From positions 51,974 through 115,973 of the forward strand of contig JAQWUP010000029.1 of NCBI GenBank assembly GCA_029242085.1: a DNA stretch of 64,000 bases, read 5' to 3'. A program made the position numbers and the translations under genes. The stretch comes from Porticoccaceae bacterium (GTDB taxonomy: Bacteria > Pseudomonadota > Gammaproteobacteria > Pseudomonadales > Porticoccaceae). How positions within the stretch are numbered: the stretch's first letter is position 1; each line of letters begins with the position of its first letter. This document shows positions 1-64,000 of this stretch, piece after piece. The notes below the pieces were generated by a model, which was not told the origin of the DNA, made no database searches, and saw only the letters and a program-made list of their open reading frames with translations.

Positions 1-183
1 AAAATGCTGACCAATATCTCCCAGAGCCAGGGCGCCGAGCAAGGCATCAATCAGTGCATGGATTAGCACATCACCATCGGAATGAGCCACAAATGCATGC
101 CGATGTGGAATGCTTACACCCCCCAGTGTCAGTGCATCGCCATCGCCAAATGCATGTACGTCGTAGCCATGTCCAATACGCAT
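1..183 (-). CDS. ispF: 2-C-methyl-D-erythritol 2,4-cyclodiphosphate synthase, N-terminal 61 residues (cut by window edge)
   Basis: Only the first 61 codons are in the window; the gene runs off the left edge and is too short for the ORF track. The translation starts [12 protein letters not shown] and contains the family's metal-binding DVH motif and the [18 protein letters not shown] segment. IspF cyclises CDP-ME 2-phosphate to MEcPP in the cytosolic MEP isoprenoid pathway. Its ATG shares one base with the ispD stop (TAATG), so the two are probably translationally coupled, and ispD supplies the preceding pathway activity. Confidence 0.95.
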
Positions 184-893
184 TATTCTGCCTCCTGATT
201 TTTCATAATTGCCTCAGCAATCACCAAATCTTCTCGACGGGTAACTTTTATATTATCCTGCCGACCCTCTACTACTATGGCCTGTGCACCGGCATATTCA
301 ATGGCTGAGGCCTCATCAGTAGGGATCTTATTATTGCCCAGCATGCTTTGCATAGCCTCGCGCAAGAGGCCATAACGAAACATCTGCGGCGTCTGAGCGG
401 CTCTGTATTCAGCGCGATTTGCGGTACTGACAATATCACCCTGAGGCGTGACAAGTTTTAATGTGTCATTAATTGGTGCGGCAAGAATGCCTCCGACACG
501 ATGGCCGCCGACCTCACTTATAAGCTTGCCAATACTTGCCGGTGCAATGCAGGGACGCGCCATATCGTGCACCAGGACCCAGTCATCCTCGTCGGCAAGA
601 TCATGTATTGCTAGAAGACCGTTTAAGACCGAATGGGCGCGCTGGTCACCGCCGGCCACGAGACGAACCCGGGGATTTTCGATGGCGGGCACTTTGGACC
701 AGTAACCAGAACTCATATCACAGGGCGAGATTATTGCCTCAATCACTGGAATGCTCAGCAATCGACTCAGGGTATGCTGGGCGACTAAACTGCCGTTTAA
801 ATGATGGAACTGCTTCGGGATATCTGCCGAAAAACGCTTCCCTGTTCCTGCGGCAGGCACTATGGCCCAGTATTTTGGCGATTTATTATTCAA
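183..893 (-). CDS. ispD: 2-C-methyl-D-erythritol 4-phosphate cytidylyltransferase
   Basis: IspD transfers CMP from CTP to MEP, an early cytosolic step of the MEP pathway. The 236-residue product has the nucleotide-binding start [12 protein letters not shown] followed by IPKQF, and the VHDMARPC segment typical of the family; length is normal. The start codon is TTG, overlapping the ftsB stop (TTGA), with a GAGG about ten bases upstream; no ATG lies near the conserved N-terminus, so TTG is well supported. It sits between ftsB and ispF, the usual gammaproteobacterial order. Confidence 0.96.
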
Positions 894-1210
894 GGTTGCG
901 TGCCCTCAGTAGCAGGCGTTTTCTGCAGAACACGATCGTCTTTATCAATCACTAAATAAAATATTTCGCCTTCTTTGATCATGCCCAAATCTTTGCGCGC
1001 TTTTTCTTCAATAGAATCGAGATTAGTTTTTAAACTCTCGACCTCTTGAGCAATACGCTTGTTGCGCTGCTGTAATTGCTCATTGATAACAAGCTGCTGT
1101 TCAACCTTCTTATCCAGCTCAGCCTTATGGGCAAGACTGCCCTCACCGACCCACAATCGAAACTGCAGGCCGGTAAAAAGGACGAGAAGTATTATCAGCA
1201 ACCAGCGCAT
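890..1210 (-). CDS. ftsB: Cell division protein FtsB (DivIC-like)
   Basis: A 106-residue bitopic membrane protein: one transmembrane helix at about residues 3-20 (WLLIILLVLFTGLQF), then a coiled coil rich in Glu, Gln and Lys (about 30-75), then a short periplasmic tail containing KARKDLGMIKEGE, the conserved FtsB signature. With FtsL and FtsQ it forms the divisome subcomplex that activates septal peptidoglycan synthesis. It lies 47 bp after eno and overlaps ispD by four bases. Confidence 0.93.
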   Translation of the reverse strand: MRWLLIILLVLFTGLQFRLWVGEGSLAHKAELDKKVEQQLVINEQLQQRNKRIAQEVESLKTNLDSIEEKARKDLGMIKEGEIFYLVIDKDDRVLQKTPATEGTQP

Positions 1211-1257
1211 CTACTTATTCTATTCCGTTTAGCAGTGGAGATGCCATATTGATCAAA

Positions 1258-2589
<1,332 letters not shown>

Positions 2590-2615
2590 TTAACGGCCGA
2601 AGGCAGGTATTCCAG

Positions 2616-5230
<2,615 letters not shown>

Positions 5231-5257
5231 TTACTACTATGATATGAGAAGAATCTA

Positions 5258-6610
5258 TCAACAATTTGCCTGAGCATCGAGATGCCAGTGAATACAAGTT
5301 CCCTGCTGATCCGATGCTGCCTGATAGCCCTCACAAACCCACAGGCTCCCTACCGCAACAAGCTGTTCACCCATGTATAGCAGCGGTATTCTATCTCGCC
5401 ACCAGGGCTCGAGATTATATTCCTGAAGCAATTTTTTAAGGCTATTGGAGTGCTGCCTGCCCGCGGGCTGACAGCGCTCACCGCCTGTTCGGGTGCGCAC
5501 AGTCAAGGGCTGGCCCGCAGCTATCAAAAGGCCCTGACCGAGGGTTTTTTCGCCACTTAAGCGGCTGCCATCCGGCAGAGGCAGGGACTGTTCGGTATGC
5601 CAGTGCAAATCCTTATTTACAGCGCCGCATTCAGTCGCAGCGGTCAAAAGATAGAGTCGGTTGCGAAAGCGCCCCCAGCGCATGCCCTGCGACAACAATT
5701 TTGGTGCGGCGTCTTCGCCAGCCCGCACCACAGAGTCAATAATTTCAGCGACAATTTTATGGCCTGGCAGCGGCAACTGATACAGGCCTGGCCAGTGACG
5801 CAGCGTATTTCTCTGGCGCACGGCCGGCATCGCTGTCAGGGCATGCAAACAGATTGACCAGCCACCGCGTTCAGCCTTCACCTCAACTGTTTGCAGGTCA
5901 TCTGCAGCTAATGCCTCGGCAAGGTCTTCGTTGTCCTTACTCAGCTGCGCTGAAAGGCCAATGCGCTTGGCATAATCTGGCCATCGATAAGCAATTTCAG
6001 GCACCACTCGATTGCGCAAATAATTGCGGTCAAAGGTGGTTTGCAGATTGGTTTCGTCTTCGATCCAGGTCAGATTGTGCTGCTCAGCAAAGTCCTGTAA
6101 TTGTGATTTTTGCCACTGCAGTAATGGTCTCATTAAACGACCTTCAGCCAGAGTTCGTGAATCTGGAATACCAGACAACCCCTTACTCCCGGAGCCACGC
6201 AACAGTCGGTAGAGCACGGTCTCAACCTGATCGTCAGCATGATGGCCAAGGAATAACAGTCCGTCTGTTTGTAATAGCCGAGTAAAGACCTCATATCGAG
6301 CTTTGCGCGCAGCCGCCTCAAGCCCTTCACCCGCGCCGTCTACGGAGACGGTTTCACAGAGCAGCTGCACTCCGCGAGACTGGCAAAAACCCTCCACATG
6401 TGACTGCCACTTATCTGCATTATCTGACAGACCATGATTAATATGCACTGCGCACAGACGCTGCGCCGGCACAATATCGCAGAGCAGCGCCAGTAAAACT
6501 GTGGAGTCTAAACCGCCGCTAAAGCCCACTAAAATCTGCGGCGCATTTTCAAGCCGCGACTGGCAGGATGAAAATACCGCTGCTGCATTTAATTGCCGAG
6601 CCCTAGCCAT
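5258..6610 (-). CDS. tilS: tRNA(Ile)-lysidine synthetase
   Basis: TilS attaches lysine to C34 of the AUA-reading tRNA-Ile, changing both its codon and amino-acid identity. The 450-residue product has the ATP-binding PP-loop SGGLDST at about residues 30-36, the HHADDQVETVLYRLLRGSG segment, a central substrate-binding domain and the C-terminal TilS-C domain (RTRTGGERCQP). It overlaps the YheU-family stop by one base (TAATG) and precedes pyrG, as in Pseudomonas, though accA, which usually comes before it there, is not present. Confidence 0.96.
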   Translation of the reverse strand: MARARQLNAAAVFSSCQSRLENAPQILVGFSGGLDSTVLLALLCDIVPAQRLCAVHINHGLSDNADKWQSHVEGFCQSRGVQLLCETVSVDGAGEGLEAAARKARYEVFTRLLQTDGLLFLGHHADDQVETVLYRLLRGSGSKGLSGIPDSRTLAEGRLMRPLLQWQKSQLQDFAEQHNLTWIEDETNLQTTFDRNYLRNRVVPEIAYRWPDYAKRIGLSAQLSKDNEDLAEALAADDLQTVEVKAERGGWSICLHALTAMPAVRQRNTLRHWPGLYQLPLPGHKIVAEIIDSVVRAGEDAAPKLLSQGMRWGRFRNRLYLLTAATECGAVNKDLHWHTEQSLPLPDGSRLSGEKTLGQGLLIAAGQPLTVRTRTGGERCQPAGRQHSNSLKKLLQEYNLEPWWRDRIPLLYMGEQLVAVGSLWVCEGYQAASDQQGTCIHWHLDAQANC

Positions 6611-6921
6611 TAGTCAATGCTCTGGTTATCTTGGTTAGCCAGTTGCGAGTAGTCCTCATAGGCATCACCGCTCTCATTAGCCGACTCCTGCTCTGCCACA
6701 TAACGGGTAAACTGGTGTCTGGTCAGCAATGTGCAGTTTTCTGTCACTGGATCGAAGGTAATCAATACATCACCGCGATCCAGTTGGCGCCGCACCTGCG
6801 CCATTTTACTGTCCATGCTGGTTTCTGAGGCGCCATAGTCGGTGCCCTCGCGCAGGATAAACTCTTCGATTACCGCATTGAGAATGTCAGGACTAAGTCG
6901 ATCGAGAGGGATTTCAATCAC
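6610..6921 (-). CDS. YheU family (UPF0270) small protein
   Basis: A 103-residue cytosolic protein matching the UPF0270/YheU family: IPLDRLSPDILNAVIEEF followed by LREGTDYG is the family signature. Members are usually 70-80 residues; the extra length here is an acidic, Ser/Asn-rich C-terminal tail (about residues 75-103). The family has no established biochemical role that I can state. The start is GTG, sharing four bases with the upstream methyltransferase stop (GTGA), and its stop overlaps tilS, so the three genes look like one transcript. Confidence 0.85.
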   Translation of the reverse strand: MIEIPLDRLSPDILNAVIEEFILREGTDYGASETSMDSKMAQVRRQLDRGDVLITFDPVTENCTLLTRHQFTRYVAEQESANESGDAYEDYSQLANQDNQSID

Positions 6922-7691
6922 TGTTTGGGCTTCCTGAACCGCAAAGTCATGCGATCACTCTCGCCAATGGCTAAATATTTATCGCGATCCTGAGCACCCA
7001 ACCTAAGGTTGGGCGGCAATGTCCACACCCCTTTGGGATGATCTGCACTGTCTTTTGGATTGGCATTAATCTCAGCGCTGGCCTCCAACACAAAACCGGC
7101 GCGCTCAGCCAATTCGATAACGTAGCTCTGGGTCATATAGCCACTGCTTATCATGGTCTCTCTAGCCGTGCCAGGCACCGCCCGATGCTCAACCACTCCC
7201 AGGACGCCACCGGGCTTTAAGGTTTTATAAAACAGTTCAAAAGCTGTGGCTTCATTGTTGGATCGCAACCAGTTGTGGACATTGCGGAATGTCACCAATG
7301 CATCCGCACTATTGGCTGGTGTGGTCAGCAAATTCACTGAAATATCAAAGGTGTGCAGCTCAACATTGCTGTACAGCGCTGGATCTGCAGCTATTTTCTT
7401 TTCAAAGCGCTTCCGCGAGTTGCGATAGTAATCAACGTTTGAGTGCGGATTAAAATGGGCAGCAAATAATGTCCCTGTTACATAATCGGCTAGAATTTCG
7501 GTATACCAGCCACCGCCAGGCGTAATCTCAACCACATCCATCTCGGGACTTAATCCAAAAAACTCAATGGTTTCAGCAGGGTGACGAAACTGGTCTCGGG
7601 ATGCATCTCGCTCTGCTTGAGCTGTAATTGACAGCAGGGAGACACAGAGTATTAAGACCAGATAAAGTCCGTGGGACATAATATTTTTCAT
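6918..7691 (-). CDS. Exported class I SAM-dependent methyltransferase-like protein
   Basis: A 257-residue protein with a clear Sec signal peptide (residues about 1-26, hydrophobic core YLVLILCVSLLSITAQA then an Ala-x-Ala type cleavage region). The mature part looks like a class I methyltransferase: motif I VVEITPGGGWYTEILADYV, an acidic strand end, ALVTFRNVHNW and LKPGGVLGVVEHR. Similar exported methyltransferase-like proteins occur in marine proteobacteria; substrate unknown. S-adenosylmethionine is not normally expected in the periplasm, so the biochemical role is unclear. It is the first gene of a unit with the YheU family gene and tilS. Confidence 0.75.
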   Translation of the reverse strand: MKNIMSHGLYLVLILCVSLLSITAQAERDASRDQFRHPAETIEFFGLSPEMDVVEITPGGGWYTEILADYVTGTLFAAHFNPHSNVDYYRNSRKRFEKKIAADPALYSNVELHTFDISVNLLTTPANSADALVTFRNVHNWLRSNNEATAFELFYKTLKPGGVLGVVEHRAVPGTARETMISSGYMTQSYVIELAERAGFVLEASAEINANPKDSADHPKGVWTLPPNLRLGAQDRDKYLAIGESDRMTLRFRKPKQ

Positions 7692-7789
7692 AACCTGTAA
7701 GTCCTGTAATTGGTTGAGTGCAAACTATAACAGCGCCATCGATTAGTGCCATAATAACGCGCATTAAAGACCGCATTGCAGGTAAACCT

Positions 7790-8299
7790 ATGACCAATCA
7801 TTTAGTAGTAACCATTCTCGCTGAAGACCGCCCCGGCATTGTTGAGCAAATAGCCCAAACTATCATCGCTCACAGCGGCAACTGGATGGAGAGCAGTATG
7901 AATCGTCTGGCCGGTAAATTTGCGGGTATTCTGCTGGTCGAGGTAGATGCTCAGCACAACAGTCCGCTGCAAGAAGCCCTAATTGGACTCAGTGAGCATG
8001 GCATTACCATTACCGTTGAAGACAGCAAATATTTGGGGCAGCACGAGATACCGCTGTGCATTGAGATTATCGCCAATGATCGCCCCGGCATCGTCGGTGA
8101 AATTGCCGCGCAGCTGGCCAGTAAAAAGGTCAATCTCGAGTCTTTGGAAACCTTCTGTGACAGCGCGCCTATGTCTGCCGGTACAATGTTTCATGCCCAT
8201 GCCTATATTCAGTTGCCTGGGGGAATGTCGCAAAATGATTTAACATTGTTATTGGAAGGTCTATCCGATGACCTGATGGTCGAGATTGTAGATATTTAA
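7790..8299 (+). CDS. gcvR: GcvR-like tandem ACT-domain regulator
   Basis: A 169-residue protein with two ACT domains: [19 protein letters not shown] at the N-terminus and [21 protein letters not shown] in the second half. This is the layout of GcvR, which binds glycine and, with GcvA, represses the glycine cleavage operon in E. coli; whether that circuit exists here cannot be told. The ORF track begins at 7718, but the ATG at 7790 follows an AGGT and starts exactly at the first ACT strand. It reads into trmL with a 1-bp gap. Confidence 0.8.
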
Positions 8300-8300
8300 T

Positions 8301-8771
8301 ATGCTCGACATTGTTTTATACCAACCGGAAATCCCACCCAACACCGGAAATATTATTCGCCTCTGTGCCAATACTGGTTTCCGTCTACACCTGATCGAGC
8401 CACTGGGCTTTGATCTGGATGATAAAAAACTGCGCCGTGCAGGTCTGGACTATCGCGAGTTTCAGGACTTACAGGTACATGCCGATTGGCCCGCCTATCT
8501 GACTAGCGCCAAGCCTAAGGCCGTTTATGCACTGAGCACTAAGGGATCAGTCTGTTATTCAAAGGTCAACTACCAACCGGGAGACGCTCTGCTATTCGGC
8601 CCGGAGACCCGAGGTCTGCCGGAGAGTATTCGCACCGAGGTCGGTGCTGCAAATGTATTGCGATTGCCGATGCAGGCACAGAGCCGCAGCCTTAACCTTT
8701 CCAATACCGTGTCCATCGTGACCTATGAAGCATGGCGGCAGCTGGATTTTTCTATGACGAGTTCTCTATGA
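8301..8771 (+). CDS. trmL: tRNA (cytidine(34)-2'-O)-methyltransferase
   Basis: TrmL methylates the 2'-O of the wobble nucleotide in tRNA-Leu isoacceptors. The 156-residue SPOUT protein is full length: [18 protein letters not shown] at the start, then FGPETRGLP and [19 protein letters not shown] at the knot region, the SAM-binding trefoil of the family. Its TGA overlaps the ATG of the flavodoxin gene (ATGA). Along with mnmC two genes on, it makes this a wobble-position tRNA modification neighbourhood. Confidence 0.95.
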
Positions 8772-9307
8772 GTATAAAAATTGGTTTATTTTACGGTAGC
8801 TCTACCTGCTATACAGAGATGGCCGGAGAGAAAATTCGCGACCAGATCAATGGCCTGCTCAGTGCCGAAGTGGTCATTATGCACAATATTGCCGATGACC
8901 CTATCAGCCTGATGGAGGATTACAGCTATCTGATTTTAGGGATACCAACCTGGGACTATGGTGAGCTGCAAGAAGACTGGGAGACCCACTGGGATGAGAT
9001 TGATAGCCTTGATCTCAATCATGCCAGAGCGGCGCTCTATGGTTTGGGAGATCAAATTGGCTACCCAGAATGGTTTCAAGATGCACTGGGGTATCTCTGG
9101 GCCAAGATGGTTAATCAGGGGGCTACCACTGTCGGCGCCTGGCCTAATAAGGGTTATACCTTTGAGGATTCTAAAGCGCTGACCAAGGATAAAGCTTATT
9201 TTGTCGGCCTGCCTCTGGATGATGAAAATCAACTTGAGCTTACAGATGGTTTTATCAGCCTTTGGTGCGATCAAATTCTGATTGAATTTGGCCTTAAATC
9301 AACGTGA
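8768..9307 (+). CDS. fldB: Flavodoxin (FldB type)
   Basis: A 179-residue long-chain flavodoxin. The N-terminal [20 protein letters not shown] is the FMN phosphate loop in the form seen in E. coli FldB, followed by [17 protein letters not shown] (first isoalloxazine loop) and the [20 protein letters not shown] segment. Flavodoxins carry single electrons to reductases. The track ORF starts at 8732, but the ATG at 8768 overlaps the trmL stop and begins at the conserved N-terminus. Its TGA in turn overlaps the GTG start of mnmC. Confidence 0.93.
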
Positions 9308-11094
9308 GCCTGAGCCCAGAGGAAAGCCTAGAGCAATATTGTTTAGCTCAGCGCTGGCAATCCTTAGAAGGTGATAGCGGTTTATTTACTATCGCCAAAA
9401 CCGAGTTTGATAAGGGGACAGATTTCCTAGCCGCCTGTGATCTATGGCTGAAGACTGCACCCAAATCCTGGCGCCTGCAGTTTATTTCAGCCTCGGCACA
9501 GCCGCTTACTAGGGCGCAGTTGCAAAGCGCTCTAGCCGACTGGCCCCAATACGCCCATCTAGCTACAGCACTTATCAGCCAGTACCCAGCCACTGTAAAG
9601 GGCATTCACCCTATTGAATTATTTGATCGTAGAATTAGCCTGTACCTGATGTTTGGCGATGCTGAGACAATATTTAATAAGATTGCCCAGAGCCCAGATC
9701 TGGGGCTCGCTAACCACAACAAAAAATCCATCGATGTCTGGTTTATCGGTACTGAGTCGCCACAGCTTAAGCAAGTTATCTCGACCCTCTGCGAACCAGA
9801 TACCATTGTGGCTGGCAATGCTGATTTTGATGCCAAGGCTAAAACGGCGACTCCCTGGCATCTCGATAGAGCCAAACCCAGACAATCTAAAAAAACAGTA
9901 GCGATTCTAGGTGCAGGCATTGCCGGTTGCACAGCCGCCGCGGCACTGCATAAGCGCGGTTATCAGGTTACCTTGATTGATCGCCACGGGATGGCCGCAC
10001 AGGAGGCCTCGGGGAATAGTCAGGCGATTATCTACCCCAAACTGTCGGTGCGCGACCAACCCTTACCTCGTGTAAATTTGGCCGCATTGATGCTGGCCAG
10101 TCGCTATTACAAACCTTTTTGGGATGCTGGCTACGGTGAGCAGTGCGGTGTTTTGGTGGTACCGGAAAATGCCAAGGTACAGCAGGATTTTGTCACCATT
10201 GGCGAACGCTTTGGTGATCAGGATTCACTGGTGCAGCTGCTCGATAACGCTGGCCTATGCGCCCAAAGCGGTATCGCAATGAGCTCGGAGTTAGGGCTGT
10301 TTTTCCCCCAACTAGGCTGGCTGCCGCCAGCTCAAATCTGCCAGCAACTGTTGCAGCGCGATAGTATCCCGCTGCTCAGTGCTGATATAAAACAGCTGCA
10401 ACAAACTGATGGTAGCTGGCAGCTATTGGATGAACAAAATCAGCCTGTTATTGAAGCTGAGTCATTGATAATCGCCAATGCCTATGGCTGCGAGCAGTTT
10501 GAGCAGACCCACTTTCTTCCGGTTACCCAGTTGCGGGGCCAGATCAGTTTGCTCTCGACCTCTGAGGCCAGCGTCGGATTAAAAACCGTTATCTGCGGTG
10601 AGGGTTATATCACCCCCGCTCAAAATAGCACCCACAACTGCGGCGCTACCTATAATAAGGGCCTGTTCACCACTGCCTTGCGCAAGGAGGATCACTGCGC
10701 AAATATCGAGCAAATGGGGGCTACTGATAATGGCTTGGGTGCTGCGCTGGGGCCACAGAATACCGACTCTATGGAGGGTAGAGCCAACTACCGCTGCACC
10801 ACTAAAGACTATCTGCCGATTGTTGGGCCGGTGCCAAACGTGCCCTCGTTTCTTGAGGACTATGGGGCGTTGAGACGCGATGCTCGCAAGCTGATACCCA
10901 CCTTGGGCAGTTATCAGCCCAATCTCTATATACACTGCGGTATGGGCTCGAGAGGGCTGTGCTATGCCCCCTTAACCGCAGAGATCCTGGCCGCTGAGAT
11001 TGCCGGTGAGGTACCGCCGCTGGAGCGCGAGTTGCGCCTGGCCATGCACCCAGCGCGTTTTTTAATTAGGGACTTAAAAAAGAAACGTATTTAA
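9304..11094 (+). CDS. mnmC: MnmC-like protein: intact FAD oxidase half, degenerate methyltransferase half
   Basis: Normally a bifunctional enzyme of about 660 residues finishing mnm5s2U34 in tRNA: the C-terminal FAD oxidase removes carboxymethyl from cmnm5U and the N-terminal domain methylates nm5U. Here the product is 596 residues. The oxidase half looks intact (GAGIAG dinucleotide loop at about 203-208, EASGNSQAIIYP, GMGSRGLCYAPL near the end). The N-terminal half aligns by eye with the methyltransferase (LQFIS..PLTRAQL, LYLMFGD), but the SAM loop reads KTEFDKGTDFL where E. coli has a GFGTG, the catalytic DGFAP is replaced by WFIGTESP, and about the first 40 residues and part of the tail are gone. 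The GTG start overlaps fldB (GTGA), leaving no room for a longer N-terminus. Confidence 0.9.
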   Translation: MSLSPEESLEQYCLAQRWQSLEGDSGLFTIAKTEFDKGTDFLAACDLWLKTAPKSWRLQFISASAQPLTRAQLQSALADWPQYAHLATALISQYPATVKGIHPIELFDRRISLYLMFGDAETIFNKIAQSPDLGLANHNKKSIDVWFIGTESPQLKQVISTLCEPDTIVAGNADFDAKAKTATPWHLDRAKPRQSKKTVAILGAGIAGCTAAAALHKRGYQVTLIDRHGMAAQEASGNSQAIIYPKLSVRDQPLPRVNLAALMLASRYYKPFWDAGYGEQCGVLVVPENAKVQQDFVTIGERFGDQDSLVQLLDNAGLCAQSGIAMSSELGLFFPQLGWLPPAQICQQLLQRDSIPLLSADIKQLQQTDGSWQLLDEQNQPVIEAESLIIANAYGCEQFEQTHFLPVTQLRGQISLLSTSEASVGLKTVICGEGYITPAQNSTHNCGATYNKGLFTTALRKEDHCANIEQMGATDNGLGAALGPQNTDSMEGRANYRCTTKDYLPIVGPVPNVPSFLEDYGALRRDARKLIPTLGSYQPNLYIHCGMGSRGLCYAPLTAEILAAEIAGEVPPLERELRLAMHPARFLIRDLKKKRI

Positions 11095-11107
11095 TAACTG
11101 ACGGTGC

Positions 11108-12316
11108 TTAACAATCGGGCTCTAGGCCCGCTACTAGTCCTTTGCGATACATCTCAGCACTGGCTGTTTTATCATCCATCGCATCCAGTAACTCAGCTAA
11201 TTCAAGATAGGTTTGCGGACAGGGATTGCAGTTGACGGCTGCCGACAGGTAGTCTCGCGACTTGCCCAGTAGTTCTGCACGTCGACAGATACGACCAAGT
11301 GCCAGCAGTAAATCAGCATCCTGTGAATGATCGGGCAACCACTTCTCTGCCACTGCCAGCTGCTTTTCTGCTGATCCGGTCTGTAACGCACCGAAGCGTT
11401 CAACTAAATCTGCATGCCAGCTGTTATTCAGTGCTCTGGTTAGTAGCGGCTGCAGCTTATTGTTGGCATTGACCTTTTTCAGTGCGTCCGCATAGGCACA
11501 GATAAGTTCAGGCATCTTGCGCAAAGACTTGGGCACCAGGTCCCACAGATCATTAAGCTTGGCCTGCTGTTCCCCCTCTGTTAATTCTAAGTCTGGGGAA
11601 AATGTTATTAGCAGGCTTGAATAGGCGTCCAATTCAAGATTGGCAGCCGCTGTTTTACTCAACGCACCATAATGCTTGATATCACGCAGCAGTTTTTGCA
11701 GTGAAGTCCAGTCTGCAGTTAAGTAATAGGCATCGGCCAACAGCCGCAGCACAGCTCGATCACTGGGTGTTTTTTTGTGCAGGCCTACCAACAATGGCAG
11801 TGCATCGGCAAACTGTTCATCGACAATCAATAATTCTGCCAACAGTTTATCGGCGGCAAAAGTCGCATTTGGGTGATTTACCTTGAGTCGCTCTAATAAT
11901 TGCCGAGCTTTTTCAATCTCCTCATTCTCTGCCGCCGCTCGGGCTCCAAACAGTAAGTTGATCACTGGCATCGAGGATTTTGCCGTAGACTGAGAGAGCA
12001 ATTGACTGGCTTTTTGCCAATCATGCTCTGCATACAACAGCAGACCCTGAGCCGTTTTACTCACCTGTCGTGCACTGCTAAAAGATTGCCACCACTGACG
12101 TATACCTCCAGCGCCAGTGAGCCATCGCAGCAGTAACAGCAGCCATACTAATGCTGCACTCAGGACTATATACAGCAGCACACCAACCCAGATACTCATC
12201 TCAATATTAGTGCTGCCCGCACTGATAAGAATATAGCCGCGGCCCTGCTGTAATAACCAGATGCCGCCAGCGCCAAGCAACAGGGCCAGCATAAATATTA
12301 GCAAAAGCTTTCTCAT
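11108..12316 (-). CDS. hemY: HemY-family TPR membrane protein
   Basis: A 402-residue inner-membrane protein: two N-terminal transmembrane helices (about 3-22 and 40-66) and a long cytosolic/periplasmic helical part with TPR-like repeats. This is the proteobacterial HemY (not the protoporphyrinogen oxidase of Bacillus that shares the name), whose exact role in heme metabolism is unsettled. Its ATG overlaps the hemX stop by four bases, and the hemC-hemD-hemX-hemY order is canonical. It converges on mnmC with a 13-bp gap. Confidence 0.88.
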   Translation of the reverse strand: MRKLLLIFMLALLLGAGGIWLLQQGRGYILISAGSTNIEMSIWVGVLLYIVLSAALVWLLLLLRWLTGAGGIRQWWQSFSSARQVSKTAQGLLLYAEHDWQKASQLLSQSTAKSSMPVINLLFGARAAAENEEIEKARQLLERLKVNHPNATFAADKLLAELLIVDEQFADALPLLVGLHKKTPSDRAVLRLLADAYYLTADWTSLQKLLRDIKHYGALSKTAAANLELDAYSSLLITFSPDLELTEGEQQAKLNDLWDLVPKSLRKMPELICAYADALKKVNANNKLQPLLTRALNNSWHADLVERFGALQTGSAEKQLAVAEKWLPDHSQDADLLLALGRICRRAELLGKSRDYLSAAVNCNPCPQTYLELAELLDAMDDKTASAEMYRKGLVAGLEPDC

Positions 12317-13437
12317 TCTTGGATTACCGCGTCGGTTGCCAATCGGCTATCGCGCAGTGCGACTAGATTCTCTATAGCCTGCACTGAAGAAGTAATATCG
12401 GGGAGCTGCTGAACAATCTGCATATCACTCAGGTTGGCGAGTCGCTGCTGAATCAGGGTTGCACTGGGATTAAGCTGGAAATACTGTGCCAACCAGCGCT
12501 GCGCTTTCTCCAGACTTTGGCTGTAAATCACCTGCTCTTCGCGCATTACGGCACTTTGCGCCTGCTCCAACATGAGACGCAAATTCTGACGCACAACAGC
12601 CTCCTCATGAACCTGCAGAAGCGGCTCTATAGGCTGACTGCGCTGACTAACCCGAATTAACTGGCTAATAGCAGTCATAAAATCTGCCGCCATGCCGTGT
12701 ATTTTTGACTGTTCGATGACAGCAGTGTCAGTCTGTTTTAGCTCCGTAATAGTTTCTATCTCTGGCTCTAGAACAGACAGTTTCACCAGCGCCTCGGCAA
12801 GAACACTAAGCTCAAGGTATAGCCCCGCCGAATCAACCTCTCCGGCCAGCTGGAGTGCAGTAATGTCTGCTGCCACCGCCCTGCGTAACGGCAGTAACTC
12901 GGGATCATCCAGCTGCTTGAGAATCACGTCGACATTTTGCAGTAGCGCCAATGGGTTTTTGGTACTGCGCTCAGTTTGCAGTCGTTGGTTTGCCAGACGC
13001 GCCAGATAGGCCGCTTCTGCGAGCAGCCAATCACTGCGGGTGGTTGAACCCAATTCTGCAAGTCGTTTGCCCTGATTATTAAGGCGCAACTGGATACTAG
13101 TAAGGATCTGCAGCATCTGTTCGCTGCTCTGAGTCTCTAGCTCCTGCTCTCGCTGCAATTGCTCTTCAAGCGCTGCGTAGGAATTCTCAAGACCGGCTAT
13201 ACGCGCATTAAACTCTTCAGCACCTGCCGTCCGCTGCTGCCATTCAACCCAACCCAACCAACCGGCGGCAGTCACAGCACTAATAAGGATTGCAGCCAGT
13301 AATAATTTACGCCAAAGCGGCTTGCCGACAGCAGTTGTTTTTGCCTCAGGCGCAGCTTTTTTGACCGTAGCTTTGTTATCAGTTTTAGCCGCAGCTGCTG
13401 ATTTTTTAGGGTCTACTTTATTGCTATCTTCAGTCAC
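12313..13437 (-). CDS. hemX: HemX family membrane protein
   Basis: A 374-residue protein with a Lys/Ala-rich cytosolic N-terminus (about 1-42), one transmembrane helix (about 44-64, LLLAAILISAVTAAGWLGWV) and a long periplasmic coiled-coil/helical domain. It belongs to the HemX family often labelled uroporphyrinogen-III C-methyltransferase, but it has no SAM-binding methyltransferase motif, so that label should not be used. The start is GTG. It lies 39 bp after hemD and overlaps hemY by four bases. Confidence 0.87.
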   Translation of the reverse strand: MTEDSNKVDPKKSAAAAKTDNKATVKKAAPEAKTTAVGKPLWRKLLLAAILISAVTAAGWLGWVEWQQRTAGAEEFNARIAGLENSYAALEEQLQREQELETQSSEQMLQILTSIQLRLNNQGKRLAELGSTTRSDWLLAEAAYLARLANQRLQTERSTKNPLALLQNVDVILKQLDDPELLPLRRAVAADITALQLAGEVDSAGLYLELSVLAEALVKLSVLEPEIETITELKQTDTAVIEQSKIHGMAADFMTAISQLIRVSQRSQPIEPLLQVHEEAVVRQNLRLMLEQAQSAVMREEQVIYSQSLEKAQRWLAQYFQLNPSATLIQQRLANLSDMQIVQQLPDITSSVQAIENLVALRDSRLATDAVIQE

Positions 13438-13476
13438 TATCTGCCCTCTGCTCTTCGTTATAAAGCTTAGCCTATT

Positions 13477-14235
13477 TTAGGTTTTTTCTGCAGCCTTAAA
13501 ATACTCTAGAACCGCTCGATGCATTGACTCAGGCAGCGCATTATCCGCCACCACTGTAGTTTGATAACCGAGCTGACGGGCCATATCTGCAACGCGCTCA
13601 CTGGGTACCACCACAGGCAGTGATGCATCTGCGGGCTCAGCCATAGCTCTCAGCAGCTCGCCGCTATGGGCAATCAAACAGTCGGCATCATCGGCCTGGC
13701 GCTGAGCAAGGAGCAGATTATCCGGCTTGATCACGCGATTATATAGTTCGCAGTAGGTAACCTTTGCGCCGCGCTGTTGCAGGGTATCGCCCAATGTCTG
13801 GCGACCGCCACCACCGCGAAAGATAACCAGCGACTTGCCAGCCAAACTATTTAGCTGAGAAAGCTGTAACAGACCTTCCGTATTCTGCTGCGTTTGCGGA
13901 CAGGTAACCTGACAACCATATTGGGTCAGTATCTGTGCGGTTTGCTGACCCACAGCAAATAGCTCAAGACCAGCGGGTAGCATCGGCCAGTACTCGTCCA
14001 ACCACTGCAATGCAATTTCCGCAGCATTGGCGCTGATAAAAACGGCCATATCAAATTGAGCAAACTCGAGAATAAGGGATTCAATCGGCTGGGTTTCAGC
14101 AATAGGCTCAATATGCATGATTGGCGTGTAGGTTACTGCCGCACCGGACTCCTCGAGTAATTGCAAAAAGGCATCTTGCTCACGCAGTGGGCGAACAACA
14201 AGAATGCGTCTATTGGCGAGGCTACTAGCTGCCAT
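13477..14235 (-). CDS. hemD: Uroporphyrinogen-III synthase
   Basis: HemD closes hydroxymethylbilane to uroporphyrinogen III with ring-D inversion. The 252-residue protein has the usual two-lobed layout and poorly conserved sequence of the family; recognisable parts are [21 protein letters not shown] at the start, [27 protein letters not shown] and [17 protein letters not shown]. It overlaps the hemC 3' end by 11 bp, which argues for coupled expression of the two consecutive pathway enzymes. Confidence 0.93.
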
Positions 14236-15157
14236 AAACCTCAGCCAGTATCTCTCCAGCCCCCTGAGCCAATAATTGCTCCGCTAATTCAATACCTAGG
14301 GCCTCTGCGTTGCCTCGCGGGCCCTGCAGTTCAGCCCGCAATAGGGTAGCACCATCAATACTGCCCACCAGTCCACGCAGACCCAGTGTTTGGCCACTGG
14401 CATCAAGCTCCGCAAAACAGGCAATGGGCACCTGACAGCCGCCCTGCAAATGACGATTTACTGCTCGCTCTGCAATAACACAGCTGGCTGTATCATTATT
14501 GTGCAGTGGCGCCAGCAGCTCTCGGGTAGCAGTATCCTCAGCTCTACACTCAATACCGACCGCACCCTGGCCACCGGCTGGAAGCGACAAGTTAGAGTCT
14601 AAAGCGCTGGCAATTCGATCCTTCATGCCGAGACGAATCAGTCCGGCGCTGGCCAAAATAATGGCCTGATATTCACCCGCATCTAGTTTGGCTAGCCGAG
14701 TATTAACATTGCCTCGCAGCTCTTTAATCTGCAGATGTGGGAAATGGGCGCGCACCTGACATTGGCGACGCAGACTGGAGGTACCAACAACTGCGCCATC
14801 CGGTAATCCCTCGAGGCTCTGATAGTCATTGGATACAAACGCATCCAGAGGATTTTCGCGCTCACAGATAACCGCTAAATCGAGACCAGGTGGGAATTCC
14901 ATTGGCACATCTTTCATTGAATGCACTGCTATATCAGCCCTGCCATCCAGCATGGCCACCTCAAGCTCTTTTACAAACAAGCCCTTGCCGCCGATTTTAG
15001 CCAGAGGCGTATCCGAAAGGATATCGCCTTTAGTCGTCATGGCAACCAACTCAACAGCAAGATCTGTATGGTGTTTAAGCAGCTGCGCTTTCACAAATTC
15101 GGCCTGCCAAAGCGCCAGAGGGCTTTTGCGCGTAGCGATTCGGAGAATACGGGACAC
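14225..15157 (-). CDS. hemC: Porphobilinogen deaminase (hydroxymethylbilane synthase)
   Basis: HemC polymerises four porphobilinogen molecules on a covalently bound dipyrromethane. The 310-residue product has [14 protein letters not shown] at the N-terminus, [22 protein letters not shown], and the cofactor-carrying Cys in [10 protein letters not shown]. The start codon is GTG. As in Pseudomonas it lies directly downstream of an AlgR-like regulator gene, with a 56-bp gap. Confidence 0.97.
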
Positions 15158-15213
15158 GAAGGTAACCTGTGGTAATTTTTAAAGCGCCATTATCGACGAT
15201 TTATAAGCTGTTG

Positions 15214-15894
15214 TCAGAGTTGCGAGGTTAATTTACGCAATTTTGGCTCAAGGCGGCGACTAATTTCCGGCTGAATGTCAATATCTTTGAGGGCAGCTCT
15301 GATACATCCATCATCACGCCTGATGCTCTGAAGAGCATCTTTGGCGACTAACGCATTGCGATGAATTCTGACAAACAGATGTGCAAACTCCTGCTCCAGG
15401 CCTTTGAGTGTTTCATTGATAATAAAGTCAGTGTCCGCAGTATAGACCCTGACGTACTTCTGATCTGCTTTTAGCAGCCCGATCTGCTCAACCGGAACAG
15501 AATCGACACCTTGATAAGAATAGGCGTAAAGATGTGAGCGAGCGCCGGCAGCCATCGCCCTGCGCTGGCTATGCACAGCTTTACAAGCAATTAATATGGC
15601 GTCAACTAAGCTGTCTTTTTGCGAGCCAGAGTCAAGTTGATCGAGGGTCGGGCAAAATACGACAACAGGATTAGATTCAGCTCGATTAAAGAACTGCGGG
15701 AATGAGTTCCTGTCCATATCAAGCATAGGTGTTTTCATCAGAACAATATCTGGCGATTGCGCAGCAACCATATCTACTGCTTTTGCTCCGCTGGTCGCTT
15801 GACCGACAAAAATTATATTTTGCATCGCCGTTAACAGACGCTCCATGCGAACTCCTGCCAGCAGCTCATTATCGACGATCAATACCTTGATCAT
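15214..15894 (-). CDS. AlgR-like LytTR regulator with a receiver lacking the phosphoacceptor Asp
   Basis: A 226-residue protein with an N-terminal receiver-like domain (about 1-115) and a C-terminal LytTR DNA-binding domain (about 125-226; LKADQKYVRVYT, FVRIHRNALV). The ATG at 15894 is preferred to the TTG used in the track because GGAGG lies seven bases before it. In the receiver, the position that is Asp54 in AlgR is Lys (IVLMKTPML), and the early acidic pair is D8/E10 with Asn9. Phosphorylation at the usual site therefore looks impossible. Position between argH and hemC is exactly that of algR in Pseudomonas, but the kinase gene algZ/fimS is absent. Ortholog of algR by synteny; function as a phosphorylation-independent regulator is inference. 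Confidence 0.85.
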   Translation of the reverse strand: MIKVLIVDNELLAGVRMERLLTAMQNIIFVGQATSGAKAVDMVAAQSPDIVLMKTPMLDMDRNSFPQFFNRAESNPVVVFCPTLDQLDSGSQKDSLVDAILIACKAVHSQRRAMAAGARSHLYAYSYQGVDSVPVEQIGLLKADQKYVRVYTADTDFIINETLKGLEQEFAHLFVRIHRNALVAKDALQSIRRDDGCIRAALKDIDIQPEISRRLEPKLRKLTSQL

Positions 15895-15988
15895 ATTCAA
15901 CCCTCCATTGGTTTGGCACGACGCAGGTTACCATACCCAAATTACTGACCGAAGCATCAACTTTTCCCTGCTGAGGCCAATGATTGGC

Positions 15989-15994
15989 TATAAT
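15989..15994 (+). promoter_or_regulatory. -10 element of the argH promoter
   Basis: A perfect TATAAT lies 35 bp before the argH ATG in the divergent gap between the AlgR-like gene and argH. No good -35 hexamer is found at 16-18 bp, so the promoter may depend on an activator. Confidence 0.5.
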
Positions 15995-16028
15995 CTACTC
16001 GCAATTTAACTACTGGACCCTATCGTCG

Positions 16029-17456
16029 ATGAGCAAGACTGACAAAACTAAATCTGAACAAGTGCAAACCCAAAAGACCAATCAAGCTTGGGGCGGTCGT
16101 TTTAATGAGCCAGTGGATGAATTTGTCGCTCGGTTTACTGCATCTGTAAATTTTGATCAGCGCCTCTATCGCCAAGATATTCAGGGTTCAATCGCCCATG
16201 CAAAAATGCTTGCACAGGCTGCAGTGATCAGCACTGACGAACGCGACCAAATCATCAATGGCCTGCAAGAGATTGCCGCTGAAATAGAGAATGGCACCTT
16301 TGAATGGTCTGTGGCCCTTGAAGATGTGCATATGAATATCGAAGCTGCCCTAACCGCGCGCATCGGCAATGTGGGCAAGAAACTGCATACTGGGCGCTCG
16401 AGAAACGATCAGGTGGCAACCGATATCCGCCTTTGGCTTCGCGATCAAATTGATGAGATAAAGCCGCTTTTTACTAAGTTGCAACAGGGAATGATTGAGC
16501 TTGCAGCAGCCGAATCCGAGACCATTATGCCCGGCTTTACTCATTTGCAAACCGCCCAACCAGTGACATTTGGCCACCATTTATTGGCCTGGAATGAAAT
16601 GATTGAGCGTGACTTTGGCCGTCTCTGTGACTGTCGCGCTCGATTAAATCAGAGCCCGCTGGGCGCGGCCGCGCTAGCTGGCACCACCTACCCAATTGAT
16701 CGCGAGTACACAGCCGCTGAAATGGGCTTTGATAAGCCCACGGAGAATAGTCTGGATTCGGTCAGTGATCGTGACTTCGCGATCGAATTCTGCGCCTTTG
16801 CCAGCATGCTTATGACCCATATGTCACGCATGTCGGAAGAGCTCGTACTCTGGACCTCAGCACAGTTCCAATTTGTTAATCTGCCCGATCGCTTCTGCAC
16901 CGGCTCTTCGATCATGCCACAGAAGAAAAATCCCGATGTGCCAGAACTGGTGCGCGGTAAAACCGGTCGAGTATCCGGCCATTTGATTTCACTACTCACT
17001 CTAATGAAGTCTCAACCTCTGGCCTATAACAAAGATAACCAGGAAGACAAAGAGCCATTATTTGATACGGTCGATACAGTGCGTGACTGTCTGCGCGCCT
17101 TTGGAGACATGATCCCAGCAATTCAGTCCAATAAGGCTTCTATGTATGAAGCGGCGCGAAGAGGCTTTTCTACCGCCACTGATCTGGCCGACTATCTTGT
17201 CGGCAAGGGCATTGCGTTCCGAGACTCCCATGAGATTGTTGGTAAATCAGTTGCCTATGGTGTTGCCGAAAATAAAGATCTGTCGGAGATGAGCCTTGAG
17301 GAGTTACAGCAGTTCTCAGATCAAATTGGCGCGGATGTGTTTGATGTTCTCACGCTTGAGGGATCAGTTGCCGCGCGCAATCACGTGGGTGGCACAGCAC
17401 CAGGTCAGGTTAAAGCTGCGGCCGCACGCGCCTTAGCTGTGCTGGCGACTCGTTAG
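16029..17456 (+). CDS. argH: Argininosuccinate lyase
   Basis: ArgH splits argininosuccinate into arginine and fumarate. The ATG at 16029 gives 475 residues; the track's TTG at 15984 would overlap the TATAAT. The N-terminal [15 protein letters not shown] segment is a polar extension before the conserved [21 protein letters not shown]. Family signatures: [31 protein letters not shown] and the mobile catalytic loop [12 protein letters not shown]. The 3' end overlaps convergent cyaY by four bases. argD and argF lie 31 kb away; no arginine operon is present here. Confidence 0.97.
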
Positions 17457-17773
17457 AAGCCGAAGGTTACCTTCTCTGTTGACTGTGCCAGACAAGCATC
17501 AGTAAGCATGGTCGACAACAGTTCACCGCTGACTGTGTTTTTCCACTGTCCCGACTCCAGCTTAAAATGAAATCCGCCCGAGCGCGCTGCCAGCCAAATC
17601 TCACCCATTGAGGGCTGGCGCGATAGGATAATCTGCGAGCCATTAATGTCACAGGTTATGGTTAGCATCCCGGCACTGTTTTCATAGTCAATATCAGCGC
17701 CACTGTCATCAATGCTCTCTTCAATGGAAAACATTAGCTCATCGGCGATTTGATTAAATTCTGCTTCGTTCAT
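17453..17773 (-). CDS. cyaY: Iron-sulfur assembly protein CyaY (frataxin)
   Basis: A 106-residue bacterial frataxin. The acidic first helix ([27 protein letters not shown]) provides the iron-binding surface, followed by the beta-sheet with [24 protein letters not shown], the family signature. CyaY binds iron and tunes the IscS-dependent cluster machinery. It is convergent with argH and divergent from lptM, the usual gammaproteobacterial arrangement. Confidence 0.95.
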
Positions 17774-17866
17774 GTTATGCCTTAAAGGTAATTGGATAGT
17801 AGGCCATTGGGGCTAGTCAATGGTCACAGGCAGTAGCCGCAAGTTTGTGCCGAGCAGTATAATTGT

Positions 17867-17896
17867 TTGGGCGTAATCTGCCAGTGCCGCTATACT
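17867..17896 (+). promoter_or_regulatory. Sigma-70 promoter of the lptM-lysA-dapF unit
   Basis: TTGGGC (17867-17872), an 18-bp spacer and TATACT (17891-17896) lie 25 bp before the lptM ATG in the cyaY-lptM gap. A second TATAAT occurs at 17858-17863 without an obvious -35. Confidence 0.5.
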
Positions 17897-17920
17897 TACA
17901 CGTTTTAACAGTGATCTAAT

Positions 17921-18079
17921 ATGTTTTCTAAAATTGTTCTCTCGAAAGCCCTGTTTATTGCTGCACTGCTCATCGGTCTTGTAATCAGTCTTGCAGGTTG
18001 CGGCAATACTGGCGACTTATATCTTCCTGAGGATGTCCCCATGACTCAGGGCAACATTACTGAAAATACAGAATCCTAA
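17921..18079 (+). CDS. lptM: LptM-type lipoprotein (YifL family)
   Basis: A 52-residue lipoprotein missed by the ORF track because of its length. The translation MFSKIVLSKALFIAALLIGL...LAGCGNTGDLYLPED has a signal sequence, the lipobox LAGC with the lipidated Cys at residue 27, and the CGxxGxLYLP segment that defines this family. LptM assists oxidative maturation of the LptDE lipopolysaccharide translocon in E. coli. It sits one base upstream of lysA, in the standard lptM-lysA-dapF position opposite cyaY. Confidence 0.92.
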   Translation: MFSKIVLSKALFIAALLIGLVISLAGCGNTGDLYLPEDVPMTQGNITENTES

Positions 18080-18080
18080 A

Positions 18081-19334
18081 ATGCACAGTACTATTTCCAC
18101 AAGAAACCAGCGCTTATTTATCGAAGATATTGCGCTAGCCGATATTGCCAATGAATTTGGCACCCCCTGTTATGTCTATAGCAAAGAGGCCATTAGCGCG
18201 AGTTTTTGTGCCTATCAGGCTGCCCTTAAAGAGCGTGATCATCTAATTTGCTACGCCGTTAAGTCCAATTCCAATATTGCTGTTTTACAAACGCTGGCGA
18301 ATCTGGGGGCGGGCTTTGATATTGTTTCGCTGGGTGAACTCGAGCGGGTACTTCTAGCTGGTGGTGACCCCAGCAAAGTTGTTTACTCCGGTGTTGCCAA
18401 AACTGCCAATGATATGCGGCGCGCGTTACAGATTGGTATCCACTGCTTTAATGTCGAGTCTGAAGCGGAGCTTGAGTTACTCAATCGCACTGCCGCTGAG
18501 CTGAGTGTCAGTGCAGCCGTATCGCTGCGAGTCAATCCGGATGTGGATGCCAAAACACATCCCTATATCTCAACCGGCTTAAAAGAAAACAAATTTGGCA
18601 TTGATATTAATTTAGCGCCAGCGGTCTACCAGCGTGCGGCCGCCATGGAGAATATTTCCGTGGTCGGTGTGGACTGCCATATTGGCTCACAGCTTACCGA
18701 AATCCAGCCATTTGTTGATGCAATGGATAGATTGCTGGTCTTGGTCGATCAGTTATCTGAGTTGGGAATCCACCTGCAGCATATAGATATCGGTGGCGGT
18801 CTGGGTGTGCGCTATCAAGATGAGGTTGCACCATCGGCGGCAGAGTATCTGGCGGCACTGTTACCTCAACTTGAAGGGCGCCACGAAACTCTGGTGCTGG
18901 AACCGGGCCGCTCAATTACCGCGAATGCCGGTGTCCTGCTAACCCAGGTCGAATATCTAAAGAGCAATGGCGAGAAGAACTTTGCCATTGTCGATGCGGC
19001 TATGAACGATATGCTACGCCCAGCGCTCTACCAGGCCTGGATGGATATTCAACCGGTCATTGACAGCGATGCAGAGACCAAGACCTACGATGTGGTTGGA
19101 CCTGTCTGCGAGACTGGAGATTTTTTGGGCAAAGACAGGCCTCTGGCGATCGCCGAAGGCGACTGCCTATGTGTTTTCTCGGCCGGTGCCTATGGGTTTG
19201 TGATGAGTTCAAATTACAATACCCGACCTCGAGCTGCAGAAATTATGGTCGATAGCGGTCAGACACATCTGGTGCGTGCTCGAGAAACCATTGAGGATCT
19301 GGTCAGAGGCGAGCAGCTTCTACCCAGTCAGTAA
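18081..19334 (+). CDS. lysA: Diaminopimelate decarboxylase
   Basis: LysA decarboxylates meso-diaminopimelate to lysine, using PLP. The 417-residue fold-III enzyme has the PLP lysine in CYAVKSNSN, HIGSQLTEI, the GGGLGVRY glycine loop, LEPGRSITANAG and the active-site Cys in GPVCETGDFLG. Length is normal. It lies one base after lptM and 13 bp before dapF, whose product makes its substrate. Confidence 0.97.
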   Translation: MHSTISTRNQRLFIEDIALADIANEFGTPCYVYSKEAISASFCAYQAALKERDHLICYAVKSNSNIAVLQTLANLGAGFDIVSLGELERVLLAGGDPSKVVYSGVAKTANDMRRALQIGIHCFNVESEAELELLNRTAAELSVSAAVSLRVNPDVDAKTHPYISTGLKENKFGIDINLAPAVYQRAAAMENISVVGVDCHIGSQLTEIQPFVDAMDRLLVLVDQLSELGIHLQHIDIGGGLGVRYQDEVAPSAAEYLAALLPQLEGRHETLVLEPGRSITANAGVLLTQVEYLKSNGEKNFAIVDAAMNDMLRPALYQAWMDIQPVIDSDAETKTYDVVGPVCETGDFLGKDRPLAIAEGDCLCVFSAGAYGFVMSSNYNTRPRAAEIMVDSGQTHLVRARETIEDLVRGEQLLPSQ

Positions 19335-19347
19335 CGGCTAAAATAAT

Positions 19348-20178
19348 ATGTTGATGAAATTCACCAAAATGCACGGCTTGGGTAACGACTTTGTTGTTAT
19401 TGATGCCGTGACCCAAAATGTGCGTGTAACTGCGTCGATGGCTCGACGTCTGGGCAGTCGCACCCTGGGCATTGGTTGTGACCAAATTTTGGTAGTGGAA
19501 CCTCCCTCCAAGCCAAACATTGATTTTAATTACCGAATCTTTAATCAGGATGGCGGTGAGGTTGAACAGTGCGGCAATGGCGCACGCTGTCTGGCCCGCT
19601 TTGTAAAAGATCGTCGTCTCACTGGCAAAAGCTCAATTCGGGTAAAAACCATGAATCGAGTTTTGGAGCTGCGAATTAATGCCAACCACTCAGTGTCGGT
19701 AGATATGGGTGTGCCCCTATTAGCGCCGGCGGATATTCCCTTTGAGGCTGATCAACCGGCCAATCTCTACAATATTGATATTGCAGCAAATGAGTATCAA
19801 ATTGCCGCCGTCTCCATGGGTAATCCACATGCGGTTTTGCAGGTTGAGGATGTGCAAACTGCGCCAGTCAGTGAACTGGGCCCTCAGCTGGAATGCCACG
19901 AACGATTCCCAAATCGGGTCAATGCGGGCTTTATGCAGATTCTAAATCGCCAGCAGCTCAACCTGCGAGTATTTGAGCGCGGTGCCGGTGAAACTCAGGC
20001 CTGCGGCTCTGGCGCCTGCGCCGCAGCAGTGGCAGCTATGCAGCAGGAACTGGTAGACTCATCTGTAACTGTTCACCTGACTGGTGGCGATTTAACTATT
20101 GAATGGCAGGGAGAGGGTCAGCCGTTAATCATGACTGGACCTGCCGTTACCGTTTTCCATGGACGTATAAGAATATGA
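19348..20178 (+). CDS. dapF: Diaminopimelate epimerase
   Basis: DapF converts LL- to meso-diaminopimelate for lysine and peptidoglycan. The 276-residue protein carries both catalytic cysteines in their normal motifs, EQCGNGARC and TQACGSGACAAAV, with KMHGLGNDFVV at the N-terminus. Either the ATG at 19348 or the one at 19354 could be the start; no strong Shine-Dalgarno decides it. Its stop overlaps the DUF484 start (ATGA). Confidence 0.97.
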   Translation: MLMKFTKMHGLGNDFVVIDAVTQNVRVTASMARRLGSRTLGIGCDQILVVEPPSKPNIDFNYRIFNQDGGEVEQCGNGARCLARFVKDRRLTGKSSIRVKTMNRVLELRINANHSVSVDMGVPLLAPADIPFEADQPANLYNIDIAANEYQIAAVSMGNPHAVLQVEDVQTAPVSELGPQLECHERFPNRVNAGFMQILNRQQLNLRVFERGAGETQACGSGACAAAVAAMQQELVDSSVTVHLTGGDLTIEWQGEGQPLIMTGPAVTVFHGRIRI

Positions 20179-20855
20179 GTGAAGAAAAGCAGATTGATAC
20201 AACCGAGCAGTTAGTGCGAGATTTCCTGCAGGACAATCCAACCTTTCTTGATAAGAATCCGGATATTCTCGAAAGCCTCACCCTGCCCCACAACGCCGGT
20301 AATGCAGTATCTCTGGTTGAACGTCAGGTGGGTGTCATGCGCGATCGCAACAAGGAGATGCGCAACCGTCTCGACAATATGCTTGAGACTGCTCATGACA
20401 ATGATCTGCTATTCGAAAAAACCAAACGCCTAGTGCTGAACCTGCTGGAGGCGAAGAATCTCGCCGCGCTGGTTGAGACTCTCTATGACAGCCTCGGCAA
20501 AGACTTTGCGATTGATTTTTACAGCCTGACATTACTCGGAGATGAAGAGCAGCTTCCAGCTACCATGGCACGAGTGGCCAGTATAGAAAAAGCCAACGAG
20601 AAAGTTGGCACACTACTCAGCTCTAACCGCGCTGTGTGCGGCGTATTGCGTGAAGATGAGATGTTGTTCCTTTTTGGTGAGAAAGGCCTGCAGGTCGGTT
20701 CGGTTGCGGCCGTGCCGCTGCGCTTTAATAATCTCTATGGAATTCTAGCTGTGGGTAACAGCGACCCCAATTTTTACAAAAGCAGTATGGGCACGTTATT
20801 TTTGAGCTACATAGCGGAAGTACTCCACAGAATTCTGCCACAGTATCTTAAATAG
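20175..20855 (+). CDS. DUF484 family protein (GAF-like)
   Basis: A 226-residue cytosolic protein of the DUF484 family (YigA in E. coli). It begins with a helical part containing VRDFLQDNPTFLDKNPDIL, the family signature, then a GAF-like domain (about 100-226) ending in LFLSYIAEVLHRILPQYL. Its biochemical role is not known. The ATG at 20175 overlaps the dapF stop; the track's longer ORF runs inside dapF. In many relatives xerC and yigB follow this gene; here the next gene is rnr on the other strand, so that tail of the operon has been lost or moved. Confidence 0.88.
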   Translation: MSEEKQIDTTEQLVRDFLQDNPTFLDKNPDILESLTLPHNAGNAVSLVERQVGVMRDRNKEMRNRLDNMLETAHDNDLLFEKTKRLVLNLLEAKNLAALVETLYDSLGKDFAIDFYSLTLLGDEEQLPATMARVASIEKANEKVGTLLSSNRAVCGVLREDEMLFLFGEKGLQVGSVAAVPLRFNNLYGILAVGNSDPNFYKSSMGTLFLSYIAEVLHRILPQYLK

Positions 20856-20902
20856 CAAATTCGCCGCGACTCAAAACAGGCCCTGTCCGGCCCTGCTGAT
20901 CT

Positions 20903-23401
20903 CTAAGATTTAGATCGCGGCTTTTTCTTTTTTCCAGTCCCTTTTTTCGCCATTGCAGTATTGCCCGAGCCCACTCTGGTTTTGCTGAGGCCAGGCTTGC
21001 GCTTCTTTGAGCCAGCCTTTTTCTTGCCCGCCGCTGCGGATTTCTTGCTCTGCTTGCCTCGACTCTTACGTTTTCTCTCATGCTCTGCCGCCATCTCTTT
21101 AGCAGTGGGAGAGGCCTTAACCTTTCTCGGGCTCTTTGAGGTGCCGCCACCATTGGTCTCAGCTTTACCTGTTTCAACCAATTCAAAATCAATTTTGCGC
21201 TCTTCCAAATTAACGCGAACCACTTTCACACTAAGCTTCTGCCCCAAACGAAATATCCGGCCGCTGCGCTCGCCCACCATACGGTGCTGGGAGGCCTCAT
21301 GGTAGTAATAGTCTTTGGGTAAGCCGGTAACATGGATCAAGCCCTCCACATAGAGGTCATCAAGCATAACGAACAGGCCAAACCCGGTAACCGCACTAAC
21401 CACACCGGTATACTGCTCGCCCACTCTGTCCATCAAGTATTCACACTTCAACCAATTGACAACATCTCGAGTGGCCTCATCGGCGCGCCGCTCTGTCACC
21501 GACAGATGCTCACCAACATTGTTCAAACGCTCAATCTCATAGGGATAGATGGCTTGCGTCGCTAAAGTGCCTGCACCTTCCACGCGCTGAACATGGGATA
21601 TTTTCTTTTTGCTTCTTATCAGGCTGCGAATCGCCCGATGGACCAGCAAATCGGCATAGCGACGAATGGGGGAGGTAAAGTGTGTGTAGGCATCAAATGC
21701 TAAACCGAAATGACCTAGATTTTCCGGCTGATAAACCGCCTGACTCATAGAGCGAAGCATAACGGTCTGAATAACTGTCGCGTCGTCACGACCTTTGATC
21801 GAGCGCAGTACTCGCTGGTAGTCCTCAGGCTGAGGATCGTCACCACCACCAAGCCCTATCCCCAACTCCCCAAGAAAATCGCGCACGGATGACAGTCGCT
21901 CTTCGCTGGGACCCTCATGAACTCTAAACAATGCGGGGATTTTCACTTTCTCTAAAAACTCTGCCGAACAAACATTGGCACATAGCATGCACTCTTCAAT
22001 AAGGCGGTGAGCCTCGGTGCGGTCAACGGGAATAATTTGACTGATCTTGCGCTGTCCATCAAACAGGATACGTGTTTCTTTAGTATCAAAATCAATGGCG
22101 CCCCGCTTGGCGCGACGACGGTGAAGCACTTTATACATATCGTGCAATGCATCGACCTGAGGCACTATCGAAGCAAATTGTTTGCGCACACCTGAGTCAT
22201 TACCCTTTTCCTTCTCGGCAATGATATGCGCCACCTGGGTATAGGTCATCCGCGCATGAGAATGCATAACGGCCTCAGAAAACTGGTAGCGAGTAATATC
22301 ACCTTCTGCGCTGACCTGCATCTCACAGACCATACAGAGTCGGTCTTCGGCGGGATTTAAAGAACATAGCCCATTGGAGAGTTTTTCTGGCAGCATGGGC
22401 ACTACATGATTGGGAAAGTACACTGAATTGCCGCGCTCAAAGGCTTCTTTATCAAGAGCCGAGCCAACACCAACGTAATGAGACACATCGGCAATAGCGA
22501 CAGTCAGGGTCCAGCCACCACGAGGCTTGGGATAGCAGTGCACCGCGTCATCGAAGTCTCGAGCATCTTCTCCATCGATCGTAATCAAAGGTGTTTTTCT
22601 GAGATCAACGCGAAATCCCGGATCCTGCACCTGATCGGGGATTGCATCAGTTTCAATCACAACTTCCTCATTCCAAATATGGGGAATGCCATAGTTGCGA
22701 ATGGACATTTCAACTTCTAATCCCGGATCCAAGTGCTCGCCCAACACCTCTGTGATATGCCCTACCGGTAAACTATTGCGTGAAGGTGGCTCAATAATAT
22801 CCACTACCACTATCTGACCGGTCTTAGCCGCACCCTGCCCATCTGCAGGTATAAGGATATCCTGGCTAATACGAGGATTATCAGCCCGCACAAAGTTAAT
22901 ACCACTCTCGCGGAAATAGCGCCCAACAATCTGCAGCGTATTGCGCTCAACCACATCTACCAGACTCCCTTCGGGACGACCCCGTCGATCCCAACCGGCA
23001 ATTCGCACTAAGACGATATCCCCGTCGAATACACGGCGCATTTGGGAACTGGAGAGATAAATATCCTGACCATCACCCTCTACTGGATGCACAAACCCAT
23101 AACCTTCAGGATGACCAATCACTCGACCTTTGACTAAATTAAGCTTGTCCAATGTCCCGTAGCCACCGCGACGATTGCGCGCCACCTGACCATCGCGCTC
23201 CATGGCACGCAGGCGTCGGCGCATAGCTTCAATCTGCTCTTCATCAGTTAGATTAAGGGCGACACAAATTTCTTCATGGGTCACAGGACCAGCACTTTCG
23301 CGCAGGTAATCGAGAACAAATTCACGACTAGGTACCGGGCGATCGTAGTTGGCCGCTTCTCGGGAGGCAAATGGGTCAAAGTTTTTGCTTTTTTTAGACA
23401 T
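20903..23401 (-). CDS. rnr: Ribonuclease R
   Basis: RNase R is a processive 3'-5' exoribonuclease that degrades structured RNA. The 832-residue protein has an N-terminal winged-helix part, two cold-shock domains, the RNB catalytic domain with TIDGEDARDFDDAV (metal-binding Asp cluster), an S1 domain (about 660-740) and an extended Lys/Arg/Ser-rich tail of about 90 residues. Such basic tails help RNase R bind structured RNA. The gene is convergent with DUF484 and is separated by an upstream terminator from whatever is transcribed in the 23.6-23.95 kb gap. Confidence 0.97.
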   Translation of the reverse strand: MSKKSKNFDPFASREAANYDRPVPSREFVLDYLRESAGPVTHEEICVALNLTDEEQIEAMRRRLRAMERDGQVARNRRGGYGTLDKLNLVKGRVIGHPEGYGFVHPVEGDGQDIYLSSSQMRRVFDGDIVLVRIAGWDRRGRPEGSLVDVVERNTLQIVGRYFRESGINFVRADNPRISQDILIPADGQGAAKTGQIVVVDIIEPPSRNSLPVGHITEVLGEHLDPGLEVEMSIRNYGIPHIWNEEVVIETDAIPDQVQDPGFRVDLRKTPLITIDGEDARDFDDAVHCYPKPRGGWTLTVAIADVSHYVGVGSALDKEAFERGNSVYFPNHVVPMLPEKLSNGLCSLNPAEDRLCMVCEMQVSAEGDITRYQFSEAVMHSHARMTYTQVAHIIAEKEKGNDSGVRKQFASIVPQVDALHDMYKVLHRRRAKRGAIDFDTKETRILFDGQRKISQIIPVDRTEAHRLIEECMLCANVCSAEFLEKVKIPALFRVHEGPSEERLSSVRDFLGELGIGLGGGDDPQPEDYQRVLRSIKGRDDATVIQTVMLRSMSQAVYQPENLGHFGLAFDAYTHFTSPIRRYADLLVHRAIRSLIRSKKKISHVQRVEGAGTLATQAIYPYEIERLNNVGEHLSVTERRADEATRDVVNWLKCEYLMDRVGEQYTGVVSAVTGFGLFVMLDDLYVEGLIHVTGLPKDYYYHEASQHRMVGERSGRIFRLGQKLSVKVVRVNLEERKIDFELVETGKAETNGGGTSKSPRKVKASPTAKEMAAEHERKRKSRGKQSKKSAAAGKKKAGSKKRKPGLSKTRVGSGNTAMAKKGTGKKKKPRSKS

Positions 23402-23561
23402 AGTTTTTTCTAGGCTGAGCGCCTGATAAATAAAGGCTTATGATCGGTAGTCTATGTCTTATATGACGGCGAGTAAAAGAAATTCGCGCAAAAGGTAACG
23501 AGTCCTGCAATCTGTATGGCTAAGAGGCTAAAGTATAGTCAGACAACCATTTAGACGGGCA

Positions 23562-23587
23562 TAAAAAAGCCCCGTAAAAACGAGGCT
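23562..23587 (-). terminator. Intrinsic terminator in the rnr-kinase gap
   Basis: On the minus strand AGCCTCGT, a TTTT loop and ACGGGGCT form an 8-bp stem with one mismatch, followed by TTTTTT. It lies 160 bp upstream of rnr and 370 bp after the hybrid kinase stop, so it must end a transcript that comes from the kinase operon or starts in the gap. Confidence 0.75.
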
Positions 23588-23760
23588 CAAATAAAACTGG
23601 ATGGAATAACATTAAAATCTAAAGAGGGATTGACCCGCGCCTTCCATAGCGCACGACATCCTAGTCGTCTGTACTGCACAACTGGTAGCAAACGAAAGTA
23701 AAAGTAACTGAGCGAGCATCTGTCCTTTGAAGTCAACTCCCTGTCAACCGAGCTCTATAA
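23562..23760 (-). ncRNA. Candidate Csr/Rsm-type regulatory small RNA
   Basis: This 554-bp gap between rnr and the hybrid kinase has no convincing ORF. Read on the minus strand toward the terminator at 23562-23587, it contains a hairpin ACGAC/GTCGT whose loop is UAGGAU, so the site reads ACUAGGAUGU, close to the known CsrA-preferred ACARGGAUGU. The next hairpin is GCGC/GCGC with loop UAUGGAAG, and upstream are AAAGGACA and CAGGGAG. Multiple GGA motifs, two of them in hairpin loops, plus an intrinsic terminator resemble RsmY/RsmZ/CsrB RNAs. A half-site TGTAAG of the GacA/UvrY box lies at 23787-23792. The 5' end is only a guess (a weak TATAGA at 23754-23759). No homology search was possible. Confidence 0.38.
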
Positions 23761-23899
23761 ACATCCTGTCTATCAGTACCACCTTTCTTACAGCAGTGTA
23801 GGTCTGTGTATTTTTACCAGTAAAGTCCCTGTTAAAGCTTCATGCCAAGGAGTCAACGTACATTTAAGATAAGACAGTCAGGCGAGAAAAGAAATTACA

Positions 23900-23953
23900 C
23901 TGACGAGTTAATACTAAAGTATTAGTTTTCACACCCGTTTTTAGACTCGTCAG
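23900..23953. repeat. Nested inverted repeat just after the hybrid kinase gene
   Basis: CTGACGAGT (23900-23908) pairs with ACTCGTCAG (23945-23953), and directly inside the left arm TAATACT-AA-AGTATTA (23909-23924) forms a second hairpin. It starts three bases after the kinase stop. With no U-run it is not a classical terminator; an mRNA 3'-end stabiliser or operator are alternatives. Confidence 0.55.
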
Positions 23954-23955
23954 CG

Positions 23956-26196
23956 CTAACAGGAATCTGGAACCAGATAGCCCTCAACATGTTCACGGAT
24001 GCGCTGTACTTTCTTGATATTCTCTTCTGTATCCAAGGCGCCATAAGCAGCTCTAAATTCCAGTACCTGCTCTCTCAGCTCAGTCATACCATAGAGCCCA
24101 CATAGGCCCATAAGATCATGGATAATCTGGCGCTGGCTACTGTTTTCCCCTGATCTCAGCTGCAGATCCAGCTTATCAAGGTTCTCATACAGTGCCTCTT
24201 TTAACTCTTCGACCGGTATCACTGAAGCTAGTAGTCCGCCTCCGGAATTTGGGCTGATTTCGTTCATATCATTTAGCGAACTGAGAATACTGTTCACCAG
24301 ACTCACTTCATCAACTGGCTTAGATTGAACACTGACAGCGCCAGCCGTTAGCATGCGCTGTTGCTCCATAGGCGTTATATCAGCGGTCAAGCCAATAATT
24401 GGCGGGCTTTCGCCAGACTGTTGCATAATCGTTTCACAGGCGGTGACACCGTCGACAACCGGCATGTGGATATCCATTAGCACCACATCCACATGGAGAT
24501 CACCTGCAATCTCAATCGCTTCCAAACCGTTATTAGCCACCAGACAATCAGCGCCATAGCCGCGCAAAAGTTTGACAATTAATTTCTGATTAAAAGGGTT
24601 ATCTTCCGCCAATAAAATAGACAATCCAGCCAAAACTTGCTCAGCAAGCACCGCTTGATCATCCTCTAACGGCGATAGGGTATTTACTTCAAAAAGTCGG
24701 CAGGTAAAACTAACCACCGTACCCTTACCTATCTCGCTCTCAATTTTGACGTCCCCGCCCATAGTCTGCGCTAGGCGCTTGCATATTGACAGGCCTAGAC
24801 CTGTGCCACCGAAACGACGATTAATCGAGGTATCTTCCTGAGCGAAGGGGTCAAACAATAAAGCTATTTTATCTGCGGCTATGCCTTTGCCAGAATCAGT
24901 TACGGCGCAGTCCAGAACCACATGATCACCGTCACTCGTCTGCCGCTTAATGTCGACTGAGACAAATCCGCTATCAGTGAACTTAATCGCATTACTCACC
25001 AGATTACTGAAAATCTGCGCCAAACGCACAGGGTCGCCGCTCAACTGCCTAGGCACATCATCGGCAATATTGCATGTTAGCGAGAGATTTTTTTCGTCGG
25101 CGCGGGGACGATGAATTGCTACTAAATCAGTAAACCACTGATCCATGTCAAAATTTATTTTTTCTAAAGTAAAGCCACCTAAATGGGCTTTGGAAAATTC
25201 CAAAATATCATCAATCATGGTCAGCAGCATAGTGGAAGAACTATCAATAATTCGCAAATGCTCTTGCCGTTTGGCAGGATCCTCTTCTGTAGCAAGTAGC
25301 TTCGAAAACCCGATCACCGCCGTTAAAGGGGTGCGCAATTCATGACTCATTCGAGCCAAAAACTGATCCTGAGCTTCCATAGCCTCTTCAAGTTCTATCA
25401 ATGTGATCTGCAACTGTACCGTGGCACGCGCTATTTCACTTTGCATATGCACATTGGATTCTCTAACGCTGGTCGCAAGCTGATTGATACCATAGGCCAG
25501 TTTACGAATCTCCATCGGACCATTTTCTGCGGCCAGCGAATCAAGTCCGCCAGCCTCCATCAGCTCAACAGTCTCAGTTAAGCTCTCTACCGGCCGCGAA
25601 ATACTGCGACCAATTCGCATCGACAGCCATGCAGCAATTAATAAACTCATGGTGGTCACAATTAAAGCGCCAAAAATTGCTTCTCGCTGCTCTTGCAGCA
25701 GTATCTTATCCGTGAGCTCAATGATTACCCAGCCCAAGGATTCAGCCTCAGGCTGCCCGACCTCGTCATAGTCCATAATTGGGATATCGTTGATCGTGAT
25801 AGGTGCGAAAAAATACCAGTGATGATCAATAAAAAATGGTAGACCTGAATCGAATGATCCAGAAATAAGCTGGGTGGATAATTTCACATCACCAATGCGC
25901 ACGGTACTTTTATCAAGCTCATTGTGAAAAATAATACCTGATACCGATGGAATATCGAGAACCGAGTAGCCCAGTGTTTCAAGCATAGCCTGATTGCCAG
26001 AGAACAAGGCAAACTCTGCATTTGAGGCCATTTGATGAACCGCGACCCGACCCGTATCTTGCAGATTATTGAGCAATACTGTTCGCTGACTGGTAATTAT
26101 GTACCAACCAAGGACCAGACTTAATAAGGTCAGTGGAATCAATGTTGTAAGTAGCAGTCGAGCATGAATACTTGCTGGTTTTCGATTGTCTCTCAT
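23956..26196 (-). CDS. Hybrid sensor histidine kinase (HAMP-HisKA-HATPase-REC-Hpt, BarA/GacS-like layout)
   Basis: A 746-residue inner-membrane kinase: TM1 at about 13-33, a periplasmic sensor region (about 34-172) without a domain I recognise, TM2 at about 174-192, HAMP (about 193-245), a coiled coil, HisKA with the phospho-His at about 285 in MSHELRTP, HATPase_c (GTGLGLSICKRLAQTMGG), a receiver with intact Asp in VVLMDIHMPVVDG and a C-terminal Hpt-like domain with His at about 693 (IIHDLMGLCGLYG). The order equals that of BarA/GacS. It starts 2 bp after the binding-protein gene, and the LuxR-type regulator at the head of the operon is its probable partner. The signal sensed is unknown. Confidence 0.9.
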   Translation of the reverse strand: MRDNRKPASIHARLLLTTLIPLTLLSLVLGWYIITSQRTVLLNNLQDTGRVAVHQMASNAEFALFSGNQAMLETLGYSVLDIPSVSGIIFHNELDKSTVRIGDVKLSTQLISGSFDSGLPFFIDHHWYFFAPITINDIPIMDYDEVGQPEAESLGWVIIELTDKILLQEQREAIFGALIVTTMSLLIAAWLSMRIGRSISRPVESLTETVELMEAGGLDSLAAENGPMEIRKLAYGINQLATSVRESNVHMQSEIARATVQLQITLIELEEAMEAQDQFLARMSHELRTPLTAVIGFSKLLATEEDPAKRQEHLRIIDSSSTMLLTMIDDILEFSKAHLGGFTLEKINFDMDQWFTDLVAIHRPRADEKNLSLTCNIADDVPRQLSGDPVRLAQIFSNLVSNAIKFTDSGFVSVDIKRQTSDGDHVVLDCAVTDSGKGIAADKIALLFDPFAQEDTSINRRFGGTGLGLSICKRLAQTMGGDVKIESEIGKGTVVSFTCRLFEVNTLSPLEDDQAVLAEQVLAGLSILLAEDNPFNQKLIVKLLRGYGADCLVANNGLEAIEIAGDLHVDVVLMDIHMPVVDGVTACETIMQQSGESPPIIGLTADITPMEQQRMLTAGAVSVQSKPVDEVSLVNSILSSLNDMNEISPNSGGGLLASVIPVEELKEALYENLDKLDLQLRSGENSSQRQIIHDLMGLCGLYGMTELREQVLEFRAAYGALDTEENIKKVQRIREHVEGYLVPDSC

Positions 26197-26198
26197 CC

Positions 26199-27203
26199 TT
26201 AATCAGCCTCTAAGACAGCGCGATAAAACTGCTCGCTTTTTAAATCGATATTCAAATTACTGGCCACTGACGAATTGAAGCTTATAGAAAAATAAGCAGC
26301 AGTATGAGAACCACCGGTATCTCCTAGAAATTCATTATCAATAAATTCAGCAGTTTGCTGAGCAACATTTTCAACTGAAGAGTAGATAGCAGCAAGTGCA
26401 CCAGCATCTAGATAGGTTTTTGAATAGGCAATGACTGGAACCTTGTATCTGTAGCTAAGCTGCAAAATCCACTTTGCGGTGGCAATGTTGACCCGTCGAT
26501 TATCCGGCACCGGTATGAAGACATCACTGCGTTTAATTATCGGCTCCAACAGGTGAATTGGATTATCCTCCAATCCTATATTTATCATCTTGGGAACCAT
26601 ATTGGCATCTGTTACATACTGAGCAAAATCATCTTCCCTTTTCTTCGATGAAGGCCCAGTCATTACCCCGGCAATTTTCGCCTCGGGTAGTATCAATTTT
26701 GCCAATCTGATACTTCGCTGGAAGGGCTGATCAAGGCAGATGGCAGATACATTAGCAGCATATGCTTGCATATTAGAGCCATAATATTTTTTGCTCAGCA
26801 AATTAAATGCGCTATCAGTGATTAATACAGCGAGCACTGGCTGTTGTGGTTTCGATTTCATCACTGTTTCAGAGGCCATAGCACCAACGGTGACAATAAA
26901 GTCTGGCTTAAAGTTGAGATTTCTAGTGACAAAATTCTTTTCTACATCGGTAACAAATTGATAGATAGTCCCTGTCTGGCCATGCAAATTTCGCTGCACT
27001 AATGCAGTGAGATCTGTATAAATTTTGGCCTGCTTACTGATAACAAACAGAACGCGGCTTTCCTTGCTAACATTTGATTCAGCAATAACTGTAGGTACTG
27101 AGCAAATAAATAGTGCAACCACCAATACCTGAGTTTTAATCACGCATTGCAACTTAGAGAGGGACGCTTTAAACGACATCTCAGACGAATCCCAATCCAG
27201 CAT
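26199..27203 (-). CDS. Orphan ABC-type periplasmic substrate-binding-like protein
   Basis: A 334-residue exported protein (326 if the second Met at 27179 is the start, which puts a normal n-region before the hydrophobic VLVVALFICSVPTVIAES). The mature part resembles the ABC-transporter substrate-binding family of COG2984/TrpX type: VLFVISKQAKIY, FIVTVGAMASETVMK, VLAVLITDSAF and VPVPDNRRVN-like segments with two Rossmann-type lobes. No permease or ATPase gene is nearby. It lies 25 bp after the TonB receptor and 2 bp before the hybrid kinase, so a sensory rather than a transport role is likely (inference). Confidence 0.75.
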   Translation of the reverse strand: MLDWDSSEMSFKASLSKLQCVIKTQVLVVALFICSVPTVIAESNVSKESRVLFVISKQAKIYTDLTALVQRNLHGQTGTIYQFVTDVEKNFVTRNLNFKPDFIVTVGAMASETVMKSKPQQPVLAVLITDSAFNLLSKKYYGSNMQAYAANVSAICLDQPFQRSIRLAKLILPEAKIAGVMTGPSSKKREDDFAQYVTDANMVPKMINIGLEDNPIHLLEPIIKRSDVFIPVPDNRRVNIATAKWILQLSYRYKVPVIAYSKTYLDAGALAAIYSSVENVAQQTAEFIDNEFLGDTGGSHTAAYFSISFNSSVASNLNIDLKSEQFYRAVLEAD

Positions 27204-27228
27204 TTAAGTCGCTATTGTGGTTCATGAC

Positions 27229-29262
27229 TCAGGGGATACCTATTTCAAAACCAAGAACATATTGAGTTTTAAAGGCATTGATTTCATAGAACTCAAAATA
27301 ATCAGATCCCACATTTTGTACAGTGAAAGATAGCTCTACATTTGAGTTATTTAAATTGATTTTTTTAGCTGCTTTCAAATCAACACGGGTGTACTTGTCT
27401 AACTGAGAACCCTTTGGATGTCTCGTACCAGACTTATAATTAATCATGGTACTCAGACTCAATCTATCGTCGGTTGTATAATTCACTAGCAATCCCGCAC
27501 TGTGCCCTGGCGAATTGACCTCTAGATCCCGGTATTCAACGTGTGGGGTACTCCGCCAAAGTCGCTTACCAGTAGATTTCACATAGCTATAGTTAGCATG
27601 AACTAGAAAGTTATTATTGGGTCGATACTGAGCCTGCCACTCAGCACCTTGAACGTCGATACTTTCAGTGTTGTCACGTATATTGATTTGTCCATCGATA
27701 TCCGCATACTGCTCTCGACGCTCACCAATAACACCTCTTAGTTTTTCATTGAAAATACGCAGATCGATGGACAGACTAGCATTTAAAAATGAGCCCATAT
27801 AACCAATTTCCGAACTCTTTAGCTGTTCAGGGTTAATATGTGGATCAGAAACAATACTGCCGTCTAGAATCATGTCTTCGTTATAGCGAATATAGGTTTT
27901 CTGATTACTCTCAAGAAGCGTTGGCGCACGATAACCACGATTAAATGCTAACCTTAACGTTTGGTTATCCGCTAACTGGAAGTTACTCGCACCACGGAAG
28001 GAGCTAAATTTTTCTGAATCATCATGTTCACTAATAACCCCTCCATTGAGCACAATGCGATCGCTTGCAGTCCACTGAAAATTGGCATAGGCTCGAATAG
28101 AATTTTCGGAAATACCGTCCTGGGAATCAAAAAAATCTTCACTCTTTACACGGTCGAACCTTAACCCAATACCCGACACAGCTCGGAAGTCATCCCATTG
28201 AGTAAATAGCGTTCTGAATTCTGCATCCCATCTCTCTGACTCACCGCTGCTCTCACCATCTATAATCAGCTTATCCGGAAGCTGTAAAAGTGCAGTTTTG
28301 GTTGGGCTATCAGGCAACCCCGCTAGCGCCTCATGAAAACCGAGTGGTTCCACGTAATCCGTAATCTCTAATAAATTATGATAGACGATAAATTGGTGTT
28401 TATTGCCCTTTTCAGTTAAGTGATCCCACTGTAAATGCTGGTATTGATAGTCTAATTTACGCGGAAATGAATCTCTTTTGCCAACACCTATATCACTGTC
28501 ACTGGCCCCAAATTTTATTTCCAGACTATTGCTGGCAGAGGGAGTCCACAGCCCTTTAAACGACAGCGTAATCGTCTCTGCACCATCATCGAGGATCAAA
28601 TTGTTAAAATCATCAAATCCTTCATTACTTCGGTAGCTCAGTCTAGTGCGGTAATTTAGTTCGCCCGCTGCTCCAGCGTAACTTAATGAGCCATTGCGGA
28701 TGCTATTGCTGCCACCCTCACTGCGCAGATTCCAGCCACTATCAATAAGTGGAGAGCGAGTAATAATATTTATTGACGCCAGAAAAGCGTTACTACCATC
28801 CGCGGGGGCATTGGCTCCGCGAACGACTTCAATATGATCGATATCAGCGAGATCTACGCCCAATGTAGTCCATTCCACCGATGAGAAAAGCGATTCATAG
28901 ACCGATCTTCCGTCGACTTTCACCTCCAGTCGTCGGGGATAGCTATTACCCAAGGTATGGTAGGTTACCCCGGGGCGATTGGCATTGACGAAATAGGTCT
29001 GTAAACCCGGCACCATACGCAGTAAATCGACCACATCCAGTGCTGGAGAGGCATCTATCATACGCCGATCAATGATGGTCACTGAGGCTGGTGCCTCTGG
29101 TAGAGTCTGATCCATATGGGTAACACTATTGACTCGCTGGATATCCACCAACAGATCGCCCTCCGTTACCATAGAATCACCTACGGTAAATTCAGATATC
29201 ACCAATGCCATTACAAGAAGCATTGGAGCTGTATTTTTTTTTGTTGTTTTGAATATCATCAT
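27229..29262 (-). CDS. TonB-dependent receptor of a regulatory operon
   Basis: A 677-residue outer-membrane receptor. A signal sequence covers about residues 10-28; DLLVDIQRVNSVTH shortly after it is a plausible TonB box. The plug domain (about 50-160) has PASVTIIDRRMI, DLLRMVPGLQ, VDGRSVYESLF and IEVVRGANAPADGSNA; the rest is a beta-barrel ending in YVLGFEIGIP, slightly atypical because the last residue is not aromatic. Ligand unknown. It is preceded by a LuxR-type regulator (35-bp gap) and followed by the binding protein and kinase genes. Confidence 0.88.
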   Translation of the reverse strand: MMIFKTTKKNTAPMLLVMALVISEFTVGDSMVTEGDLLVDIQRVNSVTHMDQTLPEAPASVTIIDRRMIDASPALDVVDLLRMVPGLQTYFVNANRPGVTYHTLGNSYPRRLEVKVDGRSVYESLFSSVEWTTLGVDLADIDHIEVVRGANAPADGSNAFLASINIITRSPLIDSGWNLRSEGGSNSIRNGSLSYAGAAGELNYRTRLSYRSNEGFDDFNNLILDDGAETITLSFKGLWTPSASNSLEIKFGASDSDIGVGKRDSFPRKLDYQYQHLQWDHLTEKGNKHQFIVYHNLLEITDYVEPLGFHEALAGLPDSPTKTALLQLPDKLIIDGESSGESERWDAEFRTLFTQWDDFRAVSGIGLRFDRVKSEDFFDSQDGISENSIRAYANFQWTASDRIVLNGGVISEHDDSEKFSSFRGASNFQLADNQTLRLAFNRGYRAPTLLESNQKTYIRYNEDMILDGSIVSDPHINPEQLKSSEIGYMGSFLNASLSIDLRIFNEKLRGVIGERREQYADIDGQINIRDNTESIDVQGAEWQAQYRPNNNFLVHANYSYVKSTGKRLWRSTPHVEYRDLEVNSPGHSAGLLVNYTTDDRLSLSTMINYKSGTRHPKGSQLDKYTRVDLKAAKKINLNNSNVELSFTVQNVGSDYFEFYEINAFKTQYVLGFEIGIP

Positions 29263-29297
29263 TTACCTTTTTATAATTTACCAATGAGTCGACATAG

Positions 29298-29969
29298 CTA
29301 TCTATTCGATTCAGATGTTTCAGATAAGCCTAATTTTTGGCCCAAAATACCGGCCTGAGTACGGTTACTTAAACCCAGCGCCCTTAACATGGCACTGACA
29401 TGAACTTTTACTGTGTTCTCAGAAAGATCGAGTTCACGAGCAATTTGTTTATTGGATCGTCCCTGAGTGATACAGAGTAAAATATCCATCTGCCGCTGTG
29501 TTACCAGACCGGCAATAATTTCAATATCAGCACCAGAATCAACTTCATCCATAACTCTGGCCACTTCTGGCATTGACTCCACCAGAGATGCCGGAACATA
29601 CCGCTCGCCCGTCAAGGCCTTGGAAATAGCGTCAAAAAGTGCATCTTTAGGCGCTGATTTAGTTACAAATCCCGCGGCACCAAAGTCGAGACATTTACGA
29701 ATATGAGCAGGGTTTTCTGTCGCAGACAGGACTATTATCGGCAGTTTTGGGTAGCTCTCACAGAGCATCTCAATAAAGTTAAAACCACCTGCTCCGCCGG
29801 GCATAAAAAGATCGACGATGGCAAGATCAATAGTGTTTTGGGCAAGAATGGTTAAGGCGGTATCACCGTGGTCAGTGGTGGTAACTTCAATATTGTCAAA
29901 CTCTTCGCTCAGTGTCGCTTTAAGACCAAGACAAACGAAAGCATGATCATCTACGATGAGAACGTGCAT
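29298..29969 (-). CDS. NarL/LuxR-family response regulator
   Basis: A 223-residue two-domain regulator. The receiver (about 1-120) has the acidic pair D7/D8 in LIVDDH, phosphoacceptor Asp53 in AIVDLFMPGG, Ser in IVLSATE and Lys in FVTKSAPKDAL. The C-terminal LuxR-type HTH (about 150-215) reads LTQRQMDILLCITQGRSNKQIARELDLSENTVKVHVS with the normal recognition helix. It heads a minus-strand unit with the TonB receptor, binding protein and hybrid kinase; phosphotransfer from the kinase's Hpt domain is the simplest model. Confidence 0.93.
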   Translation of the reverse strand: MHVLIVDDHAFVCLGLKATLSEEFDNIEVTTTDHGDTALTILAQNTIDLAIVDLFMPGGAGGFNFIEMLCESYPKLPIIVLSATENPAHIRKCLDFGAAGFVTKSAPKDALFDAISKALTGERYVPASLVESMPEVARVMDEVDSGADIEIIAGLVTQRQMDILLCITQGRSNKQIARELDLSENTVKVHVSAMLRALGLSNRTQAGILGQKLGLSETSESNR

Positions 29970-30171
29970 GTTTCATTCCTTGTGTTCACTTCCATATGGG
30001 AGATTCATGCAAGCGCTCCCTGCCCGATGAAATACTAGGTTGCCCTCTTATCTGGCAACACCTTTTAGAATGGCTTCAACCAATTCACCAAGGCATATAT
30101 TACTCGGGGTTTGAACTATTAGAAAGGCCTATCAGGTAAACCTATTGGGGAGTATTGAGGCAGAACAAGAG

Positions 30172-30198
30172 AGAGTGCTGGCCTCGGACCAGCACTCT
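30172..30198. repeat. 10-bp-stem hairpin upstream of the response-regulator operon
   Basis: AGAGTGCTGG, loop CCTCGGA, CCAGCACTCT. It is the dominant feature of the 401-bp gap between the regulator (start 29969) and rplS (stop 30371). There is no U-run on either strand. A weaker inverted repeat GTTGCC-N9-GGCAAC lies at 30039-30059, close to the regulator start. They could be operator or leader elements; I see no clear promoter. Confidence 0.5.
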
Positions 30199-30312
30199 AT
30201 AGAATATAGCCTGTATTAATTAGAAACTGGCCAATTCCTGAGCAATCAGGTCTTTAGTTATAAAATAGCGCTCGGTTAAAAAGAGCCCCTAGCCATAAAA
30301 ACAACAGGCAAC

Positions 30313-30339
30313 AAAAAAGGCGATCCATTGGATCGCCTT
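30313..30339 (-). terminator. Terminator of the rpsP-rimM-trmD-rplS operon
   Basis: AAGGCGATCC, loop of three, GGATCGCCTT form a perfect 10-bp stem; on the minus strand it is followed by TTTTTTG. It lies about 30 bp after the rplS stop. Confidence 0.9.
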
Positions 30340-30370
30340 CTTCGATACTGAGTGAACAACCTGTGGTTGC

Positions 30371-30727
30371 TTAGCCCAGCTTCTCTTTAATACGTGCAGA
30401 TCTACCTGAACGCTCACGCAAGTAGTACAGTTTGGCGCGACGAACAGCACCGCGACGCTTAACTTCAATACTGTCAACGAGTGGGCTGTAAGTTTGGAAG
30501 GTACGCTCTACGCCAATACCGTTGGATATTTTGCGTACTGTGAATGCAGAGTTGAGCTGACGGTTGCGCTTAGCCAGAACTACACCTTCAAAGGCCTGAA
30601 GACGCTCACGAGTGCCCTCTTTTACCTTAACCTGCACAACCACGGTATCACCGGGGCTGAAATCAGGGATTTCTTTACTCATCTGCTCTTTTTCAAGTGC
30701 AGCGATAATTGATACTTTGTTAGACAT
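30371..30727 (-). CDS. rplS: 50S ribosomal protein L19
   Basis: L19 sits at the 30S-50S interface. The ATG at 30727 gives 118 residues ([16 protein letters not shown]), the normal length and N-terminus, with GAGGAG seven bases upstream; the track start at 30748 places that ribosome site inside the ORF. Signatures: [43 protein letters not shown] and [19 protein letters not shown]. Last gene of the rpsP operon, followed by a strong terminator. Confidence 0.98.
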
Positions 30728-30798
30728 TTCTTGCTCCTCAATTTTCATTGGTTGGTGGCAATGCCACCTGATTTAGAGCTCTGTACAGAGAGGATAAG

Positions 30799-31551
30799 TT
30801 ATCCTTGCTTATCATCTGCCAGCGCAGCACTCACTTCCTTGAGTATTGCCTGTTGCTCTTTATTGAGTTCCAGGCGGTCCAGTAAATCTGGTCTTCTCTG
30901 CTGGGTTCGCACTAATGACTGCTGCAAACGCCAACGTCTTATTCTTTCATGGTCACCGGAGAGTAAAACCTCTGGCACCTGCTGCCCATCTTGTTGCTCA
31001 GGCCGTGTGTAGTGCGGGCAGTCCAACAGACCATTGGCAAATGAATCCTGATCTGCTGAATCCTGATGGCCCAGTGCTCCGGGTATCTGGCGTATCAGCG
31101 CATCCATCAGCACCATGGCTGGAAGCTCTCCACCACTGAGTACATAGTCTCCTATGGACCACTCCTCATCGACTTCCAACTCAATCAATCTCTCGTCGAT
31201 ACCTTCGTAGCGACCGGCAATCAGAATCAATGATTGCTGAGATGCAAAACCATTCACTGCTGCCTGATTTAACACCTTGCCCTGGGGGGATAAATACACC
31301 ACCAACGGGTTTTCGTCTGTCCATTCTCTGGCGGCTGATATCGCCCTGCGCAGAGGTTCGATCATCATCACCATACCGGGGCCTCCCCCGTAGGGTCTGG
31401 CATCAACCGTCTGATGACGATCTTCGGTAAAATCTCTTGGGTTATAGCTGGCTATTTCCAGCAACCCTTCTTTTACGGCCCGGCTACTTATGCCGTAGTC
31501 GGTTACCGCTGCAAACATTTCCGGAAACAGGGTAATCAGTGCAATCTTCAT
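30799..31551 (-). CDS. trmD: tRNA (guanine(37)-N1)-methyltransferase
   Basis: TrmD makes m1G37 in tRNAs reading CNN codons and prevents +1 frameshifting. The 250-residue SPOUT enzyme is normal: [21 protein letters not shown] at the N-terminus, [24 protein letters not shown] and [15 protein letters not shown] at the trefoil knot. It lies between rimM and rplS with short gaps, the conserved operon order. Confidence 0.98.
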
Positions 31552-31592
31552 TCATTCCACCTCTGTTGCCTCAATGTGGCCCGAACTATCGC

Positions 31593-32135
31593 TTAAAATT
31601 CTGGATCCCAAATCACATCGATCGTCTGAGAGGCTATATCAATCTCGGTAACAAACTGATCAACATAGGGGATCAAGCGCTCTTCCCTATCAATACTGTC
31701 TGTATCCCCTGCAATCACCAGCACATCATTAGCCCCGGTCTCTAACAGAGATTTCACCACTCCGAGTCGAATCTCTCGCCCTTCAAAGTGGCTAACCACA
31801 GCAAGACCTTCCAGTTGATGCCAGTAGAACTCTTCGCGATTTAAGTCGGGAAGCTGGCTTTTGTCGACTGAGATGTCCTGATTACACCAGGCGCGAGCAA
31901 TATCTCTATCGTCTACACCTTTTATATGCACTATCAGCCCATCGGCGTGGCGCTTCCAGTCATCGACAACAATCTGCTGTCGGCCGGCTGCACTGTCTAC
32001 CCACCAAGGCTGGTAGTCGAACAATGTTTCTATCTGCTCCGTATACGAGAACACTTTTACCCATCCGCGCACACCAAACACTGTTGTGATCCGGCCTACA
32101 ACCAGTGTTTCCGAACTGTTTTGAGCGCTACTCAC
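31593..32135 (-). CDS. rimM: Ribosome maturation factor RimM
   Basis: RimM helps assemble the 30S head by binding S19 and 16S rRNA. The 180-residue protein has the N-terminal RimM barrel (VVGRITTVFGVRGWVKVFSYTE) and the C-terminal PRC-barrel (LPDLNREEFYWHQLEGLAVV, GANDVLVI, RLIPYVDQFV). It is 16 bp after rpsP and 41 bp before trmD. Confidence 0.97.
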   Translation of the reverse strand: MSSAQNSSETLVVGRITTVFGVRGWVKVFSYTEQIETLFDYQPWWVDSAAGRQQIVVDDWKRHADGLIVHIKGVDDRDIARAWCNQDISVDKSQLPDLNREEFYWHQLEGLAVVSHFEGREIRLGVVKSLLETGANDVLVIAGDTDSIDREERLIPYVDQFVTEIDIASQTIDVIWDPEF

Positions 32136-32151
32136 AGGCTGCAGTACCTAA

Positions 32152-32403
32152 TTAGGCTGCTAGCTTGGCAGCCTCTTTCAACAATGCAGAAACTCGATCG
32201 CTAATCTGTGCGCCTTGACCCTGCCAGTATGCGGCACGCTCAAGATCTACACGCAGACGCTCTTCAGCACCGCGGGCAACCGGGTTAAAAAAGCCAATAC
32301 GCTCAATGTAGCGAGCATCACGTGCATTACGCGAATCAGAAACTGTGATGTGGTAAAAGGGACGCTTTTTCGCGCCACCACGAGCCAATCTAATTGTTAC
32401 CAT
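32152..32403 (-). CDS. rpsP: 30S ribosomal protein S16
   Basis: An 83-residue S16 with the family start [19 protein letters not shown], the [18 protein letters not shown] segment and the LKEAAKLAA tail. First gene of the rpsP-rimM-trmD-rplS operon. The 218-bp gap upstream, up to ffh, contains the ffh terminator and must contain its promoter, but no clear -35/-10 pair was found. Confidence 0.98.
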
Positions 32404-32586
32404 TTACTAAAATCCTGTGTTCAAGCGGCATTATCGCCAGTCTTGATGCCTATTTAAGTACCTAATCATGTGCCACGCAAAAATAGCGGGGCCCCCACGG
32501 AAGGCGCGGTATACTACGTCAAAAGGTGGTGAAAGGAAACTACTTTAAAAGAAAATAAGTCGCTTTTATGCCACTGTAGATATTGT

Positions 32587-32608
32587 AAAAAAGCCTGTAA
32601 GAACAGGC
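32587..32608 (-). terminator. Intrinsic terminator of ffh
   Basis: On the minus strand GCCTGT-TCTT-ACAGGC is followed by TTTTTT, beginning about 14 bp after the ffh stop. Confidence 0.85.
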
Positions 32609-32621
32609 CGTTAGCTTTAGG

Positions 32622-34010
32622 CTAGCGGCGCGGGAACATGCCGGGTGGCAAACCACCCCCAGAAGGCGCCGCACCACCCAAGCCACGCATCATATTTTGC
32701 ATGCCTTTGCCCTTCATTTTTTTTATCATCTTGCCCATTTGCTTGTGCTGCTTAAGCAGGCGATTGAGATCCTGAATGCTGGTGCCCGAGCCGACAGTGA
32801 TGCGTCGTTTGCGCGAACCATTAAGAATATCCGGATTGCGGCGCTCTTTTGGCGTCATGGAGTCAATTATGCACTCCATGCGGGTAAATTGGCTGGTCAT
32901 ATCGGGCTGCTGCGCCATTTGCGCCATATTGCCCATACCCGGCAGCTTGTCCATCATGCCTGCCATGCCACCCATATTTTTCATTTGCTGAAGCTGATCG
33001 CGCAGATCTTCCAGATCAAAGCCCTTACCCTTGGCGACCTTCTGAGCCAATTTCTCAGCTTTCTTCTTATCAACTTTGCGTTCAACATCTTCGATAAGAC
33101 TGAGTACATCACCCATTCCCAGTATGCGCGATGCAATACGCTCGGGATGGAATGGCTCAAGTGCGTCTACTTTTTCACCCACACCGAGGAATTTAATCGG
33201 CTTGCCGGTAATATGTCTGACCGACAGGGCGGCACCACCTCGGGCATCACCGTCGACCTTGGTTAATATCACACCAGTCAGCGGCAGGGCTTCATTAAAG
33301 GCTTTGGCAGTGTTGACGGCGTCCTGACCAATCATGGCGTCAATCACAAATAGGGTTTCAACCGGATTGGCTGCCTTATGCACGTCTTTGATCTCTGCCA
33401 TCATTTGATCATCGATCGCTAAGCGGCCTGCAGTATCAACGATCAACACATCGGCAAAACTGGTTTTGGCGGCGGCAATGGCAGATTTAACAATCGCCAC
33501 TGGCTTTTCACTTGGGTCACTGGGGAAAAATTCAGCGCCAACTTCATTGGCCAGCGTTTTCAGCTGTTCTATGGCGGCTGGACGATAGACATCCGCAGAG
33601 ACGACCATGACTTTTTTCTTTTCGCGCTCGCTCAGATAGCGAGATAACTTGGCCACAGAGGTGGTTTTACCCGCTCCCTGCAAACCAGCCATCAGAATAA
33701 TTGCCGGTGGCTGCTGGGCCAGGTTAAGGGATTCGTTTTTCTCCCCCATCACGCTCTCTAACTCGGCCTGAACAATTTTGAGGAATTGCTGGCCCGGATT
33801 GAGGCTACTGTTAACCTCTTTGCCCAGAGCGCGCTCTTTTACCAGGGCGACAAAGTCTTTGACTACTGGCAGTGCAACATCGGCCTCAAGAAGCGCCTTG
33901 CGCACCTCACGCAATGTCTCTTCGATATTTGTTTCACTAAGACTGGCTTTTCCAGAGATTTTTTTCAGGCTCTGGGAGAGGCGTTCACTTAAATTTTCAA
34001 ACATGGCCAT
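32622..34010 (-). CDS. ffh: Signal recognition particle GTPase Ffh
   Basis: Ffh binds 4.5S RNA and signal sequences and targets membrane proteins to FtsY. The 462-residue protein has an N domain, the GTPase G domain (GLQGAGKTTSVAKL, DTAGRLAIDD, TKVDGDARGG) and a Met-rich M domain (about 300-462; MGGMAGMMDKLPGMGNM) with a Gly/Met tail. Two start ATGs six bases apart exist; GGAAG eight bases before the one at 34010 favours it. Divergent from ypjD, the conserved arrangement. Confidence 0.98.
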   Translation of the reverse strand: MAMFENLSERLSQSLKKISGKASLSETNIEETLREVRKALLEADVALPVVKDFVALVKERALGKEVNSSLNPGQQFLKIVQAELESVMGEKNESLNLAQQPPAIILMAGLQGAGKTTSVAKLSRYLSEREKKKVMVVSADVYRPAAIEQLKTLANEVGAEFFPSDPSEKPVAIVKSAIAAAKTSFADVLIVDTAGRLAIDDQMMAEIKDVHKAANPVETLFVIDAMIGQDAVNTAKAFNEALPLTGVILTKVDGDARGGAALSVRHITGKPIKFLGVGEKVDALEPFHPERIASRILGMGDVLSLIEDVERKVDKKKAEKLAQKVAKGKGFDLEDLRDQLQQMKNMGGMAGMMDKLPGMGNMAQMAQQPDMTSQFTRMECIIDSMTPKERRNPDILNGSRKRRITVGSGTSIQDLNRLLKQHKQMGKMIKKMKGKGMQNMMRGLGGAAPSGGGLPPGMFPRR

Positions 34011-34127
34011 GCAGATAACTTCCAGCAGTTCATTTTAAGGCGGCATTATAGCAATAATTTTGCCCTGCCCTTCACCCTGTGACCTGAATATGCCACACTC
34101 CTTTAAAGTTTCTAGCGAATTTATCTC

Positions 34128-34925
34128 ATGACAGGCTCAATGCTGGGTTTTGCTGCAATTGCCGCTTATGCGTATGGACTGGTTTACCACCTGATCCAGA
34201 TGCGCAGAGACCCTCAGTTTAATCCAACCTCATTGCGGGTAATCACCGGCACTGCCATCTGTCTGCACGCACTGGCAATTTCGGACCTGCTGCTGGTCGA
34301 TGGCGGTTTGGATTTAAGTCTGCTTAAGATACTTGCCCTGTTGGCTCTGGTGATCAATGTTTTGGTGTTTGTCAGCGGCCTCAAGAAACCGCTGCACAGC
34401 CTTTATCTGATCTTACTGCCAGTGTCTGCCCTGTGCCTGCTGGCCGCTCTAACGAATCCCAGCACTAAGCCACCTGCATTGATGTCTGCGCCGATTCAAG
34501 CCCATGTTCTGATCTCTCTGCTCGCGTACAGTCTTCTGGCGATAGCCGCCTTGCAGGCGCTTCTGGCTGGCTATCAAGACTGGCAACTGAAACATAAACA
34601 CCAGAATATTCTGATGCGCACCCTGCCGCCCGTTCAGACAATGGAAATACTGTTATTTGAGCTAATTTGGGCCGGAGAAATCCTGCTGACGCTCTCTTTA
34701 ATCAGCGGCTTTCTATTCTTCGATGACCTTTTTGCTCAGCATCTGGTGCACAAGGTAACCTTTAGCCTGGTCGCCTGGTTTGTTTATGCCACCCTACTGT
34801 GGGGTCGTCACAGCCGTGGCTGGCGTGGCAATAAAGCGATTCGCTGGACATGGGCGGGCTTTATCGCCATCTTGCTCGGCTATGTTGGCAGCAAGGTCGT
34901 GATGGAATTTATCCTCGTCCAGTAA
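34128..34925 (+). CDS. ypjD: Inner-membrane protein YpjD (CcsA/cytochrome c assembly family)
   Basis: A 265-residue protein with about eight hydrophobic helices, belonging to the CcmC/CcsA-type family that also includes YpjD. It contains the HVLISLLAYSLLAIAALQALLAGYQ segment and the LTLSLISGFLFFDD region with the late HKVTFSLVAWFVYATLLWGRH, the family signature. Function is not firmly established; family membership suggests a link to heme or cytochrome assembly. It is divergent from ffh and followed by the CorB-like gene, as in E. coli. Confidence 0.87.
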   Translation: MTGSMLGFAAIAAYAYGLVYHLIQMRRDPQFNPTSLRVITGTAICLHALAISDLLLVDGGLDLSLLKILALLALVINVLVFVSGLKKPLHSLYLILLPVSALCLLAALTNPSTKPPALMSAPIQAHVLISLLAYSLLAIAALQALLAGYQDWQLKHKHQNILMRTLPPVQTMEILLFELIWAGEILLTLSLISGFLFFDDLFAQHLVHKVTFSLVAWFVYATLLWGRHSRGWRGNKAIRWTWAGFIAILLGYVGSKVVMEFILVQ

Positions 34926-34994
34926 CAAAATCCTATTGCCAAAGCAGGCAAACTACTTCAACATAATCTTCCGAAATTTTTGAGGTTCCTATCC

Positions 34995-36272
34995 TTGGAC
35001 GGTTCCCACCCTTGGGTGTTGTGGTCAACACTCCTAGCACTATTAGTTGTATCCGCATTTTTCTCTGGCTCCGAAACCGGCATGATGTCTTTAAACCGAT
35101 ATCGGCTTCGACATCAGCGCAAAAAAAGCTCTGGAGCGCGCCGAGCAGCGAAGCTATTGGCTATGCCGGATCGGCTTATTGGTCTGATTTTGATTGGCAA
35201 CAATGCCGTTAATATACTGGCGGCAATTATTGCCAATATGCTGGCCATTATTTATGTCGGCGAAGCCGCCGCGCCCTGGGTAGCCACTGCCTCTTTGACC
35301 ATCATGGTGCTGGTGTTCTCGGAAGTCACACCCAAGACCATTGCCGCACAAAATCCCGAGTGGTTTGCCTTCAAGGCCAGCCATATCTTAAAACCCATGC
35401 TGCAACTATTGACTCCACTGGTGTGGGCGGTCAATAAACTGACGAATTCACTGATCTCTCTGCTTGGCTTTGACCCCAATAAGGATCGCGACGATGCATT
35501 GGATAATGAAGAGCTTAAATCCCTAGTGGATATCTCTGGGCACAAGCTCTCAGAGGGTAAACAGGGCATGCTGCGGGCTATTCTCGATCTGGAGAATGTT
35601 ACCGTCGAAGATATTATGATTCCCCGAAACGAAGTTAAGGGTCTGGATCTAGAGGACAATATTGATGATCTGATGAATAATATTCTGTCTTCAGAATATA
35701 CTCGTCAGCCTCTCTATGAAGGTGATATCAATAATATTGTCGGCATTTTCCACGCCCGCAAAGCCAATCATCTGCTGCGTTCTGAGACCGTCACGCACAA
35801 GGCGATTAAGCGCTTTGCTGAGGAAGCCTACTTTATTCCCGAAAGCACTACTTTAACCACTCAACTGCTCAACTTTAAGGAAACGCGCAAGCGCTTTGCG
35901 GTGGTAGTCGATGAGTACGGTGAGGTTCAGGGTTTGGTGACCTTGGAAGATATTTTGGAAGAGATTGTCGGCGACTTTACCACCAATACGGCCGATGATA
36001 TTGATGAAGTTATTGCCCGCAAAGATGGCAGCTATGTGATCGATGGCGCGGCTACCGTGCGCGAAATCAATAAGGCGACTGGCTGGGAGTTACCAACAGA
36101 CGGCCCTAAAACATTAAATGGCCTTGCACTCGAGCAACTCGAGAGCATTCCGGACGGCAATGTTAGCTTTACGGTGGGTGCCTTTAGGTTTGAGACCGAG
36201 GAGATCAACGGCACCATGATTAAGAAAGTAGCCGTTATTTGCCTGAAACCGAAAAAGGCCTTGGAGGAATAA
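34995..36272 (+). CDS. CorB/YfjD-type CNNM-CBS membrane protein (HlyC/CorC family)
   Basis: A 425-residue protein: DUF21/CNNM membrane domain with about four helices (SAFFSGSETGMMSLNRYRLRH, LIGNNAVNILAAIIANML, VFSEVTPKTIAA), a CBS pair (about 200-330; EDIMIPRNEVKGLD, VVVDEYGEVQGLVTLEDILEEIVGDF) and a C-terminal CorC_HlyC domain. Relatives are implicated in magnesium efflux; hemolysin naming is historical. Both TTG codons at 34980 and 34995 could start it; GAGG at 34982-34985 has correct spacing only for 34995. It follows ypjD, as corB does in E. coli. Confidence 0.9.
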   Translation: MDGSHPWVLWSTLLALLVVSAFFSGSETGMMSLNRYRLRHQRKKSSGARRAAKLLAMPDRLIGLILIGNNAVNILAAIIANMLAIIYVGEAAAPWVATASLTIMVLVFSEVTPKTIAAQNPEWFAFKASHILKPMLQLLTPLVWAVNKLTNSLISLLGFDPNKDRDDALDNEELKSLVDISGHKLSEGKQGMLRAILDLENVTVEDIMIPRNEVKGLDLEDNIDDLMNNILSSEYTRQPLYEGDINNIVGIFHARKANHLLRSETVTHKAIKRFAEEAYFIPESTTLTTQLLNFKETRKRFAVVVDEYGEVQGLVTLEDILEEIVGDFTTNTADDIDEVIARKDGSYVIDGAATVREINKATGWELPTDGPKTLNGLALEQLESIPDGNVSFTVGAFRFETEEINGTMIKKVAVICLKPKKALEE

Positions 36273-36288
36273 TCCTTTAAAGCGGTAT

Positions 36289-36474
36289 CTAGTAAAAAGG
36301 ATTGTTTTTTTGTGCTCTCTCGCCGCAGAGCACTAGAACATCAAGTCGCTGATGGTCGTCCAAAACGCTCCATTCTCGGATCTCGTCCCTGGTTCTAAAG
36401 CAACCAATACAGGTGTCTTCATCGTTCAATGAGCAGACAGAATTGCAGGGTGAGGCGATTCGATTATCGGACAT
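36289..36474 (-). CDS. DUF1289 small Cys-rich protein
   Basis: A 61-residue protein with the DUF1289 pattern: SPCNSVCSLNDEDTCIGCFRTRDEIREW, four Cys that could bind a metal or iron-sulfur cluster, and a second half ending in LVLCGERAQ. Family function is unknown. The ATG shares one base with the TGA of the carbonic-anhydrase-like gene, so it is the third gene of the NUDIX/gamma-CA unit, converging on the CorB-like gene. Confidence 0.88.
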   Translation of the reverse strand: MSDNRIASPCNSVCSLNDEDTCIGCFRTRDEIREWSVLDDHQRLDVLVLCGERAQKNNPFY

Positions 36475-36998
36475 CAGCGCTTTATCTCCACCAAATCGGT
36501 GGTCATTTTATGTGCTTCGTGAGCATAGTGGGCAGCTGAACCGAGCAAGAACTGCCTGGTCTGCTCATCAGTCTCACGAATCACCTTTCCGGGAGAGCCA
36601 ACAACCATCGAGCCATCGGGAATCACAGCCCCCGCTTTAACCAGCGCGTTGGCGCCGATAATGCAGTCACTGCCGACTTTTGCTCCGTCGAGAATAACCG
36701 CATTAATACCGACTAGAGTGCGATCACCCACTTCTAAACAATGAATCATGGCATTGTGGCCAACAGTGACATCTTCGCCAATTTTGAGTGGCTGACCGGC
36801 ATCACAGTGCAGCACCGCGCCATCTTGAATATTACTGCGTGCACCGACCTCGATAACATCGCAGTCACCGCGAATCACTGCATTAAACCAGACGCTGGAT
36901 TGCTCTTTGAGAACAACCTTGCCCATAACATCGGCGCTGGCTGCTACAAATACTGAGTCGTGAATGTCTGGGCTATCATCACCAATTCGGTAAATCAT
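36474..36998 (-). CDS. Gamma-carbonic anhydrase-like hexapeptide protein (YrdA family)
   Basis: A 174-residue left-handed beta-helix protein. It has the zinc-binding His residues of gamma-carbonic anhydrases (VTVGHNAMIHCLEVGDRTLVG, with an upstream HCDAG) and the RGDCDVIEVGARSNIQD segment. YrdA-type members bind zinc, but activity as carbonic anhydrase is often not shown. It overlaps the NUDIX gene stop (ATGA) and the DUF1289 start. Confidence 0.9.
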   Translation of the reverse strand: MIYRIGDDSPDIHDSVFVAASADVMGKVVLKEQSSVWFNAVIRGDCDVIEVGARSNIQDGAVLHCDAGQPLKIGEDVTVGHNAMIHCLEVGDRTLVGINAVILDGAKVGSDCIIGANALVKAGAVIPDGSMVVGSPGKVIRETDEQTRQFLLGSAAHYAHEAHKMTTDLVEIKR

Positions 36999-37654
36999 TT
37001 TTGTCCTCGCTTGCGTAACTCATCTATGCGGGCGTCGCTTGGGTAAATTAAATCGACCCCAGCGTCTAAGGTGGCGTTCAGCATATCCACCACTACTTTT
37101 AAGGTAAACCCCCAAATTTTATGTCCTTTATACGATATAAATGGAAAACTGAGTGCACCGACGGCGTTTTTTATTTCAAAATACTGGTACTGGCTGATAT
37201 CGGTAAAAATACTGATTGGAGCATCGAATATAGCGGCTATTTCAGAGGGCTCAGCCTGTAATTCAAGCTGGCCATGGGCCAGGCCAACAAAAGGCGTAAC
37301 GCGCAGGTTGCGGCGTTTAGGTGAAGCCACTGGCAGCATGGCAATTGGCTCTACCAAATGAGGGGGCAAGCCGATCTCTTCATGTGTCTCTCGCAGTGCG
37401 GTCTGTAGCAAGTTTTGATCTGTCGCATCCCACATGCCTCCGGGAAATGCGACTTCCCCAGCATGGTTATTAAGATGCATTGCACGCTGTGTCAGCACTA
37501 TCTGAGGGTCCGCCGGATCACCATGCAACAACAACAGCACCGCCGCGGTTGCGCCAGACTCTTGCGGGCCAGACTGAGACGGATCAAGGGGAAAGTTTTT
37601 TAACTGATTTTTAATCGTTTCTAGCATTTGTGCATTATACTCAGCTCTGGCCAT
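36995..37654 (-). CDS. NUDIX hydrolase, coenzyme A pyrophosphatase type
   Basis: A 219-residue protein (210 if the Met at 37627 starts it). The NUDIX box is in the NudL/CoA-pyrophosphatase form: AFPGGMWDATDQ... followed by ALRETHEEIGL, with the upstream LTQRAMHLNNHAGEVAFPGG (UPF0035 signature). Family members cleave CoA and its derivatives to 3',5'-ADP and phosphopantetheine. No good Shine-Dalgarno distinguishes the two starts. A minus-strand TATAAT at 37634-37639 would place the transcription start at about the second Met. First gene of a three-gene unit. Confidence 0.88.
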   Translation of the reverse strand: MARAEYNAQMLETIKNQLKNFPLDPSQSGPQESGATAAVLLLLHGDPADPQIVLTQRAMHLNNHAGEVAFPGGMWDATDQNLLQTALRETHEEIGLPPHLVEPIAMLPVASPKRRNLRVTPFVGLAHGQLELQAEPSEIAAIFDAPISIFTDISQYQYFEIKNAVGALSFPFISYKGHKIWGFTLKVVVDMLNATLDAGVDLIYPSDARIDELRKRGQK

Positions 37655-37668
37655 TTTCTGAGCTTTTC

Positions 37669-38226
37669 ATGAAATTTTGTTCTAACTGCGGCAATCCAGT
37701 CAGCCAAAAAATACCCGAGGACGATAATCGCGAACGCCATGTTTGTGGTCATTGTGGAATGATCCATTATCAGAATCCAAAAGTTATCGCGGGTGTACTG
37801 CCAATCTATGGTGATCAGATACTTTTATGTAAACGATCTATCGAACCACGTCATGGATTTTGGACCCTGCCTGCGGGTTTTTTAGAGAATGGCGAATCCT
37901 CTTTAGAAGGTGCATTGCGAGAATGTGAGGAAGAAGCCAATGCGTCGGTGATCAACCCGCAACTCTATGCGCTGTTCGATATCCCACAAATTAATCAGGT
38001 GTATGTGTTTTATCGTGCCCATCTAGAGAAGCCGGTATTTGGTCCCAGCTCAGAATCCTCTGAAGTTGCACTATTTAATGAGGCCGATATTCCCTGGGCC
38101 AATCTGGCCTTCCCTGTGGTCGAGCTGGCGCTGGATTATTTTCTTCAAGATCGTATTACTGGCGAGTTTGGAGTAAAGCATGATGAGATAAAACGACCCT
38201 GGAAAAGCCGCCGCGTTATCTCATAA
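37669..38226 (+). CDS. Zinc-ribbon NUDIX hydrolase (NudC-like second type)
   Basis: A 185-residue protein: an N-terminal zinc ribbon (CSNCGNPV ... CGHCGMIHYQNPK), then a NUDIX domain with LPAGFLENGE and ALRECEEEANA in the GX5EX7REUXEEXGU layout. The last box position is Ala-Asn-Ala rather than the usual Gly-hydrophobic, seen in some family members. Related proteins act on NAD(H), ADP-ribose or FAD; the substrate here is not identifiable. The track ORF starts at 37630, but the ATG at 37669 begins at the zinc ribbon and follows a TATACT at 37636-37641. Confidence 0.88.
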   Translation: MKFCSNCGNPVSQKIPEDDNRERHVCGHCGMIHYQNPKVIAGVLPIYGDQILLCKRSIEPRHGFWTLPAGFLENGESSLEGALRECEEEANASVINPQLYALFDIPQINQVYVFYRAHLEKPVFGPSSESSEVALFNEADIPWANLAFPVVELALDYFLQDRITGEFGVKHDEIKRPWKSRRVIS

Positions 38227-38240
38227 TGATCTGCGGCAGT

Positions 38241-38990
38241 TTAAAAGTGAAGTTGCAGAGCCAAAAAGTAACCCTCGAAGCTGGCATCTGCCTCTAGGTC
38301 GTCGAGATCGTCCAATTCCACGAGCATGGAGCGATAACCCAGAATCAAACCAGCATCAACGGCGGGTAGCAGATCAAATTCATAGGTTACCTGTGCCGCC
38401 CAATCAATCAGTCTAAATTCATCGACATTAATCCAATTGGCCAGCACATGGGCGGACAGCCCGGTGACAGGTATATCGACACCGACCTGCCCATACAGCA
38501 GCGGCCCGACTGCATCCAGCTCAATTGACTCCTGCTGAGTTACGCCCACCAAACTCGCCTCGCCATCGAATGAGCGAGCTGTAATACCAAGATCTAGGTC
38601 GATCACATTATCCATAATTTCATAGTACAGCGTGGCATCTGTGTGGGTTAGATCGAGTGACACAGCGACCTGTTCATCCGTCACAAAGGGGTTGCCATTG
38701 AGATTGGTGCCAGCGCTGACCAGCGCATTGCCATTCCACTCCATCTCGCTGTGCTGAACGCGAATATTCGGCAGGATTGGTATCGGATGCTCTATGGCAA
38801 CAAATACAAATTGGTTATTTTGCTAATCCAGGTTCAGGGTAGATTCAAGGTTGATATCAGTGCGTCCAATATCGCCCTCAGGGCTCGCCTGCCATGAGCC
38901 ACCGCCCACATATAAACCAATAAAATCTGCTGAGGCCGATATTGGTGTGAGAATTAATGCTGCTACCAGCATGCTGCGAAGTGAAATCAT
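38241..38990 (-). pseudogene. TIGR04219-like outer-membrane beta-barrel protein, interrupted by an in-frame TAG
   Basis: Two track ORFs (38823-39122 and 38241-38744) are in the same frame and separated only by one TAG at 38823-38825. Read through, the 249-codon gene has a start at 38990 with AGGAAG before it, a signal peptide (MISLRSMLVAALILTPISASA), FIGLYVGGGSWQASPEGDIG, then after the stop QNNQFVFVAIEHPIPILPNIRVQH, and a barrel ending in LQLHF with a terminal Phe. This is the layout of small gammaproteobacterial outer-membrane proteins of the TIGR04219 type. No frameshift is needed. Recent nonsense mutation or sequence error are both possible; I infer loss of function if real. Confidence 0.8.
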
Positions 38991-39122
38991 AGGTCTTCCT
39001 TGGGCTGTTAAATTAGCAGCCATAGTAATAATTAACGCGCCATATTTGTGTGATAGACACACGACACCAACCTCGACAGGTTGGCAAAATAGCGTTTCAC
39101 AGCCGTTTTTTACAGTAGCCAT

Positions 39123-39152
39123 AAAAAACCCCGCACTCAGAAAGTGCGGGGT
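39123..39152 (-). terminator. Intrinsic terminator of the peroxiredoxin gene
   Basis: A perfect 10-bp stem, ACCCCGCACT / AGTGCGGGGT with loop CAGAA; on the minus strand it is followed by TTTTTT. It starts about 28 bp after the peroxiredoxin stop. Confidence 0.9.
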
Positions 39153-39180
39153 CTTAGACGTGCAGACTAACGCTGACTAA

Positions 39181-39786
39181 TTAAAGTGACTCGGCGTGCT
39201 CTGCGAGGTATTCAGCAACACCGGCGGTGGTGTCTTTCATACCTGCGTCGCCGCGATTCCAGCCTGCAGGGCAAACTTCACCATGCTCTTCGTGGAAGCT
39301 CAGCGCGTCAACCATACGCAGCATTTCATCAACATTGCGGCCCAGCGGCAGATCGTTAACGACCTGATGACGAACCATGCCCTCTTCATCAACTAGGAAT
39401 GAGGCGCGGAATGCGATGCCAGCTTCAGGATGTTCAACATCATAGGCGTTGCAGATTTCGTGCTTAACATCAGCAACTAATGTGTAGTTTACCTGGCCAA
39501 TACCGCCGTCATTAATAGCGGTGTTGCGCCATGCGTTATGAGAGAACTGAGAGTCAATTGAAACACCAATTACTTCCACGCCGCGGCTTTGGAATTCTGC
39601 ATAACGGTGATCAAATGCAATTAATTCTGATGGGCAGACAAAGGTGAAATCTAAAGGGTAAAAGAAGATAACTGCCTTTTTGCCTTTGATGCTTTCTGCC
39701 AAGTTAAAATTTTCGACAATTTCGCCGCTTCCAGTAACTGCTGCTGCGGTAAAATCAGGTGCTGATCGGCCAACTAGTACGCCCAT
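39181..39786 (-). CDS. Typical 2-Cys peroxiredoxin (AhpC/Prx1 type)
   Basis: A 201-residue peroxiredoxin reducing hydrogen and organic peroxides. Peroxidatic Cys in DFTFVCPSELIAF and resolving Cys in EVCPAGWNRG are both present, and the C-terminal helix after the second Cys is full. The ATG at 39786 has GAGGAG eight or nine bases upstream and begins MGVLVGRSAPDF, so the 51 extra residues in the track ORF are not used. It is followed on the same strand by a strong terminator; grxD lies upstream. Confidence 0.95.
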   Translation of the reverse strand: MGVLVGRSAPDFTAAAVTGSGEIVENFNLAESIKGKKAVIFFYPLDFTFVCPSELIAFDHRYAEFQSRGVEVIGVSIDSQFSHNAWRNTAINDGGIGQVNYTLVADVKHEICNAYDVEHPEAGIAFRASFLVDEEGMVRHQVVNDLPLGRNVDEMLRMVDALSFHEEHGEVCPAGWNRGDAGMKDTTAGVAEYLAEHAESL

Positions 39787-39951
39787 GAGAGTGCTCCTCT
39801 GTTTCATTGATAAAATGTGATGTTGCTTGTTTATTTTTACGATAGTCACATAGCCAATTGCTATCAGCCAATAAAAACATTTTATCGATCTGATAGGAAG
39901 GGGCTGAATATTGCAGTCGAGCTGTCGACCAACCCAGTGCAAGCCTGAGGT

Positions 39952-40299
39952 TTAGGCCTCAGCGCCCTTATCGTCCGCCGCTTGTTCACCAAGCGCCTCA
40001 TCGATCATTGGTTTTAACTCGCCCTTCTCGTGCATATCAGTAACGATATCACAGCCGCCTATTAGATCGCCGCCGACCCAAAGCTGAGGGAAGGTGGGCC
40101 AGTTACCATAAGCTGGCAGATTGGCACGAATTTCCGGGTTAGATAGAATATCTACGTAGGCAAAACGCTGACCACAACCCATAAGCGCTTGCACCGTGCG
40201 CGAAGAAAAACCACATTGCGGCTGATTCGGCGAGCCTTTCATGTAAAGCAGTACCGAGTTATTTTCCACCTGATCGCGGATGGTTTCCATAATGTCCAT
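39952..40299 (-). CDS. grxD: Monothiol glutaredoxin
   Basis: A 115-residue monothiol glutaredoxin with the CGFS active site (PQCGFSSRTVQAL), TFPQLWVGGDLIGGCDI and GSH-binding WPT segment. Such proteins carry [2Fe-2S] clusters, often with BolA. Slightly extended acidic C-terminal tail. A 206-bp gap precedes it (to the hydroxylase gene), with no other feature seen. Confidence 0.96.
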   Translation of the reverse strand: MDIMETIRDQVENNSVLLYMKGSPNQPQCGFSSRTVQALMGCGQRFAYVDILSNPEIRANLPAYGNWPTFPQLWVGGDLIGGCDIVTDMHEKGELKPMIDEALGEQAADDKGAEA

Positions 40300-40505
40300 A
40301 ATGACTATTCCTCTAAAAAGATGATTTTTGCTGATGGGCGGGATTTTACCTGCTTAGGCCCGTCTAAAACACAACCATAGCAAATTAATTTCAAATATTA
40401 CCGATCTCTGTGCAGCTTGCGCTAATCTCAAACATTGTTCAGCTGATAATGCGGCGAACTCCGAGCTGTAAGCGCGCCTTTAACCAGTACAGAAAATGGC
40501 AGCTT

Positions 40506-41384
40506 TTAGTGATTCTGCGCAGGCGTGCCGGGAAGTCCAAACTCCAGATCTTCTCTGTTTGAAGCATAGGTTCTAGTGTTAAACCAGCCGTCCCAAATAG
40601 ATAGCACACTGCCTAGATTCGAAAATCTGTGTCGCTTGCTGTGATGCAGTTGATGTTGTGCTGGACTGATAAAGAAGCGCTCAAATCGGCCGAAAGAAAT
40701 CCATATGTGCGAGTGCCTTAAATTTGCTGCCAACATATTGAACGCAAAACCAAAGGCGTCGACACCGAGAACCTGAAGGCCTGTGAGCCTGCCTGAGAAC
40801 AGCCAAATAAATACACCGCTCACCACACCAAACACCAGCAAGCCTCTTACAAAATACAGTATATGTTCAAGCGGATGCACTCTAAATAATGTAAACGGGG
40901 TCAGCACTGTCGCGCTGTGATGAGTCTTATGAATATGCCAGAGAAAATCAAAGCGGTGCATACAGTAATGAAGAAGAAAACGACTGAGGTCCTCTACAAG
41001 GAAAAATACCGTACTAAAAAGTAGCGCTATAAAGAACCAGCTCATCTCAAGTTGAGGTGCATCGCCAAGGTTATCCTGCAGAGATGAGCCCACCAGAATG
41101 GTAAGCGCCAAATGACTGCCAAACAGAGGCAGTAATAACAAAACCCGCATGCCATTATTAAAAAACATCAGAAAGTAATCTAAGAGGCTAGATTTGGCGA
41201 ACCAGTACCTGCCATCAAAGAGCCTTTTAAGCTGTTCCAGCGGCCGCCATTTACCCACCTGCTTGGCGACTACATAAGAGGCGATCAACAGCGCACTTAA
41301 CAGATACAGCCAGTACACCCGCTTTGCAGAATCAAATAGAAATTCTACAGGGGCTGTCACTAGGTTGAGCAGCTGCGCTTCCAC
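40506..41384 (-). CDS. Fatty acid hydroxylase / sterol desaturase family membrane protein
   Basis: A 292-residue integral membrane protein of the di-iron hydroxylase superfamily. Four to five hydrophobic helices, and the His clusters HYCMHRFDFLWHIHKTHHS, HPLEH and HQLHHSKRH in the order expected (HX3H, HX2HH, HX2HH-like). Substrate is not identifiable. The GTG start shares one base with the TonB receptor stop (TAGTG), so it belongs to the iron operon; the enzyme itself needs two irons, but how that relates to its location is unknown. Confidence 0.85.
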   Translation of the reverse strand: MEAQLLNLVTAPVEFLFDSAKRVYWLYLLSALLIASYVVAKQVGKWRPLEQLKRLFDGRYWFAKSSLLDYFLMFFNNGMRVLLLLPLFGSHLALTILVGSSLQDNLGDAPQLEMSWFFIALLFSTVFFLVEDLSRFLLHYCMHRFDFLWHIHKTHHSATVLTPFTLFRVHPLEHILYFVRGLLVFGVVSGVFIWLFSGRLTGLQVLGVDAFGFAFNMLAANLRHSHIWISFGRFERFFISPAQHQLHHSKRHRFSNLGSVLSIWDGWFNTRTYASNREDLEFGLPGTPAQNH

Positions 41385-43552
41385 TAGGGATTAAACCGAT
41401 ACTTCACTTCCGCTAGCACCATTCGCGGAAGGTTTGGCCTCGCGGCATAGGGGCGGTGAGACACTATTGCCGACTCGTCCGTTGCGTTTCTAATCATCAG
41501 CTTTACATTAAAATCATTGTTGACAAACCAGGTTGCCGATAGATCAAGAGTCGCGAGACTTTCAGTTTGCTGACCGGGAATAAGATCGCCAACACCTGGC
41601 ACTTCACGCATCTCGTGCTGATATTTGACCGCTGCATCCACAGCCCAATTACTGCTTTCGATACCCACCTGCCAGCGCCCAACATACTGTGGCACATAAG
41701 GCAGCTCATCACCTTTCTTAACCAGCTCCCATTGTGAAAACTGCGACAGGAATGATTTTTGGAATGCGCTCTCTGTGTAGGTGAAGTTTAACTGTGAGTT
41801 GAGTAATAGAGACTCTGTGAGTGCTTCTTCAAACTGGCCATTGAATTCAATCCCACCTATTTCAACCTGCCCACCATTGAACTCTTCACCCACGGCGCAG
41901 TTGGCATCGGATGCCCTGCAACGGCCCAGTAGATTGTCATAATCACTCAAAAATCCGATTAGCTCGGCTGAGTAAGTGTCGGTCTGATAGCGAACACCGT
42001 ATTCAAAATTGAGGCTCTCCTCGGCTTCAGCCGCAGATGCGCCAGGTCCAGCGGGCGAAAAGCCCACATAGACACCCGCCAAAAGGCCAATGTTCTCGCT
42101 TAACTGGTAGTGTAATCCCGCGCCTGGCGCCAAAATAGACTGAGTGTTAGACGACTGGGAACCTGTTAAATGGTTGTCGACACTGCCTTGAATATCCTCA
42201 TATCTGAGACCCAAGCTAAGGGTTAAATCGCCTTTGCTAAGCTCATCTTGGAGATAGACTGCAATGGCATCTGTCTCGGCATAATTAACCACCTTCGAGG
42301 GCCTGGCAATACCGTCTGAAACCAATTGGGTGGCTGTCATTAAATAGCTGCGCTGCTGATGATCACGTTCAACATCGTCATGGTGATAACGAACACCGAC
42401 ATCAAGCTTGTGATCAAAACCGGCGAAGCTAAATTGTTTCGCCAAATCAAGCTGGATACCGTCAGAGCTATAGGCACGATCGTTATCTGTAACATCAATA
42501 GTCAATCCCGCTGCAGCACTGTCTTGGACACCAGCTAACACCTCATAGGCAGACACATATTGACTTGGCGAACTCAGTACCAGCTTGGCATTGGGCCCAT
42601 CAAGAAAGCCATCGAACTTATTCCAAGACCGGTTGAACTTGTTAAAGTAAACCTTACTGGTTAGCTGCAAGCTATCTTGAAACTCAATCTTATGGCTGAT
42701 ATGAAGCTGCTTGTGGTCAGACACAAAGTGATCTAACTCTGATGCGGGATAACGAAGGGTCGGATCACGATCAAAATCGCTGTCGGTCAGCCCTAAATAG
42801 GTTTCATTAGAATCTTCATCGGCATAACCGACTTTAACCACAAGCGTCTGATTCAGTTCTGTTTCCGGCTGCCAATGTACCTTGACGTTGAAGTCATTCC
42901 GCTCAAACCCAGTATCACCCCCGTCTGCTAGTGTTTTAAAACCATCACTTGAATAATGCATGGCATCAAACATGTAGCTGACATTGCCAGCGACAAATTC
43001 ACTGCTTGCTGACAGCTTCTGAAATTGATCTGTACCAGTCGTGACATTTAATTCAGCAAAGCTCTGCCAAGAAGCGGGTCTGGTAACCAGGTTAACCGCT
43101 CCACCCACAGTATGTGGACCAAACTGAATGGACGCGGGCCCCTTGAGTACCTCCAGCGCATGTAATCTGGCGGCATTAGTGATGTAGTATGCCGCTGGAG
43201 CCGAATAGGGCGCAGGTGCGATCAGCACACCATCTTCCATGATAGTAATTTTTTGACTGCGCTCGGCAGTTGCACCACGGATGCCAATATTTGGACGCAA
43301 ACCATAGCCGTCCTCCTCTCTGACATAGACACCAGGCGCCATACTGATAAGTTGATTAAGATCAGTGTATGACTGCTTTTCAATCAACTCCTGCCCAATC
43401 TGAACACCAGAACCTGCCAGCTTAGCCCGGTCCTCTTTGCTGCCAATAATAAGAACCTCTTCTAACTTAGGTGGCTCAATATCCACAGCAAAAGCGCCGC
43501 ATGACATTAGCGTCGTAAGGCTCAAACAAGTTGTACGATTAAATTTAGTCAT
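41384..43552 (-). CDS. TonB-dependent siderophore/ferric receptor (FecA-like)
   Basis: A 722-residue outer-membrane receptor. Signal peptide about 1-24 (CLSLTTLMSCGAFA), TonB box around LEEVLIIGSK, plug domain with DLNQLISMAPGVYVREEDG, IGIRGATAERSQKITIMEDGV and LEVLKGPASIQFGPHTVGGAVNLVTR, then a 22-strand-type barrel ending YRFNP. It resembles FecA-type iron receptors. The ATG at 43552 overlaps the imelysin stop by eight bases; the track TTG/ATG start at 43591 lies inside the upstream gene and would precede the signal peptide. Third gene of a Fur-type operon. Confidence 0.9.
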   Translation of the reverse strand: MTKFNRTTCLSLTTLMSCGAFAVDIEPPKLEEVLIIGSKEDRAKLAGSGVQIGQELIEKQSYTDLNQLISMAPGVYVREEDGYGLRPNIGIRGATAERSQKITIMEDGVLIAPAPYSAPAAYYITNAARLHALEVLKGPASIQFGPHTVGGAVNLVTRPASWQSFAELNVTTGTDQFQKLSASSEFVAGNVSYMFDAMHYSSDGFKTLADGGDTGFERNDFNVKVHWQPETELNQTLVVKVGYADEDSNETYLGLTDSDFDRDPTLRYPASELDHFVSDHKQLHISHKIEFQDSLQLTSKVYFNKFNRSWNKFDGFLDGPNAKLVLSSPSQYVSAYEVLAGVQDSAAAGLTIDVTDNDRAYSSDGIQLDLAKQFSFAGFDHKLDVGVRYHHDDVERDHQQRSYLMTATQLVSDGIARPSKVVNYAETDAIAVYLQDELSKGDLTLSLGLRYEDIQGSVDNHLTGSQSSNTQSILAPGAGLHYQLSENIGLLAGVYVGFSPAGPGASAAEAEESLNFEYGVRYQTDTYSAELIGFLSDYDNLLGRCRASDANCAVGEEFNGGQVEIGGIEFNGQFEEALTESLLLNSQLNFTYTESAFQKSFLSQFSQWELVKKGDELPYVPQYVGRWQVGIESSNWAVDAAVKYQHEMREVPGVGDLIPGQQTESLATLDLSATWFVNNDFNVKLMIRNATDESAIVSHRPYAARPNLPRMVLAEVKYRFNP

Positions 43553-44822
43553 TGTCTGATTGCACCCTTCCTGGAATTGCGACACCAACAATGGTCACAA
43601 ACTCGATCTTTAAATCATCAGTTACAAGCTTTAATAGTCCAGCAAGACTGCAGGCGCCTATGCTGCTTTCCCCGCCAGGATTGGCAAAGGCATTAAGACA
43701 GGCTGGGTCACTCTCATCGGCTTCCACCAGAGCTAACTGGTCTTTCAACGAACCCGATATCTGTGCAAATCTGTTGTCGACATCAGTCAGTTGATTCTGG
43801 AATCGCAAAGTGATGTCAGTAAAGCCCTCTTGATTGATCAAATCATCAAATCCAAGACCTGACCCACCATTAAATATTCTAAGGAACTCAGCTGCATTGG
43901 TTTGAACGTTGCGCAATGTAGTTTCACTGTAAGGTGACTCGACAAGGCCCGGGCAGGTCACTGAGCTGCATTTGTCATCGAGGCCCAGCGGAATGGTTAG
44001 CTTTTGAGACTTGGTAAAAGTTTCTAAGTAAAAAATTCCATCCGTTATCAATTGGAAGTTTTCGCCCTGACTATCTTCGTTTAAGAATTCCGTCCTGAAC
44101 GGGCTGTCGCCCTCGGTCCACTGGCTGTGTATTGCATTGGATGCCACGGCGACGTCTGCAGCCAATTTCTCAGCGAGACCACAGCGCTGTGTCTTTCGCT
44201 CAGATGCCGCCAAGTCATTCCAGGAAGCGGTTGCCGCAATCTGACTAGAGCAAGAGTGATTGAGGTTGCTGTTAAATAATAGATACTCAAGTGCGCTCAT
44301 GCCACGCTGATTAAAGGCGCGGCTGGACACCTCAAAATCTGCATCGGAAGCGTCGATAACGGCCTGATCAAGCGCGCATGTTGCCAAGCTACCGGCCGCG
44401 TAGGAATGCACCCGATTGTGTAATGCCTCATCGTTACGCAACGCGGGACCAATAACATGCATCTCTGTTTTTTGCACTGAGTCCATCAACACCAACCAAT
44501 CGGTTTGAGCCGTTGCAAGGCTTGTCGCCTCATCGGCAGACCCTATTGCATCACAATAAGTTGCAAGAGAACCCGAGTCTGCAGAGAATGAATCAGCCAA
44601 TGTCGCAGTGGCTTGATAATTGGGGATGAAAATAGAGTCGACCAGATTAGTCATCAGGGCGGTGCGGTCAAATTCCTGCGCCGAACCATCATCAGCCGCT
44701 GGCGTGTCGTTGTTGCTACCATCTCCATTAGCCGCTGCAGGCGAGGCGACATCTCGAGACTTGTCTACGCACCCAGTTAGAAACAGCACTACAAGGGCCA
44801 TAGAACTACAAAAGCGAACCAT
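43545..44822 (-). CDS. Imelysin-family (peptidase M75) lipoprotein
   Basis: A 425-residue lipoprotein: signal sequence and lipobox LTGC with Cys at about residue 18, a Ser/Asn/Asp-rich linker, then the imelysin fold with paired helical bundles. The family is named for a protease, but iron-regulated members (IrpA, EfeO-like) act in iron uptake and the GxHxxE-type site is variable; I do not see a clear GxHxxE here (RGMSALEYLLF stands in the equivalent region). The ATG at 44822 is chosen because GGAG lies nine bases before it; the track TTG start is 15 bases upstream. Confidence 0.82.
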   Translation of the reverse strand: MVRFCSSMALVVLFLTGCVDKSRDVASPAAANGDGSNNDTPAADDGSAQEFDRTALMTNLVDSIFIPNYQATATLADSFSADSGSLATYCDAIGSADEATSLATAQTDWLVLMDSVQKTEMHVIGPALRNDEALHNRVHSYAAGSLATCALDQAVIDASDADFEVSSRAFNQRGMSALEYLLFNSNLNHSCSSQIAATASWNDLAASERKTQRCGLAEKLAADVAVASNAIHSQWTEGDSPFRTEFLNEDSQGENFQLITDGIFYLETFTKSQKLTIPLGLDDKCSSVTCPGLVESPYSETTLRNVQTNAAEFLRIFNGGSGLGFDDLINQEGFTDITLRFQNQLTDVDNRFAQISGSLKDQLALVEADESDPACLNAFANPGGESSIGACSLAGLLKLVTDDLKIEFVTIVGVAIPGRVQSDND

Positions 44823-44843
44823 ATTTTCTTTCTCCAATAAGTA

Positions 44844-44865
44844 GGGGCTAGCCGAAGCTAGCCCC
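44844..44865 (-). repeat. UUCG-tetraloop hairpin between DUF4856 and imelysin genes
   Basis: On the minus strand GGGGCTAGC-TTCG-GCTAGCCCC is a perfect 9-bp stem capped by the very stable UUCG tetraloop, 22 bp before the imelysin ATG and right in front of its ribosome site. There is no U-run; it is more likely an mRNA-processing or stability element than a terminator. Confidence 0.75.
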
Positions 44866-44912
44866 CATAGATTTTAAACCATTTCGCCCTGGTGTTCAGG
44901 GGTTTTAAAAGA

Positions 44913-46598
44913 TTACCAGCTGGCAACATTGTCTGCATCGAAGCCATAGGCCGTCTGCAATGTCTGTCTAGCCGAGGCGAGCTTAGAAGTATACGCGGCA
45001 ATGGCAGTATCTGTATCACCGGCCGCAACGCCACCTTGACTACCATCGGCTAACATAGGTGCGTCACCTAAATCTGCCAGTAGTGTTTTCAGAGTATCGA
45101 GGTCAACTGAAGTCACTGCGTCATCACGGAAAGGTGAGAATGGGCTGAACTGCAGACCTAATGCAAATCCCTTCATCTCTGACCAGTGCTTGGCGACGTC
45201 GATGAAATTATCGACATCGGCAAAACTACCTGCAGAATAATTACCCATATCAGTAGTGACATCATTTATGTAATGAATCACGGTAGCTGCAATACATTTT
45301 TCCCAAGCCAGTGCTGCCGCTTTTATGTGCGCAGCAAGAGCCGCCTCTTCGCTTGCCGACATGGTACCTGCATTTGCAGTATTGCTCAGAATCTGACGCC
45401 CTGCGAGAAATGCATCCATAGCTTCATTCGAGAGATCGGTAGGACTGGCATTGTCTGCTGAGCCAACATCACGTTTCGCACAGTTTTGAGAGTTTCCGAA
45501 ATTAAACTCACTGCGTGGATTGATCAGGCCATTGCCATCTGTATCGTAATAACCATTTTTCCAATCGTCGCGACCACTTTTGGCGCGAGCTTCCAGATCG
45601 GTGTAGGCTTTGTTATCCCGTGCTGCGCCATAGTAGCCAAAGGCCTCGTCATAATTGTGCTCAGCAGCTGAATAATTTTTAGTTCCTTCCTGCTCGGTAA
45701 TCTGCGTGGCAAAATCCGCCTGGAAGTAATCGTTGGTACCCTGTGAGAAGGTCACAGCACCCAGTAAGAATTTCTGTAGCAACTGGCGCTGATTACGACC
45801 ATAGGCATCGTATTGAACACTACTGACATTAGCATCACCATCAACAGTTGAGATCGTAACTGAGGTACCGTCCGATGCCTGAGTTGCCAGCTGGTCAATC
45901 CAGAGGTCTACCAGATTAATCGGCAGAGAACCCAGCGATAGTCCATCAGACCAACCAAAGAACTCACCATCAATCAACTTCGAGGTCTCACCGCCACCTT
46001 CGCCGTTACCACCGGCAATCTTGCCATCTAGATTCTTGCCAGAAGATACTGCGCCATAAGTTGCTGCACTATCTACGTCGCTGCCATCAGACGCACCGTT
46101 TTTAACGGTAAAACCAGTCGATGCCCCGTCGGCTCCATCGCCATTCATAAAGAAATCAAGATCAGTGACGTATTCCGCCTTAGTTTTTCCGGATTCAGTC
46201 ATCGCTGACATATAGTCAACCATGCCAGAGATAAGCAGATGTCTCGCAGTCTGCCCTGTATAGCTTACTGAGTCGCTATCCGCTGTGTATATTGAGTTGG
46301 TATAGGCGTATGCCTCAGGCATTGCATCGCAAGCATCACCCTGCCCATTAGCATCAGAATCTTGCTGTGCTTCGTTGGCAGCATCTGGACAATTATCTGC
46401 ATTGTCACCAACATTATCTGAGTCGGCATCCGCAGACTCAGAGGCATCATTTGGGAAAGCATCAGCTGTATCAGCAACACCGTCCCCATCAGTATCTGTC
46501 ACTGCAGGTGCAGCAGAACTTCCTCCACCACCACAGGCAACCAGAAGCGAGAGGGATAGCACAATAAGCATTTTAGACAGCAGTAACTTCAAATTCAT
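44913..46598 (-). CDS. DUF4856 lipoprotein with thrombospondin type 3 calcium repeats
   Basis: A 561-residue lipoprotein: signal peptide with lipobox VACG (Cys at about residue 22), a Ser/Ala linker, then TSP3-like Asp-rich repeats (DTDGDGVADTADAFPND, DSDNVGDNADNCPDA, DSDANGQGDACD, about 35-90) that should bind calcium, then a long DUF4856 domain. The family is found beside imelysin and TonB receptors in marine bacteria; its molecular role is not known to me. The ATG at 46598 has AAGGA before it; the track start at 46640 is less likely. First gene of the Fur-type operon. Confidence 0.85.
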   Translation of the reverse strand: MNLKLLLSKMLIVLSLSLLVACGGGGSSAAPAVTDTDGDGVADTADAFPNDASESADADSDNVGDNADNCPDAANEAQQDSDANGQGDACDAMPEAYAYTNSIYTADSDSVSYTGQTARHLLISGMVDYMSAMTESGKTKAEYVTDLDFFMNGDGADGASTGFTVKNGASDGSDVDSAATYGAVSSGKNLDGKIAGGNGEGGGETSKLIDGEFFGWSDGLSLGSLPINLVDLWIDQLATQASDGTSVTISTVDGDANVSSVQYDAYGRNQRQLLQKFLLGAVTFSQGTNDYFQADFATQITEQEGTKNYSAAEHNYDEAFGYYGAARDNKAYTDLEARAKSGRDDWKNGYYDTDGNGLINPRSEFNFGNSQNCAKRDVGSADNASPTDLSNEAMDAFLAGRQILSNTANAGTMSASEEAALAAHIKAAALAWEKCIAATVIHYINDVTTDMGNYSAGSFADVDNFIDVAKHWSEMKGFALGLQFSPFSPFRDDAVTSVDLDTLKTLLADLGDAPMLADGSQGGVAAGDTDTAIAAYTSKLASARQTLQTAYGFDADNVASW

Positions 46599-46745
46599 GT
46601 TGATTCCTTGATCGTTCAATTTAACCGATTGACCGTTCATCGCTAATCAGTAACCGGGTTTGAGTGCGTTTGCAGAGCAGCCTAAAAACCTTAAGCATCA
46701 GTAGCTACTGCAATCTCTGGTATATCGTTTTATTTACAAGTACAA

Positions 46746-46774
46746 ATGATAATGATTCGCATTACCAAAGTCAA
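46746..46774 (-). promoter_or_regulatory. Promoter with Fur box for the DUF4856-imelysin-TonB receptor-hydroxylase operon
   Basis: On the minus strand TTGACT (46769-46774), a 17-bp spacer and TATCAT (46746-46751). The spacer is filled by a Fur-box-like site at 46748-46766 (GATAATGAT-T-CGCATTACC on the plus strand, 15 of 19 to the classical 19-mer), so Fur-Fe2+ would block RNA polymerase directly. It lies about 150 bp before the DUF4856 ATG. Confidence 0.7.
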
Positions 46775-46920
46775 CAAGTTATTTAACCGTAGATATAAAG
46801 TGCTCTTAACCCCGTATTAATGCAGGTGGTCAGTAGGTTGCTTGAACAAGGCTACCCAGCGAAGCTCAAACCTCGCGCATGATGTGATTTGCAAATGTTC
46901 ATCATTTAATATCAGTTTAT

Positions 46921-46962
46921 CGTAATGATAATTATTTGCATTTGGGTGTCGATCTGTATAAT
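46921..46962 (+). promoter_or_regulatory. Fur box overlapping the FTR1 promoter
   Basis: The plus strand has a Fur-box-like TAATGATAATTATTTGC at about 46921-46939 (14 of 19 to the consensus) overlapping a TTTGCA -35 (46935-46940), a 16-bp spacer and TATAAT (46957-46962), some 83 bp before the FTR1 ATG. The 446-bp gap between DUF4856 and FTR1 thus holds two divergent, separately controlled promoters; I see no gene in it. Confidence 0.65.
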
Positions 46963-47044
46963 GTCGGCATCAGTAAATCAACTAAACAGCCTAGATCCCT
47001 CCGCTTAAACTCAAGTACCACAATGACAGGATGCGATACCCACT

Positions 47045-47950
47045 ATGAATGAATTTATTATTATGTTCCGCGAGAGCATGGAAGCAGCACTGATCGTTGG
47101 AATCATTTATACCTTATTAGAAAAGCAGGGCTTAAAGAGCCAAATCAAACAGCTATGGCTGGGTGTCGGCTGTGCAATTATTGCCAGTGTGCTCGCTGGG
47201 CTATTGCTTGTGCGAGTAAAAGCGTCCATTGGCAATGCCTCTATGGAGGCACTCTTTGAAGCCGTGGCTATGTTTATCACTGCAGGTCTGATCTGGTACG
47301 TTATTTTCTGGCTGTCCAAGCAGGTCGGGCAAACGGCAGAACTGGCGGCCGATACCAAGACTGCAATTGCCAATGCCGGTTGGGGTGTTTTTCTGATTGT
47401 ATTTTTCGCCATCTTGCGCGAGGGCTTTGAAACGGTAATCTTCCTGATGGGCAGTTTCTCTATGATGGAGTCTTTTTCTTATCTGGGATTCTTCTCTGGC
47501 CTAATCATCGCAATCATTATTGGATATGCTGTGGTGATACAGGGAAAGAAGGCCAACCTGCGCTCGTACTTCAGAATTACCAGTTTACTGCTGGTTATCT
47601 TTGCCTCCGGCATGATGACTTACGGCACCCATGAGGTGGAAGAGTTTATGGTCAAGGGTGGTCACCTTAACCTTGTAGGGCTCGAGTCAAAAAGTGATAT
47701 CGCTCGGCCCTATAGCATTCTCGAGCCAGTCGCAGAGTTGCAGCCATCTGACAACCCTGCATTTTATAGCTATGACCTTAATGGCAAGCAGCGCTACACC
47801 CATCTACTGCACGACAAAGGTCATATCGGCGTATTTTTGAAGGGCTTTTTCGGTTACAACAGCAACCCAAATTGGATAGAACTGATGGTATGGATCCTGT
47901 CTCTGTGGTTTGGTTTGCGTCTGTGGCGACAATTTTACTTCAGCAAATAA
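47045..47950 (+). CDS. FTR1-family iron permease
   Basis: A 301-residue inner-membrane protein with about seven helices. It has the two REXXE-type motifs, RESMEAALI near the N-terminus (residues about 9-13) and REGFETVIF (about 125-129), which pass Fe3+ in yeast Ftr1 and E. coli EfeU. A periplasmic loop (about 225-275) contains several Tyr/His/Asp residues. It is transcribed away from the DUF4856 operon under its own Fur box. Probable ferrous/ferric uptake across the inner membrane; no EfeO or EfeB gene is nearby, but the imelysin lipoprotein is EfeO-related. Confidence 0.92.
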   Translation: MNEFIIMFRESMEAALIVGIIYTLLEKQGLKSQIKQLWLGVGCAIIASVLAGLLLVRVKASIGNASMEALFEAVAMFITAGLIWYVIFWLSKQVGQTAELAADTKTAIANAGWGVFLIVFFAILREGFETVIFLMGSFSMMESFSYLGFFSGLIIAIIIGYAVVIQGKKANLRSYFRITSLLLVIFASGMMTYGTHEVEEFMVKGGHLNLVGLESKSDIARPYSILEPVAELQPSDNPAFYSYDLNGKQRYTHLLHDKGHIGVFLKGFFGYNSNPNWIELMVWILSLWFGLRLWRQFYFSK

Positions 47951-48000
47951 TGCATCGATTTATCTCCGGCCAAAGCAGACATGAGCATGTTGCCCATTTA

Positions 48001-48029
48001 TTGAAAAAACGCTTATAAATTCATATACT
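48001..48029 (+). promoter_or_regulatory. Near-consensus promoter before argD
   Basis: TTGAAA (48001-48006), exactly 17 bp, then TATACT (48024-48029). Start of transcription would be near 48036. The spacer ends in AAATTCATA, a possible half ARG box, but the other half is poor. Confidence 0.6.
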
Positions 48030-48039
48030 GATACTTAGG

Positions 48040-48064
48040 AAGGGCAGCAAAGCTGCCCTTTTTT
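48040..48064 (+). terminator. Intrinsic terminator between FTR1 and argD
   Basis: AAGGGCAGC-AAA-GCTGCCCTT is a perfect 9-bp stem followed by TTTT. It ends FTR1 transcripts, but it also lies just downstream of the strong argD promoter and 28 bp before the argD ATG, so it may act as an attenuator. Confidence 0.85.
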
Positions 48065-48091
48065 GATTCCAAAATGAAAAGGGATATTTAC

Positions 48092-49270
48092 ATGGCGACC
48101 AGCGCGTTAATGAATACCTACGGAGCCAAGGCGGCAACCATGGCTAAAGGCAATGGTGTCTGGCTGTGGGACAGTGAAGGTAACAAGTATCTTGATGCTC
48201 TCTCCGGGATCGCTGTATGTGGCTTGGGCCACTCTCATCCAGCGGTGGCTGCTGCGGTTGCAGAACAGGCTGAGGCGCTAACTCACTGCTCCAACTTTTT
48301 TGATATTCCCAATCAGATTGAACTCGCCGACAAGCTTCGTGAAGTCTCGGGCATGAGTAATGTTTTTTTTGGGAACTCCGGCGCTGAAGCCAACGAAGCG
48401 GCCATAAAATTGGCCCGACTATACGGCCATAGTAAAGGCATCGAGCTACCTACTATTTTGGTGATGGACAACGCATTTCATGGCCGCACCCTGGCCACCC
48501 TAACCGCCTCTGGCAGCCGCAAAGTCCAAGCCGGTTTTGAACCTCTGGTCCGCGGCTTTGCACGCGGCCCATTCAATGATATTGCCGCACTGGAAACGAT
48601 TGGTAACAATAATGCCAATATATGCGCGGTTATGGTTGAACCTATTCAGGGTGAAGGGGGTATTAGAGTTGCCGATCAAGATTATTTACAAAAACTCAGG
48701 GCCCTTTGCGATCAGCGAGGCTGGCTTTTAATACTCGACGAGGTGCAAACAGGCAATGGGCGTACCGGCAAATATTTCTGCTACCAGCACAGTGGGATTA
48801 TTCCTGATGTCGTTACAACATCGAAAGGACTCGGTAATGGCGTGCCAATTGGCGCCTGTCTGGCATCGGGTGATGCAGCGCTGTTAATGCAGCCCGGCAA
48901 TCATGGTTCGACCTTTGGTGGAAACCCCCTGTCCTGTGCCGCGGGTTTAGCTGTGGTTAAAGAAATCGTCGACAGCGGTCTTGATAAACGCGCTGCTGAA
49001 CTCGGCGATAGAATTATGACGGGACTGAGGAGAGAACTGGCAACCACCAATCATGTAAAAGAAGTACGTGGTCTTGGCTGTATGATTGGTATAGAACTGA
49101 AGAAACCCTGTCAGCCACTATTTATGGCGGCTATGGAGAAGGGTTTAATTCTCAATGTAACGGCAGACACGGTGATTAGATTATTGCCGCCGTTAATTAT
49201 GACTGATGATGAAGCCGATCAGGTGGTCGCTATTTTAGCACCGCTGATTAAAGCGCTTAATAAGGACTAA
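48092..49270 (+). CDS. argD: Acetylornithine aminotransferase
   Basis: ArgD transaminates N-acetylglutamate semialdehyde; it often also serves lysine synthesis. The 392-residue class III PLP enzyme has GNSGAEANEAAIKLAR, LDEVQTGNGRTGK, the PLP lysine in VVTTSKGLGNG and GGNPLSCAAG. The ATG at 48092 has AGGGA seven bases before it; the track ATG at 48074 lacks one. It is followed three bases later by argF. Confidence 0.96.
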   Translation: MATSALMNTYGAKAATMAKGNGVWLWDSEGNKYLDALSGIAVCGLGHSHPAVAAAVAEQAEALTHCSNFFDIPNQIELADKLREVSGMSNVFFGNSGAEANEAAIKLARLYGHSKGIELPTILVMDNAFHGRTLATLTASGSRKVQAGFEPLVRGFARGPFNDIAALETIGNNNANICAVMVEPIQGEGGIRVADQDYLQKLRALCDQRGWLLILDEVQTGNGRTGKYFCYQHSGIIPDVVTTSKGLGNGVPIGACLASGDAALLMQPGNHGSTFGGNPLSCAAGLAVVKEIVDSGLDKRAAELGDRIMTGLRRELATTNHVKEVRGLGCMIGIELKKPCQPLFMAAMEKGLILNVTADTVIRLLPPLIMTDDEADQVVAILAPLIKALNKD

Positions 49271-49273
49271 TTT

Positions 49274-50188
49274 ATGGCTATTAGGCATTTTCTCACGCTT
49301 CGTGATCTCACTACTGACGAGTTCAATCACATTATCAAGCTGGCTATTGAGATGAAAGCAGCGCACCGCGAAGGCCGTCAGGAGCCAATTTTTAATGGCA
49401 AGGTATTGGCGATGATTTTTGAAAAATCATCCACCCGAACTCGTGTTTCCTTTGAAGCTGGTATGGCGCAGCTTGGCGGCGACGCACTGTTTTTGTCACC
49501 CAATGATTCGCAGCTGGGACGTGGCGAGCCGATTGAAGATTCCGCCCGTGTGATTTCACGCATGGTTGATATTGTGATGATTAGAACCTTTGGCCATGAC
49601 ATTATCGAACGCTTTGCCCAACACTCCAAAGTGCCGGTTATCAATGCGCTTACCGATCAATACCACCCCTGCCAGTTACTTGCCGATGTGCAGACCTTCA
49701 CTGAGCATCGCGGTTCGATTCAAGGTAAAACTGTGGCCTGGATTGGCGATGGCAACAATATGTGCCACTCGTGGATTAATGCGGCCATATTGCTCGATTT
49801 TTAATTGAATATTGCCTGCCCAGAAGGCTATGAACCGGATGCCCAACTCGTTACCGAGGCGGGTGACCGAGTAACCATTAGCCAAAACCCAGTAGAGGCC
49901 GTGAATGGTGCAGATCTGGTGACTACTGATGTCTATGCCTCGATGGGGCAGGAATCTGAGCAGCAGGTTAGGCTAGAGAAATTTGCCCAGTTTCAGGTCA
50001 ATCATGAACTGATGGCCCATGCGGCAGACAGGGCAATTTTTATGCATTGCCTACCTGCTCATCGAGAAGAAGAGGTGTCTGCGGCGCTGCTGGAAGATAA
50101 CAGTATTTCGGTGGTATGGGATGAGGCCGAGAATCGACTGCACGCTCAAAAAGCGCTGATGGTATTTTTACTTTCCGCCAGTACTTAA
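49274..50188 (+). pseudogene. argF: Ornithine carbamoyltransferase interrupted by one in-frame TAA
   Basis: Two adjacent track ORFs (49274-49804 and 49805-50188) are in the same frame, separated by a TAA at 49802-49804. Together they give a normal-length 304-codon OTC: carbamoyl-phosphate loop [20 protein letters not shown], then after the stop [11 protein letters not shown]. The context is LLDF[15 protein letters not shown], where relatives have LDFQL, so a CAA glutamine codon probably became TAA by one C-to-T change. No frameshift or deletion is seen. If real, arginine synthesis through this gene is lost unless readthrough or a second OTC exists; sequencing error must be excluded. Confidence 0.88.
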
Positions 50189-50198
50189 AGCGCGAGAC

Positions 50199-50675
50199 CT
50201 ATTTGTAAACCACATCGTCGATTTCATATTCGACATCACCGCTGGGCGCTTTAACTACCGCAACATCACCGATTTCTTTGCTGATTAATGCGCGAGCGAT
50301 CGGTGACTGATAAGAAATTTTACCCTGTTTTACATCCGCCTCGTCATCACCAACAATCCGATAAGTCACGGTTTCTTCGGTGTCCAAATTGATAATGGTC
50401 ACCAGCGAACCAAAGATCACGCGATCACCCTGAGGGATCTTGGCGATATCGATAACCTGAGAATTGGATAATTTGCCTTCGATATCCTGAATGCGGCCTT
50501 CGGCGAAACTCTGTTGTTCGCGGGCAGCATGGTATTCAGCATTTTCTTTAAGGTCACCATGTTCACGCGCAGTGGCGATAGACTCAACAATTCCCGGGCG
50601 CACTACTTTGATCAGATGGTCTAATTCTTTGCGGAGGGCAGCTTCACCCTCAACTGTCATAGCATATTTTTGCAT
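50199..50675 (-). CDS. greA: Transcription elongation factor GreA
   Basis: A 158-residue Gre factor that stimulates RNA polymerase cleavage of backtracked RNA. The N-terminal coiled coil carries the conserved acidic tip ([12 protein letters not shown]; the D41/E44 equivalents are in [11 protein letters not shown]), and the C-terminal FKBP-like domain ends [13 protein letters not shown]. Its ATG overlaps the carB stop (TAATG), the standard carAB-greA order. It converges on argF. Confidence 0.97.
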
Positions 50676-53600
50676 TAGCTAATTTCCCTGTGCAGCGACT
50701 GTATGCTGCGCACTTTAATGGCACCTTCAACGCCGCGGGTAAACCCTAGCGCCTCGCAAACTGCACTGCCACCCGCCATGGTGGTGGTGTAATACACTCG
50801 GTGCTGCTCGGCACTGGAGCGGATGGTCGAGGAGTCAGAGATAGCCTGACGCCCTTCTGTGGTATTGATAATCAGGTCGATCTTATCACTCTTTATCATA
50901 TCGACAATATGCGGCCGGCCCTCTTTGACCTTATTAACCAACTGCACTGCGCAACCAGACTGTTCAATAATGTCTGCCGAGCCCTTGGTTGCAACTAGCT
51001 TAAAACCAAGATCATGGAATTTTCTGGCCAACACTGGAAGCTGCTGTTTATCCCGCTCACGCACACTGATAAAGACCGTGCCCTTAGCTGGGATCTCATC
51101 GCTAGCACCCAACTCTGCTTTACCATAGGCCTCGGCAAAGGTTTCGCCAACACCCATCACTTCACCGGTAGATTTCATCTCTGGCCCAAGAATCGGATCG
51201 ATACCGGGGAATTTATTAAACGGGAACACCGCCTCTTTAACGCTGAAGTACGGCGGAATAATTTCTTTGGTAAAGTTCTGCGACTCAAGTGTCTGACCAA
51301 CCATGCAACGGGCCGCTACCTTGGCCAGCGAAGTGCCAATACATTTGGATACAAAGGGCACGGTGCGCGAGGCGCGAGGGTTAACTTCAATAACGTAGAT
51401 TTTGCCATCCTGAAGTGCCAACTGCACATTCATCAGGCCGCGCACACCAAGTTCAACCGCCATCTTGCGGCACACTTCACGCATATCATTTTGAATATCA
51501 TCACTGAGGCTGTATGGCGGCAGTGAACAAGCTGAGTCTCCTGAGTGAATACCGGCCTGTTCAATATGCTGCATAATTGCGCCGATTACGACCTGCTCGC
51601 CATCACTCACTGCATCCACATCCATTTCAATGGCATTGGGCAGGAAGAAGTCGAGGAGTACAGGACTGTCATCAGAAACCTGTACAGCGGTTTTCATATA
51701 GTGGCGCAGCTCATCTTCTTTGTAGACAATTTCCATCGCGCGACCACCAAGTACATATGACGGGCGCACAACCAATGGGTAGCCAATTTCTTTGGCCAGC
51801 TCAACCGCCTGATTGGCACTGCGAGCTGTGGCGTTGCGTGGCTGCAGCAGATCGAGTTTTTCAATCATCTGCTGGAAGCGTTCACGATCTTCGGCGCGGT
51901 CAATAGCATCGGGCGTGGTACCAACGATCGGCACACCCGCAGCTTCAAGAGCACGAGCCAACTTCAATGGAGTCTGACCGCCAAACTGGACAATCACACC
52001 TTTGGGCTTTTCTACGCGCACAATTTCAAGTACATCTTCCAATGTGACTGGCTCGAAAAACAGCCGGTCCGATGTATCGTAGTCTGTGGAAACGGTCTCT
52101 GGGTTACAGTTGACCATAATGGTTTCATAACCATCTTCGCGCATTGCCAGCGCTGCATGCACACAGCAGTAATCAAATTCAATACCCTGACCAATCCTGT
52201 TGGGGCCGCCACCGAGCACCAAAATTTTATCTTTATCACTGGGGCGCGCCTCGCACTCTTCTTCATAGGTTGAGTACATATAGGCGGTATCGGTGGCAAA
52301 CTCTGCAGCACAGGTATCAACGCGCTTATACACGGGATGAATATCAAAGCCGTGGCGTGCTTCGCGCATCTGAGTTTCACTGCAACCCAAAATATCGGCC
52401 AGACGACGGTCGGCAAAGCCCTTGCGCTTGAGGCGATAGAGAGCCTGCTTACTGAGGTCAGCCAGAGCTGTACCCTGTAAGCTAAGCTCATCTTTAATAA
52501 TGTCTTCGATCTGCACCAGAAACCAACGATCGACCTTGGTAATGGCAAAGATTTCTTCTACGCTCATGCCCTGGCGGAAACCATCGGCGAGATACCAGAT
52601 ACGATCTGGACCCGCTTCAGCGAGTTGATTGGTCAATATAGCCGTGGCATTTTCATCATTGGAGTCCAGCACCGGGTCAAAGCCAGCAACGCCAACCTCA
52701 AGGCCACGCAATGCTTTCTGCATGGATTCTTGGAAGGTTCGGCCAATCGCCATCACCTCACCCACAGATTTCATCTGTGTGGTTAGGCTCTGATCCGCCT
52801 GATCAAATTTCTCAAAGGCAAATCGTGGAATCTTGGTAACTACATAATCGATGCTCGGCTCAAATGAAGCCGGGGTAGCACCGCCGGTGATTTCATTTTG
52901 CAATTCATCGAGGGTGTAGCCTACGGCCAGCTTTGCGGCGACTCGCGCAATCGGGAAGCCGGTCGCTTTTGAAGCCAGTGCCGATGAACGGGATACTCTG
53001 GGATTCATCTCAATAACAATCAGTCGACCATCATCTGGGTTGACCGCAAACTGTACGTTGGAACCGCCGGTTTCTACACCGATCTCACGCAGTACCTTAA
53101 TCGAGGCATTGCGCATAATTTGGTATTCTTTATCGGTCAGTGTCTGCGCTGGGGCCACCGTGATCGAGTCACCGGTGTGAATACCCATAGGATCGAGATT
53201 TTCAATGGCGCAGACAATAATGCAATTGTCCTTGCGATCGCGAACCACTTCCATTTCAAACTCTTTCCAGCCAATCAGCGACTCATCAATCAACAGCTCA
53301 TTGGTGGGTGAAAGATCTAATCCGCGACGACAGATCTCTTCAAATTCCTCGCGGTTGTAGGCAATACCACCGCCGGAGCCACCCATGGTAAATGAGGGGC
53401 GAATAATGCAGGGGAAACCAAAGCGATCTGAAACCTGAACCGCTTCTTCCATGCTGTGGGCAATACCGGAATTAGGAGTATCCAAATCAATCGCTTTCAT
53501 GGCTTTATCAAAGCGCTCGCGATCTTCAGCCTTATCGATAGCATCGGCATTGGCACCGATCATCTCGACACCAAACTCATCTAGAACACCATGCTTGGCA

Positions 53601-53905
53601 AGGTCGAGGGCACAGTTCAACGCAGTCTGACCACCCATGGTGGGCAGCAAGGCATCTGGGCGCTCCTGCTCAATAATACGCGCCACAGTGCGCCATTCGA
53701 CTGGCTCAATGTAGGTGGCATCAGCCATCGCTGGGTCAGTCATAATGGTGGCTGGATTTGAGTTGACCAGAATTACCCGAAAGCCTTCTTCACGAAGCGC
53801 TTTACAGGCCTGGGCACCGGAGTAGTCAAACTCACAGGCCTGACCAATAATAATTGGGCCAGCGCCAAGAATGAGGATGCTTTTTATGTCAGTTCTTTTT
53901 GGCAT
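50675..53905 (-). CDS. carB: Carbamoyl-phosphate synthase large chain
   Basis: CarB makes carbamoyl phosphate from ammonia, bicarbonate and two ATP for arginine and pyrimidine synthesis. The 1076-residue protein is complete, with two homologous ATP-grasp halves ([17 protein letters not shown] at the start of the first and [17 protein letters not shown] of the second), the oligomerisation domain and a C-terminal MGS-like allosteric domain. It follows carA by 17 bp. Confidence 0.98.
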
Positions 53906-53922
53906 GTCGTCTCCGCAGGCGC

Positions 53923-55065
53923 CTAGCGTTTAGCTTCCATTAATTCGATAAAGTGATCAAACAGTACTGCTGCTTCATGGGGGCCAGGGCTAGCTTCAGG
54001 GTGTCCCTGAAAACTAAAGGCTGGTTTGTCCGTGCGATGAATACCCTGCAGCGATCCATCAAATAATGAACGATGGGTGGCAATCAGATTGGCAGGTAAA
54101 CTGCCCTCATCAACGGCAAAACCATGGTTTTGACTAGTAATCATTACCAGGTTGTTTTCAATATCTTCCACTGGGTGATTGGCGCCATGGTGACCAAATT
54201 TCATCTTGGTGGTTTTAGCACCGGAGGCCAGCGCCAATAGCTGATGACCCAGGCAGATACCAAACATTGGGATATCAGTTCCTAGAATTTCGCCTATGGC
54301 CTCAATTGCATAGTCACAGGGCTCTGGATCGCCAGGACCATTGGATAGGAATATTCCGTCCGGATTCATGGCCAGTACATCCGCCGCTGGTGTCTGAGCT
54401 GGCACTACAATCAATTCACAACCACGGTCGACGAGCATGCGCAGGATATTGCGCTTTACACCATAATCGTAGGCCACAACTTTAAATTTGGTAGTGCTTG
54501 GGTCCTGGCTTTTGTGACCGACACCCAATTCCCAGCTGTGCTCAGACCACTGGTAGGTACTGTCTGTTGTCACTTCTTTGGCCAGATCCATGCCTTTTAG
54601 TCCAGCAAACTCTCGAGCGGCGGCCAGTGCCTGCTCATCGCTTACATCACCCGCCATAATACAGCCGCTCTGTGCGCCTGATTCGCGCAATATGCGGGTT
54701 AGCTTGCGGGTGTCTATATCTGCGATGCCGAGAATACCTTTCTCTTTCAGGTAGTCATCAAGATTTTGTTCGCTGCGGAAGTTTGAAGCCAGTAGGGGCA
54801 AGTCACGTATAACCAGCCCTGCTGCCCAGATCTGATCGGATTCTTCATCTTCCCTATTCACACCGACATTGCCGATATGGGGGTAAGTAAGAGTAACGAT
54901 CTGTCGGGCATATGAGGGGTCAGTGAGTATTTCCTGATACCCTGAGAGGGCTGTGTTAAAAACTATTTCACCAACAGAGGATCCATCTGCACCAATGGCA
55001 GTTCCTCTGAAAATTGTTCCGTCTGCTAGCGCAAGTACGGCTTCCCGGTAAGTCTGGGAATTCAC
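53923..55065 (-). CDS. carA: Carbamoyl-phosphate synthase small chain
   Basis: CarA is the glutaminase subunit. The 380-residue protein has an N-terminal CPSase_sm_chain domain and a C-terminal class I amidotransferase with the nucleophile in [12 protein letters not shown] and the His/Glu pair in [11 protein letters not shown]. The start is GTG, supported by AGGAGG five bases upstream. A 257-bp gap separates it from dapB; it holds the dapB terminator and presumably the carAB promoter, of which I see only a TATATT. Confidence 0.98.
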
Positions 55066-55160
55066 ACAACCTCCTACATAGTTAAAACATCACTCGAATA
55101 AGAGTGGCATCTAGACATCGATAAATCCGAATATAACAGCAGTCAGTTACTTATATTTGC

Positions 55161-55197
55161 AAAAAAGCGAGATGAAACTGATCGTCTCATCTCGCTT
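55161..55197 (-). terminator. Intrinsic terminator of dapB
   Basis: AAGCGAGATGA and TCATCTCGCTT form an 11-bp stem; on the minus strand it is followed by TTTTTT. It lies about 125 bp after the dapB stop. Confidence 0.88.
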
Positions 55198-55322
55198 AAA
55201 TAGAATATTCTGCTGTGGACTAACCTCTCGGAACGAGACCGCTTGTTAGTAGCGGTGTTAGGAGTGCATTGTATGGAAGACGACTTATTTTGTCTATCAC
55301 TGTCGATTTTATTTTTGTGCTT

Positions 55323-56162
<840 letters not shown>

Positions 56163-56168
56163 CTACTA

Positions 56169-57299
56169 TCAACGAGTTAGATTATCGAAGAATTTCTTTA
56201 CCCCATCAAACCAGTTATTGGTGCGTGGAGAATGCTTGCTTTTGCCGGCCAGACTCTTATCAAACTGCTGGAGAAAATCCTTTTGCTCGGTGTTCAAATT
56301 AACTGGCGTCTCGAGAATTACACGGCACAGCAAATCGCCTGTGGCACCACCACGCACTGGATTGACCCCTTTACCGCGCAGGCGGAATAATTTGCCACTC
56401 TGTGTCTCGGCAGGAATCTTTAATTTCACCTTGCCAGACAGGGTCGGCACCTCTAGCTCGCCACCCAGCGCTGCCTGAGCGAAGCTAATCGGCACTTCAC
56501 AGTGCAGATTGGCGCCATCGCGGACAAAGATTGCATGATCGCGCACATGCATCTGCACATACAGATCACCGGTTGGACCTCCCTGAGCCCCAGCCTCACC
56601 TTTTCCTGCAAGACGGATACGGTCGCCTGTGTCCACTCCTGCTGGAATCTTAACGGATAATGTTTTTCGCTCTTCTATAACGCCCTGACCATGGCAGTCA
56701 CCACAGGGGTCAGGAATGATCTGACCGCGACCATGACATTTGGGACAGGTTTGCTGTACCGAAAAGAAACCCTGCGACATACGCACCTGACCGACACCGC
56801 CGCAGGTATCACAGGTGATCGGTGACGTACCTTTGCGCGCTCCAGTACCATCGCAGGTTGTACAGGTACTCATGGTGGGCACATCAATTTGAACTGTCTT
56901 GCCCTTGACCGCGTCTTCTAAATCCAGCTGCAGGTCATAACGCAAATCCGAGCCTCGAGCCGGCCCGTTACGACCGCCGCGACCACCACCGCCACCGAAG
57001 ATATCGCCGAAAACATCGCCAAACACATCGCCAAAACCGGCGCCGCCACCGCCGTATCCACCACCGGCATTACCATCAACACCGGCATGACCAAAGCGAT
57101 CGTAGGCTGACTTTTTGTCGTCATCACCGAGAATTTCATAGGCTTCTTGCGCCTCTTTAAATTTCTCTTCAGCACCTTTGTCATCTGGATTGCGATCGGG
57201 GTGATATTTCATCGCTATGCGACGAAATGCCTTTTTAATCTCAGCTTCGGTGGCGCTGTTATCAACACCCAGCACTTCGTAATAATCGCGTTTGGCCAT
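56169..57299 (-). CDS. dnaJ: Chaperone protein DnaJ
   Basis: A 376-residue type I Hsp40: J domain with HPD ([13 protein letters not shown]), Gly/Phe-rich linker with long Gly runs (about 75-110), zinc-finger region with four CXXCXGXG repeats ([32 protein letters not shown]) and C-terminal substrate-binding domains. It stimulates DnaK ATPase and delivers substrates. It lies 89 bp after dnaK. Confidence 0.98.
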
Positions 57300-57336
57300 A
57301 ACCTGGTTCTTTATTCCTAACTGTCGCTAATATGAC

Positions 57337-57362
57337 TAGGCGCGGGACATAGCCCGCGCCTA
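57337..57362 (-). repeat. dnaK-dnaJ intercistronic hairpin
   Basis: TAGGCGCGGG, loop of six, CCCGCGCCTA: a GC-rich 10-bp stem in the 89-bp dnaK-dnaJ spacer without a U-run. It probably lowers or processes the dnaJ part of the message, as similar hairpins do in other species (inference). Confidence 0.7.
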
Positions 57363-57388
57363 ATGGTAGTAGAGAAAAACCTGAAGAC

Positions 57389-59317
57389 TTACTTGCTGTC
57401 TTCTTTCTCGTCTTCTGTTTCTCTGACTTCTTCAAACTCGGCATCCATCGCATCGTCGCCTGCAGGCTGTTCGCCGCCTTCGGCTTGGCCCGCTTCGGCC
57501 TGCTCTGCATACATTTTCTGAGCTAGTCCAGATGAGGCTTCGGAAAGTACCTTGGCAGCTTCGTCAATGGCTTCTTTATCGTCGCTCTGCACCGCTTCTT
57601 CTACCTGCTTGATACCAGCTTCAATTGCAGCCTTCTCTTCATCACTGGCTTTGTCGCCCGCTTCTTCAAGAGTCTTTTTAGCCGCGTGAGCCAGACCATC
57701 GGCCGTATTGCGCGCCTGCACCAGCTCGGCAAACTTCTCATCTTCCGCAGCATTGGCTTCAGCATCTTTGACCATTGAATCGATCTCATCATCCGACAGA
57801 CCAGAGGAGGCTTTAATAATGATCGACTGCTCTTTTCCAGTCGCCTTATCTTTCGCACTTACATTCAAAATACCGTTGGCATCAATATCAAAGGTTACTT
57901 CAATCTGAGGCATACCACGCGGTGCTGGTGGAATATCGGCCAGATCGAAACGACCCAGTGATTTATTACCTGTGGCCTGCTTGCGCTCGCCCTGGACCAC
58001 GTGAATAGTTACTGCCGTTTGATTGTCGTCAGCAGTGGAGAAAATCTGTGATTTCTTAGTAGGAATCGTAGTGTTTTTCTCAATCACTGGCGTGGCTACA
58101 CCACCCATGGTCTCAATACCCAAGCTCAGCGGAGTTACGTCGAGTAGCAGTACATCGGTTACATCACCGGCCAATACAGCACCCTGCAGACCGGCACCAA
58201 CAGCAACGGCTTCATCTGGATTCACATCTTTGCGCGGCTCTTTGCCAAAGAATGCAGTGACCTGCTCCTGTACAAGTGGCATACGAGTCTGACCACCTAC
58301 CAAGATAATCTCGTCGATCTCTGAGGTAGACTTGCCGGCATCTTTCAGGGCAACTTTTAATGGTGCCAGTGAACGCTCAACCAGATCTTCAACCAGTGAT
58401 TCCAGCTTGGCACGAGTCAACTTGACCACCAGATGCTTGGGACCAGTCGCGTCTGCAGTAATGTACGGCAGGTTAACTTCGGTCTGTGAACTGGAAGACA
58501 GCTCGATCTTGGCTTTTTCTGCAGCTTCTTTAAGACGCTGCATGGCCAGTGGATCACCGTGAATATCAATACCACTGTCGGTTTTAAATTCCGCTGACAA
58601 ATACTCGATCAATCGCATATCGAAGTCTTCACCACCGAGGAATGTATCACCGTTGGTAGCCAGTACTTCAAACTGTTTTTCGCCATCGACATCGGCAATC
58701 TCAATGATTGAGATATCGAAGGTACCACCACCGAGGTCGTATACAGCAACCACGCTGTCACCGGCAGTTTTGTCGATACCATAGGCCAGTGCCGCAGCAG
58801 TGGGCTCATTGATAATGCGCTTTACATCCAGACCGGCAATGCGGCCGGCATCTTTGGTCGCCTGACGCTGGGAGTCATTAAAGTAAGCAGGAACGGTAAT
58901 AACGGCCTCTGATACTGTCTCACCAAGATAGTCTTCGGCGGTTTTCTTCATTTTCTTTAGAACTTCAGCAGAAATCTGAGGCGCCGCTTTGCTATCGCCC
59001 TTAATCTCAACCCAGGCATCACCATTGTCTGCCTTAACAATTTGGTAGGGCACCATTTTGATGTCTTTTTGCACAACATCATCTTCAAAACGACGACCGA
59101 TTAAGCGCTTAACCGCATAAACCGTGTTGTGTGGGTTGGTTACTGCCTGACGTTTGGCTGACTGGCCAACTAAAATTTCACCTTCATCGGTGTAAGCCAC
59201 GACAGAAGGTGTCGTGCGTGCGCCCTCTGCATTTTCAATGACTTTGGGCTTATCGCCTTCGAGTACGGCAACACATGAGTTGGTCGTGCCCAAATCTATT
59301 CCGATAATCTTTCCCAT
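57389..59317 (-). CDS. dnaK: Chaperone protein DnaK (Hsp70)
   Basis: A 642-residue Hsp70: actin-like ATPase domain ([42 protein letters not shown]), interdomain linker DVLLLDVTP, substrate-binding domain and an acidic C-terminal tail ending in EDEKEDSK. Central member of the DnaK-DnaJ-GrpE refolding machine. It follows grpE by 102 bp. Confidence 0.99.
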
Positions 59318-59370
59318 TATTTGTTTCTCCGTTACTTATCTGTCGATGTTTACTTGCTTGTTTTGTATGT

Positions 59371-59404
59371 GGGTGCGAATTCGAGTAATTCAAGGGTCGC
59401 ACCC
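59371..59404. repeat. 8-bp-stem inverted repeat between grpE and dnaK
   Basis: GGGTGCGA and TCGCACCC enclose an 18-nt loop that contains the smaller GAATTCGAGTAATTC near-palindrome. No U-run is present. Confidence 0.55.
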
Positions 59405-59419
59405 GTTAATTCAATGTTT

Positions 59420-60040
59420 TTATCCCTGAGCTACCACAACCATTGCTGGTCGCACCAGACGGCCATTCAAGGTGTAGCCTTTCTGGAATACGTCCATCAC
59501 TGTGTTTGGCTCCAGATCCGGATTGGGCACCATGCTCACCGCTTGATGCAACTCGGCATCAAAGGGCTGACCGGCGGGGTCAATCACCTCGATTTTGTAG
59601 CGCGCCAGAACGTCCATAAAGGATTTCAGGGTCAGCTCAAGGCCTTCGGCAACCGCTTTTTGCCCTTCGTCTGCACTGTCGATTGCCGCGAGCGCTCGCT
59701 CTAGGTTGTCGACTATGGGCACTAGGTCCGCAGCAAATTTATCCAGAGCGAATTTGTGGGCACTCTCGACATCCCGCTCAGCGCGACGACGTACGTTCTG
59801 CATCTCTGCCTGTACACGCAAAACCTGATCATTGGCTTTGGCTACCTGCTCAAGCAGCTGCTCAGAAACGGGCGGCTGGGCTTCTTTATCCGCCTCTGCA
59901 TCTATCTCATCGAGCAGTTCTGCTTCAATCTCCGCATTGAGCTCTTCTTGATCCTGCTCTTTGCTTTGTTCTTGGCTCTGATCAGCACCACCCTGCTGTT
60001 CATCACTGACTTTTTCTTCATTGTTGGTTTCTTCGGACAC
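59420..60040 (-). CDS. grpE: Nucleotide exchange factor GrpE
   Basis: A 206-residue GrpE: acidic, Gln/Glu-rich N-terminal extension (about 1-50), long coiled-coil helix (about 50-115) and the beta-domain ending with the signature [26 protein letters not shown]. It exchanges ADP on DnaK and acts as a thermosensor. Start is GTG with AAGGAG before it. Its transcription should be driven by the sigma-32 promoter about 80 bp upstream. Confidence 0.97.
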
Positions 60041-60118
60041 GCCAACTCCTTACTGTTTAATCATTGGATTGACCCGCTGGATTGATCCATTGCGCCGGTG
60101 TAATTTCTCAGTTTCTAG

Positions 60119-60146
60119 ATATGGGGCCAAACTTATAAGTTTCAAG
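60119..60146 (-). promoter_or_regulatory. Sigma-32 heat-shock promoter of grpE-dnaK-dnaJ
   Basis: On the minus strand CTTGAAA, a 13-bp spacer and CCCCATAT lie upstream of grpE, essentially the sigma-32 consensus (CTTGAAA-N11-16-CCCCATNT). Confidence 0.9.
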
Positions 60147-60149
60147 CGA

Positions 60150-60178
60150 TTGCGTAACAGCAATCTGTTCTGTATAAA
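60150..60178 (+). promoter_or_regulatory. Sigma-70 promoter of recN
   Basis: TTGCGT (60150-60155), a 17-bp spacer and TATAAA (60173-60178), 17 bp before the recN GTG and back-to-back with the grpE heat-shock promoter. CTGTTCTGTATA lies in it, but no full SOS box could be made out. Confidence 0.6.
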
Positions 60179-60195
60179 CCTAAGATAAATAACGA

Positions 60196-61881
60196 GTGAC
60201 TAAAACATTGCTTCTATCCATCAATATTAATAATTACACCTTGGTAGAAACTCTGGAAATCGAATTTTCCGGTGGCACTACTGCGATCACCGGGGAAACT
60301 GGTGCGGGTAAATCGCTGGTGCTGGATGCTCTGGGTATGGCACTGGGTGATCGCGCTGACACAGGCACTATTCGCCACGGTAAAGATCGCGCTGAAATCA
60401 CCGCAACATTTGATATTCATGGCCTTGCTGAAGCCAACACCTGGCTGGAGGAGCATGATTTTAGCGCTGACGATCAATGTATTCTGCGCCGTATCTATAC
60501 GACTGAGGGCCGCTCTCGGGGCTATATCAATGGCCAGAGCTGCACTATGCAACAACTGCAACAGTTGGGTGAAATGCTTACTGATATTCACAGTCAGCAC
60601 GAACATCAATCTCTTTTACGTCGCGAAACTCACCGCAAACTATTGGATGATTATGCCAATGCCACAGATTTAGCTGTGCAGGTGGGTGCTGACTATCGTC
60701 AATGGCATGCAGCCCACAAAAAACTGACTAGCTTGATGGAGCGCTCGGATGAGTTGGTTGCTCGCAAAGACCTGCTCAGTTTTCAGGTAAATGAGCTGCA
60801 ACAGGTGGATCTTGATCCGGCGGCGCTGGCTAAGCTTGAAGTAGAGCAACAGACGCTGGCTAATGCCGAACAAATTCTTCAAGACAGCCATAGTTTGCTT
60901 GCTATCTGTGATCAGACTGAGGGCTTTAATATTCGCGATGGTCTAAACCGCGCGCTGTCGACCCTGGCGGGCCTCAAGCATAAGCCTGAGGCTTTGAGCA
61001 CTGCGGAGGAGTTATTGCAGGGAGGGCTGATTCAGGTGGAGGAAGCCACTCGCGAAATTGAAAATCATATTGATCGATTTGAAGCGGATCCCCAGCGGTT
61101 ACAGCTGGTTGAGGAGCAGTTGGCGGTTATCTTCCAGCTGGCTCGCAAGCATCGTGTTAATGCAGACCAGCTGTCTGAGACACTCTCTGTGCTGGAGCTC
61201 GAGTTACATAGTCTGCAAGATGGCGGTGAGAGTATTGATACTCTGCAGCAGCAGTTGGCAGATTTGGCAGGCAACTATGAGGTGTCGGCGCAAAAACTCA
61301 GCACTGTCCGCCGGCAGGGGTCTGAGACTATGGGTGCTGAAATTAACCAGCAGTTGCAAAAATTATCGATGGAGGGTGCTGAGCTTGTGGTTCAGTTGGC
61401 ACCTCTCGGCAGCGGCGAGTACCGCGCCAGCGGTTTTGAGGAGGTGGAGTTTGTGATTGCGACCAACCCGGGCCAGCCTCATAAGCCTTTAGCTAAGATC
61501 GCCTCTGGCGGTGAGCTTTCGCGGGTGAGTCTGGCGATTCAAGTGGTGGCTGCAGCCCATTCTAAGATTCCTACGCTGGTGTTTGATGAAGTGGATGTGG
61601 GGATTGGTGGCAGTACCGCGGATATTGTTGGGCAGTTGCTGAAGACACTGGGTGATCGCGGCCAGGTGATCAGTGTGACTCACCAGCCTCAGGTGGCGGC
61701 TCACGCCCATCATCATTATCAGGCCAGTAAGATCGTGGATACCCAAAGTGCCGCATCTCTTATGACACCGCTTAATCAGCAGCAGCGTGTTGAAGAACTG
61801 GCACGTATGCTAGGTGGTGCGACAGTGACTGAGCAGACGCTTTCCCATGCTTCTGAGTTGCTTAATTTGGCTTCTGCTTAG
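60196..61881 (+). CDS. recN: DNA repair protein RecN
   Basis: A 561-residue SMC-like ATPase for double-strand break repair. Walker A GETGAGKS at about residues 31-38, coiled-coil arms (about 160-360), ABC signature LASGGELSRVSLAIQV, Walker B TLVFDEVDVGIGG and the late VISVTHQPQVAAHAHHHYQ. The GTG start at 60196 is plausible but has no strong ribosome site. Divergent from grpE as in Pseudomonas. Confidence 0.95.
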   Translation: MTKTLLLSININNYTLVETLEIEFSGGTTAITGETGAGKSLVLDALGMALGDRADTGTIRHGKDRAEITATFDIHGLAEANTWLEEHDFSADDQCILRRIYTTEGRSRGYINGQSCTMQQLQQLGEMLTDIHSQHEHQSLLRRETHRKLLDDYANATDLAVQVGADYRQWHAAHKKLTSLMERSDELVARKDLLSFQVNELQQVDLDPAALAKLEVEQQTLANAEQILQDSHSLLAICDQTEGFNIRDGLNRALSTLAGLKHKPEALSTAEELLQGGLIQVEEATREIENHIDRFEADPQRLQLVEEQLAVIFQLARKHRVNADQLSETLSVLELELHSLQDGGESIDTLQQQLADLAGNYEVSAQKLSTVRRQGSETMGAEINQQLQKLSMEGAELVVQLAPLGSGEYRASGFEEVEFVIATNPGQPHKPLAKIASGGELSRVSLAIQVVAAAHSKIPTLVFDEVDVGIGGSTADIVGQLLKTLGDRGQVISVTHQPQVAAHAHHHYQASKIVDTQSAASLMTPLNQQQRVEELARMLGGATVTEQTLSHASELLNLASA

Positions 61882-61906
61882 TTGGGTTATGGGGGCTGGG
61901 AGGGTG

Positions 61907-62064
61907 ATAGACCCTGCATAGGCCCTTGGGATCGGTCCCATGGCTGCGACCATTTTCAGCGTTCGCACAACTCGCTTCGCTCAAACAGGGTGCTCTCTTT
62001 TTCTGAAAATGATCACAACCATAAACGGGCCCTGATTGATCCCAAGGGCCTATGCAGGATCTAT
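61907..62064. repeat. Long two-tier inverted repeat between recN and pnp
   Basis: Outer arms of 27 bp (61907-61933 and 62038-62064) match at 26 positions; inner arms of 20 bp (61940-61959 and 62003-62022) match at 17. The loop (61960-62002) contains CTCGCTTCGCTC. All four arm mismatches are C-A in plus-strand RNA but G-U in minus-strand RNA. It lies in the 376-bp convergent gap, outside the two terminators; a palindromic repeat element (REP/MITE-like) or structured RNA are the possibilities. Confidence 0.8.
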
Positions 62065-62166
62065 TTTAATTCTCGCGGTACATCCATCTAGAAGAAATAT
62101 AGTTTGAACGTTTTGTTTTGGTCTTCTCATCAATAACTAGCCTATCAATCTACCTCGATAATTCAG

Positions 62167-62194
62167 ATAGCCTCTGGGTATACCCAGAGGCTAT
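62167..62194. repeat. Perfect 28-bp palindrome
   Basis: ATAGCCTCTGGG-TATA-CCCAGAGGCTAT reads the same on both strands. It lies between the pnp terminator and the long inverted repeat. It could act as a bidirectional hairpin without a strong U-run. Confidence 0.85.
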
Positions 62195-62210
62195 TAAACT
62201 CCGCAGGCAA

Positions 62211-62242
62211 AAAAAATCCCCAGCCAAGGCCAGGGATTTTTT
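62211..62242 (-). terminator. Terminator of pnp (possibly bidirectional)
   Basis: AAAAAATCCC and GGGATTTTTT pair around an inner GCC-AA-GGC stem. U-runs are present on both strands, so it can end pnp (stop 16 bp away) and also transcripts from recN. Confidence 0.88.
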
Positions 62243-62257
62243 ACTGCTGACTGAAAA

Positions 62258-64000
62258 TTAAGCTTCTGGCGCTTGCTCTTCAGTTGACTCTGCGGCGGCA
62301 GGTGCTTCGGGCACTGTGCCCTCTTCGATCTGCGCTTCTTTGATAGACAGCTTAACGCGGCCACGGTTGTCGATCTCTGTGACCTTAACGCGAACGTCTT
62401 GGCCTTCTGACAGGTAATCGGTTACCTTGGCAACACGTTCCTGAGCGATCTGAGAGATATGAACCAGACCATCAGTACCGGGCATAAAGTTAACAAATGC
62501 ACCGAAGTCTACGATACGTACAACCTTACCGTCGTAGATAGTGCCTGGCTCTGGATCGGCTACGATTGCTTTAATCGCGTCCATTGCAGAGTTGAGACCC
62601 TCTGTGTCTTCTGAGTAGATTTTAACCGCGCCATCATCAGTGATATCGATAGTCGAGTTATGCTCTTCACAAAGACCACGGATAGTTGCGCCGCCCTTAC
62701 CAATAACATCGCGAATCTTATCGGAATCAATTTGCATCATGCCCATACGAGGTGCTGTCTCAGCCACTTCGTCACGACCTGAAGCGATGACCGTGTTCAT
62801 TTCATCAAGGATATGCAGACGAGCTTCCATGGCTTGCTCTAGAGCAATTTCCATAATCTCTTCGGTGATACCTTCGATTTTGATATCCATCTGCAAGGCA
62901 GTGATACCTGCAGCTGTACCAGCCACTTTAAAGTCCATATCACCGAGGTGATCTTCGTCACCGAGGATGTCGGTCAATACTGCGTAGCCTTCGGCCTCTT
63001 TAACCAGACCCATGGCGATACCAGCAACTGGAGCTTTTAGAGGTACACCAGCGTCCATCAGTGCCAGGCTTGAGCCACAAACTGAAGCCATTGAGCTTGA
63101 ACCGTTAGATTCTGTGATCTCTGATACCACACGCATGGCATATGGGAAATCTTCCTGTGAAGGCAGTACGGCATTGATACCGCGACGGGCTAAACGACCA
63201 TGTCCTACTTCACGACGGCTAGTGAAGCCGATACGGCCACATTCGCCTACTGAGTAGGGAGGGAAGTTGTAGTGCAGCATAAATGGATCGTCTCTTTTGC
63301 CTTCGAGGGCGTCGATCATCTGTGCATCACGGGTTGATCCCAGTGTGGCGGCAACGATGGCCTGTGTCTCACCACGGGTGAACAATGATGAACCATGAAC
63401 CTTGTCGAGAATACCTACTTCTACGTTAATGGCGCGAACTTTCTTGGTGTCACGACCATCGATACGTGGCTCACCACGGATGATGCGACCACGCACAATG
63501 CTCTTCTCGAGCTTTTTGAAGGCGTCTTTGATGTCTTCTGCAGAATGGCCATCTTCGCTAGCCAATTCTTCAGTGGCACGGTCGCGAAGACCATTGACTG
63601 AAACAACACGAGCTTGCTTATCAACTACTTGGTAAGCAGCATCCAGATCAGAGCCTACCAGGCCTGTCAGTGCAGCTTTAAGCTCGGTGTTCTCTTCTTC
63701 TGCCTGCCAATCCCAACGTGGCTTGCCAGCTTCAGCGGCCAGCTCTTCGATTACGCTGATAACAGTTTGCATTTCCTGGTGAGCGAACAGAACGCCGCCC
63801 AGCATGGTGTCTTCTGACAGTTCGCTGGCTTCTGATTCAACCATCAATACTGCGTCTTTGGTACCAGCAACAACCATATCTAATGAGGATTCAGCGAGTT
63901 CGCTGTAGGTTGGATTCAGCAGGTAGCCCTGCTCTTCGGTGTAACCTACACGAGCGCCGCCAACTGGGCCATTAAAAGGGATACCTGAGATAGACAGTGC
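62258..64000 (-). CDS. pnp: Polyribonucleotide nucleotidyltransferase, C-terminal 580 residues (cut by window edge)
   Basis: The track ORF starts at an internal Met (63877); the frame stays open to 64000 ([30 protein letters not shown]), so the true start is outside. PNPase degrades RNA 3'-5' with phosphate and is part of the degradosome. Visible are the end of the first RNase PH domain, the alpha-helical part, the second PH domain ([30 protein letters not shown]), a KH domain ([20 protein letters not shown]) and an S1 domain ([23 protein letters not shown]). Ends in an acidic Glu/Ala-rich tail. Confidence 0.97.

Follow-up and report, generated by a model that had tools for sequence, protein, structure and literature searches.

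A structured RNA, probably a decoy for CsrA, in the kinase–rnr gap of a marine SAR92-clade bacterium

In a marine bacterium of the SAR92 clade, a gene-free gap separates the gene of a sensor kinase from rnr, which encodes RNase R, and raises the question of whether an RNA of its own is encoded there, and of which kind. The window, i.e., the whole 64,000-nucleotide stretch of DNA that was analyzed, belongs to an incomplete Porticoccaceae genome (G000; 2.19 Mb, 83% complete) from the SAR92/HTCC2207 genus. On its minus strand, the gene for a LuxR/NarL-type response regulator with Response_reg and GerE domains (29298-29969) is followed by those for a TonB-dependent-receptor-like protein (27229-29262), an ABC-type substrate-binding protein (26199-27203), and a hybrid histidine kinase (23956-26196), then by the gap, and finally by rnr (20903-23401), a long ORF with homologs in relatives. 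The receptor-like and substrate-binding proteins belong to the kinase operon. The former was recognized as an ORF with syntenic homologs, its family being read from its own sequence, and the latter matched PF04392 and is syntenic in RNA-bearing relatives. The kinase comprises HAMP, HisKA, HATPase, and receiver domains (Pfam, NCBIfam), together with a weak C-terminal Hpt domain (E = 0.0045, below the Pfam cut-off). Its best NCBIfam model is BarA, scored at 406 bits and hence below the 890-bit cut-off, which agrees with the BarA/GacS-like kinase that a first-pass annotation had placed next to the gap.

That annotation proposed a Csr/Rsm-family small RNA at 23562-23795. The element is real, and the proposed span covers only its 3' third. 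A DNA search of relatives revealed a conserved block that starts just past the kinase stop codon and exceeds the span first noted. In the oriented alignment, an upstream string ACTAATACTTTAGTATTAACTCGTCAGTGTAAT is followed by a variable leader of ~30 nt, a core of ~235 nt that ends in GGGTCAAT, and a terminator. The conserved structured core was located at 23861-23625 on the minus strand, where covariance model R1 matched it with 251 bits after genome coordinates had been converted to those of the window. Together with a promoter-like element and the terminator, this core delimits a predicted transcript of ~328 nt (~23887-23560, minus strand). The proposed covariance check against RsmX/Y/Z and CsrB/C gave no gathering-score match in the window or in the related RNA loci, and no other known Rfam family reached its gathering score at these places. 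The gap between the two genes is occupied by a structured small RNA that had not been catalogued before.

A consensus structure of this RNA was obtained by applying RNAalifold to 12 oriented sequences. It comprises 53 pairs, for which 97.3% of the cells are paired, and consists of a long-range helix (GUUGACUC/GGGUCAAU) as its closing element, a multibranch interior, and two 3' hairpins. Two-sided changes were detected at 17 pairs, for which shuffling gave a mean of 8.8 and none of 500 shuffles was as high. Slid controls showed far lower values than the real alignment for the consensus pairs, a comparison that is favorable by construction because the structure came from that very alignment. In each of the 12 sequences, full pairing was observed for the AGGGA hairpin, for the helix that closes the domain, and for the two hairpins at the 3' end. 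Helix 8 (GUUGAC-AGGGA-GUUGAC) was 100% paired with two compensated pairs, and the stem of the GCGCU-AUGGAA-GGCGC hairpin exhibited a G-C to A-U compensation in 4 of the 12. Conservation in close relatives, on which the first-pass annotation had staked its claim, was thus observed for the GGA loops, the stems, and the terminators, with compensatory changes. When the window RNA was folded singly, its minimum-energy fold departed from the consensus, and just three of the six GGAs were mostly unpaired.

Six GGA sites are conserved in at least 75% of 24 sequences, all of them within consensus loops. On the minus strand of the window, site 1 (ACAGGGAC, 23826-23828) is present in 24 of the 24 sequences, site 2 in the hairpin loop AGGAU (23764-23766) in 20, site 3 in the hairpin GUUGAC-AGGGA-GUUGAC (23738-23740) in 23, and site 4 (AAAGGACAG, 23723-23725) in 22. 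Sites 5 (23659-23661; 22 of 24) and 6 (23643-23645; 24 of 24) are carried by the hairpins ACGAC-UAGGAU-GUCGU and GCGCU-AUGGAA-GGCGC, which are the two small GGA-loop hairpins that had been pointed out at first reading; the remark that ACUAGGAUGU is one base from ACARGGAUGU also holds. GGA is the trinucleotide with the most conserved sites, the second being the overlapping AGG with four. Of the 149 GGAs, 98% were located in consensus loops, versus 39% for all trinucleotides. The A-N-GGA motif occurred 4.33 times per RNA versus 1.28 times in dinucleotide shuffles, none of 200 being as high, so that the repetition of GGA motifs is indeed beyond chance. Several GGAs exposed in hairpin loops characterize the CsrB/RsmZ-type functional class, and the six conserved sites correspond to this feature. 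Such a restriction of conserved GGAs to loops is what one expects of sites bound by CsrA/RsmA. Very probably, we are dealing with a new RNA family encoded by a free-standing gene and working like CsrB/RsmZ, that is, as a sponge for the global regulator CsrA.

As a point against the sponge reading, most genomes keep the stretch around ACAGACCUACACUGCUGU almost unchanged, more so than the GGA loops account for. Near-invariance across the genus was also observed for the loop segment CUACACUGCU (window 23806-23789; A2 columns 56-71), which the sponge model does not explain. A trans-acting small RNA of the Hfq type, which acts by base-pairing instead of as a protein sponge, would fit this single-stranded-looking segment, as well as the weak Rfam E-value matches to RyhB, MicA, and GcvB. 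However, these matches rest on the generic terminator and stay below the gathering scores, and what is conserved above all is GGA in the loops of hairpins, in a family that grows by repeating those hairpins. A base-pairing RNA in place of a sponge is thus improbable, and base-pairing may be an additional function.

The 3' end of the RNA is formed by a predicted minus-strand intrinsic terminator at 23588-23567, followed by a T run, as had been noted in the first-pass annotation. Relatives possess terminators in the equivalent place, which often differ in sequence. Between the terminator and rnr, a promoter-like element of rnr (TTTACTC...CATAGACT) is conserved, and no tRNA was found upstream of rnr. 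A structured RNA with a terminator that precedes rnr, in the same orientation, could also be viewed as a cis-acting rnr leader or attenuator, whose terminator governs read-through into RNase R. The rnr element is however kept even in RNA-free genomes or those with a gap of ~120 nt, and rnr probably has its own promoter because its element occurs in genomes without the RNA. Furthermore, the terminators differ among relatives and no alternative pairing is visible, and a leader does not predict the restriction of GGA conservation to loops, all of which makes this explanation very unlikely. In a set of loci (L095, L105-L107, L214-L217, and L223), genes for a response regulator and a kinase are located directly before rnr with a gap of ~120 nt; the receptor and binding-protein genes and the first RNA are absent there.

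The promoter region of the RNA contains a conserved palindrome, TAATAC-TTTA-GTATTA (TAATACTTTAGTATTA), at 23924-23909 on the minus strand, which is the sole match in the window at three or fewer mismatches. The pattern TARTNC-N4-GTAYTA-N5-TCAGTGTAAT was found upstream of the RNA in nearly all RNA-bearing genomes, and looser matches occur elsewhere too. A −10-like hexamer TGTAAT (23899-23894; 5/6 to TATAAT), contained in the string CGTCAGTGTAAT, is conserved in the 12-sequence alignment, and transcription probably starts at ~23887. At the level of sequence, the RNA lies between genes with a predicted promoter of its own and an intrinsic terminator, as is characteristic of the CsrA-sequestering RNA class. 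The palindrome is a candidate site for a dimeric (LuxR-type) response regulator. A TGTAAG half-site of the GacA box had been described upstream of the RNA, which could not be sustained: it sits inside the RNA (23792-23787), and relatives have TGTTTA or similar at this position. It was consequently rejected as a promoter element, the conserved element being the palindrome at 23924-23909. The complete GacA box TGTAAG-N6-CTTACA was not found upstream of the RNA, where the different palindrome is conserved.

By using model R1, the RNA was detected in 24 of the 50 genomes of the SAR92/HTCC2207 genus, and a 392-genome sample of the order gave only weak matches of 20–25 bits outside the genus. A submodule of ~170 nt containing the GGA hairpins is repeated in G048, G060, G037, and G001. 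In L036 the repeat has a period of 168 and 3.7 copies, and in L033 a period of 172 and 3.0 copies. G050 carries a duplication of the complete 236-nt unit. Up to four modules are arranged in tandem in the enlarged relatives, and the predicted transcripts of expanded relatives contain 13–21 GGAs (four cases counted). The RNA of HTCC2207 (G036) gave a low R1 score of 138 bits, which may reflect decay. At L219/G041, L221/G005, and L222/G010, the promoter element and synteny are kept, and the body of the RNA has diverged strongly; the diverged copies L221 and L222 no longer have GGA site 6.

Several of the extra palindrome matches were found to precede a second, unrelated RNA. Most of its loci follow uvrB, and in some genomes it precedes a UDP-glucose dehydrogenase gene (udg). 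This RNA is closed by a helix AGGAAGG/CCUUCC and contains hairpins with GGA loops, one of which, CAUC-AAGGAU-GAUG, is repeated; tandem modules are present here too (L256). Model R2 detected it in 15 of the 50 genomes, some of which carry the response regulator and lack the first RNA; one R2 match (L277 in G012) with neither uvrB nor udg as a neighbor was excluded from the co-occurrence count given below. Its loci are L256, L257, L259, L260, L265, L266, L275, L276, and L278-L283, most of which are preceded by a palindrome of this type. No Rfam match was obtained for the second RNA in the loci tested, and in the incomplete assembly of G000 (83% complete) uvrB was not found. One promoter element thus stands before two independent GGA-hairpin RNAs, and therefore strongly supports the Csr/Rsm-type reading of the first-pass annotation, which is also supported by the tandem GGA modules. 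The RNA follows the kinase gene immediately and in the same orientation, and could thus be a fragment processed from the 3' UTR of the kinase mRNA, binding CsrA by chance. This origin is very unlikely, as the conserved palindrome and −10-like string lie between the kinase stop codon and the RNA, the palindrome element also precedes an unrelated RNA at another locus, and the RNA persists where the kinase has shrunk to its C-terminal part. The palindrome was also observed before genes of ~50–60 aa proteins with GGA-rich leaders (L255, L258, L263, L264, and possibly L262), of which the L255 protein reads ...YDGGVEKFKSWLESLPFSQRQQLLKLIDDKLNR. These genes are possibly CsrA-controlled and in the same regulon.

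A CsrA sponge presupposes CsrA in the genome, and csrA was identified in G000 next to lysC (PF02599, 92 bits); its product is presumably close to the canonical E. coli CsrA sequence. In the genus, csrA is present in 42 of the 50 genomes. A GacA/UvrY ortholog above the NF007018 cut-off was found in none of 12 genus genomes (control: 1 of 14 genomes exceeds it), a count to be read with the 83% completeness of G000 in mind. The response regulator of the window was also rejected as GacA, since the family model gave 87.6 bits versus a cut-off of 280. This regulator was found in 34 of the 50 genomes. Either RNA is present in 28 of these 34 versus 5 of the 16 genomes without the regulator (Fisher p = 0.0009, phylogeny ignored). 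Among the five genomes with RNA and without regulator, G056 and G062 are incomplete, and G004, G036 (HTCC2207), and G054 are nearly complete. In the latter three (L004/G004, L207/G036, and L093/G054), the kinase is reduced to its C-terminal part, the RNA and palindrome are kept, and the regulator is absent from the genome. At the kinase truncation of L004 and L207, a gene for a small secreted-like protein (xVDLLSIW...) was observed, which is fused to the kinase remnant in L207. It is plausible that the operon-linked LuxR-type response regulator (29298-29969) activates the RNA; the assignment is insecure because G004, G036, and G054 have the RNA with no regulator and only a partial kinase.

The RNA family is placed outside the Rfam CsrB/RsmZ families and is not demonstrably GacA-controlled. 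For the CsrA sponge, we infer that the RNA is transcribed, that it binds and titrates CsrA, and which regulator activates it; its operation may be pictured as follows. A regulated promoter would be switched on, probably when a dimeric response regulator of the LuxR type binds TAATACTTTAGTATTA, and would produce an RNA of ~330 nt. This RNA would fold into a domain closed by the long-range helix, in which six GGAs, mostly as A-N-GGA, are exposed in loops. CsrA dimers would then bind the GGA loops and be titrated off their target mRNAs, by which CsrA repression would be relieved. In a wider picture, the SAR92 clade would have its own Csr decoy system, made of two unrelated RNA families with tandem modules (1–4 copies) and driven through the new palindrome by a regulator other than GacA. 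The operon with the TonB-type receptor and substrate-binding protein would sense uptake and thereby free CsrA, and the decoy capacity would evolve by module duplication. This picture is tentative, with a chance of being right as a whole that we put slightly short of even.

If the RNA is a sponge, it would provide a tangible entry point to the global control of gene expression after transcription in a clade of marine heterotrophs. The variable module number represents a natural series for testing the evolution of decoy capacity, and the palindrome with its linked regulator suggests an input into Csr without GacA. In the literature searched, no paper was found that ties SAR92 to CsrA or HTCC2207 to small RNAs. 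The Pf1, Pf2, and Pf3 Csr RNAs of Pseudoalteromonas, which have 25, 21, and 9 GGAs, were identified from their number of GGAs, their promoter, and their terminator and then verified (PMC11882849). Going by their description, they resemble the SAR92 RNAs in being marine and lineage-restricted, although they belong to a different order and the SAR92 RNAs are known from sequence alone. CsrB and CsrC of E. coli contain 22 and 14 GGAs, respectively (PMC11882849). The SAR92 RNAs share their repeated GGA hairpins, and the 13–21 GGAs of the expanded relatives fall in a comparable range, whereas the single-module form of the window has 6; no Rfam match links them, and the SAR92 RNAs expand through repetition of either a multihelix module of ~170 nt or the complete unit. 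The Pseudomonas RsmX/Y/Z RNAs are GacA-controlled, contain multiple GGA motifs that are unpaired, and are preceded by a palindromic sequence (PMC2375449). Like these RNAs of the Gac/Rsm system, the SAR92 RNA is intergenic, with several GGA loops, an upstream palindrome, a rho-independent terminator, and a BarA/GacS-like kinase, and more than one co-regulated RNA occurs per genome. It differs from RsmX/RsmY/RsmZ in that its palindrome TARTNC-N4-GTAYTA is not the GacA box, the linked regulator is not GacA, and Rfam gives no match; it is also larger, is closed by a long-range helix, and is strongly conserved in sequence.

What the first reader, a model, noticed from the sequence alone, without database searches (positions are those of the whole stretch)
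61907..62064. Long inverted repeat whose mismatches are all G-U compatible on one strand
Two nested pairs of arms (27 and 20 bp) carry four mismatches. Every one is C opposite A in plus RNA, which means G opposite U in minus RNA. That direction bias suggests the minus transcript folds and has been selected or recently copied as an RNA-like structure, for example a palindromic repeat element or pnp 3' region structure that could be a target of PNPase or RNase III.
Basis: seen in the sequence. Interest (0 to 1): 0.65.

Follow-up and report, generated by a model that had tools for sequence, protein, structure and literature searches.

The report
Mobile hairpin element folding on one strand
The inverted repeat is one copy of an apparently uncatalogued, widely copied ~160-base hairpin element of SAR92-type marine bacteria whose shape is kept by matching changes on both arms of one particular strand; it probably spreads as folded single-stranded DNA, moved by an enzyme that could not be identified.

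Summary
In detail: the 27-bp and 20-bp arms and all four C:A (plus) = G:U (minus) mismatches are there. The feature is one of 10 full copies in its own genome; 141 distinct copies were read, from SAR92/HTCC2207-type genomes and, with the same architecture, from other Pseudomonadales families.

All helices covary: 95% of cells paired, 44 of 59 pairs with compensatory changes, slid controls 31-41%. Non-Watson-Crick pairs favour G:U on the minus strand 3:1 to 5:1 in three sets of copies, so the strand-bias hunch holds.

A pnp 3'-region RNA is not supported. Copies are dispersed between genes, empty sites exist, and different subfamilies and orientations occupy the same recN-pnp site. No promoter-like site was found at the window copy and nothing matched Rfam. 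The tip on the folded strand is usually GC-GNA-GC or GC-GNNA-GC, the rule for ultra-stable DNA mini-hairpins; its tetraloops are mostly not the RNA-type GNRA.

Best explanation: a non-autonomous mobile element recognised as folded single-stranded DNA, REPIN-like in manner but failing the defining tests of REP/REPIN. Y1/RAYT transposases neither co-occur nor co-localise with it, so the mobilising enzyme is unknown. An RNA reading remains possible.

The parts
61907..62064 (-). whole element; the minus strand is the folded strand
   Evidence: model R1 matches 61907-62064 full length on minus at 161.5 bits, plus only 46.7 (this copy was in the model's training set)
62038..62064 (-). 5' arm of the 27-bp closing stem (16 copy-specific bp + CCCTTGGGATC)
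   Evidence: pairing stops at the same base in all copies; 24 of 27 pairs show compensatory changes
61907..61933 (-). 3' arm of the 27-bp closing stem
62033..62037 (-). conserved one-sided bulge AATCA (minus)
   Evidence: conserved in alignments A1/A2
62027..62032 (-). 5' arm of 6-bp helix GGGCCC
   Evidence: compensatory changes in other copies; one mismatch column
61934..61939 (-). 3' arm of 6-bp helix GGGACC
62023..62026 (-). one-sided bulge GTTT (usually GCTT)
62003..62022 (-). 5' arm of the 20-bp inner helix, variable middle, conserved ATTTTCAG
61940..61959 (-). 3' arm of the 20-bp inner helix
61990..61993 (-). 5' arm of 4-bp helix GCAC
   Evidence: all four pairs vary with compensation
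61965..61968 (-). 3' arm of 4-bp helix GTGC
61974..61980 (-). apical GCGAAGC mini-hairpin, flanked by GA on both sides (TGAGCGAAGCGAG)
   Evidence: GC-GNA/GNNA-GC on the folded strand in 112 of 141 copies, on the complement in 3; GCGAAGC is an extraordinarily stable DNA mini-hairpin (PMC4686876)

Best explanation
A non-autonomous mobile element of about 160-200 bp whose minus strand folds, as single-stranded DNA, into one long rod: 27-bp stem, 5-nt bulge, 6-bp helix, 4-nt bulge, 19-20-bp helix, internal loop, 4-bp helix and a GNA-capped mini-hairpin. An enzyme supplied in trans would recognise the conserved bulges and tip on that strand and move or copy the element to new sites, in this genus mostly just behind the 3' end of a gene with the folded strand antisense to that gene. 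Shown: dispersed copies, empty and decayed sites, different subfamilies and orientations at one site, covariation, strand bias, orientation rule, DNA-type loop. Inferred: that the active form is single-stranded DNA, and that an enzyme binds it. The enzyme is unknown.
For: 10 full copies in the own genome and up to about 19 in relatives. Empty recN-pnp sites in 11 relatives, opposite orientations in G002/G018 versus G000/G017, decayed copy in G009. At a second site different species hold different subfamilies, one inverted, two empty, one with the hairpin deleted. Covariation 0.560 versus 0.171 shuffled and 0.06-0.10 slid, same structure de novo. Folded-strand G:U excess in all sets; folded strand more stable in 132 of 141 copies with DNA and with RNA parameters. 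Tip GC-GNA/GNNA-GC on the folded strand 112 of 141 versus 3 on the complement, exactly the published DNA mini-hairpin rule (PMC4686876), with tetraloops mostly GNYA, not GNRA. Orthologous copies of G017 and G018 lose pairs about as often as they keep them (9 breaks, 7 one-sided, 3 two-sided), as expected if the fold is needed for spreading and not at each locus.
Against: No mobilising enzyme found; Y1 transposases fail. The exact ends, any target duplication and an excised intermediate are not shown. In two complete genomes the folded strand is mostly the non-leading one (21 of 27), the opposite of lagging-template insertion as in IS608. The loop argument is indirect: GNA and GNNA loops can also form in RNA, and related copies are not independent.
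Confidence: 0.55

Rival explanations
1. A structured RNA made from the minus strand: a small RNA, or an antisense 3'-UTR element that stops or processes transcripts entering a gene from its 3' end. The copies spread by some DNA route but are selected as RNA.
For: Covariation and one-strand G:U tolerance are the classical RNA signature. The folded strand is antisense to the gene on its 3' side in 65 of 76 copies, so transcripts entering that gene from behind would carry it. One subfamily has an extended -10-like flank TGCGATAAT just before the stem.
Against: No promoter-like site at the window copy, and the -10-like flank is missing in other subfamilies. No Rfam match. Tetraloops mostly GNYA rather than GNRA. 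Resident orthologous copies decay. Presence at a locus is not conserved.
Confidence: 0.28
2. A REP/REPIN-type element mobilised by a Y1 (RAYT, TnpA-REP) transposase, acting in trans or since lost.
For: RAYTs act on strand-specific folded single-stranded DNA with bulges (PMC8266576), and REPIN hairpins show compensatory changes (PMC3116915). In G112 a Y1 gene has a short relative of the element on each side.
Against: R1 finds no element within 1.5 kb of the other 29 homologues of that Y1 gene. PF01797 is absent from G000, G001, G002, G004, G011, G012, G013, G017, G221, G241 and G254, which all carry elements. No conserved GTAG foot and no conserved ends.
Confidence: 0.08
3. No selection for structure: hairpin-templated repair (quasipalindrome correction) keeps the two arms complementary, mimicking covariation in an inert repeat.
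For: Such correction is established for imperfect palindromes in bacteria (own knowledge) and would give long stems of arbitrary sequence.
Against: Two one-sided bulges, the tip and the fixed 27-bp stem length stay constant across subfamilies although correction should erase bulges and move stem ends. The G:U excess is confined to one strand, and orthologous copies accumulate uncorrected breaks.
Confidence: 0.07

Closest known systems
REP and REPIN elements with RAYT (TnpA-REP) transposases
   Same: Dispersed intergenic palindromes, strand-specific fold with bulges, compensatory changes in the stem, copies as inverted pairs
   Different: Here the ends vary and the interior is conserved (REPINs are the reverse); no GTAG foot; no linked RAYT; a single 27-bp closing stem
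IS200/IS605-type elements and their MITE derivatives
   Same: Hairpins recognised on one strand as single-stranded DNA; no need for terminal inverted repeats of a DDE type
   Different: One full-length rod instead of two subterminal hairpins; no tnpA copy found; replication-strand bias opposite to lagging-template insertion
Other palindromic dispersed repeats (ERIC, NEMIS/Correia)
   Same: About 100-160 bp, palindromic, intergenic, multicopy, non-autonomous
   Different: Different sequence as far as recalled (not aligned here); none recalled with this strand-specific G:U signature or GNA tip
DNA mini-hairpins d(GCGNAGC)
   Same: GNA or GNNA loop closed by two G-C pairs (PMC4686876)
   Different: Known as an isolated stable motif; here it caps a long dispersed element

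Membership tests
REP / REPIN (RAYT system) | Conserved GTAG-type tetranucleotide at the foot of the hairpin | tested here: not met
   Foot differs by subfamily (AATAG, GCRAAG, AGCAATG, AAACCC) in 55 copies
REP / REPIN (RAYT system) | Two conserved inverted REP ends around a variable spacer | tested here: not met
   The outer 16 bp are the most variable part, the interior is conserved
REP / REPIN (RAYT system) | RAYT gene in the genome, flanked by the element | tested here: not met
   Y1 absent from most element-bearing genomes tested; 1 of 30 Y1 loci carries the element
IS200/IS605-type single-strand transposon | HUH transposase acting on the ends | tested here: inconclusive
   No linked Y1 gene found; trans-acting or lost enzymes cannot be excluded
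IS200/IS605-type single-strand transposon | Active strand in the lagging-strand template | tested here: not met
   Folded strand non-leading in 21 of 27 copies of G018 and G241, two copies at the skew boundary left out (assigned by hand)
Known structured RNA family (Rfam 15) | Match above the gathering score | tested here: not met
   None for the window; no element hit above gathering in own, distant or class-wide copies
DNA mini-hairpin | GNA or GNNA loop with at least two G-C pairs | tested here: met
   112 of 141 copies on the folded strand
Expressed small RNA | Transcript from the minus strand | not testable with these tools
   No RNA-seq available; no promoter-like site found

The most novel reading that the evidence does not exclude
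A Gammaproteobacteria-wide class of elements moved as folded single-stranded DNA by an undescribed enzyme that reads a GNA mini-hairpin tip and one-sided bulges and places copies behind gene 3' ends, so that natural selection acts on the DNA fold itself and leaves an RNA-like covariation signature.
Probability: 0.33. Interest if true: 0.8.

Novelty: new variant of a known kind. Interest (0 to 1): 0.6.

Why it matters
If true, a pattern normally read as proof of a functional RNA (covariation plus one-strand G:U tolerance) would be produced by a mobile DNA element. It would add a family in which the fold rather than the sequence is inherited, point to an unknown single-strand-acting enzyme in abundant ocean bacteria, and warn that genome screens for structured RNAs can report mobile DNA hairpins. 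If it is RNA after all, it is an apparently undescribed multicopy structured RNA with exceptional covariation.

Tried and rejected
A pnp- or recN-linked RNA: rejected, most relatives lack it there and copies occur elsewhere. Outer stem made from duplicated target sequence: rejected, subfamily stems such as ATAGNCCCTG recur at unrelated loci. Insertion into a pre-existing terminator hairpin: no support, empty recN-pnp sites lack the stem sequences. RAYT/Y1 mobilisation: tested three ways, not supported (a loose pattern gave one chance-like match near another Y1 gene). Phage or plasmid carriage: no hits with the window element or two distant relatives, no exact pattern match in viral contigs. 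A promoter common to all copies: only one subfamily has a -10-like flank. Known RNA families: none. Literature: nothing on the motif or on SAR92 palindromes in the held library.

Full report
Observation. One mismatch in the outer and three in the inner stem are all C opposite A on plus, that is G opposite T/U on minus. The minus strand folds at -94.5 kcal/mol as RNA, z -11.3; as DNA it gives -47.9 against -38.7 for plus.

Copies. The own genome (2.19 Mb, 91 contigs, 83% complete) holds 10 full copies and some fragments. Same-genus genomes hold from none to about 19. Titles of exact pattern matches name HTCC2207, MOLA455, SAR92 clade H231 and Porticoccaceae MAGs; this places the genus in the SAR92 clade, though no tool names the window's own organism.

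Structure. Fifty-three copies were aligned in minus orientation (A2), with a structure read from matching substitutions. It has 59 pairs; 95.0% of cells pair, 44 pairs show compensatory changes, and the covariation score is 0.560 against 0.171 for shuffled letters and 0.06-0.10 for slid partners (31-41% paired). RNAalifold on the same alignment finds 56 pairs with the same helices unaided. Features: a closing stem of 27 bp in which pairing stops at the same base in all copies; a bulge AAUCA; a 6-bp helix; a bulge GCUU; a 19-20-bp helix with a freely varying middle; a 4-bp helix in which all four pairs vary; and a 2-bp tip helix.

Strand. Among non-Watson-Crick cells, G:U on the folded (minus) strand outnumbers A:C by 78:20 in the core and 51:13 in the outer 16 bp. 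Copies not used for the model give 105:22 (54 same-genus copies) and 45:14 (36 copies of other families). The model used to align these may favour G:U slightly, but a position-only count of the outer 27 bp gives 61:16 and 25:14. In 132 of 141 copies the folded strand is the more stable one, with DNA and with RNA parameters.

DNA or RNA. The tip is GC-GNA-GC or GC-GNNA-GC on the folded strand in 112 of 141 copies against 3 on the complement. In other families, where a longer hairpin replaces the short tip, GCGNAGC often sits at the end of that hairpin. Ultra-stable DNA mini-hairpins are defined as a GNA or GNNA loop with at least two G-C pairs (PMC4686876). The tetraloops are mostly GNYA (GACA, GTCA, GATA, GCCA), where RNA would favour GNRA (established knowledge). 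This leans towards DNA without proving it; G:U tolerance alone cannot decide.

Mobility. Between recN and pnp the element is present in G000, G002, G017 and G018, in both orientations; G009 has a shrunken remnant; 11 relatives have little more than the terminator. At a second site, upstream of what looks like the RNase P RNA gene (recognised by eye, not tested), G018, G241, G004, G000 and G313 carry copies with different stems, one inverted; G221 and G002 are empty; G017 has a remnant with most of the hairpin deleted. In orthologous copies of G017 and G018 the differences break pairs 9 times, keep them by a one-sided change 7 times and change both sides 3 times. This suggests that the fold is maintained in the family rather than at each locus; the numbers are small.

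Placement. In the folded orientation the gene on the 3' side is antisense in 65 of 76 distinct same-genus copies and 20 of 30 in other families, while the gene on the 5' side is random in this genus (40 of 76) (simple longest-ORF gene calls). Copies sit a median 100 bp (50 bp in other families) behind that gene's stop. In the complete genomes G018 and G241, GC skew puts the folded strand on the non-leading strand in 21 of 27 assignable copies (by hand). That is opposite to lagging-template insertion and counts against a simple IS608-type model.

Relatives. R1 finds the same architecture in several other Pseudomonadales families, up to about 19 copies per genome, and weaker partial matches sharing CTGTCTGAGCGNAGCGAGTT elsewhere in the class. 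Copies in G254 are nearly identical with unrelated outer flanks, as after recent spreading. No phage or plasmid record matched the queries tried.

Mobiliser. Y1 HUH transposases were the obvious candidate. They are missing from most element-bearing genomes of the genus that were searched. One Y1 gene in G112 has two short relatives around it, but R1 finds none at 29 other homologues. The enzyme remains unknown.

Verdict. The best reading is a mobile palindromic element selected for a single-strand fold, more likely DNA than RNA, like REP/REPIN elements in manner but failing their defining features.

Noticed in passing
window 62167-62194 and 62211-62242: A perfect 28-bp palindrome (ATAGCCTCTGGGTA/TACCCAGAGGCTAT, no loop) beside a two-way terminator-like hairpin with A- and T-runs downstream of pnp.
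   Followed up: no
L333 positions 1135-1171 and many same-genus loci: A short, very abundant repeat TGTCATCCCGACAGAGCGNAGCGACGAGGGATCTC, often on the gene side of the element, carries the same GAGC-GNA-GCGA tip on the opposite strand and is identical over 36 bp between species.
   Followed up: partly
L320 (G241:C1:2550000-2560000), positions about 7700-8850: That short repeat forms an array with copies about 91 bp apart in parts.
   Followed up: no
L247 (G017), recN-pnp intergenic region: A second, unrelated long palindrome with a ~29-bp stem (GGCTTACCTACCCTAACCCCCTTTCAAAAC) lies beside the element.
   Followed up: no
L123, L265, L271, L277, L327, L328 (family f45): Elements are flanked on both sides by inverted copies of a hairpin repeat GGGGACGGAGGCGGTCTACGTCCCC.
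   Followed up: no
L011 / L360, end of contig G000:C26: The closing stem continues as a perfect inverted repeat for about 28 further bp up to the contig end; possibly an assembly fold-back.
   Followed up: no
L323, L325, L329, L130, L015, L069: Copies often come as back-to-back pairs between convergent genes, one behind each gene.
   Followed up: partly
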